NCBI GenBank assembly: GCA_021737785.1
Contig: JAIPDI010000040.1
Coordinates: 1 to 50,537, forward strand
DNA: 50,537 nucleotides
Direction: 5' to 3'
DNA from: Deltaproteobacteria bacterium
GTDB taxonomy: Bacteria > Desulfobacterota > DSM-4660 > Desulfatiglandales > Desulfatiglandaceae
Part shown: one piece after another, positions 1-50,537 of the stretch
How the letters are laid out: each line of letters opens with the position of its first letter
How positions within the stretch are numbered: position 1 is the stretch's first letter
Program-made: the position numbers and the translations under genes
Notes under the pieces: model-generated
Told to the model about the DNA's origin: nothing
Database searches by the model: none
Seen by the model: the letters and a program-made list of their open reading frames with translations, nothing else

Positions 1-1032
1 GCAGGACTCGTGGGGGCGGCCTGCCTCTATTTTCTTCTGATGGTCCCCCATTCCCTGGCCGTGGACCTGACGGCCGAACTGACAGCCGGGTATGATTCCA
101 ATCCGGCCCTGATCGATCCGTCCGAGGGCTCCGGGTTTTCCGTGTATGGGCTCAGGGCCGGCCAGCCGTTGGGTTTGACCGATGATCTGAGCCTCGACCT
201 GTCCGTAGAGGGAAGATACCAGGATTACTGGAGCGTGGGCGACAACTATCGGGTGCAGGCCGATGGGGCCATCACGTACTCCCTGGCCGAAGGCAAGCTC
301 CTGCCGGCACTCATGGGAGAGGTGGCCGCCTATCGGGATGCGCTCATCGAGGCCGACGATCGGAACGAGGCCATGGTGGGCATTCGGGCCGACTGGATCA
401 TGTCCAGCCGACTGACCCTGGGGTTCGAGCAGACCTGCCGCTGGCTCAGCTATTTGAACTGGGCCATGCCTTTTTCCGGCAAGGGACAGGGGAGACAGGA
501 GGTAAAGGGCGGGAAAGGCGGCAAGCGGTCTTCTCCCGCGTTTCGCCCTGAGAAGGGAGGGGAACCGTCCCCGTGGCGCCCGGATTCTGGTGAGAAGGGG
601 AACCGCCCCCTGCATACGCTTTACCCCCCACGGGACAACCGCCTTCTGGCGACGGCCCTGAATCTGGACGTTTTCATCCTCTCCTCCCTGACCGGCCGGG
701 TCTATGGGGCCTATGGAGACCTGGACGCGTCGCTGGATATGGAATCGTACAGGGAGATCCAGGCGGGGGCCGCCCTTTCGTGGGCTCCGGCCCCTGAATG
801 GTTGGTGGGGTTGGAGGCCGCGTGGTTCCGGACAGACTACCATCGGGTCCCGGAAAGCATGACCCGCGTAAGACAGTCCAATGACACCTGGTCCGCAGGG
901 ATCCAGGTCAGCAGGTTCTGGGGCGATTTCGAACTCTTTGGGCAGGCGGGGTGGAAGTCCGGCGATGCGCCCCTCGACTATGAATCCTATACCCAGACGG
1001 TTTTTCAATGCGGATTTTCATACTCATTCTGA
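1..1032 (+). CDS. Outer-membrane beta-barrel protein, 5' end outside window
   Basis: The reading frame is open to base 1. A GTG at 10 can start it, but the hydrophobic stretch at the left edge looks like the core of a signal peptide whose charged start lies upstream, so the gene is probably cut by the window edge. After the predicted cleavage the protein has alternating amphipathic strands rich in Tyr/Trp/Gly and ends in Tyr-Ser-Phe; a terminal aromatic is the usual barrel-assembly signature. Residues ~156-212 (counted from base 10) are a Gly/Lys/Pro-rich low-complexity insert unlike a barrel strand, perhaps an extended loop or inserted repeat. It overlaps the next gene by 25 bases, which suggests an operon with the downstream kinase and regulator. 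The transported or bound ligand is unknown. Confidence 0.75.
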   Translation, partial: AGLVGAACLYFLLMVPHSLAVDLTAELTAGYDSNPALIDPSEGSGFSVYGLRAGQPLGLTDDLSLDLSVEGRYQDYWSVGDNYRVQADGAITYSLAEGKLLPALMGEVAAYRDALIEADDRNEAMVGIRADWIMSSRLTLGFEQTCRWLSYLNWAMPFSGKGQGRQEVKGGKGGKRSSPAFRPEKGGEPSPWRPDSGEKGNRPLHTLYPPRDNRLLATALNLDVFILSSLTGRVYGAYGDLDASLDMESYREIQAGAALSWAPAPEWLVGLEAAWFRTDYHRVPESMTRVRQSNDTWSAGIQVSRFWGDFELFGQAGWKSGDAPLDYESYTQTVFQCGFSYSF

Positions 1033-1421
1033 TGGGCGTCCTGCTCAACGGATGGGTTCTCGACGCCTCGGGCGAGGACCTCTTTTTGGGCCGCGTCGTT
1101 TCCGTGGACCGGGATGCCGGAAGATTGTCCGTCCTCCTCCTTGAAGAAGAATCCGATGGGATGGAGGGAGAGGGAGGCGCCGGAAAATCCGTGGAGGTCG
1201 CCATCCATCCGGATCGGCTTCCGAAAAATCTCTCTTCGGGGAGCATTGTCAGGATATGGGGCGACAGGTCCGAGATGGAAGGCGTCCTCAATGCCGCCAG
1301 GATCTACGCAACAGGGAGCGGCGCCGGGGGGAAAGACGCCACCGGGGTACGACGCCGTATCGGCAAGGGCAGAGGCCAGTATGGCGGAAAGGGGGGCGGC
1401 AAGGGTCATGGCAGGAATTAG
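1008..1421 (+). CDS. Small exported protein with Gly/Lys-rich tail
   Basis: A 137-residue protein with an N-terminal hydrophobic signal sequence (residues 3-20, cleavage near ASG-ED), so probably periplasmic. A short beta-rich domain (roughly residues 24-105) could be a small OB- or SH3-like fold, which is a guess from hydrophobicity pattern only. The last ~30 residues are almost all Gly, Lys, Arg and His. The ATG at 1008 lies inside the end of the barrel gene, and the kinase start lies inside this gene's end, so the genes are translationally coupled. I do not recognise a family. The basic, His-containing tail might bind metal, nucleotide or polyanion; that is speculation. Confidence 0.7.
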   Translation: MRIFILILMGVLLNGWVLDASGEDLFLGRVVSVDRDAGRLSVLLLEEESDGMEGEGGAGKSVEVAIHPDRLPKNLSSGSIVRIWGDRSEMEGVLNAARIYATGSGAGGKDATGVRRRIGKGRGQYGGKGGGKGHGRN

Positions 1422-3006
1422 ACGCGGTCTCCCCCTCTGGGCAGCCAACCTGTTTGTCTTCTCGCTTCTTTTCTGTGTTGTGACGGCCTATTTCCTGTGG
1501 CAGGTCCACCAGGCCAAGGAGGACTTCCTGTCACACGTGCGCGAACATGCGGTCCTGATGGCAGAAGTGATTCAACTGAGCGCCCGGGGAGGCGTCCTCT
1601 CCAAACAGGCGGCAGAGGAAATCCTCGAGTCTTTTTTGCGTAACACGGCCCGTTTTGTGGACTATTTGGACAAGGTGGAGCCGTTTACGGCAGAAGAACT
1701 GACCGCCTTTTCGCAAGAGGCCGGACTCACGGGGATCGGCATCCACCGAGGACCCGGAGAATATGTGGAAGGCCCGCCGGAGTGGCTCCCAAACCACGAT
1801 TCGGCCCGGTCTCCTGCTCCGGGGCTTCGACACCTGCCGAAAGAAGGGCTGTATCTTTTTTCAGGGGCTGATCAGGGGGCTCCGGGCCGGGTGATGGTGG
1901 GCATGAGCGATGCGCAGGTCCGGACCATTCAGGAGCACCTGGGATTAGACAATGTGATCCGGACCCTTGCGGGGATTCCCCGAATAGGCTATGTGCGAAT
2001 GAAGACGGCCCCGGGCGCGGTAATGGGGTCCCCGGAGACGGCTTTCGTGATCATGAAAGAGGAGGGCGGCCGCAGGGTTGCCGAGGCCCGGGTCCCCATG
2101 GATGGAGCGGAGATTGCCGTAGCCCTGGACGCCGGATATCTGGACCGCTCCATTGGACGTCTGTGGCGCGATTTCTTCATCTTTAGCGCGGCCCTTGCAT
2201 CTCTCGGCATCGTCCTGTCGCTGATCCTCTACAGGCGCCAGGCTGCCCACATTGCCCAGGTCAAGGAGTTTGACAGGCAACTGGCCCTGGAGCGGGAAAA
2301 CGCCTCATTGGGCCGCTCCGCAGCCGCTATTGCCCACGAGGTCCGAAATCCCCTAAATGTCTTGGGCATGGGCCTCCAGAGGCTCCTGATAGAGGCTGAC
2401 GAGCTGAGCGATGATCACCGCCACCTTGTTGATTTAATGCTCGATGCGGTAAAACGCGCCAACACCAGCGTGGAGGGACTTCTGAGATATGCCCGCCCCC
2501 AGAGGCCATTGAAAAAAGCCATGCGCCTCGATCTGTTGGTCGAGGACATGCTCCTTCTGTACGCCCACCGCTGCGAGGCGTCGGGTATAGAGGTGTCCCG
2601 GCAGATCAGCTTCCGAAGGTCGATTCCGGGAGATCCCGGCCTCCTGGGGCAGGTGGCGGAGAACCTCCTGAAGAACGCCATCGAGGCTCAAACCGGCGGG
2701 GGGGTTATCCACGTGGAGGTGTCCCCCGGACAGGACCAGGGGGTCTGCCTGAAGGTGACCAACAGGGGCTTTTCCCTGGAACCGGAAGCCGCGGAACGTA
2801 TTCTGGAACCTTATTTTACCACCAAGGCGGATGGGACGGGTCTGGGCCTGACCATATCCCGAAGGATCGTGGAGGCCCACGGGGGCCGGATGACGGTCCA
2901 GGTCCATGAGCCCGGGACCGTGGAGATCTCGGTCTGGCTCCCCGCTGCCAGGGCCGGAAGAGGGACAACAGGAGAAAAGAGCACAGATGGAGGGGCCTCT
3001 GAATGA
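1408..3006 (+). CDS. Membrane sensor histidine kinase
   Basis: A 532-residue kinase. Residues ~8-31 form TM helix 1, then a ~220-residue periplasmic sensor region, TM helix 2 at ~255-275, a short cytoplasmic linker, HisKA with the phospho-acceptor His at ~310 in IAHEVRNP, and a HATPase_c domain with N-box ENLLKNAIEA and G-box GTGLGL near 476. The ATG at 1408 is preferred to an in-frame ATG at 1381 because it has a purine-rich AAGGGGG-type site upstream; a longer frame from 1114 only overlaps the previous gene. The layout (single periplasmic domain, NtrC-type partner) resembles ZraS/AtoS sensors. The stop overlaps the regulator start as ATGA. The signal is unknown; the barrel and the small periplasmic protein upstream are candidates for accessory roles. 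Confidence 0.92.
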   Translation: MAGIRRGLPLWAANLFVFSLLFCVVTAYFLWQVHQAKEDFLSHVREHAVLMAEVIQLSARGGVLSKQAAEEILESFLRNTARFVDYLDKVEPFTAEELTAFSQEAGLTGIGIHRGPGEYVEGPPEWLPNHDSARSPAPGLRHLPKEGLYLFSGADQGAPGRVMVGMSDAQVRTIQEHLGLDNVIRTLAGIPRIGYVRMKTAPGAVMGSPETAFVIMKEEGGRRVAEARVPMDGAEIAVALDAGYLDRSIGRLWRDFFIFSAALASLGIVLSLILYRRQAAHIAQVKEFDRQLALERENASLGRSAAAIAHEVRNPLNVLGMGLQRLLIEADELSDDHRHLVDLMLDAVKRANTSVEGLLRYARPQRPLKKAMRLDLLVEDMLLLYAHRCEASGIEVSRQISFRRSIPGDPGLLGQVAENLLKNAIEAQTGGGVIHVEVSPGQDQGVCLKVTNRGFSLEPEAAERILEPYFTTKADGTGLGLTISRRIVEAHGGRMTVQVHEPGTVEISVWLPAARAGRGTTGEKSTDGGASE

Positions 3007-4337
3007 AAATTCTGATCGTTGACGATGATCCTACCCAGCGGGAATTGCTGAAGGGGTTCCTGGAAAAGCAGGGTTACTCCGTCCTGACGGCCCCTGACGG
3101 CCCGGCGGCCCTCCGCCTCTTTGAAAGGGAACCGGTCCACCTGGTGCTTCTGGATCACCGGATGCCCGGGATCAGCGGGGCCGTGGTGCTGGAAAAGATG
3201 AAGGGGATGAACCCGAGGGTGCGGATCATCATGATCACGGCCTTCGGCGATGTGGACACGGCTGTCACGGCCATGAAACTGGGCGCGTCCGAATTCATGG
3301 AAAAGCCCGTGGACCTGTCCGTGCTCTTGAAAATGATCCGGCAGATCGAGCAGGAGATCGCCGTTGATGAAGATGTGGCTGAGGTGAAAGAGGTGGTGGC
3401 GGAGGGACCGCTCCCCCTCAAGATCATCGCCGAAAGCCAGGCCATGAAAGATGTGCTCTCCCTGGTAAGAAGGATGGCGGGGAGTCACTGGCCGGTCCTT
3501 GTCTCCGGTGAAACCGGGACCGGGAAACAACTGGCAGCGCACCTGATACACCTTCTGAGCCCGAGAACCGACGCTCCCTTCATCGTAGTCAACTGTGCGG
3601 CCATACCGGAGCCGCTTTTTGAAAGCGAGCTGTTCGGGCATCTGAAGGGGGCATTTACCGGGGCCTCCCAGGGCCGAAGGGGGCGATTTGAACTGGCCGG
3701 CGGCGGAACGCTCATGCTGGACGAGATGGGTGAGATGCCCCTTTCCCTTCAGCCCAAGCTCCTCAGGGCAATCCAGGAAGGGAAGATCTGCCCGGTGGGG
3801 AGCGAGGAGGAGAAGGATGTGGATGTCAGGCTGATTTCCGCTACCAACCGCAACCTCAGAAAAATGGTCGATGGCGGAACTTTCAGGGAAGACCTATTCT
3901 ATCGCATTCGGGTCCTGGAGATCGAGATCCCTCCCCTGCGGCGCCGACGTGAAGACATCCCCTCGCTTCTGGAACTCTTCCTGAAACGGTATGCTTCTGC
4001 TCCCCTTCGGTTTACGCCCGAAGCAGAAGACATGCTGATCAAGTACCCTTTTCCCGGCAATGTCAGGGAACTGGAGCACATGGTGCAGCGGACGGTTACC
4101 CTGACTAGGGGGCATTCCATTACGCCGGCCGATCTGCCCCACGAAATCCGGCATTTCCAGGCCACGACCCAGGGCACCCTTGAGGAACGACTGGAGGCGG
4201 TGGAACGGGAAATGATCCTCTCGGCCCTTGAAAAGAGCGACTGGGTCCAGACCCGGGCCGCGGAGCAGTTGGGCATCAGTGAACGGGTGCTCAGGTATAA
4301 GATGAAAAAGAACGGCATTCGAAGGAGCGGCTCATAA
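3003..4337 (+). CDS. Sigma-54-dependent NtrC-family response regulator
   Basis: A 444-residue regulator: receiver domain (1-~120) with acidic pocket Asp7-Asp9 and phospho-acceptor Asp51 in LLDHRMPG; AAA+ domain with Walker A GETGTGKQ (~169), the sigma-54 contact loop GAFTGA (~216) and Walker B LMLDEMGEM; C-terminal Fis-type HTH (~415-440, TRAAEQLGISERVLRYK). The intact GAFTGA loop means it should activate RNA polymerase-sigma54. It overlaps the kinase by four bases, so the pair is very likely cognate. ZraR/AtoC is the closest general type. Its targets are not evident in this window; the barrel/periplasmic genes of its own operon are plausible. Confidence 0.95.
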   Translation: MKILIVDDDPTQRELLKGFLEKQGYSVLTAPDGPAALRLFEREPVHLVLLDHRMPGISGAVVLEKMKGMNPRVRIIMITAFGDVDTAVTAMKLGASEFMEKPVDLSVLLKMIRQIEQEIAVDEDVAEVKEVVAEGPLPLKIIAESQAMKDVLSLVRRMAGSHWPVLVSGETGTGKQLAAHLIHLLSPRTDAPFIVVNCAAIPEPLFESELFGHLKGAFTGASQGRRGRFELAGGGTLMLDEMGEMPLSLQPKLLRAIQEGKICPVGSEEEKDVDVRLISATNRNLRKMVDGGTFREDLFYRIRVLEIEIPPLRRRREDIPSLLELFLKRYASAPLRFTPEAEDMLIKYPFPGNVRELEHMVQRTVTLTRGHSITPADLPHEIRHFQATTQGTLEERLEAVEREMILSALEKSDWVQTRAAEQLGISERVLRYKMKKNGIRRSGS

Positions 4338-4434
4338 CCATATCGGATCTCACAGAATGCCCCGAATCCTTGCGGGATGCTTCATTCGCAATCCTTTGGA
4401 TCCCCCTTCGCGAAACAGGATGGGGCCGTTTCTT

Positions 4435-5379
4435 TCAGTTCCCCGGGGCCATACCTTGCATAAACCGAAGGAGCGTCTGCGCGGCATCGTGCCTGGGTCG
4501 CCACCCGAGCCTCTCCTCTGCTCTCCTTGCGCTGACCAGGACCGGGTACCTCATCAAGCACCCGGCCCATCCAGGCACTCCCTGGGGAATCATTCCGAGT
4601 CTTGCGGCCAGACGACATATCGGGAAGAAAACCCATGGACGCAACACAACCACACGCTTCCCCATCAAGACACCCATTTCCCTTGTCGTCATCGGTCCTT
4701 TACCGGCGAGGTTGAAGATATCGGAACGCTGGTAACCCAGACCAAGTCGAAAGGCCTCGGCAACATCCTCGTCCCAGCAGAGGTCGATCTTTGGATCTTC
4801 GGGAAAACAATAAAGGGTCTTTCCCGACAGCCCCTTCCCGACCGTGTTGTTGATGCCCGGGCCAAGAAAGATGGAGGGCCTGTAACGGATGATGATGGTG
4901 GAAGGGCTGTGTCTCTGTAGCGTGTTCAGAATATCCTCAACTGCGCCCTTCGTCCTGGAATAATACCAGTCGTTGTTGGGTCGCAGTAAAGAGCCTTCGC
5001 GGAGGGGAACCGGATTGTCCGGGTGGGCGCCGTATGCCGCTACTGAACTGGCGTATATGATCTTTGGCACCCCCGCCGAGATCGCCCCTTCAAATATGCG
5101 CCGGCTCCCTTCGATGTTGATCTGGTCAATGTCCCGCATGGACAGTTTTTTGGGGGGCTCCACAATAAACGCCAAATGGTAGACCACGTCCACGCCCGCG
5201 AGGAGACGGGCAAAATCCGCGCAGCGCACGTCGGCCTCTTGAAAGGTCATCTTGGGTGCAAGGGATTTCGGGTGGACAATATCCAATCCCAAAATGGATT
5301 CAACATTCGGGTCGGCCCCCACATGTCGAACGATCAAGCCTCCCAGGTAGCCCGAAGCGCCAATGACAGCGACTTTCAT
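4435..5379 (-). CDS. NAD-dependent epimerase/dehydratase (extended SDR)
   Basis: A 314-residue extended short-chain dehydrogenase. The N-terminal Rossmann motif is GASGYLG at 7-13, a Ser lies in IIYASSVAAYG (~111) and the catalytic pair is Tyr140/Lys144 (YSRTK). These are the hallmarks of UDP-sugar epimerases and related dehydratases that bind NAD(P). The C-terminal substrate domain is shorter than in GalE and I cannot name the substrate. It converges on the regulator gene (97-base gap) and is the only intact minus-strand gene here; the queC remnant lies immediately upstream, so any former operon is broken. Confidence 0.85.
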   Translation of the reverse strand: MKVAVIGASGYLGGLIVRHVGADPNVESILGLDIVHPKSLAPKMTFQEADVRCADFARLLAGVDVVYHLAFIVEPPKKLSMRDIDQINIEGSRRIFEGAISAGVPKIIYASSVAAYGAHPDNPVPLREGSLLRPNNDWYYSRTKGAVEDILNTLQRHSPSTIIIRYRPSIFLGPGINNTVGKGLSGKTLYCFPEDPKIDLCWDEDVAEAFRLGLGYQRSDIFNLAGKGPMTTREMGVLMGKRVVVLRPWVFFPICRLAARLGMIPQGVPGWAGCLMRYPVLVSARRAEERLGWRPRHDAAQTLLRFMQGMAPGN

Positions 5380-5394
5380 GTGAGCCTCCGTGCA

Positions 5395-5665
5395 TCATCG
5401 GTTCACAAACGGCCGTATCTCTTCAAATGCCTGTGGGAGACGCTCTTCCTTGAACCCCCGTTTCCTCTGCACACAACTCTCGCATCTCCCGCACGCATCT
5501 TCCGAGGAAAACGGGTCATAGCAACTGTGGGTCTCTGCGTTGTCCACGCCGAGCCCCTGACAGTACGGATGATCTCGGCCTTGACCATCCTGATGACCGG
5601 GGCCTACGTCTTCACCACCTTCTTCTCCCCGCCCCACGCCCCGGCCCTTCCCCTCGCCCACATCC
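5395..5665 (-). pseudogene. queC: Frameshifted C-terminal remnant of queC (7-cyano-7-deazaguanine synthase)
   Basis: On the minus strand one frame reads APVIRMVKAEIIRTV and, one frameshift later, another reads GLGVD then THSCYDP, ACGRCESC and QRKRGF. These are consecutive QueC C-terminal motifs, including the Cys set that binds zinc in QueC (queuosine precursor synthesis, preQ0 formation). The first frame also has an in-frame TAG just before APVIRM. The N-terminal half with the ATP-binding SGGLDS motif is absent. The gene is thus both truncated and frameshifted and cannot make an active enzyme unless the sequence has errors. It lies 15 bases upstream of the epimerase gene on the same strand. 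Confidence 0.75.
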
Positions 5666-5965
5666 GTATGCGGTCCCCATGATCTCATACCCCGAAACCC
5701 TCATGGGAGGTCCTTTAGGGGAGAGATACCCTAAGAAAGATCTCGCTGATTCCATAGCCCGTCATGTCGCAGCTGTCAACGAAAAGATCCTCAATCCGCG
5801 GACGAATGCCTTCTGAGAGGTGCGGCCCGGCAGGGGCCGTCTGGACCCCGGCGCTGGGGTGTCATGCCTTCGAGATGATCCGGTGAAAGGCCCAGGGAAG
5901 AGAGAGACCTATGTTTTTATGCCTTTCTCCGAGTGAGGGCTTCAGGGCGGCCATAGGTTTCAAAG

Positions 5966-5995
5966 TTGACAGCGATTTCTTGAATGAGATAAACA
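5966..5995 (+). promoter_or_regulatory. Candidate sigma-70-type promoter before the C25 protease
   Basis: A perfect TTGACA at 5966-5971 is followed, after 17-18 bases, by a weak -10 (ATAAAC/TAAACA). It points toward the protease gene ~165 bases downstream. The weak -10 keeps confidence low. Confidence 0.3.
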
Positions 5996-6117
5996 CATAA
6001 GGTATACTTGGATTACCAAGACTTGACGAGCGCATCTCGTTTTTCCCAGCACATAATGATCAGGGAAGGTGATCGCCTTGGAAAACAGTTTTCAGCTGGC
6101 AGATACCCAAACCTAAA

Positions 6118-6133
6118 AAATTGAGGGCGTCCC
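6118..6133. repeat. 16-bp direct repeat, left copy
   Basis: AAATTGAGGGCGTCCC occurs here and again at 8306-8321, exactly bracketing the C25 protease gene. In the right copy it covers the protease stop codon. Confidence 0.7.
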
Positions 6134-6160
6134 AGAATGACGGACATACAGGGGTACTGA

Positions 6161-8311
6161 ATGATATGCAGAGCATCAAAGGGTGTCTTTTCTCTTCTTT
6201 TGGCGTGGGTTTCGGCATTTGTTTTCTTAAACCAGCCGGCAACTGCAGATGACGCTGCCACACTGACCTATACCCTGAAAGCGCCGGCCTACCGTATACA
6301 AGCAATGGGCGATGGTTTCGACGCGGTCCTGATCGACGGTTATTTCTCTTATGCAGTACCAGGCTACCCTGACTTGCCATGCAGGATTTTTCGATTCGCT
6401 GTGCCCTATGACGTGAGAGCGCAACATATTGAGGTGTCATATTCTGTGAGGAGAACAGAAAATGTCGGTAAATTCAATATCAGAGAATTGCCCCCCATGG
6501 GAACGAGGGATGGCAACAGACTACTCTTGGGGGGAAAGGCTGAGGTTTATTCAAAAGACGCCTATTTTCCCCGGGAAACGATCGAATATTTGGGATTTTC
6601 CCAGATGAGGAAATGGAAATTTATCAATGTGAAATATACCCCCTTTCAATACAATCCCATGAGCAGAGAATTGAGATATATCCCTGAAGTGGCGGTGACC
6701 ATCACTTATGGTCGCGCGCCCGGCAGTTCGGCTCATGAAGCTGGACTTGCGGATGCTAAAATGGATGATAGGGCGAGACAACTCTTTGAAAACTATTCAG
6801 AAGCAACGGCCTGGTACAGACCGGTCAAAGCTGAGGCAGAACCATCTGCGGCCCATGACTATGTTATCATCACAACGAATTGGATCAAGCGCAACAGCAC
6901 AAAGCTGAGTAGCTTTGTCTTTCACCTTTCCAGCAGAGGATATTCTCCTCTAATCATAACCGAAGATGAATACGGTGGCCTGACCGGGCAATCTCCCGAT
7001 GGCACTGCCGAAAGGATACGACAATGGTTGATAAATAATTACAGCAGTTTGGGAATCATCTATGTATTGTTGATAGGGAACCCTGATCCGGATGATCCGA
7101 GCAGCGGCAGCGATTCAGTAGGAGATGTGCCCATGAAGATGTGCTGGCCGAGAAAAGGGGAAGAGTGTTTTAGAGAATCACCAATAGCCTATTTTTATGC
7201 CGATCTCACCGGGAACTGGGATCTCAACGGCGATGGGTATTTTGGGGATTATGACGGGGACAAAGGGAGTGGTGGGGTAGATTTTGCGAATGAAGTCTAT
7301 GTGGGAAGGATTCCGGTCTACTCGGGCGTCACTCATTTGGATTCGGTTTTGACGAAGACGATCAATTACGGAAATGCAACGAGTATTGACTGGAGAAAGA
7401 GCGCTCTTATGCCTATGAGCTTCTCAGACGCATCCACAGACGGGGCTCACCTGTCTGAGGCGATGATCAATAATTATCTGAATCCAACAGGTTATTCCGA
7501 ATACACATTGTACATGCAGGGCACGTATTGCAGCGCCGCCGATTCGTCCTATTCAAGTGATCAGGAGCTCTTAAACGATGTCTCCTGGCAACGGTGGCGC
7601 TACTATCCTTACGGGATGGTATGGTGGTGGGGCCACGGAAGCCAGACCGGGGCCGACATCGGATATGACGGTTGCCCCCCGTTATGGTCCCCTCGAATTA
7701 TTGAGAGCAGCGATGCTGCTGCGCTGAACGACAATTATCCATCACATGTTTATCAGTGTTCTTGTCTTAACGGTTACCCTGAAAATGCAGACAATTTGGG
7801 GACGGCCCTCCTCTACAACGGCGCCATCACAACGACCTCTGCCAGCAGAGTGAGCTGGTATGCTGTAACCCGGTGGGAGACCAGCTTGAAATATTATTGC
7901 GATAATGCAAGCATCGGGTATTATTATGGCCAGGAGTTAGTCGCTAACAGGAAGGAGGCATCCAAGGCGCTTTTTGATGTGAAGAGCGACATGGGGGCCA
8001 ATATGAATGAGGATAGCGATTGGGGTGGGAAGAGCTGGATGAATCTCTTTGATTTCAACCTTTACGGTGATCCTGCCGCGTCTATGGTGATCTCAGCCGT
8101 TTCTTCATGCCCCGATTGTCCTGCGAGTGGCATGATTACGAATGTAACATATGCCACAGGCACCACCTGTTCGTGCTCCAATGGCGCATCCATCGTATTG
8201 GGGAGCAATGTCAAAGTTGAAGGCGGCGCCACCGTGACCTTCACAGCACCGACAGTTACACTCAGCCCTGGATTTCATGCAGAAAACGGATCCACGGTGA
8301 ATATAAATTGA
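6161..8311 (+). CDS. Secreted gingipain-like cysteine protease (peptidase C25)
   Basis: A 716-residue exported protein. A signal peptide covers residues ~1-29 (cleavage near ATA-DD). A propeptide-like beta domain follows (~35-190), then a caspase-like C25 domain (~235-640). The catalytic dyad is visible: His492 in WWWGHGS and Cys535 in CSCLNG, comparable to the GHG and CVNG motifs of gingipains. The Asp-rich segment NGDGYFGDYDGDKG (~360) suggests calcium binding. The last ~75 residues carry a Cys cluster and a small beta domain ending in LSPGFHAENGSTV, like coathanger-type C-terminal domains. Proteases of this family are known from Bacteroidetes type IX secretion and occur singly in deltaproteobacteria. 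Start ATG at 6161 gives the best signal peptide. A 16-bp direct repeat brackets the gene. Confidence 0.88.
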   Translation: MICRASKGVFSLLLAWVSAFVFLNQPATADDAATLTYTLKAPAYRIQAMGDGFDAVLIDGYFSYAVPGYPDLPCRIFRFAVPYDVRAQHIEVSYSVRRTENVGKFNIRELPPMGTRDGNRLLLGGKAEVYSKDAYFPRETIEYLGFSQMRKWKFINVKYTPFQYNPMSRELRYIPEVAVTITYGRAPGSSAHEAGLADAKMDDRARQLFENYSEATAWYRPVKAEAEPSAAHDYVIITTNWIKRNSTKLSSFVFHLSSRGYSPLIITEDEYGGLTGQSPDGTAERIRQWLINNYSSLGIIYVLLIGNPDPDDPSSGSDSVGDVPMKMCWPRKGEECFRESPIAYFYADLTGNWDLNGDGYFGDYDGDKGSGGVDFANEVYVGRIPVYSGVTHLDSVLTKTINYGNATSIDWRKSALMPMSFSDASTDGAHLSEAMINNYLNPTGYSEYTLYMQGTYCSAADSSYSSDQELLNDVSWQRWRYYPYGMVWWWGHGSQTGADIGYDGCPPLWSPRIIESSDAAALNDNYPSHVYQCSCLNGYPENADNLGTALLYNGAITTTSASRVSWYAVTRWETSLKYYCDNASIGYYYGQELVANRKEASKALFDVKSDMGANMNEDSDWGGKSWMNLFDFNLYGDPAASMVISAVSSCPDCPASGMITNVTYATGTTCSCSNGASIVLGSNVKVEGGATVTFTAPTVTLSPGFHAENGSTVNIN

Positions 8312-8321
8312 GGGCGTCCCG
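8306..8321. repeat. 16-bp direct repeat, right copy
   Basis: Identical to 6118-6133. It overlaps the last codons of the protease and a possible TTG start of the next gene. Confidence 0.7.
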
Positions 8322-8337
8322 CCCACACATAAAGCAG

Positions 8338-8946
8338 ATGAGGACAGCCTGGCTTATCATATTTTTCGGCGTGTTAACATGGTCCGGGATATCTCCGAAA
8401 TACCCACTGGTCTGGTTTCTGGAGGTGGCGCCCGCTTTGGCGGGGTTCATCGCCTTGTGCGCCACATATAAGAAATTCCGTCTTACACGTCTTGCTTATA
8501 CCCTGATACTGATCCATTGCATTATTCTGATGATCGGAGGCCATTATACCTATGCAGAGGTCCCGTTATTTAACTGGATACGGGATTATCTTGAACTTGA
8601 GAGAAACAACTACGACAAGGTCGGGCATTTTGCCCAGGGTTTTGTTCCTGCCATTATTGCACGGGAGATATTCATGAGGCAGTCGGTTATAAAGAATGGC
8701 GCATGGCAAAACTTTCTTATCGTATGCGTGTGCCTTGCATTGAGTGCATTCTACGAGCTTATTGAATGGTGGGGTGCCCTTGTCTCCAGTGAATCTGCCG
8801 AGGCCTTTTTAGCTACGCAGGGCTATGTATGGGATACCCAATCGGATATGGCCTTCGCACTGCTGGGCGCGATATCGGCATTGGTTCTTCTCTCCAGGGC
8901 GCATGATCGTCAACTCAAGAGGATCCAAGGATCGAAAGGCGGGTGA
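8338..8946 (+). CDS. DUF2238 (YjdF-like) inner-membrane protein
   Basis: About 202 residues with five to six hydrophobic helices. The diagnostic stretches NNYDKVGHFAQGFVPAIIARE, split by helices from FYELIEWW and WDTQSDM, match the DUF2238/YjdF family, whose function is unknown. The conserved acidic/His residues sit between helices, which suggests a membrane-embedded active or metal site (inference). ATG 8338 is preferred; a TTG at 8308 in the same frame would add ten residues and overlap the protease stop. It follows the protease closely and may be co-transcribed. Confidence 0.85.
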   Translation: MRTAWLIIFFGVLTWSGISPKYPLVWFLEVAPALAGFIALCATYKKFRLTRLAYTLILIHCIILMIGGHYTYAEVPLFNWIRDYLELERNNYDKVGHFAQGFVPAIIAREIFMRQSVIKNGAWQNFLIVCVCLALSAFYELIEWWGALVSSESAEAFLATQGYVWDTQSDMAFALLGAISALVLLSRAHDRQLKRIQGSKGG

Positions 8947-9602
8947 CATCCTAGGCGTATCATGACCCATCCGATGACCCGCCTCAGACTCAGACAGCTC
9001 CTCCCGGATCAGTGTGGGCCTCTTCCAATAGATGACCGTGGACCGATTGGGCAAGCCCTTTGTCTTCATTTCCCGTGAAAATGGATTAGCAAAGCGCGCA
9101 GGCTCCGGATCAGCCTCCCGGAGCCGGCAGACTCACCCTGTCTCGCAACCCGGCTTCGGATGGGTTGGCCTGACGCCATGTCATATAAGTAGCACTGCAG
9201 AACAGAATAGGGTGTTGACCTGATTTTATTGCGGTCCATCCGGGGTATAATTAGAGCCTGAACGAAAATCACGCCTTGGCGTGATTCAGGCAGAATTGGG
9301 AATTGAGGAATTCCGAATTGGTGGAATAAAGTTTAAATTAATAAAAGCAATTTTTCGATTCGACCCCTTTTGAATTTCCGGGTTTCCGTTCAGCCATTAA
9401 ATTAGATATACAGTTCGAAGGTCATTTCAAAGGTGAATTTACAGACATAAACATAGCCTATCACAACCGGGCAAAGAAAATGGGATGATTTTTCTGTTGG
9501 TGACCCGCCGCAACCAGAATCACCATATATGAAAGCCGATGAATTCGTCGCCTTATCGAATACATCAGAACCGGAAAAGAGAGTTTCATAAGGGGGAACG
9601 TC
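8947..9602. other. Non-coding stretch with hairpin and dispersed repeat
   Basis: No credible gene. A perfect 8-bp GGCTCCGG/CCGGAGCC hairpin lies at 9101-9125 without a T-run. A ~136-bp repeat element occupies 9256-9393. The last 200 bases before the cytochrome are AT-rich and contain CCGGGCAAAG with a following stem, which I examined as a possible c-di-GMP riboswitch and did not accept. Confidence 0.5.
9256..9393. repeat. Dispersed ~136-bp repeat, copy A
   Basis: It begins GCCTGAACGAAAA and ends GGTTTCCGTTCAG, which are imperfect inverted ends. Inside lie a perfect hairpin AATCACGCC-TT-GGCGTGATT (9267-9286), GAATTG-rich AT tract, and TTTCCGGGTTTCCGTTC. Copy B at 14068-14202 shares the ends, order and length but differs internally. 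Confidence 0.75.
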
Positions 9603-11465
9603 ATGAAATGGAACACATTCTTACTGATTCTGTTCTGTGCGATTATGGTTTCCGGACCCGGAACAGCCCTGTCCCAACCTCAGCCTCCTGTGGTGACCCC
9701 GTTCGTCTCCGGGACCTGGGCCCAATTTTCCTGGACCGGGGTAAGCGGGGCAACCGGCTATACCCTTTCTTATGCGCCGAAGACCTCCACGGGCTTTGGA
9801 TCCATCGTAACCGTGGATGTGGGGATGCAAACCCGTCTGTCGGTCTACCTTTGGCCCGGAGCCGCGTATTACATGGCGGTTCAGTCTCGCGATGCTTCGG
9901 GAGTAAGTCCGTATTCCAACATCGTAGAGGTTGTCATTGAAGATCCGGGGCCGCTTTCCGGGGAGTTTCAGGTGTTTGCCTTTAATGACCTGGGCATGCA
10001 CTGCTACGACCCGGATTTTTCGGTATTCAGCATCCTGCCGCTTTACAATGTGCTGAATGCGCAGGTGATCCAAAAGGGGACGGCTCCCAAGATCATGGGT
10101 CCGGCCGTCTCGGTCACGTACCAGGCCATGGCCGATCAGACCGGCTCCATCAACATGACAAGCGCCGGCAAGACAAATTTCTGGGATTATGTCCTCCCCC
10201 TGTTCGGCGCCGATCTTCAGGTGGATGAAGGGCTCATGGGGGCCAAGATGCCGGGCATCACCAATCAACCCCAACCTCTTCCGTGGGAAGGGGAAAATGT
10301 GTATTGGTTTAGTGCCGCAGGAATTCCGATTACTTCCTTGGACGACAATTTGAACGTCAACTCCTATCCCCTGATGAATGTTAAGGCCATGGATCCTTTA
10401 AACACCGCTGTCCTTTCCTCCCTGCCCGTGGTGGTTCCCATATCGGATGAGATGAATTGCAACGTCTGTCATGCCACCGGAAATGTGGGGGCTTCCATTT
10501 CCGGCCTGCCATGGAGCGCCAATGCCAACCCGGCGATCCAGTATAGGGAAAACGTCCTGATCCTTCATGATTATAGAAACGGCACGAACCTGTTCAACAG
10601 TCAGCCGGTTCTCTGCGCCTCCTGTCACTATTCTCCGGCCCTGGACCTGACCCATGCCGGACCGGTGGGACCGCAGATAACCAACCCGACCCTTTCCCGG
10701 GCCGTACATGGATATCACGCCACAAGGACCCCTGTGGATCCACCCAGTGGAAATGCCTGTTATTATTGCCATCCGGGTGAAAATACCCAATGTGCTCGAG
10801 GGGCCATGGATACGGCGGGTCTGAGTTGTTCGGACTGTCACGGCACCCTGACCGCCGTGGGCCATGCAAACCGGACCCCCTGGACGGATCTCCCCACGTG
10901 CCAGTCCTGCCACACGGGGGATGCCCTCAACAATTATGACGGCCAGATCATTCGACGCAGGACCTATGCCGACAGCCCGGATCAGGCCACTTTTATTGTT
11001 GCAGCCAATAAGCGATTTGCCGAGCAGGCCGGGACGCTTTATCGGAACAGCGTCGGACATAACGGTGTGAGCTGCCCGTCCTGTCATGGCAGTCCCCATG
11101 CCATATGGCCTTCACGGGAAGCGAATGACAACTTGGCAGCCCTTCAGATTCAGGGTCATGACGGCATGATCACTGAATGTGCGGCCTGCCATGGAAGCGG
11201 ATTGCCCTTGACCCTTAACGGACCTCATGGCATTCACAATGTAAACAGTCAGGCATGGGTCAAGGACCATGAAGAATTCAAGTCTCAGGCGGCCTGTGGG
11301 ACGTGCCATGGTGCGACCGGAGACGGGACGGTGATTTCAAAGGCCGCGGCAGACCGAATTTTTGAGGTGGAAGATCGTATTGTCGCCATTCCCAAGGGTA
11401 CGCAGATCGGTTGCGGTCTTTGCCATGAAAATGAGCTTGTCGGGGATGACGACGACGATGATTGA
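9603..11465 (+). CDS. FN3-domain nonaheme cytochrome c
   Basis: A 620-residue exported protein. The signal peptide (1-24, ending ALS-QP) is followed by a fibronectin type III domain (~27-115), a ~165-residue region without heme motifs (begins FAFNDLGMHCYD), then nine CXXCH sites: CNVCH, CASCH, CYYCH, CSDCH, CQSCH, CPSCH, CAACH, CGTCH and CGLCH. Nine covalent c-type hemes are therefore expected, in the periplasm or on the cell surface. The C-terminus is a run of six Asp. A strong AAGGGGGAAC ribosome site precedes ATG 9603. No partner reductase or quinol oxidase is adjacent, so the redox partner is unknown. Extracellular electron transfer or respiratory electron storage are possible roles (inference). 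Confidence 0.93.
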   Translation: MKWNTFLLILFCAIMVSGPGTALSQPQPPVVTPFVSGTWAQFSWTGVSGATGYTLSYAPKTSTGFGSIVTVDVGMQTRLSVYLWPGAAYYMAVQSRDASGVSPYSNIVEVVIEDPGPLSGEFQVFAFNDLGMHCYDPDFSVFSILPLYNVLNAQVIQKGTAPKIMGPAVSVTYQAMADQTGSINMTSAGKTNFWDYVLPLFGADLQVDEGLMGAKMPGITNQPQPLPWEGENVYWFSAAGIPITSLDDNLNVNSYPLMNVKAMDPLNTAVLSSLPVVVPISDEMNCNVCHATGNVGASISGLPWSANANPAIQYRENVLILHDYRNGTNLFNSQPVLCASCHYSPALDLTHAGPVGPQITNPTLSRAVHGYHATRTPVDPPSGNACYYCHPGENTQCARGAMDTAGLSCSDCHGTLTAVGHANRTPWTDLPTCQSCHTGDALNNYDGQIIRRRTYADSPDQATFIVAANKRFAEQAGTLYRNSVGHNGVSCPSCHGSPHAIWPSREANDNLAALQIQGHDGMITECAACHGSGLPLTLNGPHGIHNVNSQAWVKDHEEFKSQAACGTCHGATGDGTVISKAAADRIFEVEDRIVAIPKGTQIGCGLCHENELVGDDDDDD

Positions 11466-11520
11466 TCAATGGATGACTTTGTGAAGTCCGGTAAGGTAAA
11501 AAGATTAGCGTGAAAAGGAG

Positions 11521-11967
11521 TTACTGAGATTGCGAAGCAGACACCCTCGTAAGGGTGATCGGTCTGATAACTCCGCGGTCACCCGGCTCCTTGATCACCT
11601 CGTCAATAATCGTATACTTGGAATAAAGACCGTTAAAAGAGTCTTTGTTCGCAGCCTTTAAATCCGCAGTGTAGTGTACTCTATCCCCTGAATACATCAC
11701 CAGATATAGGCTGCTCCCGCTGACGACCCCATTGACATGATAGTCTCCCAAAACTCCGGTAACTGAACGGCCTTCCTGCGTGAACTCCGCGGCACCCCAT
11801 TCCGGTGAATTCCATGCGCCTGAAACATTAATTTCCGGTTCGGCTGTCTTCGTATCCAGCCAGTGTTGGCCCCTGGTCATGGGTATGCCGCAAGATGCAA
11901 AAAAGAAGCCCAGGAGAACGACCCATACGATTGCGTAACATCTGTGAAGGAAAGATCTTGATTCCAT
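11521..11967 (-). CDS. Small lipoprotein of unknown function
   Basis: A 148-residue predicted lipoprotein. A hydrophobic helix ends in the lipobox FFASC with lipidated Cys26, followed by a beta-rich domain of ~110 residues. ATG at 11967 is chosen because GGAGGT lies six bases upstream; a longer frame from 12084 adds a non-signal extension. It converges on the cytochrome gene (55-base gap). No family recognised. Confidence 0.75.
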   Translation of the reverse strand: MESRSFLHRCYAIVWVVLLGFFFASCGIPMTRGQHWLDTKTAEPEINVSGAWNSPEWGAAEFTQEGRSVTGVLGDYHVNGVVSGSSLYLVMYSGDRVHYTADLKAANKDSFNGLYSKYTIIDEVIKEPGDRGVIRPITLTRVSASQSQ

Positions 11968-12189
11968 ACGACACCTCCATCTGAATTGACGCCACTGATA
12001 AAAGCTTGTTTTGATGGTAAAGTGTACGTCAAGAATGCACGGCGTGTCAAGAAGCGCCCTTAACGGGATTGATCCCGGCGGCAAAAGGTATGTATTGAGA
12101 TTTTATTGAAAGATGGATTACTAAATGTTAGAAATGCATCTTCCTTCCGCGTTAAACGGAGATTAAGATGTATCATGGAGGAGGATTTC

Positions 12190-13320
12190 ATGAAAATCCC
12201 GTTCACCCCGCTTGCGATCGGAGATCTTACCCTAAAGAATCGTTTCGTCCGTTCGGCCACCTATGATGGGGGAGCGGACCCTGGCGGATTTGTTTCAGAG
12301 TGGCAGATTGACCTGTACACCGCCCTGGCCAGAGGAGAGGTCGGGCTGATCGTCAGCGGCATCTTTAACGTGGATTCAGCGGGAAAGATTTCCCCGTCTC
12401 AAAACTCAATCCAACGGGATCATTCCATCGAAGGCTTGTCATGGCTGGTCAACGCGGTTCATGAACATGGTTCCAAACTGGCGGTTCAGCTCTTTCACGG
12501 CGGCAGGGAGGCCTTTCGCCGTCAGGGGGCGTTGGGTCGGCGTGCCCTGGGTCCCTCGGATCTGGAGCCGGGAGAGGACCCTTATTTTGAAGGTGCCTGC
12601 AGGGGCATGACAGCTGAGGAAATCGAGGCCGTCATCGATGCCTTCGGAAAGGCTGCGGGCCGGGTCAAGAGGGCGGGGGCCGACGCGGTGCAGGTACATG
12701 GCGCCCACGCCTACCTCCTTTCCCAGTTCCTCTCCCCCCAAAGTAACCGGAGAAAAGACAACTGGGGCGGTCCTCTTGAAAACCGCCTTCGACTGCACAA
12801 AAGGGTCTATGCCGCGGTGCGAAAGGCAGTGGGGAAGAAATACCCGGTAATGATCAAGCTGGGGGTGGCGGACGGGTTCGCCGGCGGGCTCGAATTTGAG
12901 GAAGGTTTGCAGGCGGCGGTGCAACTGGCTGACCTCGGCTATGACGCTATCGAGGTCAGCCAGGGTCTCAGGGGGGGTGACTTCACCCAAGCCGAGTTCC
13001 GCCCGAAGATCGTCAAAAGGGAGCAAGAGGGTTACTTCCGGGAATGGTGCCGGCAAGTCAAGGCGAAAGTCAATGTGCCGGTAACCATGGTGGGGGGACT
13101 GCGCAGTCGAGACCTGATGGAGGAGGTCTTAAGCGCGGGTCACGCCGACCTCGTGGCCCTGTGCCGGCCGTTGATTCGGGAGCCGGACCTAATCGCCTCC
13201 TGGAGCACCGGTGAGGAACGCCGGCCCACCTGCATCTCGTGTAACGGCTGTTTTGATCTGATTTTGACCGGCGCACGGTTAAAATGTGTCCTCGGGGAAA
13301 AAGAGGACGCACATCTGTGA
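12190..13320 (+). CDS. NADH:flavin oxidoreductase, Old Yellow Enzyme family
   Basis: A 376-residue TIM-barrel FMN enzyme. Visible family motifs: LKNRFVRSATYDG at the N-terminus, QLFHGGREAF, VHGAHAYLLSQFLSPQ.NRR..WGG, and the FMN-phosphate site MVGGLRS with ALCRPLIREPDL. The C-terminus CISCNGCFDLILTGARLKC supplies four Cys in the spacing of the 4Fe-4S cluster of 2,4-dienoyl-CoA reductase-type members, but the following FAD/NAD domain is missing, so the protein ends just after the cluster. Start chosen at 12190 for its GGAGGAGG site; the frame is open 28 codons upstream. It likely reduces an enone or enoyl-CoA, with the substrate unknown. Confidence 0.9.
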   Translation: MKIPFTPLAIGDLTLKNRFVRSATYDGGADPGGFVSEWQIDLYTALARGEVGLIVSGIFNVDSAGKISPSQNSIQRDHSIEGLSWLVNAVHEHGSKLAVQLFHGGREAFRRQGALGRRALGPSDLEPGEDPYFEGACRGMTAEEIEAVIDAFGKAAGRVKRAGADAVQVHGAHAYLLSQFLSPQSNRRKDNWGGPLENRLRLHKRVYAAVRKAVGKKYPVMIKLGVADGFAGGLEFEEGLQAAVQLADLGYDAIEVSQGLRGGDFTQAEFRPKIVKREQEGYFREWCRQVKAKVNVPVTMVGGLRSRDLMEEVLSAGHADLVALCRPLIREPDLIASWSTGEERRPTCISCNGCFDLILTGARLKCVLGEKEDAHL

Positions 13321-13458
13321 TGTGGTGGGGGTGCGCTCCGAACGACCGCCCCGATGCCTTGAATAAACGCGACCAGAAGGCCCTGGAATGAACCTGGAGG
13401 GAAGTTCTTGCCAGGCAGATTCAGGTGCCGAGATGTCAGGGCTTGAGAGAGATTTCTT

Positions 13459-13938
13459 ATGAAGGATAATTCTGAACTCAAAAGACAGGCCCTGGAACTC
13501 ATCAACCGGCAGAGCACCATGACCCTGGCCACGGCCCGTGATAATACGCCCTGGGCCGCGCCGGTGTACTACGTGTTTTACCAATCCGCGTTTTTCTTCT
13601 TTTCAGATCCGGAGTCCAGACATATTATCGAAGCGATGGAAAGCAAACAGGCGTCAGCCGCCATCTACCCCTATGCCGACACCTGGCAGGGCATCAAGGG
13701 AATTCAGATGTCCGGCGCCGTTCGGCAATTGACACCCGGTATCACCGCTGTTCAAGCCATTCGCGCATATACCAGAAAATTTAGATTTGTCAGAGAGTTC
13801 TTTGACGCCGGTCAGGCATTGAACCTGGAAAACTTTGTCAAGCGATTCAAGGTTCGTTTCTACAGGCTGGATCCCCGAATCGTTTACTACCTGGACAATC
13901 AGATCAAATTCGGGTTCAGGGAGAGAATAACGCTATGA
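13459..13938 (+). CDS. Pyridoxamine 5'-phosphate oxidase-like (YhbP-type) flavin-binding protein
   Basis: A 159-residue split-barrel protein. TMTLATARDNTPWAAPVYYVF near the N-terminus, split by one turn from FFFSDPESRH, matches PNPOx-like/YhbP proteins that bind FMN, heme or F420. The family is broad, so the cofactor is not certain. It starts 138 bases after the OYE gene on the same strand and could be co-expressed. ATG 13459 is the first good start. Confidence 0.8.
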   Translation: MKDNSELKRQALELINRQSTMTLATARDNTPWAAPVYYVFYQSAFFFFSDPESRHIIEAMESKQASAAIYPYADTWQGIKGIQMSGAVRQLTPGITAVQAIRAYTRKFRFVREFFDAGQALNLENFVKRFKVRFYRLDPRIVYYLDNQIKFGFRERITL

Positions 13939-14067
13939 CGCCGCGGTTAATGGGGCTGCGCCAAGATGGATCTGCCAAAGACTTTTCTCCATATCCTGCA
14001 TCATAAGGGGAACAGAAATATCGTGTCAAGATGCGCCTTGGATGCCTGCATCCATATATCTTGCAGT

Positions 14068-14202
14068 GCCTGAACGAAAACCCCGTTCAGGCACAATTGA
14101 ATATTCAAGAATTGAAAATTGAAAATTGATGGAACAAAATTTACATTAACAGAACCTCTTGTCATATTTCACTATTTCTTGATTTTCCGGGTTTCCGTTC
14201 GG
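14068..14202. repeat. Dispersed ~136-bp repeat, copy B
   Basis: It starts GCCTGAACGAAAA inside an 11-bp perfect hairpin (14066-14094, GTGCCTGAACG/CGTTCAGGCAC) and ends GGTTTCCGTTCGG. The middle has the same GAATTG-type AT-rich tract and TTTCCGGGTTTCCGTTC end as copy A at 9256-9393. Confidence 0.75.
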
Positions 14203-14509
14203 GTACTATCTAAAGTTGATTTTGGCATCGGGTCATCCATTTACGTATGAGGCCATATGCATGCAGGGGCCCTCAATATGGAAAGCCGCCTTGACACTGA
14301 TGATCCACCCGGATACACTATGAAGCGGCCAGGGCTTCTGATTAACTCAATTTTACCCACGGATTCGTATGGGCGCCCCCGTTGTCTTTTTACTCATCGG
14401 AATACGGGTTTTGCCCCATTGTCGTGAGATTGGAATATGGAAATAATGTCTTGCATGGTTGGGGAATTTGTTCCCTTTTGTAAGTATCTTGAGAGTCCAA
14501 AGTTCTCAC

Positions 14510-14611
14510 GTCATGCCGGACTTGATCCCCGCAAGTACGGGATCTTCGACCGGCATCCAGAACATTTAACTTATCAAAAAGACACTGGATTCCGGCTTTC
14601 GCCGGAATGAC
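14510..14611. repeat. REP-like palindromic element
   Basis: GTCATGCCGG at the left pairs with CCGGAATGAC at the right. Inside are CCCCGCAAGTACGGG and GGATTCCGGCTTTCGCCGG hairpins. Nearly the same 100-bp unit recurs at 45163-45259, and a related unit lies within 36474-36622. Confidence 0.8.
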
Positions 14612-14731
14612 GGCCTGGAATTTATGCATTCAATAAAATCAATACATTACGAGAACTTTGGACTGTGGAGTAAGTATTGAGAGATTGTTTTTTCCAAAAA
14701 CTTCAGAATACCATCCAATGGAGACCACACT

Positions 14732-15292
14732 ATGAACCGTTCGAACGCTGCAATGTTGATTGTCGGTATGACCGTGCTGCTGTGGCTGACCGGGTGCGCC
14801 ACGGAGCCTTATGTCAGCGGCGGCAGTTTTGATCAGGAAACCGCCGCTGCCATTACCTTGTTCACGAGGAGCGATCGCACCATGCAAAACCTTTTTGACT
14901 CCGCTGCCGGATATGCGGTCTTTCCGACGGTGACCAAGGGGGCTATCGGCATCGGTGCTGCGCATGGGGACGGACAGGTGTTTGCCGACGGGAGATTGAT
15001 CGGCCTCTCCTCGGTGAGCCAGGGCACTATCGGCCTGCAACTAGGGGCTCAGGAATACGCCGAGGTGATTTTCTTCCGGGACAAAGTCGCCCTGGACAGG
15101 TTTGCAGAGGGTCAGTGGGCGTTGAGCGCGCAGGCCACGGCCGTCGCCGCCTCCGAGGGAGCGGCCGCCGATGCGAACTACCAGAAAGGCGTGCTGGTGT
15201 TCACCCTTGCCAAGGGTGGCCTGATGTTTGAAGCCAGCGTCGGCGGTCAGCGGTTCACGTTTACCCCGCTGCGCAAGCTGCCGCTGTATTGA
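14732..15292 (+). CDS. SYLF/YSC84-domain lipoprotein
   Basis: A 186-residue lipoprotein with lipobox WLTGC (Cys22). The mature part has the YSC84/SYLF pattern: an N-terminal helix, AGYAVFPTVTKGAIGIGAAHG, GLQLGAQEYAEVIFF and a closing KGGLMFEASVGGQ. In eukaryotes the SYLF domain binds lipid and actin; in bacteria its role is unclear and it is usually a periplasmic lipoprotein. It stands alone between repeat-rich DNA and a small Cys-rich gene. Confidence 0.88.
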   Translation: MNRSNAAMLIVGMTVLLWLTGCATEPYVSGGSFDQETAAAITLFTRSDRTMQNLFDSAAGYAVFPTVTKGAIGIGAAHGDGQVFADGRLIGLSSVSQGTIGLQLGAQEYAEVIFFRDKVALDRFAEGQWALSAQATAVAASEGAAADANYQKGVLVFTLAKGGLMFEASVGGQRFTFTPLRKLPLY

Positions 15293-15428
15293 CACCCCGT
15301 GACGTCTGCTTTTCGGAATGATGGCAGACGGGATTCAGTCTGCGGCTTTGCGGTAGTTCAGTATTCGTTAAAGGTCGGATAACAGTTCACCCCGAGGGGT
15401 TGAACCCCCTTTGATACCCTGATAAATT

Positions 15429-15680
15429 ATGCCATACGTCACCTGCACCAAAAAAAAATCACATCCAAAGGTCAGCATTGAGGTCTGTACCCGATGCAGG
15501 GTGAAGAACTGTCCCGATTATCAGGAGTACTGTCAACCCACCTTGTTTCCCGCTTTGATTCAAGAAAAAACCTTCAGGTCACCCGTTAAAATACGGAAAT
15601 CCAAACCCGAACCCCTTGCAAACGGCCCTGTGCAGCTGTCATTCATCGGACCGGCTGAACCATCAAGACAAAATAATTGA
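15429..15680 (+). CDS. Small Cys-rich hypothetical protein
   Basis: An 83-residue protein with Cys at VTCTKK, EVCTRCRVKNC and EYCQP, a spacing suited to a zinc or iron-sulfur site, followed by a basic Pro-rich tail. Its codon use and the compact N-terminal Cys domain suggest a real gene, but I cannot assign a function. It lies 66 bases upstream of the hydrolase gene in the same direction. Confidence 0.6.
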   Translation: MPYVTCTKKKSHPKVSIEVCTRCRVKNCPDYQEYCQPTLFPALIQEKTFRSPVKIRKSKPEPLANGPVQLSFIGPAEPSRQNN

Positions 15681-15746
15681 TCGCAGTTGCCGTTATCATG
15701 AAGATTCGATTCCATTACTGAGAAACACCTGCTGGAGAATAGACAA

Positions 15747-16592
15747 ATGGAACATCAAGACGGGTTTTTCAAAGGCATCCGGGATACCCGGATATACTAT
15801 CACACCTGGTTGCCTGACGGCGATCCGAAAGGCATCCTGATCGTGGTGCATGGACTTGCCGAACACTCGGGACGGTACATGAATCTTGTCGATCACTTTG
15901 TGCCCCTGGGTTACGCCGTATATGGGATGGATCATATCGGGCATGGGCAGTCCGAGGGCGCCAGGGTCTATGTCCAGCGGTTTGAGGATTACACCGGTAC
16001 CCTCAAGATCTTCCGTGACATGGTAGGACAATGGCATCCTGAAACGCCGGTCTTCCTGGTAGGACACAGCATGGGGGGATTGATCTCCGCGGTCTATCTC
16101 CTGGAACACCAGTCAGAGATAACAGGGGCCGTACTCACCGGTCCCAGCGTGAAGGTCTCCGACAACACGTCGCCCATCACGGTCTTCTTTGGAAAGATGT
16201 TTTCCGCCTTGATCCCTAAACTTGGCGTGATACGGCTGGAGGCAGAAGGGATCAGCCGGGATCCGGCGGTTGTGGCGGCCTATGTCAATGATCCTATGGT
16301 TTACAGCGGGAAGATCCCCGCCCGGCTGGCTGCCGAACTGCTCAAGGCGATGCAGCGGGTATCGGCTGAAGGCGCCGGGATCACCCTGCCCGTATTGATC
16401 ATCCAAGGGGGGAAAGACAGGCTGGTGGATCCTTCAGGGGCCCGGATGCTCTATGAAAAGATTACATCAAGGGATAAAACCATCAAGATCTATGATGAGC
16501 TCTACCATGAAGTATTCAATGAACCGGAGCATGATCAAGTTCTAAGCTTTGTGGAAGGATGGCTGGCGTCACACCTCGGTTCACAGGGGTAA
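15747..16592 (+). CDS. Alpha/beta hydrolase, monoacylglycerol lipase/lysophospholipase type
   Basis: A 281-residue Hydrolase_4 protein. The nucleophile elbow GHSMGG places Ser108; Asp224 (QGGKDRLVD) and His254 (ELYHEVFNE) complete the triad. HGLAEHSGRY near 35 is the oxyanion region and YHE.FNE is typical of monoglyceride lipases/lysophospholipase L2. It has no signal peptide, so probably acts in the cytoplasm or on the inner membrane face on monoacyl lipids. ATG 15747 gives the standard family length. Confidence 0.9.
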   Translation: MEHQDGFFKGIRDTRIYYHTWLPDGDPKGILIVVHGLAEHSGRYMNLVDHFVPLGYAVYGMDHIGHGQSEGARVYVQRFEDYTGTLKIFRDMVGQWHPETPVFLVGHSMGGLISAVYLLEHQSEITGAVLTGPSVKVSDNTSPITVFFGKMFSALIPKLGVIRLEAEGISRDPAVVAAYVNDPMVYSGKIPARLAAELLKAMQRVSAEGAGITLPVLIIQGGKDRLVDPSGARMLYEKITSRDKTIKIYDELYHEVFNEPEHDQVLSFVEGWLASHLGSQG

Positions 16593-16716
16593 CCATTTGC
16601 CGAATTCGGCGCATCCGGAACGTCTGCCCTGAAGCAGGGCGTTGATAGACAGGCCCGTTGGATGTCGGGCAAAGGGCCGGCCTTCATGATGTGCAATGGG
16701 CCGGGCCTTTGAAATG

Positions 16717-18504
16717 TCAGTTTTGTTGAACAGGTCTTAACATGCAGAACGTCCAGATATTGCCAACGCCTCCCACCTCCTTGACCCACCCGGTAAACCG
16801 GTCCGTCCGGACCCCCTCCATCTGATGCGGTACATACAATGGGATAGCGGGGAGATCCCTTGAAAGCAGATTTTGAAGCCGCATCACCATCCGCCGTCGT
16901 TCTTTAAGGTCAAGGGCCTGCATCTGCATTTCAGCCAGTCTGTCGAATCTGTCAGTGTGGTAACCAGAGAAGTTCCACTGGTTCGGAAGATTGTAAGCGG
17001 AGTGGAAGAATCGCCTCAGGTAGTCGGGGTCCAGGGACAGACCTCTCCAACTCAGGATAAACATGTCAAAATCCTGGTCGACTTTGACCTGGCGAATCAG
17101 ATTGGCGAAGGCGGTGGAATCCCAGGACACAGGTATCCCGAATTCCCCCAGCCATTCCTGAATGGCTTGCCCGGAGGCGGCCATCTCCGTGTCGTAATGG
17201 GCCGGAGGGGTGATCAGCGTCAGGCGCCCCATGGCCTTGCCGTCCGGCATGGTAAGCCCCTTCCCTTTCTGCAATGATCCCTCGGCGTTCAGGGGAGGGA
17301 CTTCCCATTGATACCCCCGGGCAGTCAGAATGGCGTAGGCCTCCTGTGTCCGCCGCTTCCGATCCATCCCTTTGCCGTAGGCAGGGGTGTCGGGATTGTA
17401 ATAGAAGGTGTTTGACGGGGGGATAAAGGTATCCAGCCGCTGGCCATGGTCGTGCAGGATCCGCTTGACGATAAAGTCCTTGTTGATGAGGTAGGCCACG
17501 GCGCGACGAAAGTCAGGATCGGACATGGGCGGTTTTCTGAGGTTGAATCCCAGGTAGCGGTAGCCCTCATCCAGGGTCATGGGGACACTGATATGGGGGT
17601 TTTGAACAAGCTCTTTTACAAAGGCGTGGCTGATTCCCTTCCAGAGAAAATCCACCTCCCCCTTTTTTAATGCCAGTGTCGCGCCGGAAAGGGTCCCGTA
17701 GATTTTAAACAGGACCCCGTCGATGTAAGGCCCCAATACCCTTCCCGCGATATTTTTCCCTTGGCCGAAAAAGTGATCGTTTTTCTCCAGGAGGATGTAA
17801 GCCCCTTTTTTCCGAGAGGCAATCTTGAAAGGGCCGAGTCCTACAGGATCGCTGACCATATGGGACTGGATCATCTTGAGGGCAGCCTCTCTCTGCCTTT
17901 CCTCTATGGCTTCCGATGGATTTGAGTCCCCCGAGCCTGACAGGAGCGCTTCCGCACGCCTTACCAGGGGCTCCCATTGCTTCTTCTGAATGACCCAGCT
18001 GGTGAGGGTGCGCCTGGCAAAAATGGCCGTCGGTTTCCGAATCGTCATTCGGATTGTCCTCTTGTCAGCGGCCACCATCTTCTCCACAGGCTCCCAGTAG
18101 GCGTGATACCTCGGGATGCGGAGTTTCTTGAATAGCTCTCCGGTGAAGACCACATCCTCGGCAGTGAATTCCTCGCCGTCATCCCAGCGCATCTCCCTCA
18201 GATGAAAGGTCACGGTTCTGCTTTCGGGATCATAGACCGGCTGGTCTTGGGCAAGCCAGGGGATAAGGGTCTGGCTGTCAGGATCGACCAGATAGAGGGG
18301 CTGGTAAATCAGCTGGATAACCCTTTTTGTCCAGGCATCGCCGGGCTGAAACGGGTTCAGGTTCTTGGGTTCTTTCAGGATGGCGATATTGAGGAAGGTC
18401 TTGGCGAGGGCGGGCGCCGGAACGGCCGGCAAGGTCAAAAGCGTCAGGTAGAGGGCGATCCGCCATAATGCCGGGATGATCCTTTTCCGTGCATGGATTT
18501 TCAT
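16717..18504 (-). CDS. ABC transporter substrate-binding protein, peptide/nickel (family 5)
   Basis: A 595-residue exported binding protein. Residues ~1-33 are a signal peptide (ends ALA-KT). Family SBP_bac_5 features include LNPFQPGD, an early W..G..FTAEDVVFT segment (RWDDGEEFTAEDV), and LGFNLRKPPMSDPDFRRAVAYLI. ATG 18504 is favoured by AAGGAGG six bases upstream (the ATG at 18507 would leave three). No permease or ATPase genes of an ABC importer lie beside it, so it is an orphan; a partner may be elsewhere or it may act as a sensor subunit. The ligand is unknown. Confidence 0.9.
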   Translation of the reverse strand: MKIHARKRIIPALWRIALYLTLLTLPAVPAPALAKTFLNIAILKEPKNLNPFQPGDAWTKRVIQLIYQPLYLVDPDSQTLIPWLAQDQPVYDPESRTVTFHLREMRWDDGEEFTAEDVVFTGELFKKLRIPRYHAYWEPVEKMVAADKRTIRMTIRKPTAIFARRTLTSWVIQKKQWEPLVRRAEALLSGSGDSNPSEAIEERQREAALKMIQSHMVSDPVGLGPFKIASRKKGAYILLEKNDHFFGQGKNIAGRVLGPYIDGVLFKIYGTLSGATLALKKGEVDFLWKGISHAFVKELVQNPHISVPMTLDEGYRYLGFNLRKPPMSDPDFRRAVAYLINKDFIVKRILHDHGQRLDTFIPPSNTFYYNPDTPAYGKGMDRKRRTQEAYAILTARGYQWEVPPLNAEGSLQKGKGLTMPDGKAMGRLTLITPPAHYDTEMAASGQAIQEWLGEFGIPVSWDSTAFANLIRQVKVDQDFDMFILSWRGLSLDPDYLRRFFHSAYNLPNQWNFSGYHTDRFDRLAEMQMQALDLKERRRMVMRLQNLLSRDLPAIPLYVPHQMEGVRTDRFTGWVKEVGGVGNIWTFCMLRPVQQN

Positions 18505-18821
18505 CATAAACCTCCTTTGAACAACATGGGGAGAGGGGGGAATCATATTTCCACCATGTAAGGCATCATGGGGAGGATGTTAATGGGGTATACCCCTCAT
18601 TCTGTTTCCGAAATACCCCTCTTTTTCGAAAAGAATACACGGATTGCCCTATTGCACGTCATCCGGGGTTTGGTCAGACTGATAAACTTGGATCCAGAAA
18701 AGATGAGGCCAAGAAGACCGATTCGACGGGAGAAGACAGAAGATTTCATTGGGCACCAGCGGCAGGCAGTCCGGGTGAGCTGCCGATTCCGGAGAACTCG
18801 AACGAGGAAGGAGTAAGTTGA
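18505..18821. other. Divergent intergenic region
   Basis: It separates the minus-strand binding protein from the plus-strand kinase, so it should hold both promoters, but I see no convincing -35/-10 pair. The only clear signals are the two ribosome sites (AAGGAGG on the minus strand; AGGAAGGAG at 18805-18813 for the kinase). Confidence 0.4.
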
Positions 18822-19865
18822 GTGAGCAGATGGCAGATTATTCTCATCGCCGGCCTTGTGGTCCTTATCACCGGACTCCATTTTATGACCCCCGTCAATA
18901 TGCCGTCCCTCCATATTGTCTATCGGGAGCTGTACTTCGTGCCCATTATCCTGGCCGGTCTCTGGGGAGGCAAAAAGGGCGGCCTGTGTACCAGCATCGC
19001 CATATCCCTGATCTATATTCCGCATATCTTTTCTCTGATGAAGCCCCATCCCTCCCTTGATCCCAATATGATGCTGAATGTTTTGGCGACCTCTGCGGAG
19101 TCCCTGTGGGGAAATCTTTTTCAACTGATCTTCTACAATCTGGTAGGGTTTTTCCTGGGATATATGATCCAAAACATGGAAAAGGCACACCAGGCAAGCA
19201 TAAGATCGGAACGACTTGCCGCTGTCGGTAAAACGGTTGCCGAGATTGCACATGACATGAAGGCCCCTTTGATGGCCATCGGCGGGTTCTCTGCCCAGCT
19301 GGCCAAGGCCATAGACAAAGATGATCAGGCCAGCCGCAAGAAGCTGAACATCGTCATGAAAGAGACCGCCCGCCTGGAGGCCATGATCAAAGACATGCTG
19401 GACTTTGCCAGGCCCCTTGAACTCAGCGTTTCACCTGCGGATCTGAATCAGGTGGTATCCGAAACCGTCGGGGTTGCCCAATCCATTGCACAAGAGGCGG
19501 GGGTCGGTCTCCTCATGGCGCTGGATCAGTCCATCCCTTCTTTGATGCTGGATGTCACGAGGGTCAGGCAAGTCATTATGAACCTGGTGACCAATGCGGT
19601 CCAGGCATCCCCCAAAGGAGAGGAGGTCACCATAAGAACCCGTGGTTCAGGCGGCGCGGTGGCTCTGGACGTGATCGACCGTGGCCGGGGCATCGCCGTT
19701 GAAGACCGGGAAAACATATTCCAGCCCTTCTTTTCAACCAAAAAGGACGGGACCGGCCTGGGTCTGGCAAACGTGAAGAAGATTGTCGAGGCGCATGGGG
19801 GCAAGGTTTCCTTTCGTCCCAATGCCGAAAAAGGGGTGACCTTCACGGCTGAGTTTGCTGCATGA
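18822..19865 (+). CDS. Orphan membrane histidine kinase
   Basis: A 347-residue kinase starting at GTG 18822 with an AGGAAGGAG site. The first ~115 residues have about four hydrophobic helices with almost no extracytoplasmic domain, so it probably senses a membrane or cytoplasmic signal. HisKA follows with EIAHDMKAPL (His ~145), then N-box MNLVTNAVQAS, and G-box GTGLGL. No response regulator is adjacent, so its partner lies elsewhere. Confidence 0.9.
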   Translation: MSRWQIILIAGLVVLITGLHFMTPVNMPSLHIVYRELYFVPIILAGLWGGKKGGLCTSIAISLIYIPHIFSLMKPHPSLDPNMMLNVLATSAESLWGNLFQLIFYNLVGFFLGYMIQNMEKAHQASIRSERLAAVGKTVAEIAHDMKAPLMAIGGFSAQLAKAIDKDDQASRKKLNIVMKETARLEAMIKDMLDFARPLELSVSPADLNQVVSETVGVAQSIAQEAGVGLLMALDQSIPSLMLDVTRVRQVIMNLVTNAVQASPKGEEVTIRTRGSGGAVALDVIDRGRGIAVEDRENIFQPFFSTKKDGTGLGLANVKKIVEAHGGKVSFRPNAEKGVTFTAEFAA

Positions 19866-20019
19866 GGCAGATGCTCAGGGGGGGGTAGAGTATGGGGTGA
19901 GGTCCATGCAACATTGCGTTTCCTTCCCTTTTTGGATATGATACGGCAACCGCATACGTTCGATCGGATTTTCGTCCCTCAGGCAAGGGTAAAGGGACAG
20001 GAAGAGGGGAAACACCGCT

Positions 20020-20946
20020 ATGGAGTGTACCCTGCTGGGATCAGGGGGCATGATGCCGCTGCCCCATCGCTTTCTCACCGCTCTCATGGTTCGCCTCAAC
20101 GGGGTCTCCTATCTCTTTGATGCCGGTGAAGGGGCCCAGATCAATCTGAAACGAGGTGGGCTGGGCATCAAATCTCTATCCGTAATATGCGTGAGCCATC
20201 TTCACGCGGATCACTGTCTCGGTATCCCGGGCCTGTTAATGCTTCGTTCCCAGGTTCCCGACCCCGGTCCTCTCGTTATTCTCGGACCGGCAGGGATAAA
20301 GGAGTTCATCAGCCAGGTCCAGCGTACGCTCGACTTTTTCATCGACTATTCCATACGCTTTGTGGAATGGGATGAGCGGGCGCCGGAGACCGCCTATGAG
20401 GATGAACAGGTCCGGATCAGATGGGCGCCCCTCAAACACACCACGACCTGTGTGGGGTATCGGCTGGAGGAGCATCCCCGTCCGGGGAGATTCGACGTCA
20501 AGGCCGCCAGGACCCTGGGTGTTCCGGAAGGACGGCTCTGGGGAAAACTACAGAGAGGGGAGCCCGTGACGCTCGACCACGGGGGGGTGATTCACCCCCG
20601 GCAGGTGCTTGGGCCCGGACGGCCGGGCAGGTCCATCTGTTATGCAGTGGATACGGCCGTAACCAAAGCCTTGTACAGCCTCTGCCGGGATGTGGATATG
20701 GCATTTCTGGACGGCATGTTTCATCCCCTGGAACAGGAGGAGGCGGTCCGTAAGGCCCATATGACCGTGGATGACGCTGCACGCGTCGCAAACCGCGCCG
20801 GCGCCAAACGGGTGGTACTTGTGCACACCAGTCCCCGCTACAGGGAAGGGGATCTCCCCGGGCTCGAGGAGGCCGCAAAAAAGAGATTCGAGAGGGCGGA
20901 AATCGGCCGGGATCTGGACAGTTATGTCTTAAGCCCCTCCCCATAG
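20020..20946 (+). CDS. rnz: Ribonuclease Z (tRNA 3' endonuclease)
   Basis: A 308-residue metallo-beta-lactamase-fold enzyme of the usual bacterial RNase Z length. The zinc motif is HLHADH (His60, His62, Asp64, His65), where many members have HFHGDH; ICYAVDT, HMTVDDAA and LVHTSPRY supply the later conserved motifs and a metal-binding His. It cleaves tRNA precursors 3' of the discriminator base. Start ATG 20020 gives the canonical N-terminus with LGSGG. It stands 154 bases after the kinase gene. Confidence 0.9.
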   Translation: MECTLLGSGGMMPLPHRFLTALMVRLNGVSYLFDAGEGAQINLKRGGLGIKSLSVICVSHLHADHCLGIPGLLMLRSQVPDPGPLVILGPAGIKEFISQVQRTLDFFIDYSIRFVEWDERAPETAYEDEQVRIRWAPLKHTTTCVGYRLEEHPRPGRFDVKAARTLGVPEGRLWGKLQRGEPVTLDHGGVIHPRQVLGPGRPGRSICYAVDTAVTKALYSLCRDVDMAFLDGMFHPLEQEEAVRKAHMTVDDAARVANRAGAKRVVLVHTSPRYREGDLPGLEEAAKKRFERAEIGRDLDSYVLSPSP

Positions 20947-21092
20947 GGCTTTCAAGGAACAGGGAAGGTCGCCGAGTGTTACAACCCCTTATGGATGCAG
21001 CGCTTTAAATGATCCACCAATGGACGGGAGGGGAGAAGACAGGGTTTTTGCATTTCACCTTTGGTTCAATATAGGCTGCCTTGGGAGGCATG

Positions 21093-22229
21093 ATGATTAG
21101 AGAACTCGACCTGGGACCCAAGCAACGCATGACCGTTGCCGCTGCCATGACGCTGGGGGCCGTGCTGGTGCTGGTGTTGATTTTCAGTGCGATCGTATGG
21201 GGGCTGGCCCACTTTGTGGGCGCCTTTAAGAATGTATTGCTGCCGCCCGTAGTGGCGGGCATCCTGACGATGCTGTTACGACCTTACTACGACTTTCTGC
21301 TCAAGGTCTGTCGCGGGTCCCGGGCCGCTGCCCTGATTCTTTTTTTTGTTTCAGCGTTCATCCCCCTGGCGGCCTTTTTCTGGTTCGCCGGCGCCTTGAT
21401 CGTCTCGCAATTTCTCCGGCTGTTGGACGAGTTGCCCTCCGTGATCAACGCCATTCAGAGAGCGGGTGAATCGTATTGGCCGCAAGTCACCGAAGTGCTG
21501 GAGAAGTACGATCTGATGTCCAGGTTCGGCGACCTGCTGGAAAACCCCGGGGAGATGGTCACCAAGGCCATCCATGCTTCGGGAGAGCGGATGGCCCGGT
21601 CCATCGCCCAGATGTTTCAGTCCGCGGCGGGGTTGTTCGCGTGGGTGGTCCTCCCGATTTATCTTGCATTCTTCCTCATGGCAAAACCGTTCCAAACCGA
21701 TCAGATTGGCCAATTTCTGCCTTTCCTGAAGGAGGAAACCAGGAAAGACGTGATCTATCTGATCGATGAGTTTATCTGCATCCTCCTGACATTTTTCCGC
21801 GGTCAGATCATCATCGCCTTTATCCAAGGGGTACTGTATGCGATCGGATTTTTCCTGGTGGGTCTTCCCTATGGTGCGGTTATCGGGATGCTGCTGGGGC
21901 TGCTCAACATTATCCCTTACCTGGGGAGCATCGCGGGTCTCGCCGTTGCCCTGCCCCTGGCCTATTTCAGCGACGGGGGAGGGATTACGCGGACGGCGCT
22001 GGTGCTGGGTGTATTCAGCGCGGTGCAGATCATCGAAGGCTATCTTCTCACCCCGAAAATCATGGGCAATCGCACCGGGCTTCATCCCGCCCTCATTATC
22101 TTTGCGATCTTCTTCTGGGGCGTCGCGCTGGACGGCATCATCGGTATGATGCTTGCCATCCCTCTGACTGCGTTTGCCGTGGTGTTCTGGAGGTTGTTGA
22201 AGAAGAAGTATATCACGGAGGTGGTGTAG
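21093..22229 (+). CDS. AI-2E family (PerM/TqsA-like) permease
   Basis: About 379 residues with seven to eight helices in the AI-2E_transport arrangement: paired N-terminal helices, a long soluble segment (~95-195) and the conserved GLPYGAVIGMLLGLLNIIPYLGS stretch, split here by the loop before IAGL, then YLLTPKIMGNRTGLHP. Family members export small solutes or drive Na+/H+ exchange; the AI-2 function is proven only for a few. Start is ambiguous among TTG 21081, ATG 21090 and ATG 21093, because GGGAGG sits at 21083-21088; 21093 leaves the best spacing. Confidence 0.88.
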   Translation: MIRELDLGPKQRMTVAAAMTLGAVLVLVLIFSAIVWGLAHFVGAFKNVLLPPVVAGILTMLLRPYYDFLLKVCRGSRAAALILFFVSAFIPLAAFFWFAGALIVSQFLRLLDELPSVINAIQRAGESYWPQVTEVLEKYDLMSRFGDLLENPGEMVTKAIHASGERMARSIAQMFQSAAGLFAWVVLPIYLAFFLMAKPFQTDQIGQFLPFLKEETRKDVIYLIDEFICILLTFFRGQIIIAFIQGVLYAIGFFLVGLPYGAVIGMLLGLLNIIPYLGSIAGLAVALPLAYFSDGGGITRTALVLGVFSAVQIIEGYLLTPKIMGNRTGLHPALIIFAIFFWGVALDGIIGMMLAIPLTAFAVVFWRLLKKKYITEVV

Positions 22230-22459
22230 CAGGGATCTCAATAGAGAGTCCCCCGGTCCAGACCTTCCCCGCCCCAACCTTCCATGGCGGCACCTGCCTG
22301 ACAGCCATAAAAGGCGAGGAAAGAACAATTGCCCGGCAGCGGTGAATGTCATTGATCATCTTTGCCGAATGAAGTATGGTTTGGCCGATTTACAGATGGG
22401 GGAAGGCGGTGTGCAGCTTTGGACCCGTCTGAATCCGATGAAATAAGGAGATACCTGAT

Positions 22460-24193
22460 ATGAGCAAAGTCAAAATGACCCCCAGCGAGGCCCTGGTGGA
22501 GACCCTGGTGGCCGAGGGGGTGGAGACGGTATTCGGCATTGTGGGGTCGGCCTATATGGATGCCCTGGACCTCTTTCCGAATGCGGGCATCCGGTTTATT
22601 TCGGTGGCCCACGAGCAGGCAGCGGCCCATGCGGCCGACGGGCTGGCCCGGGTCACGGGCCGGCCTCAGGCATGCATTGCCCAGAACGGTCCCGGCGCGG
22701 CCAATTTTGTCAGCGCCGTCACCGCGGCCTACTGGGCCCACAGTCCGGTGGTGGCCATTACCCCTGAGACCGGCACCATGGGCATCGGAACCGGGGGATT
22801 TCAGGAACTGGATCAGATGCCGATGTTTCAACGCTCCACGGTCTATCAGGTCCGGGTCAACCGTCCCGAACGGATGGCCGAACTGGCCCGCCGGGCCTTT
22901 TACATGGCCAAGACGGAAAACGGGCCTGTCCAGCTCAATATCCCGAGGGACTATTTTTACGGCGTGTGCGAAGATGAGATCTATCCCACCCTGACCATTT
23001 CCAGGGGCTGCGGTCCAAGGGATTGCCTGAAGGAGGCGGCCCGGCTCCTGATGGATGCCCGATACCCTGCGATTGTGGCCGGGGGCGGCGTGAGCCAGGG
23101 GGATGCCCTGGCCGAGACGGTTGCCCTGGCCGAATATCTGAGTGCACCGGTGGTCAACAGCTATCTGCACAATGATTCCTTTCCTGCCCATCACCGGCTG
23201 GCTGTCGGTCCCATCGGATATTGCGGCGCCAAGTCCGCCATGCGGACCATTGCCAAGGCAGACGTGGTCCTGGCCCTCGGTTCCAGGCTCGGTCCGTTCG
23301 GGACCCTGCCCCAGTACGACATCGATTACTGGCCTAAGGATGCAAAAATCATCCAGGTGGATAAGGACGCCAAGGTCCTGGGCCTGAGCAAGCGGGTGGA
23401 TGTGGCAAGCTGTGCCGATGTCAAGGAGTTTGCCGCGGAACTGCTTCTGGCGGTCAAGGCCCGTCATCCCGATCTGCCTGTCAATGCACAGCGTCTGGCG
23501 GGCATCGACACGGAAAAGCGCATCTGGGCCGACGAGCTGGAATCCTGGTCCACATCCGGGGAGAGGCCGATGCATCCGAGGCGACTCCTCCGGGAAGTGG
23601 CCCTGGCCATGCCCGAGGGGAGCATCGTGTCCACGGATATCGGCAATAATTCATCCATGTGCAATGCCTACCTCCGGTTTTCGGATGTGCGCCGGCATAT
23701 CTCGGCCCTGAGCTGGGGGAATTGCGGATTTGCCTATGGCGCGGCCCTGGGGGCCAAGATCGGGAGGCCTGATGCGCCCGTGTTTGCATTTCAGGGCGAC
23801 GGGGCCTACGGCATCAGCGGCATTGCCGAGGTGATGACCGCGGTCAGGGAGAATATCCCTGTGATCGCCGTGGTGGCCAACAATTTTGAGTGGGGGGCGG
23901 AAAAGAAAAACCAGATCGATTATTACAACAACCGTTTTGTGGGCGCCAATCTCAGGGGAAATCCCGACTATGCCCGGCTGGCCGAAGAGATGGGGGCCAT
24001 AGGGTTCAGGGTGGAAGACCCGGCTGAGGTGGCGGAGGTCGTGCGGGAGGCGGTGGCCTCCAACAGACCGTGCGTCATCAATGCCATTATTCAGGGCGGA
24101 GAGGCGGTACTGGCAGAACCCTTTCGAAGGGATGCCCTCCAGATGCCGGTTCGTTACCTGGAAAAATATGCCGAGCTGAATGCCGTAAAGTGA
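22460..24193 (+). CDS. xsc: Sulfoacetaldehyde acetyltransferase
   Basis: A 577-residue thiamine-diphosphate enzyme. The Xsc signature GIVGSA.MDALDLFP.AGIRFI lies at ~26-47; catalytic Glu52 is in HEQ; the TPP/Mg motif runs from GDG (~447) to NN (~474). The Xsc reaction converts sulfoacetaldehyde and phosphate to acetyl phosphate and sulfite (EC 2.3.3.15), a central step in taurine or isethionate breakdown, and in sulfite-respiring bacteria it supplies an electron acceptor. The start has AAGGAG ten bases upstream. No taurine aminotransferase/dehydrogenase, isethionate lyase or phosphate acetyltransferase is nearby. Acetolactate synthase paralogs are the alternative, but the signature above argues for Xsc. 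Confidence 0.92.
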   Translation: MSKVKMTPSEALVETLVAEGVETVFGIVGSAYMDALDLFPNAGIRFISVAHEQAAAHAADGLARVTGRPQACIAQNGPGAANFVSAVTAAYWAHSPVVAITPETGTMGIGTGGFQELDQMPMFQRSTVYQVRVNRPERMAELARRAFYMAKTENGPVQLNIPRDYFYGVCEDEIYPTLTISRGCGPRDCLKEAARLLMDARYPAIVAGGGVSQGDALAETVALAEYLSAPVVNSYLHNDSFPAHHRLAVGPIGYCGAKSAMRTIAKADVVLALGSRLGPFGTLPQYDIDYWPKDAKIIQVDKDAKVLGLSKRVDVASCADVKEFAAELLLAVKARHPDLPVNAQRLAGIDTEKRIWADELESWSTSGERPMHPRRLLREVALAMPEGSIVSTDIGNNSSMCNAYLRFSDVRRHISALSWGNCGFAYGAALGAKIGRPDAPVFAFQGDGAYGISGIAEVMTAVRENIPVIAVVANNFEWGAEKKNQIDYYNNRFVGANLRGNPDYARLAEEMGAIGFRVEDPAEVAEVVREAVASNRPCVINAIIQGGEAVLAEPFRRDALQMPVRYLEKYAELNAVK

Positions 24194-24232
24194 TCGAATC
24201 GGCATAAGAGTTGTCTGTTTTCATCTTTTTTA

Positions 24233-24260
24233 TTGACAAATCAAAGAGGATTGATAAAAC
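24233..24260 (+). promoter_or_regulatory. Candidate promoter for AtoE-type permease
   Basis: TTGACA at 24233-24238, a 16-base spacer and TAAAAC at 24255-24260 point to the permease gene. The -10 matches consensus at four of six positions. Confidence 0.4.
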
Positions 24261-24351
24261 TGGCGCAGCTCAGGCAGCTCAGTAACTATCCGGGTAAAGC
24301 TTCTTCCTTGATGGCTTGAGGGCATAAAGGTTGCCAGATGAAACTTCCTGC

Positions 24352-24394
24352 AAAAAACCCTGTTGCGGTATTCCCGCGTCAGGGGTTTTTTTTG
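24352..24394 (+). terminator. Intrinsic terminator
   Basis: AAAAAACCCTG pairs with CAGGGGTTTTTT across an inner GCGG-TATTC-CCGC hairpin, and eight T residues close the 3' side. It may terminate xsc or act as an attenuator for the downstream permease. Confidence 0.75.
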
Positions 24395-24513
24395 TTCAGT
24401 CTCATGGCTTTCACATAACTCCAAGGGAGGTGATGCCCGAAGCGCTTTGATAAGATAGCTGGTAATCGGACAGGTGTTCAGACTGGCAAGAACCCTTATC
24501 TAAGGAGGATGTC

Positions 24514-25908
24514 ATGGCGCAACAAAATGAAACTTCAAGCCAGGGATTTCTGAAGGATTTGGGAGCGGGTTTGACGAACTGGACAGAGCGGTGGATTCCT
24601 GATGCCCTCGTGATCGTGTGGGTCCTTACTATCATCACCTTTATTCTGGCGCTTATCTGGGGCAAGGTGGGGCTCGGAGGGGCGGTTCAGGCATGGGGGA
24701 AGGGCTTCTGGGTCCTTCTGCAGTTCGCCATGCAGATGTGCCTGATCATGATGACCGGCTATATTCTGGCCTGTTCGCCCCCTGTCAGGAGACTTCTGGA
24801 CGGGCTTTCCAGTCTGGCGAACCGGGAGAAGCCGTGGCAGGCCATCGTCATCATGGCCCTCTTCTCCATGGCGATTGCCTGGATCAACTGGGGCCTGAGC
24901 CTAATCGGGAGCGCCATGCTGGCCCTCTACATTGCCAAGAACAATCCCAAGGTGGACTACCGGCTTCTGGTGGCCGCGGCCTACCTGGGGCTTGGATGCA
25001 CATGGCATGCAGGGCTCTCCGCTTCTGCGCCGTTGCTGGTCAACACGCCCGATAATTTCCTGATCAAGGGCGGCTATCTTACAGATACCATCAGTACGAA
25101 CGCGACCATCTTCTCTCCCTTTAATCTCATCCTTCTCATCATTATCATTGTGGTGGTGACCGTTCTCATGGCCCTCATGCACCCCAGTGAGGAAAAGACA
25201 TTCAAGGTCAGTCCTGAACTCATGGACAGACTCAAATTGTACGAGGCGCCCCCGATGCCGGCCAAATACACGGGCTTTTCAGACTGGGCCAACTGGTGGT
25301 GGGGGTGGAACCTTCTGGTGGCTGCGGGCGGATTCTGGTGGCTGGGTTCAGCGGTGGCCGAGGCGGGCTTTGCCAAGGCGATCAACCTGAATAATATCAA
25401 TCTCTTTTTCCTGATGCTGGGCGTCCTGTTTCACTGGCGGCCCTGGAGCTTTCTCAAGGCGGCCGAGGACGCGGGAAAGGCCGTTTGGGGAATCGTCATC
25501 CAGTTCCCCTTTTATGCCGGGATATTCGGTCTGTTCAAATTCACTGCCCTGGCCACGGTATTTACCAGTGCATTCGTGACCGTTTGCAGCGGCGGGACAT
25601 TCCTGCTGGTCACCTACTGGTATGCCGGTCTGCTCAACTACCTGATTCCCTCGGGCGGGTCTGAGTGGGCGGTGACTGCGCCCTACCTCCTCCCGGCGGC
25701 CAAGGAGTTGGGGATCGCGGCCAACAAGACCGTGATTGCCTATGCCTGGGGTGACATGATGACCGACATGATCCAGCCCTTCTGGGCCATTGCCATGCTG
25801 GCCGTGGCCAAGCTCAATTTCCGGGACATCATGGGATATCTGATGGTCATCTTTCTGGTGTACTTTGTCATTACATCTATCGCTTTTCTGATCCTGCCGT
25901 GGATCTAA
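24514..25908 (+). CDS. Short-chain fatty acid transporter, AtoE family
   Basis: A 464-residue inner-membrane permease with about eleven helices. Family features: TNWTERWIPDALV at the start, SMAIAWINWGLSL..GSAMLAL, CTWHAGLSASAPLL, and a C-terminal PYLLPAAKELG..ANKTVIAYAWGD..TDMIQPFWA. AtoE members import acetoacetate, butyrate and similar acids. Position next to xsc could mean uptake of a C2-C4 sulfonate or carboxylate feeding that pathway, but they are separated by a terminator and this is inference. AAGGAGGATGTC-ATG fixes the start. Confidence 0.9.
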   Translation: MAQQNETSSQGFLKDLGAGLTNWTERWIPDALVIVWVLTIITFILALIWGKVGLGGAVQAWGKGFWVLLQFAMQMCLIMMTGYILACSPPVRRLLDGLSSLANREKPWQAIVIMALFSMAIAWINWGLSLIGSAMLALYIAKNNPKVDYRLLVAAAYLGLGCTWHAGLSASAPLLVNTPDNFLIKGGYLTDTISTNATIFSPFNLILLIIIIVVVTVLMALMHPSEEKTFKVSPELMDRLKLYEAPPMPAKYTGFSDWANWWWGWNLLVAAGGFWWLGSAVAEAGFAKAINLNNINLFFLMLGVLFHWRPWSFLKAAEDAGKAVWGIVIQFPFYAGIFGLFKFTALATVFTSAFVTVCSGGTFLLVTYWYAGLLNYLIPSGGSEWAVTAPYLLPAAKELGIAANKTVIAYAWGDMMTDMIQPFWAIAMLAVAKLNFRDIMGYLMVIFLVYFVITSIAFLILPWI

Positions 25909-25933
25909 GGGAAGGGCGGCTTTAGAATCTTTG

Positions 25934-25970
25934 ATGCCAACTTCTCTGCACCCTTCGGAGAAGTTGGCGT
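25934..25970. terminator. Hairpin downstream of the AtoE-type permease
   Basis: A 13-bp stem (ATGCCAACTTCTC with GAGAAGTTGGCGT, one G-T pair) and an 11-base loop. There is no T-run, so a terminator role is only likely from position. Confidence 0.45.
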
Positions 25971-25980
25971 CATATGGGTA

Positions 25981-26220
25981 AGCGCGTGGGGGTCTCTTTC
26001 TCCCGCTGTCGGCGGGACAAAAACCTGCAACAGCTCGTGGGAACGGCAGCAGGGCTTTAAACTGCGGTTCGTTACAGCCCCAAGAACAGGCTTTCATATA
26101 ACGGTCGTTCTTGCTGCCTTTCCGTAAAAGGTATTCAAAGCTCTGGGGCGGTCGTCGAGCGTTATGGTCCCATTTTAATGTCCCGCCCTTGGGCGGGAGA
26201 AAGAGACCCCCACGCGCGCT
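25981..26220. repeat. 240-bp nested inverted-repeat element
   Basis: The left arm 25981-26018 and right arm 26180-26220 are reverse complements: both carry GCGTGGGGGTCTCTTTCTCCCGC (shown here as one strand, 23 bases; core identical) and end inward in GGGAC/GTCCC. Inner pairs are nested: GGCAGCA 26045 with TGCTGCC 26112, and AAGAAC 26082 with GTTCTT 26107. The layout fits a MITE-like element or a large structured RNA. Confidence 0.7.
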
Positions 26221-26305
26221 CAAAAATTGCCGGGATTTGCACCCATACCTTTTTGGTTGCGGCCGTTAGGCCGCCTTGGGGGTTGTCTTGTTTTTTGGGA
26301 TGGAT

Positions 26306-26338
26306 ACCCCTGGAGGGCCGAACCGCCCTCCGGGGGGT
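26306..26338. terminator. GC-rich hairpin before the amidase
   Basis: ACCCC.GGAGGGC pairs with GCCCTCCGGGGGGT around a CGAACC loop. It is followed by only a few T residues, so it may be a leader hairpin, not a true terminator. Confidence 0.35.
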
Positions 26339-26424
26339 TCTCGCTTTGTCCCGGTCAGTCTCGGACGGGCCGGGGCAGGGCGGTTTGGTAATAGACGAAC
26401 GCTTTCAGGAAGAAGGATGTCCCC

Positions 26425-27894
26425 ATGAAGCCCATTCACTACATGCCGGCGCATCAACTGGCGGCGCAGATCCATTCCGGGGCGCTCTCGCCGGTGGAGC
26501 TGATAGAAAAGACCCTGGATCGGATCGCGTCTGTGAATCCCTTGATCAATGCCTTTGTGGCCATGCGTGCGGAGGAGGCCCTCAAAGAGGCAAAGGAACA
26601 GGAGGCGCGTATTGCCAGAGGCATGGACCCCGGCCCGCTGGCAGGGATTCCGGTGGGCGTCAAGGACCTGGAAGATGTAGAGGGGATGGTCACCAGCTTT
26701 GGATCGATCCCCTACAAAGACCACGTGGCGGCCCGGGATTCGGTTCAGGTGGCCCGGCTGCGGCGTGCGGGGGCCATCATCGTGGGCAAGACCAATACTC
26801 CGGAATTCGGGTTCACAGGGTTTACAAAAAACCGCCTCCACGGCGTTACCCGAAATCCGTGGAACAGGGAGCGGACCCCCGGCGGGTCCAGCGGGGGGTC
26901 GGCCGCGGCCGTTGCCGCCGGCATGGTCCCAATAGCAACGGGGTCGGATGCGGGCGGTTCCATCCGCATTCCGGCTTGCTATTCAGGGTGCTTTGGGATG
27001 AAACCCACATACGGGTGCATCCCCTTGGGCCCGGTAAAACGTCTCTACACAACCCGAACCTGGACCCTGGGCCCCCTCACCCGGACCGTGGAGGACGCTG
27101 CCCTCTACCTGGATTGCGCAGCAGGCTATCATCCAGCAGATCCCAACTCCCTCCCGCAACCTGCTGTTCGTTACATGGAAACCCTTCAGAGACCTCTTAA
27201 GGATTTGAGAATCTGTTTCAGCCCGGACCTGGGATATGCCCGGGTTCAGAACGAGGTGATGACCCTGGTGGAGAAGGCCGCAGCCGGGTTTGAGACCATG
27301 GGCCATCAGGTGGAGATCTGGAAAGGGTCACTACCCGATGTGAGCGGGGCATGGTCGGATCTCATGAACAGGGAGTTATATGGACAGCTTTATCACGATC
27401 TGGACAGGATCCGGCCTGAGTTAGGACGGACCCTTGTCCAATCCCTGGACAGCGTCAACCACCTTTCTCTTGCCCACCGGCTGAACATTCAAGAAATTCG
27501 TTCAGAGTTGAACCGGGTCCTGTGGAAGGTCTTCGATCAGTTTGATCTCCTCCTGACCCCCACCATGCCCACCGAGGCCTTTGCCGCCAAGGGACCTCCC
27601 CCCGCAGAGATTGACGGTCATCCCATCCCCCTCCTTGGGGCCGTGGCCTTTACCTATCCGTTCAACCTCTCCGGCCATCCTGCAGCCACGGTCCGCGTAG
27701 GCCTGACCGGATCAGGCCTCCCCGCGGGCCTTCAGATCGTCGGCCCCAGACACAAAGACGACCGGGTCCTACAGGCCGCGCATCTCTACGAACAGGCATT
27801 TCCATGGAATGACCGCTGGCCAGACCTTTTGATGGAATCAGGGGATGGCGTATCCCGACCGTTTCAAAAAAAATCGGAGGTTAAGCACCCGTGA
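26425..27894 (+). CDS. Amidase (amidase-signature family)
   Basis: A 489-residue amidase-signature hydrolase. The catalytic Ser-cisSer-Lys set is visible: Lys in GIPVGVKDLED, Ser in TPGGSSGGSAAAVA, and nucleophilic Ser in GSDAGGSIRIPA. GatA is the best known relative, but gatB/gatC are absent and the C-terminus (PLLGAVAFTYPFNLSGHPA) suits stand-alone amidases. It should hydrolyse a small amide to acid and ammonia. The stop overlaps the GTG start of the anion permease by four bases (GTGA), so the two are co-translated and the permease may move the amide or its acid product (inference). Confidence 0.9.
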   Translation: MKPIHYMPAHQLAAQIHSGALSPVELIEKTLDRIASVNPLINAFVAMRAEEALKEAKEQEARIARGMDPGPLAGIPVGVKDLEDVEGMVTSFGSIPYKDHVAARDSVQVARLRRAGAIIVGKTNTPEFGFTGFTKNRLHGVTRNPWNRERTPGGSSGGSAAAVAAGMVPIATGSDAGGSIRIPACYSGCFGMKPTYGCIPLGPVKRLYTTRTWTLGPLTRTVEDAALYLDCAAGYHPADPNSLPQPAVRYMETLQRPLKDLRICFSPDLGYARVQNEVMTLVEKAAAGFETMGHQVEIWKGSLPDVSGAWSDLMNRELYGQLYHDLDRIRPELGRTLVQSLDSVNHLSLAHRLNIQEIRSELNRVLWKVFDQFDLLLTPTMPTEAFAAKGPPPAEIDGHPIPLLGAVAFTYPFNLSGHPAATVRVGLTGSGLPAGLQIVGPRHKDDRVLQAAHLYEQAFPWNDRWPDLLMESGDGVSRPFQKKSEVKHP

Positions 27895-30263
27895 CGTTCG
27901 AGATTGCGCTGGTCCTGTCGATCCTGGGGCTGGCCGTTATCTTGCTGGTGACCGAACAGATGCCCATGGAAGTGACGGCCCTTCTGGTGCTGGGGAGTCT
28001 TGCGGTTACCGGTCTGGTAAACCCGACAGATGCGCTGTCAGGTTTCAGCAACCCCGCTGTGGTTACCATATGGGCCGTCTTTATCTTGAGCGGCGGCTTG
28101 ACCCGGACCGGCGTGGGAAATATCATCGGCAATCGGCTGGTGAAACTGGCGGGGGGAAATGACACGCGCCTGATCATGATCGTCATGGTTGTTACAGGCA
28201 TCCTTTCAGCCTTCATGAACAATGTGGCCGTGGCCGCCCTCATGCTCCCGGTGGTGATGGATATCTGCCGGAGTACCAGACGCTCCCCGTCGGCCATGCT
28301 CCTCCCGCTGGCCTACGGATCCCTGCTGGGAGGCCTGCTTACCCAGATCGGGACCCCGCCCAATATCCTGGTGAGCGCCCTCTTGCGGGAGAACCACCTA
28401 ACGCCGTTCAAGCTCTTTGATTTCACACCTGTAGGTGCTTTCATCTTCGTATTCGGCGTCCTGTTCATGAGTTTCCTGGGCCGGCGGTTACTTCCCGATC
28501 ATGGATTTCTCGAGCAAACCAAAGGCATTATGGAGACCGATCTGAATGCCCAGTATCAGATGGAAGACCACATTTTCCAGGTCAGGGTGCCGCCGACGTC
28601 TCCCCTCATCGGAAAAACCCTTGCCGAAACCAGGATGGGAACGGTCCTGAGCATGGATGTGATGGCCATTACCCGACAGAACCGAAGTGTTCTTGCGCCG
28701 GGAGCGGGAGAACGGCTGCATCCGAACGACATCCTGATTGTCAAGGGAAGAGAGGAAAAACTGGCTGAACTGCGGCAGTGGGAGACGCTCATCCGTCACA
28801 TCCAGACCGTATCCCTGAAAGAACTCTTTTCAAAAGAGGTGGAATTCGCCGAGGTAGAACTGACCCAGACGTCTCCGCTCAGGGGAAAGACCTTGAGCCA
28901 AGCCGACTTCCGAAATCGATTTAGGGCCATGGTGCTGGCCATTGGACGTAAGGACGGCATTCGAAGGGCGAGCCTCCAGGATGATGTCCTCCAGATAGGG
29001 GATCGGCTGCTGGTGCAGGGCAAAAGGGAGGACATTCAATCCATATGCGAGCAAGAAGGATTCGACGCCTGCGAAAGCGTGAATCAGGAGATGCTGAACC
29101 TGCGATACCATTTAAACGAACGTCTCCTCCTCCTGACCGTTCCCGAGGAATCGCCGGTGACCGGAAAGACATTGCGGGAAAGTCGTCTGGCGGAGGTCCT
29201 GGGTATGCGGGTTCTCTGCATCATCCGTGGGGAAGATATCATTCTGACGCCCGAATCTGCGGAAACGCTTTTCCCCGGAGACCAGCTGGTGATCGAGGGG
29301 CATATGCGCGGCATCGATATTCTTCAGGGATTCCGGACTCTTGAGGTGGACGTTATTGCAAGGCCAAGCCTGAAGCGCCTCGTATCAGAGAAGGTCGGTC
29401 TGGTGGAAGCCGTTCTGTCTCCCCAATCCACCCTGGCAGGCCAAACCCTGCGGCATCTCCACTTCAGAGAGAAGTTTGGGCTCAATGTCCTGGCCGTATG
29501 GCGTCGGGGGAAGGCCTCTGTCACCAACCTGCGCGACATGGCCCTGGACTTCGGAGATGCGATCCTGCTGCACGGCCCCAGGGAAAAGCTGGATCTGCTG
29601 GGGCAGGAGCCCGATTTCATCGTACTCACGGAGTCGGCCCAGGCCCCGCCGCGAGTGGGAAAGGCGCGGCTGTCCGTCCTTGTCATGGCGGCAACTTTTT
29701 TTCCTGTCATTGCGGGCTGGATTCCCATCTATATCGCCACGGTGATCGGTGCGGCCCTGATGGTGCTTTCCGGATGCCTCACCATGGAAGAAGCCTACCG
29801 GTCCATAGAGTGGAAAGCAGTGTTTCTCATCGCGGGCATGTTTCCCCTGGGGACGGCCCTGGACCAGTCCGGGGCCGCTCGATTCCTGGCCGAAGGGGTT
29901 GTGGCATCGGTAGGTCCTTTGGGTCCCATGGCGGTCATGTTGGCGCTTCTCCTCCTCACGTTTCTGGCCACCTGTTTTATTCCAACGGCCGCATTGGTGC
30001 TGATCCTGGCGCCTATTATTCTGAATACCAGCCAGCAGATGGCCATCTCACCCTATGGACTGATGATGGGTATGGCCATGGCGGCATCCGCCAGTTTCAT
30101 GACGCCCATATCGCATCCGGCCAATATCCTGGTCATGGGTCCCGGCGGTTATCGGTTCAAGGATTACCTGAAAGTGGGGGGACTTCTCACACTGGTGGTC
30201 TTGGCCATCATCATGGCGGTCGTCCCCCTGTTCTGGCCGTTGACGCCTCTGTCGGATCGGTAA
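27891..30263 (+). CDS. SLC13/DASS anion permease with four RCK_C domains
   Basis: A 790-residue protein. An N-terminal membrane block (~1-200) includes SAFMNNVAVAALMLP and IGTPPNILVSALL, the two-fold DASS motifs. The central soluble part has four TrkA-C/RCK_C repeats (~225-290, ~310-375, ~405-475, ~490-560), each with a SPL.GKTL-type start and a GD.L.V.G end. A second membrane block follows to the C-terminus with PTAALVLILAPI and SHPANILVMGPGG. This architecture is that of SAC1/SLT-like sulfate or carboxylate transporters. The GTG start 27891 has CGGAGG upstream and overlaps the amidase stop. Confidence 0.9.
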   Translation: MTFEIALVLSILGLAVILLVTEQMPMEVTALLVLGSLAVTGLVNPTDALSGFSNPAVVTIWAVFILSGGLTRTGVGNIIGNRLVKLAGGNDTRLIMIVMVVTGILSAFMNNVAVAALMLPVVMDICRSTRRSPSAMLLPLAYGSLLGGLLTQIGTPPNILVSALLRENHLTPFKLFDFTPVGAFIFVFGVLFMSFLGRRLLPDHGFLEQTKGIMETDLNAQYQMEDHIFQVRVPPTSPLIGKTLAETRMGTVLSMDVMAITRQNRSVLAPGAGERLHPNDILIVKGREEKLAELRQWETLIRHIQTVSLKELFSKEVEFAEVELTQTSPLRGKTLSQADFRNRFRAMVLAIGRKDGIRRASLQDDVLQIGDRLLVQGKREDIQSICEQEGFDACESVNQEMLNLRYHLNERLLLLTVPEESPVTGKTLRESRLAEVLGMRVLCIIRGEDIILTPESAETLFPGDQLVIEGHMRGIDILQGFRTLEVDVIARPSLKRLVSEKVGLVEAVLSPQSTLAGQTLRHLHFREKFGLNVLAVWRRGKASVTNLRDMALDFGDAILLHGPREKLDLLGQEPDFIVLTESAQAPPRVGKARLSVLVMAATFFPVIAGWIPIYIATVIGAALMVLSGCLTMEEAYRSIEWKAVFLIAGMFPLGTALDQSGAARFLAEGVVASVGPLGPMAVMLALLLLTFLATCFIPTAALVLILAPIILNTSQQMAISPYGLMMGMAMAASASFMTPISHPANILVMGPGGYRFKDYLKVGGLLTLVVLAIIMAVVPLFWPLTPLSDR

Positions 30264-30363
30264 CCCTGTCGTGGCGTTTGCGACAGAGATGACGGGGGCA
30301 AGCGCAACGCCAAGCGGTTTCGACAAACCAAACCCCTAACAAGGAGAACGGGAAAGGAGGAAG

Positions 30364-30753
30364 ATGGACATGAAACAAGGATGGGTAATGTGGATACTTC
30401 TGGTTGCCTTTCTCATGCCCGGACGGGTCGGGGCGGTAGAAAAGGATGACTTCTTGGTGGACACCACGGGCGACCTGATTGCACTCTGCACCGCGCCTGC
30501 GAGCGATCCGCTCCACAAGGAAGCGACGCATTTCTGCATCGGCTTTTTGGTGGGAGCCTATCACTACCATGTGGTGGCCACCATGGGTCCCGATGGAAAA
30601 CGGCTGGTGTGCCCGCCCGATCCGCCGCCGCCACGGGTCCAGGTCGTAACCCGGTTTGTGGACTGGGTCAAGAATCATCCCGAGTATCTGAATGAAGAAC
30701 CGGTGGATACATGGTTCAGATTTTTGATCGAAACCTATCCATGCAAAAATTAG
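30364..30753 (+). CDS. Rap1a/Tai-family exported protein
   Basis: A 129-residue protein with a signal peptide (ends VGA-VE). The mature part has the Rap1a/Tai pattern: a short TTGDLIALCTA start, HFCIGFLVGAYHYH in a helix, PPPRVQVV, and a C-terminal amphipathic helix ending ETYPC, with conserved Cys pairs for disulfides. Rap1a is a type VI secretion immunity protein, but many members in environmental bacteria lack any effector partner and none is seen here. AAAGGAGG lies three bases before ATG 30364 and nine before ATG 30370; either could be the start. Confidence 0.75.
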   Translation: MDMKQGWVMWILLVAFLMPGRVGAVEKDDFLVDTTGDLIALCTAPASDPLHKEATHFCIGFLVGAYHYHVVATMGPDGKRLVCPPDPPPPRVQVVTRFVDWVKNHPEYLNEEPVDTWFRFLIETYPCKN

Positions 30754-30779
30754 ATCCACGGATCAGAAGGGAGGCGGTC

Positions 30780-31052
30780 ATGACCAAGATCACAATATCA
30801 TTGATTCTGGCCTTATGCCTTGCCCTGGGGGGATGTGCGGGCATGAGCCAGACAGAGCAGCGGACCCTGAGCGGCGGGGCATTGGGCGCTGCCGGAGGGG
30901 CCATTGTAGGGGCCATTGCGGGGAATGCAGGACTTGGGGCGGCCATCGGCGGCGCGGTCGGCCTGGGCAGCGGCTATCTCTACGGCAAGCACAAAGATTC
31001 CGAAAAAGAGGCCTACCAGAAGGGATATGAGGCCGGTCGGCAGGGTCGGTAG
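30780..31052 (+). CDS. Glycine-zipper lipoprotein
   Basis: A 90-residue lipoprotein with lipobox LGGC (Cys19) and a run of Gly/Ala repeats (GGALGAAGGAIVGAIAGNAGLG, broken by AAIGG) forming a glycine zipper, as in SlyB/Pcp-like or Rick_17kDa proteins. The C-terminus is charged and helical. It likely anchors in the outer membrane. GGGAGG upstream of ATG 30780 fixes the start; it lies 26 bases after the Rap1a-like gene and is probably co-transcribed. Confidence 0.85.
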   Translation: MTKITISLILALCLALGGCAGMSQTEQRTLSGGALGAAGGAIVGAIAGNAGLGAAIGGAVGLGSGYLYGKHKDSEKEAYQKGYEAGRQGR

Positions 31053-31104
31053 TCTTCCAAAGACGGCCTGACAGGTATGGGATAAGATTGAAAGGGAAGA
31101 GATC

Positions 31105-31423
31105 CTATTCCTGGACCAGGCCGTCGATCCCGACACCCTTGAGCGATTCCAGTGCATCGGCCACCAGGCGGATGTCCTGTTTTTGGTTCAAGACGCTTCC
31201 ATGCTGCGGTGCAATTATCTCCATATCCAGTTCCTTTATCTTCCGAACGGCATGCCGGAGCGCCTTTTCACAGGGCATCACGCTTCGATGAAACCGGATC
31301 ATGTCCGGGAAAGGGCAATAGGTCTTATGGGCCGGGGTGACCCACGCCCCTGACTCAAGTGTAATCTGGAACAGCGGCCGGGAAATTCTTACAGGAATAG
31401 AAAATACCAGCTTGGACGGTTAT
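31105..31423 (-). pseudogene. 3' remnant of a metallo-beta-lactamase-fold gene
   Basis: About 105 stop-free codons without a start. The translation includes LFQITLESGAW, HKTYCPFPDM, RFHRSVMPCEKALR and EIIAPQHGSVL. The last motif, with its His, is the C-terminal metal-ligand region of MBL-fold flavodiiron/ODP-type proteins. An upstream in-frame stop lies at about 31422, exactly where the deacetylase gene ends, so the N-terminal two thirds are gone. A 65-residue frame from an internal ATG at 31302 might be called as a gene, but it lacks the catalytic domain. Confidence 0.65.
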
Positions 31424-32256
31424 TTGCAATCCTGATCCGGCGCATGGTCCCTGGTTTCGGTCACCATCACCGGCCGGCCGATGAGTTGAGACAGGGGGTA
31501 GACGGTGAAGCCCCGTTCCCTGATGCCCGATAATATCAGTTCGATTTCATTCACCCAGTGCGAAAGGGCGTCATCCGGGGGCATGGTATCGTGGAGGGCG
31601 ATAATGTCATCGGGACGGAGGCGTTTCAGGATTCTTGCAGAGAGATTTCTGATCCGGCGGTTCCCGGCATCAACGGCCCGGCAGCTGAAGTTCACCGTGT
31701 ACATCTCCAATTTTCCAAGGACCTTCCCCAGCCTGGGGTTGGTAATGCCGACTGGCGGCCGGAAGGCCAGGGGCCTGATTCCGAAGTTGTGCAAAATCTC
31801 CTGTGTAGATTGAATCTCTTTCATGAGGGTCTTGGCGCCCTTTAACATGATGAAATTGTCGTGACTGTAGGAATGGTTCCCGATGGAATGCCCCAGTGAC
31901 AGGATGTCCATAATCAGCTCGGGATGATGAAATGCCTTTTCTCCTGTCACAAAAAACGTCCCCGGGACCTGATATTTTTGAAGGAGTCGAAGCAATTCAG
32001 GGGTAGATCGGGGATCGGGGCCGTCATCAAAGGTGAGGGCCACGGCCTTTTCCCCTGATGTCCCTTTGCTCACCACGGGAAGAAAGAAGCTGAAGCGGGG
32101 TAGAAAGGGCGCCGCAACACAGAGGAGGAGATATATCCCCAGAGGCATTGCGGAGAGCCTTGGCTCCACAAAGAAGAGGAGGATGGCTGCCGCGAAGGAG
32201 ACGAATCCCGCCACATGCGCGGGGGAGAGATGGAAATCCGCTGGTTGCAGGTTCAT
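31420..32256 (-). CDS. Membrane-anchored polysaccharide deacetylase (NodB domain)
   Basis: A 278-residue protein. Two hydrophobic helices (~14-60) are followed by a carbohydrate esterase 4 domain: TFDDGPD (Asp77, Asp78), metal ligands His128 and His132 in NHSYSH, FRPPVG, and C-terminal ALHDT. These residues bind the metal and catalyse N- or O-deacetylation of glycans. The active site probably faces the periplasm. It lies downstream of the RND-methyltransferase gene on the same strand, across a 153-base low-complexity gap, so it may modify a glycan or glycolipid handled by that locus (inference). Confidence 0.88.
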   Translation of the reverse strand: MNLQPADFHLSPAHVAGFVSFAAAILLFFVEPRLSAMPLGIYLLLCVAAPFLPRFSFFLPVVSKGTSGEKAVALTFDDGPDPRSTPELLRLLQKYQVPGTFFVTGEKAFHHPELIMDILSLGHSIGNHSYSHDNFIMLKGAKTLMKEIQSTQEILHNFGIRPLAFRPPVGITNPRLGKVLGKLEMYTVNFSCRAVDAGNRRIRNLSARILKRLRPDDIIALHDTMPPDDALSHWVNEIELILSGIRERGFTVYPLSQLIGRPVMVTETRDHAPDQDCK

Positions 32257-32360
32257 TTATTCCCCTGTCCAAAGATACTCGTTGCCCGTTGCGCGTTGCC
32301 GGTTATTCATTGCCGTTGACTCCTTACTGTCTACTGCGTACTGCTTACTCTCGGTCATTG

Positions 32361-32432
32361 CAAGTTCTCTTACCCTCTCACCTTCTTACCCTCTCACCCT
32401 CTCATCCTCTTACCTTCTCACCTTCTCTTCCT
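32361..32432. repeat. Polypyrimidine tandem repeat
   Basis: Degenerate 9-18-base units of the type TCTCACCCTC/TCTTACCTTC repeat for ~70 bases. The unit GAGAAGGTAA on the minus strand provides the last codons and stop of the RND-methyltransferase gene. Confidence 0.7.
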
Positions 32433-35400
32433 CGCGGGCCTTTCCAATGAACCATACGGATTCCTCGTTGGATTGGAGCGGTCTTACGGGTTCGCAGGCG
32501 AATCCCCCATTAACGATCATCTCCTTGATCTTTTCAACAGATCTGAAGTATGCCGGTGTCCTGGATATCCACATCTTTATGGCCTGGACCTTCCACATGA
32601 AGGAGCCGCTTTTCAGCGGCCGAATAACGGCCCTGACCACCAGAATGCCGTCACGGCCAAGTTTACTGCGGATGTTCTCCAGGGTTGCCCGCAAGTCCTC
32701 ATCGTTCAGGAAATGGATCACATCCAGAATAATGGCCGCATCCGCCGGCTCCGGGGGCGTGGGGACATGGGGCGCGTTGCCGCATTGGACTTCCCCCCGT
32801 CCGCCAATGGCAATGGAGGCCACCCTCACCCTCTCGGGATCGGGGTCAATTCCATAGACCTTTGCCCTGGGATACCGTTCAAGAAGCCAGCATGCAGGGA
32901 CCCCGTAGCCGATGCCGATATCGATGATGGTTCCGACCGCACGGGAAGGATCAAAAAAGCGGGGCAGATCTGAAAACATCGGGTCGATCATGAGTTTGAA
33001 ACGCGCAAACAATCTGTAATAGGGTTCCATTTGTCTGTATCGTCCCAGGACGGGATCGGAATTTTTTCCAAGGGTCTCGGGGTTTCCTGCCCCGGCCCGG
33101 AACAGATGGTTCAAGAGGGGCGGCAATATGAGAAACGCGCCGATGAGGGCATAGCTGATTCCGAGAAGGGATGTCACCCCCGCGCTTTTCAGCATCGAAT
33201 GCTCGGCAAACACCAGGGCGGCAAACCCGATGATGGTGGATGCGGATGCCATGAACACCGTCATCCGGATGAGTTGGAAGGAAGGATGAGAGGCATCCCC
33301 GTATCGCTGATACGCCCTGACGATGAAGAGGGAATAATCGATGCCCATGCCCACAACCACGATGGACAGCATAAGCCCCGGTATATCCAGCGGGTGTCCG
33401 ATGAGGTTCAGGGTCCCTAGGGTACTGACCAGGGCAAACAGGATGGGTAAGAGGGATACGAACGTGAGTTTCCAGTCGAGGAAAAAGAGGATGAGAAGAA
33501 GAATGACACTTACCCCTACCACCACCAGCATCTTGGTGAATGTGGAGAAGAGGAGATTTCCCATCCTCACGGAAAAGAGGCCCGGATCAAATATCTTTCC
33601 GAAAGCGCTGTATGCGGTGTAGAATTTCTCACCATTATAGGAGTCGCCGGGCGTGAAACTCGACACCTGGATCCATCCATGGCCGTCGTCTCTCTTTGCG
33701 ATGCCAAGAAGGTCCAGCAGGTTTTCGGGAATATCCGTGGATCCCGGCTGAGACGGGGGACTCAGGAGCATCTCATAGAAAGGCGCGAACGCATCGGCGG
33801 TAAACCCCATGTCGGATGTTACGGAAAACCCCTCTTTCAATTCCGCAATCCTGCCGGGATTCCAGAATCGGGTCCATGCCTCCAGATTTTCTTTGCTGCG
33901 CGCCTTGCCGGGAAAAACCATCGAGGGAACAAACCCGGAGAAAATCACCCGGGTCGCCATATCCGTTTCCACGGCCCGGAGCAGCCTGTCTCCCGTGGTC
34001 TGAATATCTTCGACGCTTTCTCCCTCTGTCAGCAGGAATGTTTTTTGGAATATGTCGGTTCCCCACACCTTTGACACCTCTGTTTCAGCGGCAGCGGTGT
34101 CCTCGGAGACCGTATTCATGGCATTCAGATTTACATTGAATTCCGGCTTTGCAAAAAAAAGCATGCCCCCGGCGAAAAGGAGTGCGGCAATTGCCCCGGG
34201 TTTCCCCAAAGAAAATAACGTCTCCACAACAGGGCGGAGGGGAAGACCCCTGGGTTTTGCAGGGGGCATGGAGGGGAGGATCATCGGAAAAACCGTATGA
34301 ACGAATATGAATGAGAATGCAATGCCGAATGCGGTGAACTGGCCGATCTGTTCAAACAGGGGAAATCCGGAGAGACTCAGGGCCCCGAAAGCGCCGATGG
34401 TGGTCAGGGCGGCCAGCAACCCGACGGCGCGTATCTCTCCTGAGGCCTCTTTGCCGGATGTGGCATGGGGCTGATCCAGAAACAGGAGAAAGGCGATGGC
34501 ATGATCCACGGTGATGGAGATGACCGCTGCGCCGAATCCCAGGACCATGATGGAAATTGAGTTGTGGAGGATGGAGAAGAGAAAAAACGCGGCCACGGTC
34601 CCGGCGATTGCCGGCAGAAAGGCAAACAGACCCAGCAGCGGTCTGGGAAAGCCGAGGATGAGGAGGAGCGAGATGCCCGCCGTTACCAGGAGGATCGCCT
34701 TCCGAACATCTTGTTTCGCGATGATCTCGTTATCCAGGGCCGCCCGGTATGCGCCGACCGGGGTGAAGGTGATGCAGTTCTTTTTTTCAGGGCAGTCTCT
34801 GCGGATCTGAGCTTCTATGGTTTCAAACAGATCCGCCAGTTTTCCTGCAAAGGCGGTATCGGTGCTGGAAACCTTCGGATGGGTGACCAGGAGGAGGTGC
34901 TTTCTGTCAGGGGTCATGATTTTACCCCTGTATATGTCGATCTCCTGCAGCGGCGCAAGATGGGAGAGCCTGGCCAGGACCAGATTTTTCAGCCCCAGAG
35001 GGTCTGTTGAGATGAATTGGGCTTGACCGATTCCTCCCAGGCTGTGCAATTCGGTTTGAATGTCTTTCAGCCGCTTGCGTATGGCGTCCCCTTCCAGCAG
35101 GGGGGTCACCTTGTCGTGGAGGTCCTTTTCCGTGAACAGGACCGGCAGACGGTTCGCGATATGGGTGATCAGTTGGGGCATGAGGCGTTGAAAATTTTCC
35201 GTCCCCACCTCCTCAAAAAGCCCGCTCGCCTTCAGCTTTTGCTCCACCTGTTCGCTGAATTCGACAAGGGTATCCGGGTCTCCTTCGGGATGTCCGATAT
35301 CAATGATGAGCCGGTCCAGTGTAGGATGGTTCCTGAAAACATATCCCGCATCTGAGATCACCGGATCTTTCCTGGGAAGATAACGGGTGATGTCCGTATC

Positions 35401-35493
35401 TATCTCGATCCGATACAGGGCGGCAATGAAAAGGCCTGCTACGAGAACCGATGATAGAATCAATGCACGAAAATTAATGGTGATGGATTTCAT
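32410..35493 (-). CDS. RND/MMPL-family exporter fused to a SAM methyltransferase
   Basis: A 1027-residue fusion. Residues ~1-800 are an RND exporter of the MMPL type: N-terminal helix, a periplasmic loop (~35-245), five to six helices with the conserved GFGAAVISITVDHAIAF segment, a second periplasmic loop, and a second helix block with GMGIDYSLFIVRAYQ. Residues ~815-1027 are a class I methyltransferase with motif I IDIGIGYG (~856) and acidic GIDPDPERV. Exporters of this type move lipids or lipid-linked products. The four-base ATGA overlap with the glycosyltransferase stop makes them an operon. The stop codon lies inside a pyrimidine repeat. A single frame spans the junction, so this is a true fusion, not two genes. 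Confidence 0.88.
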   Translation of the reverse strand: MKSITINFRALILSSVLVAGLFIAALYRIEIDTDITRYLPRKDPVISDAGYVFRNHPTLDRLIIDIGHPEGDPDTLVEFSEQVEQKLKASGLFEEVGTENFQRLMPQLITHIANRLPVLFTEKDLHDKVTPLLEGDAIRKRLKDIQTELHSLGGIGQAQFISTDPLGLKNLVLARLSHLAPLQEIDIYRGKIMTPDRKHLLLVTHPKVSSTDTAFAGKLADLFETIEAQIRRDCPEKKNCITFTPVGAYRAALDNEIIAKQDVRKAILLVTAGISLLLILGFPRPLLGLFAFLPAIAGTVAAFFLFSILHNSISIMVLGFGAAVISITVDHAIAFLLFLDQPHATSGKEASGEIRAVGLLAALTTIGAFGALSLSGFPLFEQIGQFTAFGIAFSFIFVHTVFPMILPSMPPAKPRGLPLRPVVETLFSLGKPGAIAALLFAGGMLFFAKPEFNVNLNAMNTVSEDTAAAETEVSKVWGTDIFQKTFLLTEGESVEDIQTTGDRLLRAVETDMATRVIFSGFVPSMVFPGKARSKENLEAWTRFWNPGRIAELKEGFSVTSDMGFTADAFAPFYEMLLSPPSQPGSTDIPENLLDLLGIAKRDDGHGWIQVSSFTPGDSYNGEKFYTAYSAFGKIFDPGLFSVRMGNLLFSTFTKMLVVVGVSVILLLILFFLDWKLTFVSLLPILFALVSTLGTLNLIGHPLDIPGLMLSIVVVGMGIDYSLFIVRAYQRYGDASHPSFQLIRMTVFMASASTIIGFAALVFAEHSMLKSAGVTSLLGISYALIGAFLILPPLLNHLFRAGAGNPETLGKNSDPVLGRYRQMEPYYRLFARFKLMIDPMFSDLPRFFDPSRAVGTIIDIGIGYGVPACWLLERYPRAKVYGIDPDPERVRVASIAIGGRGEVQCGNAPHVPTPPEPADAAIILDVIHFLNDEDLRATLENIRSKLGRDGILVVRAVIRPLKSGSFMWKVQAIKMWISRTPAYFRSVEKIKEMIVNGGFACEPVRPLQSNEESVWFIGKAREEEKVRR

Positions 35494-36200
35494 TTGTGTG
35501 ACAGTGCCAGCATGCCGATAAGGAGGATCACGACAAAGATATGGATTCCGATGATGAGGGTCTTGTTAAGATGATAGAATTCGTTCATCTTCTGTAAACA
35601 CTGAAGTCCCCCGCACATTCTCCTGAATCTGTCCAATGGGAGATACCTCTGGTTGTCTGAACGGGAATTGCTCTGAAATGCAAAAGACGGATAAATTGCG
35701 TAAAAACGGTCCTCCTTCAAGTCGCGCAGCATATCGTCAAACGGCACCTTCTGCCAGGGGACGGTCACCAGGTGTCTTGCGAAGCGGGGGTTCACCACAT
35801 AGGCGTGACACAGGCTTCGGAACCGGACATGCAGAACGGATCGGTTTGCTGTTCTGCTGCTCTGTTTGACCATGCATCCCAGGAACAATATGTTCCAGTC
35901 GGGTTGTTTGGATATGAAATCGATGGCGTTTTTGAGGGTCTCAGGCCTGAACCGATCGAAACAGATATCATCTTCAAAGATGACCATGTTGGCGGCCCCT
36001 GCCTGGAGCCCTTTTCTCATGCAGCGCATATGGGATTCATAGATCCCCTCTTCACAGTCAAAAGGATGCTTGTGGACCAGGACGAATTCGACCTTGTCCG
36101 CCAGCCCCACTGCCCTGAACTGTCCCTGGGCCTCTTCCCGCCGGTCCGGACGTTCAATCAACGAAATACAGTAGATTTTGTCAAAATACTCCCAGTACAC
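35490..36200 (-). CDS. GT25-like glycosyltransferase with C-terminal membrane anchor
   Basis: About 236 residues. IYCISLIERPDRRE at the N-terminus, NMVIFEDDICF (Asp-Asp pair) and AYVVNPRFARHL match glycosyltransferase family 25 (LPS/lipooligosaccharide-type). A hydrophobic C-terminal helix (KTLIIGIHIFVVILLIGML) anchors it in the membrane, which is not usual for GT25. The GTG at 36200, with GGAG eight bases upstream, is preferred because the family fold begins right there; the frame stays open to an ATG at 36341 but the extension is not protein-like. It is the first gene of the minus-strand operon. Confidence 0.78.
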   Translation of the reverse strand: MYWEYFDKIYCISLIERPDRREEAQGQFRAVGLADKVEFVLVHKHPFDCEEGIYESHMRCMRKGLQAGAANMVIFEDDICFDRFRPETLKNAIDFISKQPDWNILFLGCMVKQSSRTANRSVLHVRFRSLCHAYVVNPRFARHLVTVPWQKVPFDDMLRDLKEDRFYAIYPSFAFQSNSRSDNQRYLPLDRFRRMCGGLQCLQKMNEFYHLNKTLIIGIHIFVVILLIGMLALSHK

Positions 36201-36739
36201 GGCAGATTCTCCGTCACTGTTCCTCCCGCACCCAGGTCCCCCAACCGGACGTAATCGGAGATGAGAGCCGCCTTTAACGGGCCCTTCTTGTGAAAAAACT
36301 TGATTGTTCAACGGCGATTGGCTTAGACTCTTTTTTTGCAACTTCTACGCAATGAACACCCCTGAGGGGACCCCGGTTCAACGAAGCAGGCGAAGGACCC
36401 CTTGGACGCTATGCCTCCGGAAAAGGAGATTCGGGATCCTGGAGCATCTCGTTGATCGTTTTGAGAATGAATTTTGATGGTCTTGTAAAAAGTCAGGAAA
36501 TGTCATTTTTCGTCATTCCGGCGAAAGCCGGAATCCAGTCCCGCAATAGCGGGATTCAATCAGTTACAAAACCTCTGGACCCCGTTTTTCAACGGGGTGA
36601 CGACTTTTTACGAGACCATCAATTTTGAAAGAAAACAGGAAACACGCACAGGCATGGTTTTACATAGTTCCATGAGAGAATTCAACCCAATTTCGGTTGG
36701 GTCTTTGATTTGGCGATCTTCTGAAAAACGACGGAAATC
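36201..36739. other. Divergent control region of the lipid/glycan locus
   Basis: It separates the minus-strand GT25/RND set from the plus-strand ketosynthase set and should contain both promoters. A MITE-like palindrome (36474-36622) fills its centre. I see no strong promoter pair outside it. Confidence 0.5.
36474..36622. repeat. MITE-like palindromic element
   Basis: Terminal inverted repeats of ~21 bases: TTGATGGTCTTGTAAAAAGT at the left and ACTTTTTACGAGACCATCAA at the right, one mismatch. Inside are three hairpins: TTCCGGCGAAAGCCGGAA, TCCCGCAATAGCGGGA and CCCCGTTTTTCAACGGGG. The first is the REP core seen at 14510 and 45163. Confidence 0.8.
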
Positions 36740-37114
36740 ATGAACCGGCTAATGGAAAAACTCCTGACAAGAATCGCGGGGACCAGATTCGTCCGCACTG
36801 CAATGGAAGAGGGGGCCGATCTGAGCGCCTTTCGCCAAAGGCCGAGTCCCCGAATGATTGTGGGCATATCGGCCATAGGCATCAGCTACATTATCGGATG
36901 GCCCGCGGTGGGCCTGCTGGGAATCCTCTCCCTTCATCTGCATGAGCCCCTGATCGTGGCCATCGGCGGTCCCATGACTTATGGATTGTCCCATGTGGTC
37001 TTTATCCTCGGGATGTATCTGGCCGGCGCCCAGTATGCGAGGATATTTTTCCGGTGGGCCACACGGGTGGCCATGGAGAGACTGACGGGTCATCACAAGG
37101 GGCTTGACGGTTGA
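36740..37114 (+). CDS. Small membrane protein of unknown function
   Basis: A 124-residue protein with a charged N-terminal helix, two to three membrane segments (~40-65, ~70-110) and a basic C-terminus. The stretch GISAIGISYIIGWPAVGLLGIL and the later HVVFILGMYLAG are strongly hydrophobic. I do not recognise a family. It is the first gene of the plus-strand set, with the ketosynthase starting within ~30 bases of its stop, so a membrane role in the same pathway is likely (inference from context). Confidence 0.7.
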   Translation: MNRLMEKLLTRIAGTRFVRTAMEEGADLSAFRQRPSPRMIVGISAIGISYIIGWPAVGLLGILSLHLHEPLIVAIGGPMTYGLSHVVFILGMYLAGAQYARIFFRWATRVAMERLTGHHKGLDG

Positions 37115-37142
37115 CAGGGACTTCCGCAAAGATGAAGCGCCG

Positions 37143-38288
37143 ATGAGATCCGACCCTGCCCAGGCGTGGATCGTCCACCTTGCCGCAGTGACCTCTCTGG
37201 GCGGCAGCCTTCAGGAACTGTGGGAGAGGCTCCTGGCCGGGCAGACCGCCATCAGACCGGTGTCCAGATTTTCTACGGCCGGGTACACGTCCGATGTTGC
37301 GGCCTGCATCCCCGATCTGGCTTCCGTGGCCGGGAAATCCATGATGCACGATCTGCTCCATCGACTGGCACAGGAGATCGGACCGGTGCCGTCAGACGCC
37401 TTTCTCATCACTGCAACCACCAAGGGAGGGATAGACAGCCTGGAAAGATTACAGCGGGGGGGCTGTGCCGATTACCGGGATCTCCTCCTTTCCTCCCTGC
37501 CGGAAATCCTGGGCCGTCGCCTCGGGCTGAAACATGCGGGCATCAACATCAGCGCGGCCTGTGCCTCCTCCACCATCGCCGTGGCCAGGGGGGCGGCCAT
37601 GATCGCTTCGGGCATGAGGGATGCGGTGCTGGTCTGCTGTGCGGATCTGGTGACCGAATTCGTGTTTTCGGGCTTCTCGTCATTGGGCGCGTTGTCCCCT
37701 GTCCCCTGCATGCCGTTTGACCGGAGACGGCGCGGGATGTCTCTGGGGGAAGGCGCGGCATCCCTCCTGTTGATGAGCCGGGACCGGGCCCGTAAGGAGA
37801 ACAGGCCTGCCCTGGGAAGAATCCTGGGATGGGGCGCAGCCAACGATGCCTCCCATATTACTGCCCCGGCAAGAGACGGCTCGGGTCTGATAAAGGCCGT
37901 CACAGGGGCCCTGAAACAGGCGGGGCTGGCCGCGGAGCAGATATCCGCCGTCTGCGCCCACGGTACCGGGACGGTTCATAATGACGCCATGGAATTGACC
38001 GCCTTCCATCGGGTGTTCGGCAACCATACGCCCCCGCTGTTTTCCGTAAAAGGCGCTATCGGCCATGCCCTGGGGGCGGCGGGCGGCATTGAAGCGGCCT
38101 TGGGCGCAAAGGCCCTTTCCCGGCAGACGGTACCTCCCACAACGGGATTTCTGGAACCGGAAACCGGCGCAGAAGGATGGGTGCACGGGGATCCTGTGCG
38201 CATTTCCGGCGACTGTCTCCTGTCTACCAATTCGGGTTTCGGCGGCATAAATGCCGCCATTATCCTGGGGAAGGGGACCCCCGAATGA
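37143..38288 (+). CDS. Beta-ketoacyl synthase (FabF-like)
   Basis: A 381-residue ketosynthase with the full Cys-His-His set: Cys140 in SAACASS, His273 in CAHGTGT and His308 in GHALGAAGG, plus the closing NSGFGGINAA. It should condense acyl-ACP with malonyl-ACP. It is shorter at the N-terminus than FabF and diverged from fatty-acid enzymes. ATG 37143 gives a sensible N-terminus; a TTG at 37104 in frame overlaps the preceding gene. It ends in a four-base overlap with the chain-length-factor-like gene, a pairing known from aryl polyene and type II polyketide systems. Confidence 0.9.
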   Translation: MRSDPAQAWIVHLAAVTSLGGSLQELWERLLAGQTAIRPVSRFSTAGYTSDVAACIPDLASVAGKSMMHDLLHRLAQEIGPVPSDAFLITATTKGGIDSLERLQRGGCADYRDLLLSSLPEILGRRLGLKHAGINISAACASSTIAVARGAAMIASGMRDAVLVCCADLVTEFVFSGFSSLGALSPVPCMPFDRRRRGMSLGEGAASLLLMSRDRARKENRPALGRILGWGAANDASHITAPARDGSGLIKAVTGALKQAGLAAEQISAVCAHGTGTVHNDAMELTAFHRVFGNHTPPLFSVKGAIGHALGAAGGIEAALGAKALSRQTVPPTTGFLEPETGAEGWVHGDPVRISGDCLLSTNSGFGGINAAIILGKGTPE

Positions 38289-38998
38289 CCGCTGCGGTCA
38301 TTGGTATGGGCTGGATAACCGCCGCCGGGATGGGACCGGGCGGTGACCGGAAGGGGTTTGCCGTGACAGCCGGTGAATTGCCGCGACTCGCCCGAAAACG
38401 GGTTTTGGATACCCCCTGCCCGCACTTTGGAAGGATGGACGACCTGTCCCGGCTGGGCCTGGCAGCCATCGGATTTGCGTTGAAGGATGCGCACCTGGCC
38501 GAATGGACACAACCGCGGGATATCGGCATTATTGCTGTCAGTGTCTGCGGGTGTCTCCGGACTGACATGGACTACTTCGAGACAGTGATGCCGGACGGGG
38601 GGCGGATGGCCAGCCCGGCCCTCTTTTCCTATACCCTTCCCAACGCTTTTTTGGGTGAGGCGGCAATATGTTTCGGACTTACGGGGACCGGTTACGTGAT
38701 CAATGACGCTTCTCCTTCAGGGCTGGCCTGCCTGCATGCCGCTCTGGAGGGCATTGCCGGTGGTGAGGTGGAAAAGATGGTCTGCGGGTTCTGCGATCCG
38801 GGGTGTCCCCCTGAATTTTTCCTGCCCGTCAAAGGCCCTGCGGGCGCCCTCTTTTTTGTACTGGAAAAGGTTCCGGAAGACGGCCGGTCATCCTACGGGA
38901 CCCTCCGTCTCGACAGACGCGGCAGGGTCTTTTTCAACGGGGAAGAGATCGAAACCCTGGTCCAACTGGGCCACGCATGTTCGACGCCATCCCATTAA
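38285..38998 (+). CDS. Chain-length-factor-like half ketosynthase (PF13723 type)
   Basis: A 237-residue protein equal to the N-terminal half of a ketosynthase. At the active-site position it reads NDASPSGLACLHAAL, with Ser143 where a ketosynthase has Cys, and no HGTGT/GHxxGAAG half follows. This length and the missing Cys are typical of the beta-ketoacyl synthase chain-length-factor family found beside ketosynthases in aryl polyene clusters; it probably forms a heterodimer with the upstream enzyme and sets product length. It overlaps the ketosynthase by ATGA. Confidence 0.8.
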   Translation: MTAAVIGMGWITAAGMGPGGDRKGFAVTAGELPRLARKRVLDTPCPHFGRMDDLSRLGLAAIGFALKDAHLAEWTQPRDIGIIAVSVCGCLRTDMDYFETVMPDGGRMASPALFSYTLPNAFLGEAAICFGLTGTGYVINDASPSGLACLHAALEGIAGGEVEKMVCGFCDPGCPPEFFLPVKGPAGALFFVLEKVPEDGRSSYGTLRLDRRGRVFFNGEEIETLVQLGHACSTPSH

Positions 38999-39002
38999 TA
39001 AA

Positions 39003-39815
39003 ATGGTCTCCTTGAATCCATCCCCTCCCGTTTCCGGTTTGCAGGCGACCCCGTACGGGGACCGGCCGGATCCGGCCCGGATCAAAATCCTCATTGTCAT
39101 ACCGGTATACAATCACGCTGCCACCCTTCGAAACGTTGTCATAGAGGCGCTTCAGATCCACAAGGAGGTATTGGTTGTGGATGACGGCAGCATTGATGAC
39201 GCTGCAGGCCTGCTTCAGGGCCTCAACATGCACCTGATCCGTCATCCCCGAAACCTCGGCAAGGGCGCGGCCATTATCACCGCCACCCGGGAGGCGCGAC
39301 GATTGGGGATGACCCATATTGCGACCATTGACGCCGACGGCCAGCACAACCCCAAGGAGTTCAAACGATTTCTTCCTTTGATAGAGGAAGCGCCGGATGC
39401 CGTTATCGTTGGGAAGCGCGATTTCGAACATGCGGATGTTCCCCGTGCAAATCAATTGGGAAGGGGGATTTCCAACTTCTGGCTGAGGCTCCAGACCGGA
39501 AGGAATCTGGGAGATGCACAGAGCGGTTTTCGCGTCTACCCCTTATGGGTCCTGGAAGGGTTGAAACTGGTTGAAAAACGCTACACCTTTGAGATCGAGG
39601 TGCTGGTCAAGGCGGCCTGGGCCGGTGTTGAATTGCTGGAAACGGATATTTCGGTCTATTATCCCCGGGGAGAGGCGCGGGTTAGTCATTTTCACCTCTT
39701 TTGGGACAACCTTCGGCTCAGCCGGCTCAACGCCAAGCTTACCCTGAGATCCATTCTTCCCTGGCCGCACCGGAAGCTCTTGGATCATCGAAAAAACGGG
39801 TCTGCTGCAACGTAG
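39003..39815 (+). CDS. GT2 glycosyltransferase, dolichol-phosphate mannosyltransferase type
   Basis: A 270-residue GT-A enzyme: VIPVYNHAATL (~34), VVDDGSIDD (~58), and the DXD-like TIDADGQHNP (Asp110/Asp112), followed by VGKRDF and DAQSGFRVYP. These match DPM1/DPG-synthase-like GT2 enzymes that move a sugar to a lipid phosphate. It has no multi-span membrane block. ATG 39003 lies four bases after the previous stop, so it belongs to the same operon. A GT2 is a common member of aryl polyene-type clusters, often fused there to an acyltransferase that is missing here. Confidence 0.9.
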   Translation: MVSLNPSPPVSGLQATPYGDRPDPARIKILIVIPVYNHAATLRNVVIEALQIHKEVLVVDDGSIDDAAGLLQGLNMHLIRHPRNLGKGAAIITATREARRLGMTHIATIDADGQHNPKEFKRFLPLIEEAPDAVIVGKRDFEHADVPRANQLGRGISNFWLRLQTGRNLGDAQSGFRVYPLWVLEGLKLVEKRYTFEIEVLVKAAWAGVELLETDISVYYPRGEARVSHFHLFWDNLRLSRLNAKLTLRSILPWPHRKLLDHRKNGSAAT

Positions 39816-39962
39816 CCGCAACCCGAAAATGTCTCACACAAAGGCACAGAGACACAAAGAGACAAAAAAGGATTTCTTGTTTTTTGTGGCGGAAAGCCAT
39901 TGCCTGGCATTGCGAATTTTTGAGTTCAGGAATTGGGGGATCTAAGAAATTTGCAGAGGTCT

Positions 39963-40046
39963 AAATTATTCTGCCGAATGTCTTTGTTTCAATCATTTTG
40001 CCCCAAATTATTCTGCCAAATGTCTTTGTTTCAATCATTTTGCCCC
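39963..40046. repeat. 42-bp direct tandem repeat, two copies
   Basis: The 42-base unit (AAATTATTCTGCC... ending TTTTGCCCC) occurs at 39963-40004 and 40005-40046 with one or two differences. It lies just before the radical SAM start at 40062 and leaves little room for a promoter. Confidence 0.85.
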
Positions 40047-40061
40047 GAATGAGGATTTCAC

Positions 40062-41495
40062 ATGCGAATCGTACTTGTTCATCCCGCCGGGTCCAACTGG
40101 GTGCCGGGAAAACGGGATATCACGCCAACAGCCAATCGGATGGCGCCGCTGGGTCTCCTCTCCATCGCCGCGTTCCTCGAAAGGAGAGGGCACCGGGTAT
40201 TTGTCCACGACTGCCTGGGGCCCGGGGCCCCTCAGGGAAATGCGGCCAACGCCCGGATCATCCTCGACCATCGTCCCGACATGGTCGGGTTTTCCGCGAC
40301 CACATCCGGATTCCTTGACGGGTACGCGCTTGCAACAATGATCAAGGAGGCCGTGCCCCGGATCCGGACGGTGTTTGGCGGGGTGCACATCTCTGCATTA
40401 GGCGCCGCCATCCTTGAGGACTACCCCAACATCGATTTCCTCTGCCCGGGCGAAGGGGAGGGGACCCTGGAAGCCCTTGCATCCGGGGAGGACCCTCACC
40501 AAATGGAGGGTCTTATTTTCAGGGATCACGGCCATCCCGTAACCAACCCGCCCAGGGCCCACATCCCTGACATGGACGCGCTCCCGTTCCCGGCTTATGA
40601 AAAACTGGCGGGCTTTCCAAAGGGGTACAACCTCCCCCTGTTCAGCTACATCCTGGGACCCGGCGCAACCATGATCACCAGCAGGGGATGTCCCTATCAA
40701 TGTTCATTCTGCGACCGGTCCGTCTTCAAAAAGGGGTATCGCTACAACTCGGCCGAATATATCTATGAGCACATGAAATACCTGGGGACGCGTTTCAAGG
40801 TCCGTCATATCAATATCTACGACGACCTGTTCACGGCCCACCGCCGGCGTATTCAGGAACTCTGCGACCGTCTCATCAGAAGACCTCTGGGCATGCAGTT
40901 CAACTGTGCGGTGCGGGTAGGGCATGCGGATGATGACCTGCTGCGAATGCTCAAAGATGCCGGATGCCTCCAGGTCTCAGTGGGGATCGAGAGCGGGGAT
41001 CCTCAGCAGATAGAGGTTTTAAAGGAGGGGGTGAGCCTGGAAGCGGTGAGGGATACAGTGAGACGTATCCAGGCGACGGGGCTCAGGGCAAAGGGGCTGT
41101 TCATGATGGGGCTCCCCGGAGATACGGAGGCCTCGATCCAGAGGACCGGCGACTTTGTCATGTCGCTTGGGCTCGACGACATGAACATGTCCAAGTTCAC
41201 GCCGTTTCCCGGGGCGCCCGTCTGGTCCACCATATTCGAACAGGGGACGTTCGACAATGACTGGCGCAAAATGAACTGCCTCAACTTTGTGTTCGTGCCA
41301 AAGGGGATCGGGTCAAAAGAACGGCTTGACGAACTTTACAATCGATTTGTCAAAAGGTTCTATTCAGATGAGGGCTGGCGCAGGAGATTTCGCGGAAGGC
41401 TATGGCAGCACCGAAGGAGCCTCTGGCATCTTCTTGTCCACCTCCCGACGTTTCTGGCGGCCAAGCGCAACTTCGAACCCACAGGAGAAGATTAG
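40062..41495 (+). CDS. B12-binding-domain radical SAM protein
   Basis: A 477-residue class B radical SAM enzyme. Residues ~1-140 are a Rossmann-like cobalamin-binding domain (MAPLGLLSIAAFLERRGH, VGFSATTSGF, FGGVHIS). The radical SAM cluster motif is Cys210-x3-Cys214-x2-Cys217 in GCPYQCSFC, and VGIESGDPQQI is the typical SAM-binding strand. Related enzymes are methylases, BchE-like cyclases and hopanoid modifiers; the substrate cannot be told. The lack of a clear DxHxxG means base-on/His-on cobalamin ligation is not expected. It follows the GT2 gene by 246 bases in the same direction and may modify the product of the ketosynthase locus. Confidence 0.9.
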   Translation: MRIVLVHPAGSNWVPGKRDITPTANRMAPLGLLSIAAFLERRGHRVFVHDCLGPGAPQGNAANARIILDHRPDMVGFSATTSGFLDGYALATMIKEAVPRIRTVFGGVHISALGAAILEDYPNIDFLCPGEGEGTLEALASGEDPHQMEGLIFRDHGHPVTNPPRAHIPDMDALPFPAYEKLAGFPKGYNLPLFSYILGPGATMITSRGCPYQCSFCDRSVFKKGYRYNSAEYIYEHMKYLGTRFKVRHINIYDDLFTAHRRRIQELCDRLIRRPLGMQFNCAVRVGHADDDLLRMLKDAGCLQVSVGIESGDPQQIEVLKEGVSLEAVRDTVRRIQATGLRAKGLFMMGLPGDTEASIQRTGDFVMSLGLDDMNMSKFTPFPGAPVWSTIFEQGTFDNDWRKMNCLNFVFVPKGIGSKERLDELYNRFVKRFYSDEGWRRRFRGRLWQHRRSLWHLLVHLPTFLAAKRNFEPTGED

Positions 41496-41777
41496 GCCTT
41501 CATTCCCACGTGCAGTACCCAAACCTACCCCAACCCATCTCCTGACAGGAGCTGTACCGCCTGTTGGGAGCGAACCTTCGATGCAAGTCCGTAGATTTCA
41601 GCATTCAAAACGCACACGAGGAGCCGCTTTTATATGACTGAAATTTTATTGGTTCCATAGTATGATAATGGAAGGGGCCGACGAAAAAGCACGACGCATT
41701 TTATGGAACAGCCACCGGGCCTGTGTTCTAATACAGAAAATATTCTCTTATAGGGGGGGAAATTGGAGGATACCAAT

Positions 41778-44651
41778 ATGGGCAGCAAACCAACCTACGA
41801 GGAATTGGAACAAAAGGTCAAAGGATTGGAAGGTGAACTGTTTGGGCGTAAAGCGTCACAGACATGGTTAGCGGCTATCTATGAAGAATCACCCATCGGA
41901 ATCGCGCTCTATGACCCTGAAGGTCAATTACTCCATGCAAATAATGCTTTTTTAGATGCTTTTGGCGTGTCAGGTATTTCTGAAATGAGGAGATTCAAGC
42001 TTTTCGAAGACCCGCATATTCCAGAAGAGTATATGGAACGGCTGAGGAAAGGCGAAAAAGTAAGGTATGACGCATTCTTTGATTTTGAAAAGATAAAAGA
42101 ACAGCGTCTGTACAGAGCAACAAAATCGGGGACAATCCATCTGGATGTGCAAATTACCCCGTTAGTCGTGGCACCAGAAGAGTCCATAATCGGCTATCTG
42201 ATTCAGGTTGTTGACATCACCGAGCGCAAACAGACGGAGGAAGCGCTCGAGAGCGAACGCACCTTCCTATCTGCAGTGCTCGACAATATAGAAGAAGCCA
42301 TCATCATCTGCGGCGAGGATGAGCGGATTATCAGGTTCAATGAGGCGGCGAGACGCTTACACGGTCTGCCAGAAGAACCCCTTCCGCCGCATCAATGGGC
42401 CGAACACTACGGCCTGTATCAGACGGACGCTATTACGCCGTTATCTCAAGCGGATATCCCACTGTTCCGAGCCCTGGGAGGGGAGCGCGTTCGCAATGCA
42501 GAGATTATGGTGTTCCCCAAAGGCCGCAATCCCCATTTTTTGGTTTGTAACGGACAGGCACTGACCGATGCAACCGGCCGAAGAATCGGTGCAATCGTTA
42601 CCATGCACGACATCACCACCCGTAAGCAAACGGAGGAGGCGCTACGGGAAAGTGAGGAGAAATTTCGGTCTTTAGTTGATCAGGCTGCGGAAATGCTCTT
42701 TTTGCACGACCTGAAAGGTAATATCATCGATGTAAATACGGCCGCTGTCAAGAATACCGGTTACCTCAGAGAAGAACTCCAAAAAATGAGTGTGTTTGAT
42801 ATCGACCCGGATGCCCGTGATCGGCATGATCGGCAAACGCATTGGGAGTCAATGAGAACAGAAGATCCCGCCGTTGTTTTTGAGGTAAGACACAAGAGAA
42901 AAGACGGCTCTGTATATCCGGCAGAAGTGACTGTTTCCAAGGTTGCTTTTCAAAATAGTGAATACATCTTGGCTTTAGCCCGGGACATCACTGACCGCAA
43001 GCAGGCGGCGGAGGCGCTGGAAAAGCAAAAGCGGATACATCAGGCCATTATTGATAATGCTCATACCCACCTTGTCTATTTGGATACCCATTTCAATTTT
43101 GTCGCCGTCAACTCCGTGTACGCGGAAACGTGCCATCGCACACCGGAAGAACTCATCGGGGAAAACCATTTCTTCTTATATCCCCACGAAGAGAACGAAG
43201 CCTTATTCAAGCGGGTACGGGATACCGGTCAGTCTATCTCGTTCCGTGACAAACCGTTTGAGTTCCCGGACCAGCCGGAACGTGGAATCACGTACTGGGA
43301 CTGGACACTTTCGCCGGTATTTGACGATACTGGAAAGGTAGATGGTTTGGTTTTTTCCCTTGTGGAGACAACCGAGCGCAAGCAGGCCGAGGCGACCGTC
43401 CGTCTGGTTGAGAAGGCTGAAAGCCTTGGCCGTATGGCGGGCGCTATTGCCCACGATTACAACAACCTGCTGTCCGTCGTGATGGGAAACCTGGAAATGG
43501 CCATGCTGGACCTGGCCCGGGAGTCGGTCGCCGGCGACCACCTCACGAAAGCCATTAACGCGACCCGTCGCGCTTCGGAAATCACCGGCCTGATGCTGGC
43601 CTACCTTGGGCAGACGGCGGGCAACCGCGAGCCGCTGGACCTGTCCATGCTCTGCCGTGAGTTTCTGCCCGACATCAGATCCGATATGCCGGTGCATGTC
43701 ACCCTCAAGGCCGACATGCCCGAACCTGGTCCGGCCATCAAGGCCAACCCCGCTCAAATCCAACAGCTCCTGAGAAACCTGGCGATCAATGCCTGTGAAT
43801 CCATGGGGGAGCAGCCGGGTTTGGTATCGGTAAGCATAGGAACGGCATCCCCTGCAGACATCCCATCGGTCCATCGCCAGCCGGTTGCGTTTGGCGCAGG
43901 GGCACCGGGATATGCGTATCTGGAGGTGGCGGATACGGGCTGCGGCATTGCAGAGGACGTCATCGAGAAGCTATTCGATCCGTTTTACTCCACCAAGTTC
44001 ATCGGCCGCGGTCTCGGTCTGCCCGTGGCACTGGGTACTGTAAGATCTTATGACGGCTGCATCACGGTGGAGACCGCGCCGGGGCAGGGAAGCGTCTTTC
44101 GCGTGTATCTGCCGTTGACGACCGAGGCAGTTTCCCGTCAACAGGCGATTCCGCAAATGGAACCCGCCAATCGCCTGGAGGCCGAGACAGTGCTGCTGGT
44201 TGAAGACGATCCGCTCGCTCGAGAGACAGGCGCAATGGTGTTGACGCGCCTGGGCATGAACGTGCTGGAAGCAAAAGACGGCATTGAGGCGGTGGAGGTG
44301 TTTCAAAAACACCAAAAAGAAATCCATTGCGTGCTGTGCGACCTGACCATGCCGCGGATGAGCGGGTGGGAGACCATTGAGGCCCTTCGAGGGTTTGAAC
44401 CTGATATCCCCGTTATCCTGGTCAGCGGATACGACCAGGCGCATGTCATGGCAGGCACGGGTTCGCAATTGCCACAGGCCTTCCTGGGCAAACCCTACAG
44501 CATCGCCGCCCTGAGAGCAGCCCTGGCCAGAGCGATGAATGACAGGACCATTCCACGTGGCCGCAATCTGCAAGGCCGCGGTGGTCTTGCCGACCTGCCG
44601 GGAACCTGTGATGATGTGAAGAAGCCTCCTTTTTCTCCCGAGCCCGTTTAA
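41778..44651 (+). CDS. Hybrid histidine kinase with four PAS domains and a receiver
   Basis: A 957-residue soluble kinase. A short coiled coil (1-30) precedes PAS domains at ~30-150, ~165-285, ~295-410 and ~420-535, each closing with an ITERKQ/ITDRKQ-type linker. HisKA carries His559 in AIAHDYNNLL, then HATPase_c with GRGLGLPVALG, and a receiver with Asp855 in VLCDLTMPRM. No membrane helix is seen, so it senses a cytoplasmic signal. GGAGG eight bases upstream supports ATG 41778. The last ~35 residues (from ~921) are not receiver sequence: they are the antisense reading of an AAA ATPase remnant, so the natural C-terminus was altered by recombination. Confidence 0.9.
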   Translation: MGSKPTYEELEQKVKGLEGELFGRKASQTWLAAIYEESPIGIALYDPEGQLLHANNAFLDAFGVSGISEMRRFKLFEDPHIPEEYMERLRKGEKVRYDAFFDFEKIKEQRLYRATKSGTIHLDVQITPLVVAPEESIIGYLIQVVDITERKQTEEALESERTFLSAVLDNIEEAIIICGEDERIIRFNEAARRLHGLPEEPLPPHQWAEHYGLYQTDAITPLSQADIPLFRALGGERVRNAEIMVFPKGRNPHFLVCNGQALTDATGRRIGAIVTMHDITTRKQTEEALRESEEKFRSLVDQAAEMLFLHDLKGNIIDVNTAAVKNTGYLREELQKMSVFDIDPDARDRHDRQTHWESMRTEDPAVVFEVRHKRKDGSVYPAEVTVSKVAFQNSEYILALARDITDRKQAAEALEKQKRIHQAIIDNAHTHLVYLDTHFNFVAVNSVYAETCHRTPEELIGENHFFLYPHEENEALFKRVRDTGQSISFRDKPFEFPDQPERGITYWDWTLSPVFDDTGKVDGLVFSLVETTERKQAEATVRLVEKAESLGRMAGAIAHDYNNLLSVVMGNLEMAMLDLARESVAGDHLTKAINATRRASEITGLMLAYLGQTAGNREPLDLSMLCREFLPDIRSDMPVHVTLKADMPEPGPAIKANPAQIQQLLRNLAINACESMGEQPGLVSVSIGTASPADIPSVHRQPVAFGAGAPGYAYLEVADTGCGIAEDVIEKLFDPFYSTKFIGRGLGLPVALGTVRSYDGCITVETAPGQGSVFRVYLPLTTEAVSRQQAIPQMEPANRLEAETVLLVEDDPLARETGAMVLTRLGMNVLEAKDGIEAVEVFQKHQKEIHCVLCDLTMPRMSGWETIEALRGFEPDIPVILVSGYDQAHVMAGTGSQLPQAFLGKPYSIAALRAALARAMNDRTIPRGRNLQGRGGLADLPGTCDDVKKPPFSPEPV

Positions 44652-44663
44652 AATTGCCGGCAC
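44532..44663 (-). pseudogene. N-terminal remnant of an AAA ATPase (DUF4143-associated type)
   Basis: The minus strand reads MPAILNGLGRKRRLL, then the Walker A segment HIITGSRQVGKTTAALQIA, then WNGPVIH, and stops resembling an ATPase at about 44532. This order is the start of AAA_14/DUF4143 proteins, whose P-loop GPRQVGKTT matches here as GSRQVGKTT. Only ~40 codons remain; beyond this point the strand is antisense of the kinase receiver. It overlaps the kinase 3' end. Confidence 0.6.
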
Positions 44664-44674
44664 GAGTGTAAATT

Positions 44675-45004
44675 ATGCCTGAATATGACGCCAAGCGTCC
44701 CTTAAATCGCCCACCGATTCATCCCGGTGAAATTCTGCGCGAAGACGTGCTCCCGGCGCTTGGAATTTCGGTAAGCGAAGCCGCACGGAGATTAGGTGTT
44801 TCCAGACAACAGTTGCATCGTGTCCTGGCCTGTACCCATCCCATCACAACCGAGATGGCGCTGAGGATCGGAAAATTTGCCGGCAACGGCCCAGGGCTTT
44901 GGCTGCGCATGCAGCAGGCGTATGACCTGTGGCATGCTGAACAACGAATGAAACACGAGCTGTCCGAAATTGAGACAGTTGCATCAGCGGGTTTGAGCAT
45001 ATAG
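44675..45004 (+). CDS. higA: HigA-type antitoxin, orphan
   Basis: A 109-residue XRE-family HTH protein. PIHPGEILREDVLPALGIS, SEAARRLGVSRQQLHRVL and GLWLRMQQAYDLW are the HigA/VapI addiction-module antitoxin signature. HigA binds DNA and normally neutralises a HigB RelE-like mRNA nuclease encoded just upstream. Here the upstream space holds the end of the kinase and an ATPase remnant, and no HigB is found downstream either, so it is an orphan, perhaps left after the same rearrangement. Confidence 0.85.
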   Translation: MPEYDAKRPLNRPPIHPGEILREDVLPALGISVSEAARRLGVSRQQLHRVLACTHPITTEMALRIGKFAGNGPGLWLRMQQAYDLWHAEQRMKHELSEIETVASAGLSI

Positions 45005-45429
45005 CCGGTTGACGGCGACGGCGCTCTTTTTCAGAATTTAATCAATGGGCAATCAAGAAAAGGAAGGACAGCTTTCCCAGTCTCATCAGGAGCCGGATGT
45101 GAGCCCGCCGTGATCTCTCTTTGCCTTCTTATTAACTGTTTCGAAATAGTACCGACATTTTCGTCATGCCGGACTCGATCCCCGCAAGTACGGGATCTTC
45201 GATCGGCATCCAGAAATCCCGCTGAAGCCGGACTGGATTCCGGCTTTCGCCGGAATGACGGTGTAAAGACAATTTGGGGAATTCTCGCACATCATCGCGA
45301 AAACGCCGGTATGCATCGTGCGGTTGGTTGGCCCAAACAGTTTGCAGACCTGTTTTTTGCCCATCGGATCTGTTAATATGGTGCCCAGTCTCATTTCGGT
45401 TTAAATCAACGTCCAACGGAGGCGAGCAG
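45005..45429. other. Intergenic stretch with REP element
   Basis: No gene supported. A REP-like palindrome fills 45163-45259. An open frame runs from 45274 into the nitrilase but its first 52 codons are not conserved-looking, and the nitrilase's ribosome site lies at 45417-45423. Confidence 0.5.
45163..45259. repeat. REP-like palindromic element
   Basis: The second full copy of the 14510-14611 unit: GTCATGCCGGACTCGATCCC at the left and GGCTTTCGCCGGAATGAC at the right, with the same CCCGCAAGTACGGG hairpin. Confidence 0.8.
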
Positions 45430-46401
45430 ATGAACGCAAGTGGAAGCGATAAGAACGTCCGTGTGGCAGTGGTACAGGCAGGGGCCGTCCCTTTTGACAC
45501 CGAGGCCTGTGTGGACAAGGCCGTCCGGCTCATGGACGAGGCCGCGGGCGCCGGGGCCAGGGTCGTTGTTTTCCCGGAGGCCTTTATCACAGGGTATCCC
45601 AAGGGCCTCAACTACGGCCTGGTGGTGGGGGCCCGCGATCCGGCCGGACGGGAGGAATTCCGCTTGTATCTCGATGCCGCCATTGAGGTGCCAGGCCCCC
45701 AGACCCAACGGCTCGGGGAGGCCGCGGCGTCCTCCGGGGCCTATGTGGTGATCGGGGTGATCGAGCGGGAACGGGGCACCTGCTACTGTACGGTCCTCTT
45801 CTTCGGCCCGGACGGCCGGCTCCTCGGCAAGCACCGCAAGCTCATGCCCACGGCCCTGGAGCGCATGATCTGGGGATTCGGCGACGGTTCCACCCTCACC
45901 GTGGTGGACAGCCCTTATGGGAGAATCGGCTCGGTCATCTGCTGGGAAAACTACATGCCGCTGTTGCGCATGGCCATGTACGCCAAAAACGTGGCCCTCT
46001 ACTGTGCCCCCACCGCGGACGATCGGGACACCTGGATCCCCTCCATGCAGCATGTGGCCCTCGAGGGCCGCTGCTTTGTCCTGACCGCCTGTCAGTTTAT
46101 CCGCAAGAGAGACTTTCCCGACACGGTCCGCGTATCGCTCGGGGATTCGCCGGACGCGGTCCTGATGCGGGGCGGCAGCGCCATCATCAGCCCCCTGGGC
46201 GAGGTGCTGGCAGGTCCCCACTATGACGGAGAGACCATCCTCACCGCGGATCTGGACCTCAACGATATCGGCCGAGGGAAGTTCGACTTTGATGTGGCCG
46301 GCCATTACGCCAGGCCCGATATCTTCCGGCTGATCGTCAACGAAACCCCCATGATCCCGGTATCCCGGGAGAGGCGGGACCCTGTGGACGAGCCGTCATA
46401 G
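45430..46401 (+). CDS. Nitrilase-type carbon-nitrogen hydrolase
   Basis: A 323-residue enzyme of the nitrilase branch. The catalytic triad is Glu50 (VFPEAF), Lys137 (KHRKLMPT) and Cys171 (VICWENYMP). The CWEN motif and ERMIWGFGDGSTL are typical of true nitrilases and cyanide-metabolising members, as opposed to amidases. It should hydrolyse an organic nitrile to an acid and ammonia; the substrate is unknown. CGGAGG nine bases upstream supports ATG 45430. It stands alone between repeat-rich and remnant-rich DNA. Confidence 0.9.
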   Translation: MNASGSDKNVRVAVVQAGAVPFDTEACVDKAVRLMDEAAGAGARVVVFPEAFITGYPKGLNYGLVVGARDPAGREEFRLYLDAAIEVPGPQTQRLGEAAASSGAYVVIGVIERERGTCYCTVLFFGPDGRLLGKHRKLMPTALERMIWGFGDGSTLTVVDSPYGRIGSVICWENYMPLLRMAMYAKNVALYCAPTADDRDTWIPSMQHVALEGRCFVLTACQFIRKRDFPDTVRVSLGDSPDAVLMRGGSAIISPLGEVLAGPHYDGETILTADLDLNDIGRGKFDFDVAGHYARPDIFRLIVNETPMIPVSRERRDPVDEPS

Positions 46402-46515
46402 ATTGAACCGCCCATGGACCAGCCCCTCATCACTCTGTTAATTGCGCCTTCTTATCCCACGACGCCTTGATGACCCCGCTGCATCGCCCTCCTGCCCCAT
46501 TTTCTCACATTTTGC

Positions 46516-46543
46516 TTGACATACCCATCAGTTGCACTATGAT
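46516..46543 (+). promoter_or_regulatory. Strong sigma-70-type promoter without intact gene
   Basis: TTGACA (46516-46521), a 16-base spacer and TATGAT (46538-46543), near consensus. The next ~270 bases hold no intact gene, only the Mrr remnant at 46812, so the gene it served was probably lost. Confidence 0.55.
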
Positions 46544-46811
46544 CCCCCACAATTGGTCAATTTCGGACAAATAGCTTTCCAAATTCTAATCCATGAATCA
46601 TTAGCCTTAAGCCTTTGAGCTTTCAGCTTATGAAGCATCCTCTCAAATACCCCATACCCCGCTCCTGATGGGGACTTTTTTTCCTGTTGGGAGCAAAAAC
46701 GCTATCTCCGATCCGCAAGGATCGATTTTCATAACCATACACACAGAACGATTTTAATCCCGGAATAGGCCGGTCCACATCAATGCGGACTTCCAACGCA
46801 GAAATTTCAGC

Positions 46812-46934
46812 ATGGCAAAACACAACCGTCTGCCCAAATACAACAGATTCCTGAATCCCCTGGTCCAGGCCCTCCGTGACCTTGGGGGATCGGGCAGCAT
46901 CGATACGGATTCATGCAACGGTTTTGCCTTATGA
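46812..46934 (+). pseudogene. N-terminal remnant of an Mrr-type restriction endonuclease
   Basis: Forty codons from an ATG: MAKHNRLPKYNRFLNPLVQA then LRDLGGSGSIDT, closing at TGA 46932. The PKY...NPL.QALRDLGGSGSI pattern is the start of the winged-helix Mrr_N domain in modification-dependent restriction enzymes. The frame is lost within this domain, and no catalytic Mrr domain follows. Confidence 0.6.
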
Positions 46935-47061
46935 CTATTAAATATCAGAGACATTATGTGATAAAATGCGTGGTGTTTGTCGAAGTGGACAACGGAGATC
47001 ATGAGAAACAAGGTACGGCAAACAAGAGTCAACAGCAGACCTGACCCCTTTTCCCCTTTTA

Positions 47062-47093
47062 CTCCGGTAAGGCCGCGAACGGCCTCACCGGAG
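47062..47093. other. Strong GC hairpin before the unknown AT-rich gene
   Basis: CTCCGGTAAGGCCG pairs with CGGCCTCACCGGAG (one G-T) around CGAA, a 14-bp stem. GTTATGC follows at 47109-47115. Confidence 0.6.
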
Positions 47094-47130
47094 CGGTTCA
47101 TCCGAGGCGTTATGCTTAAAGGAAGACTGC

Positions 47131-48153
47131 ATGATCCAGAGTCTTGAATATGTCGGGGTTATATCTCCTCTTGATTTGTTGGGAACTTCGTTAAAACGGG
47201 AAGCGCTTTTTTTCGACAAAATCGCGATACCCAACGTTTTATCAGAGTTTATCTTCAGGGATTCCCTACTGGCGTGCCCAATTCGATCGATAGAATATTT
47301 AATAGATGCGGGGATCATTATTGACCCTGTGAAGGAATATATTGGTGAAACTACTTATTTAAAGAAGATAGGACAGAATCTTTATGAAAAGAGATTGAAA
47401 GAAATTGAAGAAAGAGAGAATGCCCTGGCAAAAGAATTGGAGTTCCCTATACAGAGCTATACAGCACAGAATCTGACATCGTTGTTTGAGATATTGGCCA
47501 AAGCCATCAAAGAAACATTCGAAAGAATAGGGAAACAGCTCCACTACAAACTGGGCATTCCATTTCAGAGGGTTGGTGCATCAATAGTGCGTTTCAAAAA
47601 TCAACTGGATTACGATAGGCGGGGGATAGCTATAGATTTGAAAACCGGCTTTTCCCTAAATGCGTTTCCTCTATATTCAGACAACATAGCTTTAAATGAT
47701 GATTTTGGGACTGGTAAAGACGATATAATCAGGCTTGTGATAGAACAATTGCCTGAACCGGAGTGTGAAAGTGTTACCTGGGAAAGGATTATTGATTTCC
47801 GAAATGATCCTGAAACAAAGAAACTCCTTACATACCTTCGGCATTGGATCACAGAGGTTTCTAAGAGAGAGGCAAATTACAATGATATCCTAGAAGAAAT
47901 TGCATACTACTGTGCAAAGTATGAAGAACACATCCGTCTGTACAAGATGAAACTAAAACACGGTGTCTTTGAGACGTTACTTATGATCCCTGCTGAAATG
48001 ATTGAGGGCGTGATTAGGTTGAAACCAACAAAGACTGTCAAAGCATTGTTTACCGTCAAGAGGCAAAACATCGAATTGCTCGAGCAGGAGAAGAAAGCCC
48101 CTGGCAGGGATTTGGCATATTTAATAAGGGCTAGAGATGAATTTGACGGCTGA
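47131..48153 (+). CDS. AT-rich gene of unknown function
   Basis: A 340-residue, mainly helical protein with no signal peptide or membrane helix. I do not recognise a family. A charged coiled-coil-like stretch (LYEKRLKEIEERENALAKEL) lies at ~83-105; the middle is mixed and the C-terminus is Lys-rich. Base composition is clearly more AT-rich than the housekeeping-like genes of this window, which suggests transfer. It is flanked by GTTATGC 15 bases before the ATG and by GCATAAC 20 bases after the stop, each beside a hairpin, and sits between an Mrr remnant and an IS91-type element, so it may be an accessory or defence cargo gene (inference). Confidence 0.75.
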   Translation: MIQSLEYVGVISPLDLLGTSLKREALFFDKIAIPNVLSEFIFRDSLLACPIRSIEYLIDAGIIIDPVKEYIGETTYLKKIGQNLYEKRLKEIEERENALAKELEFPIQSYTAQNLTSLFEILAKAIKETFERIGKQLHYKLGIPFQRVGASIVRFKNQLDYDRRGIAIDLKTGFSLNAFPLYSDNIALNDDFGTGKDDIIRLVIEQLPEPECESVTWERIIDFRNDPETKKLLTYLRHWITEVSKREANYNDILEEIAYYCAKYEEHIRLYKMKLKHGVFETLLMIPAEMIEGVIRLKPTKTVKALFTVKRQNIELLEQEKKAPGRDLAYLIRARDEFDG

Positions 48154-48496
48154 CCGTGAGATAATGGATTAGGCATAACCTCAAAGGATAGAGCCGATCC
48201 TGATAAGGTCGGGCTCTATCAGTTGTTCAAGAAGCCCGATTTTCTGAAAATGCTATATAGGGTAAAGAATCGGCATCTGGCAAGGGAGTAGACGCCAGGG
48301 TTTAGAGGAAAGGTGATTTAATAGGGTAGTCAGAGGTTTGAGTTGAGGGAAACACCTCCAATCCATTTCGGTAAAGGGCCTTTCATAGCCGTAGAAGGCC
48401 GAATTCAGCTTCATCGGAGTATAGCAGTCCTATGCCGTTCCGACAGATGGATACGGTCGTTATGTTTATGAAGGATTTTTACGTTCGAATCCGGTC
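48154..48496. other. Non-coding stretch before IS91-type element
   Basis: A hairpin at 48187-48220 (GATAGAGCC-GA with TC-GGGCTCTATC, one bulge) follows GCATAAC (48173-48179). The rest holds no gene and may include the terminus of the IS91-type element, whose exact end I could not place. Confidence 0.45.
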
Positions 48497-49594
48497 TTAT
48501 CCGGAGCCGGATCGAATCGGTTTAAGGGAAGCGATTGAAACGATACATTTGAGACTCCCTCCGCAATGATTGCATGTGGGGGGATCAAAGGGTTCGATAG
48601 TGATATCGGGTTTGGATATTTCAAACCCGAAAGACAGCTCGATCAGGGCCTCGATTCTCTCTAAAGGAACCGAAGATCCCGGACTCAGGAAGCCATAATA
48701 GCGTACTTTCATGAATCCGCATTGCAAGACATGCTGTAGAAATCGCCGCATGAATTCCATGACATCCAAGACCATGGTCCGCCAACGGTTGCTGTGGTGC
48801 TTTTTATACCTGAAGAAGACCTTGTGGTTCTCGACTTTGACAATACGGCTGTTTGAAATCGCCACCTTGAAAACGTAGGGCGCCAGGTATTTTATACTGT
48901 GAGCGCCCGCCCCCATGGCCTGACAGTTGACCACCCAGTCTTGATTCCAGACGTCTTCAGGGATATGGGGATCAAGTTTGCTCCTTTTCATTTCAGCCCG
49001 GAACTTGGCCTTGAAGATCTTGGACATGGCCTTTACCGGCAGATAGAAATCGATCCTTGAAGGATGCCAAGAACCATCCTTTTTGGATAAGGCGCCTCCG
49101 GGGACGACATAATGGATGTGGGGATGGTAGGCCAACTGCCGCCCCCATGTATGCAACACGCCCAGGAATCCTGGCAGGTCCCCGCCGACATATCTTTGAT
49201 CGGCTGTCAGTTTTTTGAGGGTTTCGGAAGAGGCTTTGAAAAGGGCGGAGTAGCAGAGACGTTGATGGCTGCGAATGAACCGTCGGAGTTTTTGAGGTAC
49301 GGTAAAGGTGATCATAAAATGATGCCCGGGGAGCTGTCGCTCCATCTGCCTTATCAACCATTGATGGGTCTTATGGTGTTGACAGTTGGGACAATGCCTG
49401 TTCCCGCATGATCGATACACGATGTGGGTTTGACCGCATTCTTCGCATTGATAGATCATGGTTCCACAAGATGAGGTGCGGCAGTTGACGATCGCGTTGA
49501 TGACCTTTCGGTGATCCAAAGGCATGGAGTCACCGAAGCGCTCGATATACTGATGGGCATATTCCTGGAATATCTCATTTATTCTCATGGTCAT
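48497..49594 (-). CDS. IS91 family transposase
   Basis: A 365-residue HUH rolling-circle transposase. The N-terminal zinc finger is seen at ~38-71 (CRTSSCG, CEECG, CGNRHCPNC). The HUH motif HPHIH lies at 157-161, and the catalytic Tyr region is YLAPYVFKVAISNSRI (Tyr236/Tyr240). A C-terminal CNHCGG completes the common Y2/Zn architecture. The enzyme nicks and transfers single-stranded DNA. It looks full length and intact. Confidence 0.92.
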   Translation of the reverse strand: MTMRINEIFQEYAHQYIERFGDSMPLDHRKVINAIVNCRTSSCGTMIYQCEECGQTHIVYRSCGNRHCPNCQHHKTHQWLIRQMERQLPGHHFMITFTVPQKLRRFIRSHQRLCYSALFKASSETLKKLTADQRYVGGDLPGFLGVLHTWGRQLAYHPHIHYVVPGGALSKKDGSWHPSRIDFYLPVKAMSKIFKAKFRAEMKRSKLDPHIPEDVWNQDWVVNCQAMGAGAHSIKYLAPYVFKVAISNSRIVKVENHKVFFRYKKHHSNRWRTMVLDVMEFMRRFLQHVLQCGFMKVRYYGFLSPGSSVPLERIEALIELSFGFEISKPDITIEPFDPPTCNHCGGSLKCIVSIASLKPIRSGSG

Positions 49595-50459
49595 CTCCTT
49601 TCATCAGTGAGTCAATGATGTCATAGGCGTGTTCATGGCCCTGTGTGGTGAGATGGAGATAGACCATCGTGGAGTTCAGGCTGCTATGGCCCAAATATTG
49701 TTGGATACGTCGGATATTAACGCCGGCTTCCAGGAGATGAGTGGCGTAACTGTGGCGCAGGGTGTGAATGGAAATACGTTTTGTGACATTGAGTTGCTTA
49801 AGTACGCGTCTCAAGGCCCCTTGCACGGAGGTATAGCTCATGGGCTCCTGGGCTGTTGGACCTTGATTGCCTCCATGTCCGAGTCTTGGAAAGATCCATT
49901 TGGGGTTTCTATGGGTTATCCAGTATTGGCGCAGGATATGAAGGGTGGCTTGCGGCAGGGGGACATATCGGTCTTTGGCGCCTTTTCCCCTGTGGACATG
50001 AATGCGCAGTCGCTGGGCGTCGATGTCGGTTACCTGAAGGAACAACGCTTCATGCAACCTGAGGCCACAAGAATAAACGGTGGTGAGATAGGTTTTGTTT
50101 TGGATGGTATTGACCGTATTGATGATGGTCCAGACCTCTTTGACGCTTAATACCGTAGGTAGGGTTTGTTCCCGTTTGGCATGGATGAGTTCCAGGGTAT
50201 GCCACTCACGTCTGAGCACGTTGATGAAAAAGAATTTGATACCGCTATAGCATATTCTCATGGTTGCAGCGGCCCACTTGTCATTGTTTTTCCGGTGGAG
50301 GAAATAGTCTTGAAGCTCCTGTTCGCTAATTTTGTCGGGGGTTTTGCTGTAAAAATCTACCAGCATCCGAACTGAGCGCGTATAGCATTGCTGTGTACGT
50401 TCGCTCATGCCGGCGAGTTGCAGGGCTCTCATGGATTTTTGGTAATAGTCTTTCATCAT
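49575..50459 (-). CDS. Tyrosine recombinase associated with IS91 element
   Basis: A 294-residue integrase with N-terminal SAM-like core-binding domain (MRALQLAGMSERTQQCYTRS) and catalytic domain: Arg134 (CGLRLHEAL), Lys in HRGKGAKDR, His232-x-x-Arg235 (HTLRHSYATH), His258 (LGHSS) and nucleophile Tyr267 (MVYLHLT). All key residues are present. ATG 50459 or 50456 is the start, with AAGGAG upstream. Such recombinases regularly precede IS91-type transposases and are thought to belong to the element. Confidence 0.92.
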   Translation of the reverse strand: MMKDYYQKSMRALQLAGMSERTQQCYTRSVRMLVDFYSKTPDKISEQELQDYFLHRKNNDKWAAATMRICYSGIKFFFINVLRREWHTLELIHAKREQTLPTVLSVKEVWTIINTVNTIQNKTYLTTVYSCGLRLHEALFLQVTDIDAQRLRIHVHRGKGAKDRYVPLPQATLHILRQYWITHRNPKWIFPRLGHGGNQGPTAQEPMSYTSVQGALRRVLKQLNVTKRISIHTLRHSYATHLLEAGVNIRRIQQYLGHSSLNSTMVYLHLTTQGHEHAYDIIDSLMKGDDHENK

Positions 50460-50537
50460 AAATCTCCTTTCCTTGGTTAAAGGTTAAAAATTGTCTATGG
50501 AGATTTATGATAGAAAATGGGGGCTTTGCAACTTACC

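Follow-up and report, generated by a model that had tools for sequence, protein, structure and literature searches.

A divergent ketosynthase/half-ketosynthase locus of a Desulfatiglandaceae bacterium as a likely displaced segment of a polyene-type acyl lipid gene cluster

The ketosynthase (KS)/half-KS locus described here probably belongs to a single large cluster of genes for a polyene-type acyl lipid, from which it has been displaced, with the rest of the set located on a second contig (C24) of the same genome. The locus occupies 31.4-41.5 kb of the window (the whole stretch of DNA analysed, a contig of 50,537 bases), and the C24 genes are found at approximately 52.9-77.8 kb of an 85 kb contig. 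The combined set is a split, radical SAM-equipped relative of the aryl polyene (APE) and "ladderane-like" clusters, and its product, as predicted from sequence, is probably an exported polyene-type glycolipid. The initial annotation of the window had proposed a glycosylated lipid, and a glycosylated, exported lipid is retained as the likely product class; its suggestion of a reduced pathway borrowing fatty-acid enzymes was not upheld, as dedicated genes are present on C24 and adjoin the window genes in three relatives.

The eight ORFs of the locus (Table 1) are all intact by the criteria of contig ORFs, profile searches and relatives, and they form two operons, one on the minus strand (deacetylase, MMPL-methyltransferase and GT25) and one on the plus strand (small membrane protein to radical SAM enzyme), so that the eight-gene inventory and divergent arrangement given in the initial annotation were borne out. 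No acyl carrier protein (ACP) is encoded on the window contig, and when the window was searched by tblastn with the C24 set, the FabG, dehydratase, ACP and thioesterase queries all remained without a match. The earlier statement that ACP and reductive enzymes are absent thus holds for the window and fails for the genome, where they are present on C24. There is no sign of foreign GC content in the locus (0.558, window 0.551).

Table 1. Features of the KS/half-KS locus in the window
Feature	Position	Strand	Evidence and remarks
PDA polysaccharide (N-)deacetylase, N-terminal membrane segments	31420..32256	-	PF01522 7.5e-30
RND/MMPL exporter + C-terminal SAM-dependent class I methyltransferase, one ORF	32410..35493	-	PF03176 3.7e-07, Methyltransf_25 PF13649 5e-12
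GT25 glycosyltransferase, C-terminal membrane segment	35490..36341	-	PF01755 1.5e-06
Small membrane protein, 124 aa	36740..37114	+	No family; conserved in relatives
KS, likely start ATG 37143	37104..38288	+	PF00109/PF02801
Half-KS, 237 aa, presumed chain-length-factor partner of KS	38285..38998	+	PF00109 6.4e-10 (273-aa ORF)
GT2 glycosyltransferase, 270 aa	39003..39815	+	PF00535 5.6e-22
Cobalamin (B12)-binding radical SAM enzyme	40062..41495	+	PF02310 + PF04055

In the alignment the window KS retains an intact Cys-His-His triad. It matches E. coli ApeO (37% over 259 aa, E 2e-40), and in the tree its orthologs form a separate clade near the ApeO and C24 KS-CLF clades. The half-KS, whose ATG overlaps the KS stop codon, is presumed to be the chain-length-factor partner of the window KS; it lacks both the Cys at the catalytic place and the C-terminal KS domain (alignment, seven relatives) and has a profile match to the half-KS of an anammox-type cluster (Prob 96.9, E 1.9e-10). 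An orthologous relationship to ApeC is not supported, neither blastp nor hhalign having given a sequence match, and the predicted half-KS structure (mean pLDDT 42) was set aside. The window GT2 resembles the N-terminal half of ApeJ (35% over 230 aa, E 2e-33), and it is without the C-terminal membrane domain that its counterparts in L008, L011, G067 and L013 possess. In tblastn the gene appeared to be broken by a stop codon, but the downstream frame is non-homologous and we therefore regard it as a shorter GT2. The MMPL part matches ApeM (23% over 622 aa, E 3e-14), and the methyltransferase domain fused to it has no match to ApeB. This fusion is not a frame artefact, because it recurs in three relatives (L008/G024, G065 and G078), in which the GT25 gene adjoins the fusion gene and the deacetylase counterpart adjoins the MMPL gene. 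The anammox-type cluster likewise encodes a deacetylase close to its head, at the position of kuste3351, with 30-32% similarity to that of the window. The small membrane protein belongs to no Pfam or NCBIfam family and is conserved in L008 (79%) and G078 (64%). In G066/G067, whose clusters are compact, an ortholog of the radical SAM enzyme (44%) adjoins GT2.

Contig C24 encodes three ACPs, FabG, ApeI- and ApeP-type dehydratases, an ApeR-type KS, an ApeO-ApeC-like KS-CLF fusion, thioesterases, acyltransferases (PlsC and LpxL), LolA and a PPTase. It also encodes four additional radical SAM proteins, which brings the radical SAM total of the two loci to five, including a MoaA-like pair. The ApeR-type KS (KS1) matches ApeR (40%, E 3e-96) and groups with it at support 100/99; FabG matches ApeQ (46%, E 7e-73); and the dehydratases were recognized as ApeP-like (PF22817, 2.7e-09) and ApeI-like (PF22818, 1e-09). 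The KS-CLF fusion matches ApeO (E 3e-57, PF13723) and, weakly, ApeC (E 4e-05), and further matches pair ACP2 with ApeE, TE1 with ApeK, LolA with ApeL, PlsC with ApeD, and LpxL with the second half of ApeJ. Both the window locus and the C24 locus are flanked on either side by unrelated genes. A misassembly may be the source of the split, but because the loci sit inside their contigs between unrelated genes, an assembly break is unlikely to be its sole cause.

A gene-neighbourhood search, as proposed in the initial annotation, revealed that the KS/half-KS gene set recurs in one planctomycete as well as across Desulfobacterota. In L008/G024, G065 and G078 the window genes are neighbours of C24-type genes, and in G065 (contig C14) nearly the whole set is contiguous, from FakAB through KS and ACP to a ligase of the fatty-acid type. 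The KS/half-KS pair is also found inside compact complete clusters in Desulfobacterota (G066, G067, G396, G397, G449, G380, G177, G308, G165 and G279) and in the planctomycete L013. Among 46 genomes of the family, the window KS and the C24-type module occur together in 12, the KS alone in one, the module alone in two and neither in 31, and both are confined to the same 6 of 23 genera. For the KS and the KS-CLF fusion in 85 genomes of the order, the counts (both, either alone, neither) are 13/4/4/64 (Fisher p 6e-9, uncorrected for relatedness). The discordant genomes, some of which are incomplete MAGs, are G033 with the KS but no module found, and G016, G018, G023 and G045 with module parts and no KS. 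The KS/half-KS/GT2 operon is separate from the remaining genes in the majority of the family. The initial annotation had itself raised the counter-reading that the KS pair belongs to a complete cluster broken only here, and this is what C24, the linkage in G065, G024 and G078, and the compact clusters point to.

The reduced stand-alone pathway, in which the KS/half-KS would rely on primary fatty acid synthesis for ACP and reductive enzymes and supply a glycolipid with a short acyl chain, could account for the lack of ACP, ketoreductase and dehydratase in the window and for the several relatives in which the KS/half-KS/GT2 operon is alone on its contig. However, the ACPs, ketoreductase and dehydratases of C24 are dedicated, co-occur with the window KS and adjoin it in three relatives, and full clusters elsewhere contain the KS/half-KS pair. 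Because the C24 genes and the contiguous clusters of G065, G024 and G078 were found, we reject this pathway as very improbable. A true aryl polyene pathway, with an aromatic acid loaded on ACP, extended to a conjugated polyene and esterified to a membrane lipid, is in our view rather unlikely. Most genes of the E. coli CFT073 APE cluster (apeA-R, PMC8253772) have counterparts here, namely those for ApeO, ApeR, ApeE/F, ApeQ, ApeI, ApeP, ApeK, ApeD, ApeJ (GT2 + LpxL), ApeM and ApeL. The second KS of ApeR type (KS1) and the dedicated ACPs, ketoreductase and ApeI/ApeP dehydratases are on C24, and the export and anchoring set (ApeM, ApeL, ApeN, ApeJ, ApeD and ApeK) is represented, with the ApeN-type DUF3261 as a match below cut-off. 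The comparison with aryl polyenes in the initial annotation is thus supported by the KS-ApeO, GT2-ApeJ and MMPL-ApeM matches, as is its view that the radical SAM enzyme and deacetylase go beyond a classical APE cluster. Ammonia lyase and AMP-ligase genes in the G397 and L013 clusters could supply an aryl starter, but functions for its activation were not detected here: PF00221 ammonia lyase is absent from this genome, and inspection of the window and of the C24 stretch revealed no ApeH-type ligase. An aryl starter is thus conjectural here. Not on the list of E. coli APE genes (PMC8253772) are the five radical SAM enzymes, the second KS/CLF pair, extra KSs, the deacetylase, GT25, and the MMPL-methyltransferase, FakA-FakB-like and DH-PPTase fusions; in this genome the half-KS gives no sequence match to ApeC and the cluster is in two pieces.

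In the hopanoid hpnI-hpnK-hpnJ route, a glycosyltransferase (hpnI), a deacetylase (hpnK) and a radical SAM enzyme that changes the ring (hpnJ) act on the head group (PMC12583986). With the MMPL gene hpnN included, the functional types resemble those of the window (glycosyltransferase, deacetylase, B12-radical SAM enzyme and MMPL exporter), and by this analogy the window operon might mainly build a modified amino-sugar head group. GT2, deacetylase, HpnJ-like radical SAM and HpnN-like MMPL proteins do occur together, and HpnJ is the best NCBIfam match in two radical SAM orthologs. Every HpnJ and HpnN score is far below cut-off, however: the window radical SAM enzyme, whose nearest curated family is HpnJ (TIGR03471), scores 185.8 bits where the cut-off is 577.6 and so falls outside it. 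The carrier lipid and deacetylase family differ, the window deacetylase being PF01522, and in the compact clusters the radical SAM gene is retained but no deacetylase adjoins it. We regard this reading as improbable.

Anammox bacteria are the makers of ladderane lipids; we know of no ladderanes outside this group, and the route of their synthesis is, to our knowledge, a long-standing open question. The ladderane-candidate FASII cluster of Kuenenia stuttgartiensis is kuste3335-3352, with a syntenic counterpart in Desulfotalea (PMC2649909, PMC4790861). The cluster of a probable anammox genome follows the published Kuenenia list gene by gene and in the same order; the types of KS, half-KS, MMPL, GT2, deacetylase and radical SAM protein are common to that cluster and the present set. 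HZS_alpha (PF18582) was rejected as sole anammox marker because it matches 77 of 392 genomes of the planctomycete's phylum. The likeness to the Kuenenia/Desulfotalea cluster, in types and partly in sequence, covers KS + half-KS, a TIGR04072 radical SAM protein, FabG, dehydratase, MMPL, GT2, deacetylase and methyltransferases, but the anammox-type proteins are distant (about 22-46%), and the KS-CLF fusion, MoaA-like radical SAM pair and DH-PPTase are extra here. Among the marks of Rattray-type clusters, the score of one C24 radical SAM protein (373.6 bits) exceeds the cut-off of 360 for TIGR04072, the model for ladderane clusters, while a CrtI-type FAD desaturase, present in the compact and anammox-type clusters, was found in neither the window nor the C24 stretch. 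A polyunsaturated or ring-bearing, ladderane-like acyl lipid, in which B12-radical SAM enzymes cyclise or otherwise change a polyene, would agree with the TIGR04072 match, the shared gene types and the unusual polyunsaturated hydrocarbons reported in Desulfotalea (Rattray 2009, PMC2649909). We nevertheless hold it to be unlikely, given that no ladderanes were detected in Desulfotalea (PMC2649909) or in E. coli expressing the Kuenenia genes (PMC4790861), and that the desaturase was not found in the two loci. In the collection of papers searched, nothing relevant connected ladderanes with a chain length factor. More speculative and quite improbable is a wider scheme in which sulfate reducers, planctomycetes and anammox bacteria share an anaerobic APE variant, the polyene acyl-ACP made by KS/half-KS being turned into ring-bearing lipids via cobalamin-dependent radical SAM enzymes. 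The "unknown" anammox protein at the kuste3345 position would then serve the KS next to it as chain-length partner, and the making of ladderanes would be a branch of this machinery.

For the polyene-type glycolipid that we favour, we infer the reactions and the product from gene content, linkage in relatives, co-occurrence and homology. The C24 ACPs, KS-CLF fusion, ApeR-type KS, FabG, ApeI-/ApeP-type dehydratases, thioesterases and PPTase would build the acyl chain in rounds of elongation, reduction and dehydration like those of aryl polyene synthesis, and the window KS and half-KS, as a second KS/CLF pair, may fix a particular elongation range. The B12- and MoaA-like radical SAM enzymes might alter the chain or the head group; PlsC and LpxL acyltransferases with the window GT2 would place the chain on a glycosylated anchor, whose head could be trimmed by GT25, deacetylase and methyltransferase; and the MMPL pump and LolA would carry the lipid to the outer membrane. 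Because the two loci are on different contigs, each between unrelated genes, their joint action is likewise something that we infer. A seemingly reduced gene set on one contig may, as a caution, be half of a dispersed pathway. If this type of cluster, with KS/half-KS, APE-like export and several B12-radical SAM enzymes, is widespread in Desulfobacterota, some of which are culturable and perhaps manipulable, then radical SAM chemistry on acyl-ACP would become testable outside anammox bacteria.

The window locus is real and conserved. It belongs, in split form, to a type of cluster that is equipped with radical SAM enzymes and has aryl polyene (APE) and ladderane-candidate clusters as its relatives. 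All eight genes of the initial annotation (PDA deacetylase, MMPL-methyltransferase (MMPL-MT) fusion, GT25, small membrane protein, ketosynthase (KS), half-KS, GT2 and B12-radical SAM) were found in the window as described. The KS has its Cys, His and His residues in place, the half-KS lacks the Cys and the C-terminal KS domain, and the GT2 lacks the C-terminal membrane domain of about 130 aa that is present in the GT2 of relatives. The absence of ACP and reductive enzymes from the window itself was borne out, as a genome-wide ACP search and a search with the FabG, dehydratase and thioesterase proteins of the C24 module (see below) gave no match there.

The genome-wide ACP search yielded seven matches, three of them clustered on C24, another contig of the same genome, where the window KS as query also detected several further KSs. 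Read over approximately 52.9 to 77.8 kb, the C24 module contains the parts that are absent from the window's own view of the pathway (see table). DAK2 and DegV domains normally form separate subunits of fatty acid kinase, FakA and FakB; their fusion also occurs in genome G065, from another family of the same order, and the dehydratase/PPTase fusion is kept in L008, G065 and genome G078.

Genes of the C24 module, followed by other located features
Feature	Location	Remarks
DAK2-DegV (FakA-FakB-like) fusion	C24:53404-55143 (L045 7405-9144)	579 aa; head of module, after the 4HBT thioesterase
4HBT thioesterase	C24
LpxL-type acyltransferase	C24
ACP, three copies	C24	before ApeR-type KS; after ApeP-like dehydratase; after ApeI-like dehydratase
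ApeR-type KS (KS1)	C24
PlsC	C24
B12-radical SAM	C24	between PlsC and lipoprotein
Lipoprotein	C24	weak DUF3261
LolA	C24
FabG	C24
ApeP-like dehydratase	C24
KS-CLF fusion	C24	726 aa
B12-radical SAM	C24	exceeds TIGR04072 cut-off
ApeI-like dehydratase	C24
MoaA-like radical SAM, two	C24
KS, two	C24	after MoaA-like pair
Thioesterase	C24	after the two KSs
PKS-type dehydratase/phosphopantetheinyl transferase (PPTase) fusion	C24:76277-77794 (L046 11278-12795)	505 aa
Further type II fatty acid-like cluster	C26:65.7-74.5 kb (L048)	several divergent KSs, two FabG, dehydratase-like genes, 187-aa ACP-like protein, ABC transporter
AMP ligase, fatty-acid type	G065, L096 11946-13658	after KS/half-KS and ACP; replaces ApeH-type ligase
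Rap1a immunity-type domain protein	window 30364-30753	PF18602, 2.1e-13
Small glycine-rich lipoprotein-like gene	window 30711-31052	adjoins Rap1a-type gene
Inverted repeat between divergent operons	window 36474-36622	arms of 21 nt with 95% complementarity, spaced by 107 nt; resembles a small mobile or REP-like element
Short tandem repeat	window 39816-40060	within the gap 3' of GT2 (coordinates are those of the gap)

In L008, the locus of a Desulfobacterales MAG (G024, contig C93), the window genes are 71-82% identical and directly follow C24-type genes. On a 111-kb contig of G065 the genes from FakAB to KS, nearly the complete set, are contiguous, together with an added ACP, AMP ligase and second LpxL. 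The initial proposal of a reduced pathway without its own ACP and reductive enzymes is therefore not upheld: these genes are on C24 and adjoin the window genes in L008 and G065. In G078, TE2, the dehydratase/PPTase fusion, small membrane protein, GT25, MMPL-MT, deacetylase, half-KS and KS share a single contig. Most family members, however, carry the KS/half-KS/GT2 operon on a separate contig, whether or not the radical SAM gene accompanies it, and thus the split layout seen here is common. A C24-type module occurs together with the window KS in 12 of 46 family genomes; 1 has the KS alone, 2 the module alone and 31 neither. Of 85 genomes of the order, 13 have both the window KS and the KS-CLF fusion, each is alone in 4, and 64 have neither. 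These counts ignore relatedness and include some incomplete genomes. By genus, window KS and module are found in the same 6 of 23 genera.

The KS is present in 24 of 395 Desulfobacterota genomes. It lies in a compact cluster in G066, G067, G396, G397, G449, G380, G177, G308, G165 and G279, with FabG, KS, CrtI-like oxidoreductase, ApeR-type KS, ACP, PlsC, ApeP, LolA, MMPL, ApeI, thioesterase, KS, half-KS, up to three B12-radical SAM, GT2, LpxL, ACP, KS and a second CLF; not all of these genes are seen in each genome, some clusters are cut by contig ends, and small ACP genes were at times missed by crude ORF calling. Ammonia lyase and AMP-ligase genes are also found in G397 and in the planctomycete locus L013, and a radical SAM protein of C24 has a 58% identical counterpart in the planctomycete.

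When compared with the ape proteins of E. coli CFT073, the window KS resembles ApeO, the GT2 the first half of ApeJ and the MMPL protein ApeM, and C24 proteins match ApeR, ApeQ, ApeP, ApeI, ApeE/F, ApeK, ApeL, ApeD and the second half of ApeJ; the window half-KS, however, is not recognisable as ApeC. In the KS tree, C24 KS1 groups with ApeR (100/99), and the window KS clade is fully supported, whereas its position next to the ApeO/KS-CLF clade is weakly supported (86/73), the ApeO row being long and its placement unsure.

Clusters with radical SAM, CrtI-like, several KS, ligase, glycosyltransferase and deacetylase genes were described in Kuenenia and Desulfotalea (Rattray et al. 2009, PMC2649909), and the Kuenenia genes were listed by Javidpour et al. 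2016 (PMC4790861). In G551, a probable anammox-type genome judging by this gene order and an HZS_alpha match (the latter alone is not diagnostic), a run of genes between the deacetylase and the GT2 has the same order and gene types as that list. The G551 protein at the position of kuste3345 ("unknown"), 195 aa long, gives a profile match to the window half-KS family (Prob 96.9, E 1.9e-10; ApeQ, ApeH, ApeB and GT2, as unrelated controls, reach at most 1.4%). It adjoins a KS, and this points to a partner of chain-length type in that genome as well. The label "ladderane" has already been given to clusters of unknown function in Cariaco Basin Desulfobacterota MAGs (PMC9902471).

For the window radical SAM the nearest families are HpnJ and BchE, both of them B12-radical SAM enzymes without methylation activity (PMC13142503), yet its score is far below the HpnJ cut-off. 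By analogy only, the window radical SAM, GT2, deacetylase and MMPL pump may be likened to the hopanoid head-group set hpnI, hpnK, hpnJ and hpnN (PMC12583986). In the most economical model for the combined loci, the C24 enzymes would build a polyene-type acyl chain and the window KS/half-KS would serve as a further pair for elongation; radical SAM enzymes would modify the chain or head group, the chain would then be placed on a glycosylated anchor, and MMPL/LolA would export the lipid.

Follow-up and report, generated by a model that had tools for sequence, protein, structure and literature searches.

The window, i.e. the whole stretch of DNA analysed here, comprises 50,537 nucleotides of contig JAIPDI010000040.1 of a Deltaproteobacteria bacterium (GenBank assembly GCA_021737785.1). 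The gene under study is located on its minus strand (32410–35493) and forms a single open frame of 1027 codons, running from an ATG at 35493 to a stop codon at 32412–32410; its 1027 aa product is a fusion of an exporter and a methyltransferase (MT). Two Pfam domains are found in the frame: MMPL (residues 654–798, 29.9 bits vs a cut-off of 20.5) and Methyltransf_25 (residues 856–949, 46.8 bits vs a cut-off of 27). Based on Pfam MMPL, the AlphaFold2 helices, hhalign and Foldseek, residues 1–802 (33088–35493, minus strand) constitute an ApeM-type RND/MMPL exporter. A flexible linker follows at residues 803–813 (33055–33087, minus strand; pLDDT below 50 at 803–808), and then a class I SAM methyltransferase domain at residues 814–1020 (32434–33054, minus strand), which is delimited by Pfam, a model of the domain and structure matches. 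The SAM motif I, IDIGIGYG, is read from the sequence at residues 857–864 (32902–32925, minus strand); its D858 is present in 77 of 81 aligned rows. The first-pass annotation had described one uninterrupted frame joining an exporter of about 800 residues to a SAM methyltransferase of about 210 residues with an intact IDIGIGYG; its coordinates, sizes and motif are right, and the single frame with both Pfam domains places the two parts in one polypeptide. The strand, which was absent from that annotation, is the minus strand.

Concerning the neighbouring genes, a GT25-like glycosyltransferase gene lies just upstream on the same strand (35490–36341, minus strand; Pfam GT25, 28.7 bits, cut-off 24), overlapping the start of the fusion by four bases, and a polysaccharide deacetylase gene lies downstream (31420–32256, minus strand; Pfam E 7.5e-30). 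On the plus strand are found a 124-aa membrane protein (36740–37114), a ketoacyl synthase similar to ApeO/ApeR (37104–38288; Pfam, and its family F3 matches ApeO/ApeR), a second, short ketoacyl-synthase-like gene (38285–38998; only the N-terminal KS domain in Pfam), a GT2 glycosyltransferase resembling the N-terminal half of ApeJ (39045–39815; Pfam E 2.7e-22, family F15) and a B12-binding radical SAM enzyme (40062–41495; Pfam), relatives of which are present in many related clusters (family F6, 20 loci). The 124-aa protein has no Pfam family; its window copy lies outside the clustering, an antisense frame having been picked there, and a similar protein (family F4) is found in 31 loci of related clusters. 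Another contig of the window genome (C24 of G000) contains dehydratases, acyl carrier proteins (ACPs), ketosynthases, a radical SAM pair and a PKS-dehydratase-like gene. The fusion is thus placed, as an ApeM would be, with aryl-polyene core genes: KS, KS-like and GT2 genes in the window, and more on contig C24.

The aryl-polyene cluster of E. coli O157 was used as a BLAST yardstick for the neighbours of the 80 loci obtained from the species-genome scan described below. The neighbour families match ApeO/R, ApeK, ApeE, ApeJ (as two halves), ApeD, ApeI, ApeH and ApeQ, and no match to ApeB was found among them at E 1e-4. Upstream, the closest family is GT25-like in 43 of the 80 loci and the ApeJ glycosyltransferase half in six; on the downstream side, 45 loci have the polysaccharide deacetylase as closest family and nine the acyltransferase half of ApeJ (three loci, in which the gene caller assigned no exporter gene to the fusion family, had been removed before these counts). 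The window locus has the pattern of GT25-like gene upstream and deacetylase downstream. The surroundings of the fusion resemble aryl-polyene and ladderane-type lipid clusters.

An AlphaFold2 model of the fusion was built from 33 sequences (mean pLDDT 85.2, pTM 0.76). It contains twelve long helices, at residues 8–28, 248–281, 285–309, 315–339, 347–374, 378–400, 430–445, 637–671, 674–697, 704–731, 737–761 and 766–802. Two large periplasmic-type loops interrupt the series: PD1 (residues 30–247; 34753–35406, minus strand), between helices 8–28 and 248–281, and PD2 (residues 446–636; 33586–34158, minus strand), between helices 430–445 and 637–671. Twelve TM helices with large loops after TM1 and TM7, as predicted by the model and by hydropathy, correspond to the RND/MMPL (HAE3-type) layout, and the MMPL profile scores above its curated cut-off. 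The averaged hydropathy is consistent with the helices of the model; positive charge is greater in most of the predicted inside loops, and nine K+R are found at residues 797–856, past the last helix. In RND transporters the large loops are periplasmic. Since the number of helices is even, the C-terminus should lie on the side of the N-terminus and opposite the large loops, so the MT would be cytoplasmic. An MT on the cytoplasmic face, as proposed at first sight of the sequence, is therefore what the predicted topology gives: the C-terminus is predicted to be cytoplasmic, and a periplasmic placement of the MT did not come out.

Looking at the conserved residues of the exporter, Asp330 in TM4 (34504–34506, minus strand) and Asp719 in TM10 (33337–33339, minus strand) are each D in 81 of 81 aligned rows; we take these to be the proton-relay positions of RND proteins. 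The alignment of the exporter with E. coli O157 ApeM by hhalign reaches 99.1% (E 1e-18, 565 columns), and BLAST matches of E. coli ApeM in the loci are confined to family F0. The best fold matches of the whole model in Foldseek are HpnN (5khn) and MmpL4/5. Membership of the HpnN family was rejected, as the NCBIfam HpnN models scored 43.3 bits vs 751.85 and 19.9 bits vs 1100. By sequence comparison, the exporter is grouped with ApeM, which serves as exporter in aryl-polyene clusters.

The MT domain (METHYLTRANSFERASE), modelled alone, has a pLDDT of 90.8 and forms a plain core of about 210 residues. Motif I together with the Rossmann-type fold of the model characterises it as a class I SAM methyltransferase. 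Its fold matches are small-molecule methyltransferases of N-, O- and C-methylating kinds. In the conserved ‘DMxHYL’ of the MT, His927 (32713–32715, minus strand; H in 72 of 81 rows) aligns with the His of ‘LLLHDW’ in LaPhzM (6c5b), the motif His of PhzM-type methyltransferases. In O-methyltransferases of this type, the motif His is the catalytic base. The window MT also scores above the cut-off of PF00891, which comprises PhzM-type O-methyltransferases (24.8 vs 22.3 bits), and the MT copies of G086 and G005 score slightly below it. The N-terminal dimerisation family of PF00891 enzymes, which ApeB possesses, was not found in the fusion with Pfam. The retained motif His leans towards methylation on a hydroxyl, without settling it. 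The presence of N- and C-methyltransferases among the fold matches weighs against a firm assignment of O-methylation.

The distribution of the fusion was analysed in three sets of genomes. The first set consisted of the window genome and 40 relatives; 31 of these 41 genomes have a match of some kind, in most cases a weak one to another RND protein. Five, including the window genome, contain a full-length fusion, and G003 contains one cut by a contig end. The fusion is the sole full-length match in the window genome, where the three other matches are weak exporter matches. The full-length relatives have the identical domain order at 75, 72, 53 and 53% identity along the whole protein. This order in four full-length relatives, together with the purifying selection on both halves reported below, argues against the fusion being a frame open by chance or an artefact of assembly joining. 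The species-genome scan used two short peptide patterns and covered other phyla, and 80 of the 111 confirmed stretches were kept. In 76 of these 80 loci an MT with the motif-I Asp follows the exporter, as a complete single frame in 70 and cut by contig ends in 6. The search for the same domain order in other genomes, by which the initial reading was to be judged, has thus shown it to be conserved; that all relatives have separate genes is not the case. According to the NCBI ranks, the 80 loci comprise 53 from Thermodesulfobacteriota, 19 from Myxococcota (a label resting on titles that say just ‘Deltaproteobacteria bacterium’, and left unused here), two from Pseudomonadota and six unranked. The frame is also found in records which are not marked as metagenome-assembled genomes (MAGs): NaphS2 (L042), Desulfogranum mediterraneum (L091), Desulforhopalus (L061) and Desulfatitalea alkaliphila (L078).

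The third set was a phylum sample of 395 genomes, 55 of which matched at a threshold of E 1e-40. Full-length fusions are present in 26 of them (one with an internal TGA), another 26 have no match in the MT region (G082, G085 and G390 are partial, and G225 has an arrangement of its own), and three are special cases: a split pair in G086, an MT on a degraded exporter in G005 and a gene cut by a contig end in G173. An MT profile run over 32 selected genomes found the domain in five (G005, G049, G078, G086 and G225); it gave no match in the 26 genomes whose exporter is unfused, or in G173, where the gene is cut. In 26 of the 32 selected genomes, then, there is an exporter relative and no MT of this family was found, which indicates that export as such does not need the MT. 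That the arrangement is kept in many sulfate-reducer-type bacteria suggests a lipid finished at the pump that exports it.

The loci outside this rule are four of the 80. L075 has an 812-aa exporter without MT, the next gene beginning about 70 bases on; L102 has an HtrB-type lipid acyltransferase where the MT would be; L106 and L107 keep the tail, which has no Pfam methyltransferase match, and are regarded as carrying decayed MTs. The exporters of L075, L106 and L107 retain the relay aspartates, so export appears possible without a recognisable MT. The opposite situation is found in G005: the cluster is full and the MT intact, but TM1, the two large loops and the two relay aspartates are missing from the exporter; the MT would accordingly be useful without export by the same chain. 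In G086 the MT of the split pair is encoded by a gene which overlaps an ApeJ-type glycosyltransferase gene by 4 bases. In G225 an exporter, a PlsC-type acyltransferase and a methyltransferase are joined in one chain. Exporter fusions with lipid-assembly enzymes therefore recur, with the HtrB-type enzyme in L102 and PlsC plus MT in G225. In G311, a 1323-aa frame (L158) suggested a ‘triple fusion’ that also took in the upstream glycosyltransferase. This was rejected: the first ~300 residues are an overlapping wrong frame, and the first 290 are touched by just two rows, both fusion proteins with matches starting near residue 270. As one half is lost, decayed or split off in L075, L106, L107, G005 and G086, coupling is not obligatory. 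Jointly, the exceptions agree with a tailoring site on the cytoplasmic side of the exporter, and they speak against methylation and transport being strictly locked to each other; the functions of the two halves are linked but separable in evolution.

A FastTree phylogeny of 100 exporter sequences (rows with fewer than 600 exporter residues excluded) unites the fusion-type rows (82, with the exceptions and G086 counted among them) in one group with a local support of 100, and the unfused exporters fall outside it. The domain states need 6 changes on this tree vs a shuffle mean of 21.6. In an IQ-TREE phylogeny of the C-terminal half (45 rows), the 26 fusion-type rows are grouped with a support of 100; G225 lies outside the fused clade, adjoining it at 84% support on a long branch, and could represent either an independent fusion or an ancestral form. 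Both trees point to one main fusion origin, followed by losses and a single fission, with G225 in addition. Across 2775 pairs, the exporter averages 51% identity and the MT 45%, with a correlation of 0.82. In the 14 closest pairs, not all of which are independent, dN/dS ranges from 0.08 to 0.21 for the exporter and from 0.19 to 0.52 for the MT; it is below 1 for both halves in all 14, with the MT mostly above the exporter. Selection thus maintains both parts, the MT somewhat more loosely.

Taken together, these results lead us to favour, with slightly better than even confidence, an ApeM-type exporter for an aryl-polyene/ladderane-type FASII lipid, with a tailoring MT fused at its cytoplasmic C-terminus that finishes the lipid at pickup. 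An unusual lipid is probably what the exporter carries out of the cell. From the gene context and the fusion we infer both this substrate and the coupling of methylation to export of the same lipid, which the first-pass annotation had already raised. The tethered MT would act on the inner side of the cytoplasmic membrane and transfer the methyl group to the lipid or to its head group. A hydroxyl is the more likely acceptor, given that the PhzM-type motif His is conserved. The finished lipid would then enter the attached exporter and cross by proton-motive force. The fusion would raise the local concentration and favour export of the finished product.

The exporter could instead be a mere membrane anchor for the MT, the two acting in the same pathway with no mechanistic coupling of methylation and transport. 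The intact MT on the dead, shortened exporter of G005 inside a full cluster, the split pair in G086 and the exporters of L075, L106 and L107, which lose the MT and keep the relay aspartates, are as such a tether would have it; the fusion is nevertheless intact in 76 of 80 loci, and PlsC plus MT on another exporter of the wider family (G225) speaks for more than a single anchoring accident, so we regard anchoring as possible but on the unlikely side. It is unlikely, too, that the MT acts on a sugar in the head group of a glycolipid and not on the polyene/aryl part: GT25-like (43/80) and polysaccharide deacetylase (45/80) genes flank the fusion genes, and the 50 structure matches listed include the sugar methyltransferases TylM1, CalS10 and KedS8, yet other members are flanked by ApeJ-type GT2 and acyltransferase genes, without a deacetylase. 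A third explanation, which we find rather improbable, is that the MT acts earlier, on an ACP-bound acyl chain (C-methylation), the exporter tail docking the synthase as in MmpL7–PpsE. The clusters do contain ACPs and ketosynthases, such C-methylation has been proposed in the account of the anammox FASII-cluster methyltransferase AmxMT1 in PMC9821293, and MmpL7 is put forward as a scaffold for synthesis enzymes in the account in PMC1238737. The fused MT domain, however, is modelled as a plain ~210-residue core without a long insert, and the AmxMT1 entry 8HD2 is absent from the 58 PDB sequences that a search with the MT profile gave at E 0.001, which lends identity with AmxMT1 no support and does not disprove it. 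An annotation or assembly artefact, which might be suspected as most relatives are MAGs, is rejected as next to impossible, the identical frame being carried by independent assemblies, with records not marked as MAGs (L042, L091, L061 and L078) and 70 complete loci among them.

The favoured reading, a lipid finished at its exporter, can be extended: by analogy, the C-terminus may be a docking place for lipid-finishing enzymes and the methyl group a release mark, only the finished lipid being loaded. The docking place is suggested by the MT in most members, the HtrB-type acyltransferase in L102 and PlsC plus MT in G225. Methylated chain ends control O-antigen export, a logic comparable to that of a release mark. 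We put this combined proposal forward as a speculative and rather doubtful one. The physical coupling of lipid synthesis and export is an old question, raised for mycobacterial MmpL7. An exporter and enzyme in one chain, with evolutionary controls (lost, decayed, swapped, split and exporter-dead forms) and named isolates, makes it directly testable, and a transport-plus-tailoring step is placed in the aryl-polyene and ladderane-like lipid clusters of anaerobes, which are poorly understood.

Compared with known systems, the fusion is a clear variant of a known exporter family and apparently undescribed: no description of it was found in the open-licence literature searched, nor in PMC3924187. 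It shares with ApeM (E. coli ECs_4336, L109) the RND/MMPL architecture, an alignable transport part and a place in a cluster with KS, ACP, GT/AT, thioesterase and dehydratase genes, but ApeM has no methyltransferase, and Table 1 of PMC8253772 gives E. coli ApeB as a separate gene. ApeB, for which tailoring of the lipid head group is proposed in the account in PMC8253772, is of the same fold superfamily as the fused MT (hhalign 90.9%, E 1e-6); unlike it, ApeB contains a dimerisation domain, and its residue aligned with His927 is Asp. According to the published description in PMC3949708, arcM, arcN and arcP of Azoarcus sp. BH72 form the same trio of methyltransferase, polysaccharide deacetylase and exporter as in the window, but as separate genes of a pigment cluster. 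The FASII clusters of Kuenenia and Desulfotalea, characterised in the account in PMC2649909 as ladderane-candidate or polyunsaturated-lipid clusters, are similar, by the gene content given there, in their paired radical SAM enzymes, extra ketosynthases and ligase; they too have a polysaccharide deacetylase, an unusual SAM methyltransferase and a membrane protein that carries a lipid-transport domain; the Kuste3347 methyltransferase, however, is listed there as a gene of its own, and this account of the clusters mentions no fusion. HpnN and the mycobacterial MmpL lipid transporters resemble the fusion in predicted structure, as the best fold matches of its model. To our knowledge, they contain no methyltransferase domain. 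Among the MmpL transporters, MmpL7 with PpsE is the published case for coupled synthesis and export, as presented in the account in PMC1238737.

The exporter, a PlsC-type acyltransferase and the methyltransferase are joined in a single frame in G225, a genome of the phylum sample (L168:8715-11399, minus strand); the N-terminal half of the G225 protein is found at L169:2115-3395 (plus strand). Aryl-polyene core genes are present in the cluster around this gene, and no second exporter–PlsC–methyltransferase protein was found among the 395 genomes besides G225. In the exporter of locus L102 (L102:9911-13399, plus strand), an HtrB-type lipid acyltransferase replaces the methyltransferase, which is present in its nearest relative, L082. 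The same locus encodes a FakA/DegV-type fatty acid kinase fusion protein (L102:7439-9169, plus strand), whose family (F18) is found in nine loci, either adjoining the exporter or elsewhere in its cluster.

The G005 genome contains a remnant of 556 amino acids (L021:7392-9062, plus strand), located within a full cluster on a large contig: the exporter lacks TM1, both large loops and the relay aspartates, and the methyltransferase is intact. The G078 fusion (L154:7886-11020, plus strand) has one TGA between the exporter halves, which may reflect a pseudogene or a sequencing error.

Concerning other genes of the window, a 716-amino-acid ORF (6161-8311, plus strand) has Propeptide_C25, a propeptide of the gingipain type, as its sole Pfam match. 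A multihaem, MtrC/MtrF-like cytochrome with a fibronectin III domain is found at 9603-11465 (plus strand). Judging by eye, two adjoining ORFs at the contig end (48497-50459, minus strand) resemble a transposase of the IS91 type in one case and a tyrosine recombinase in the other.
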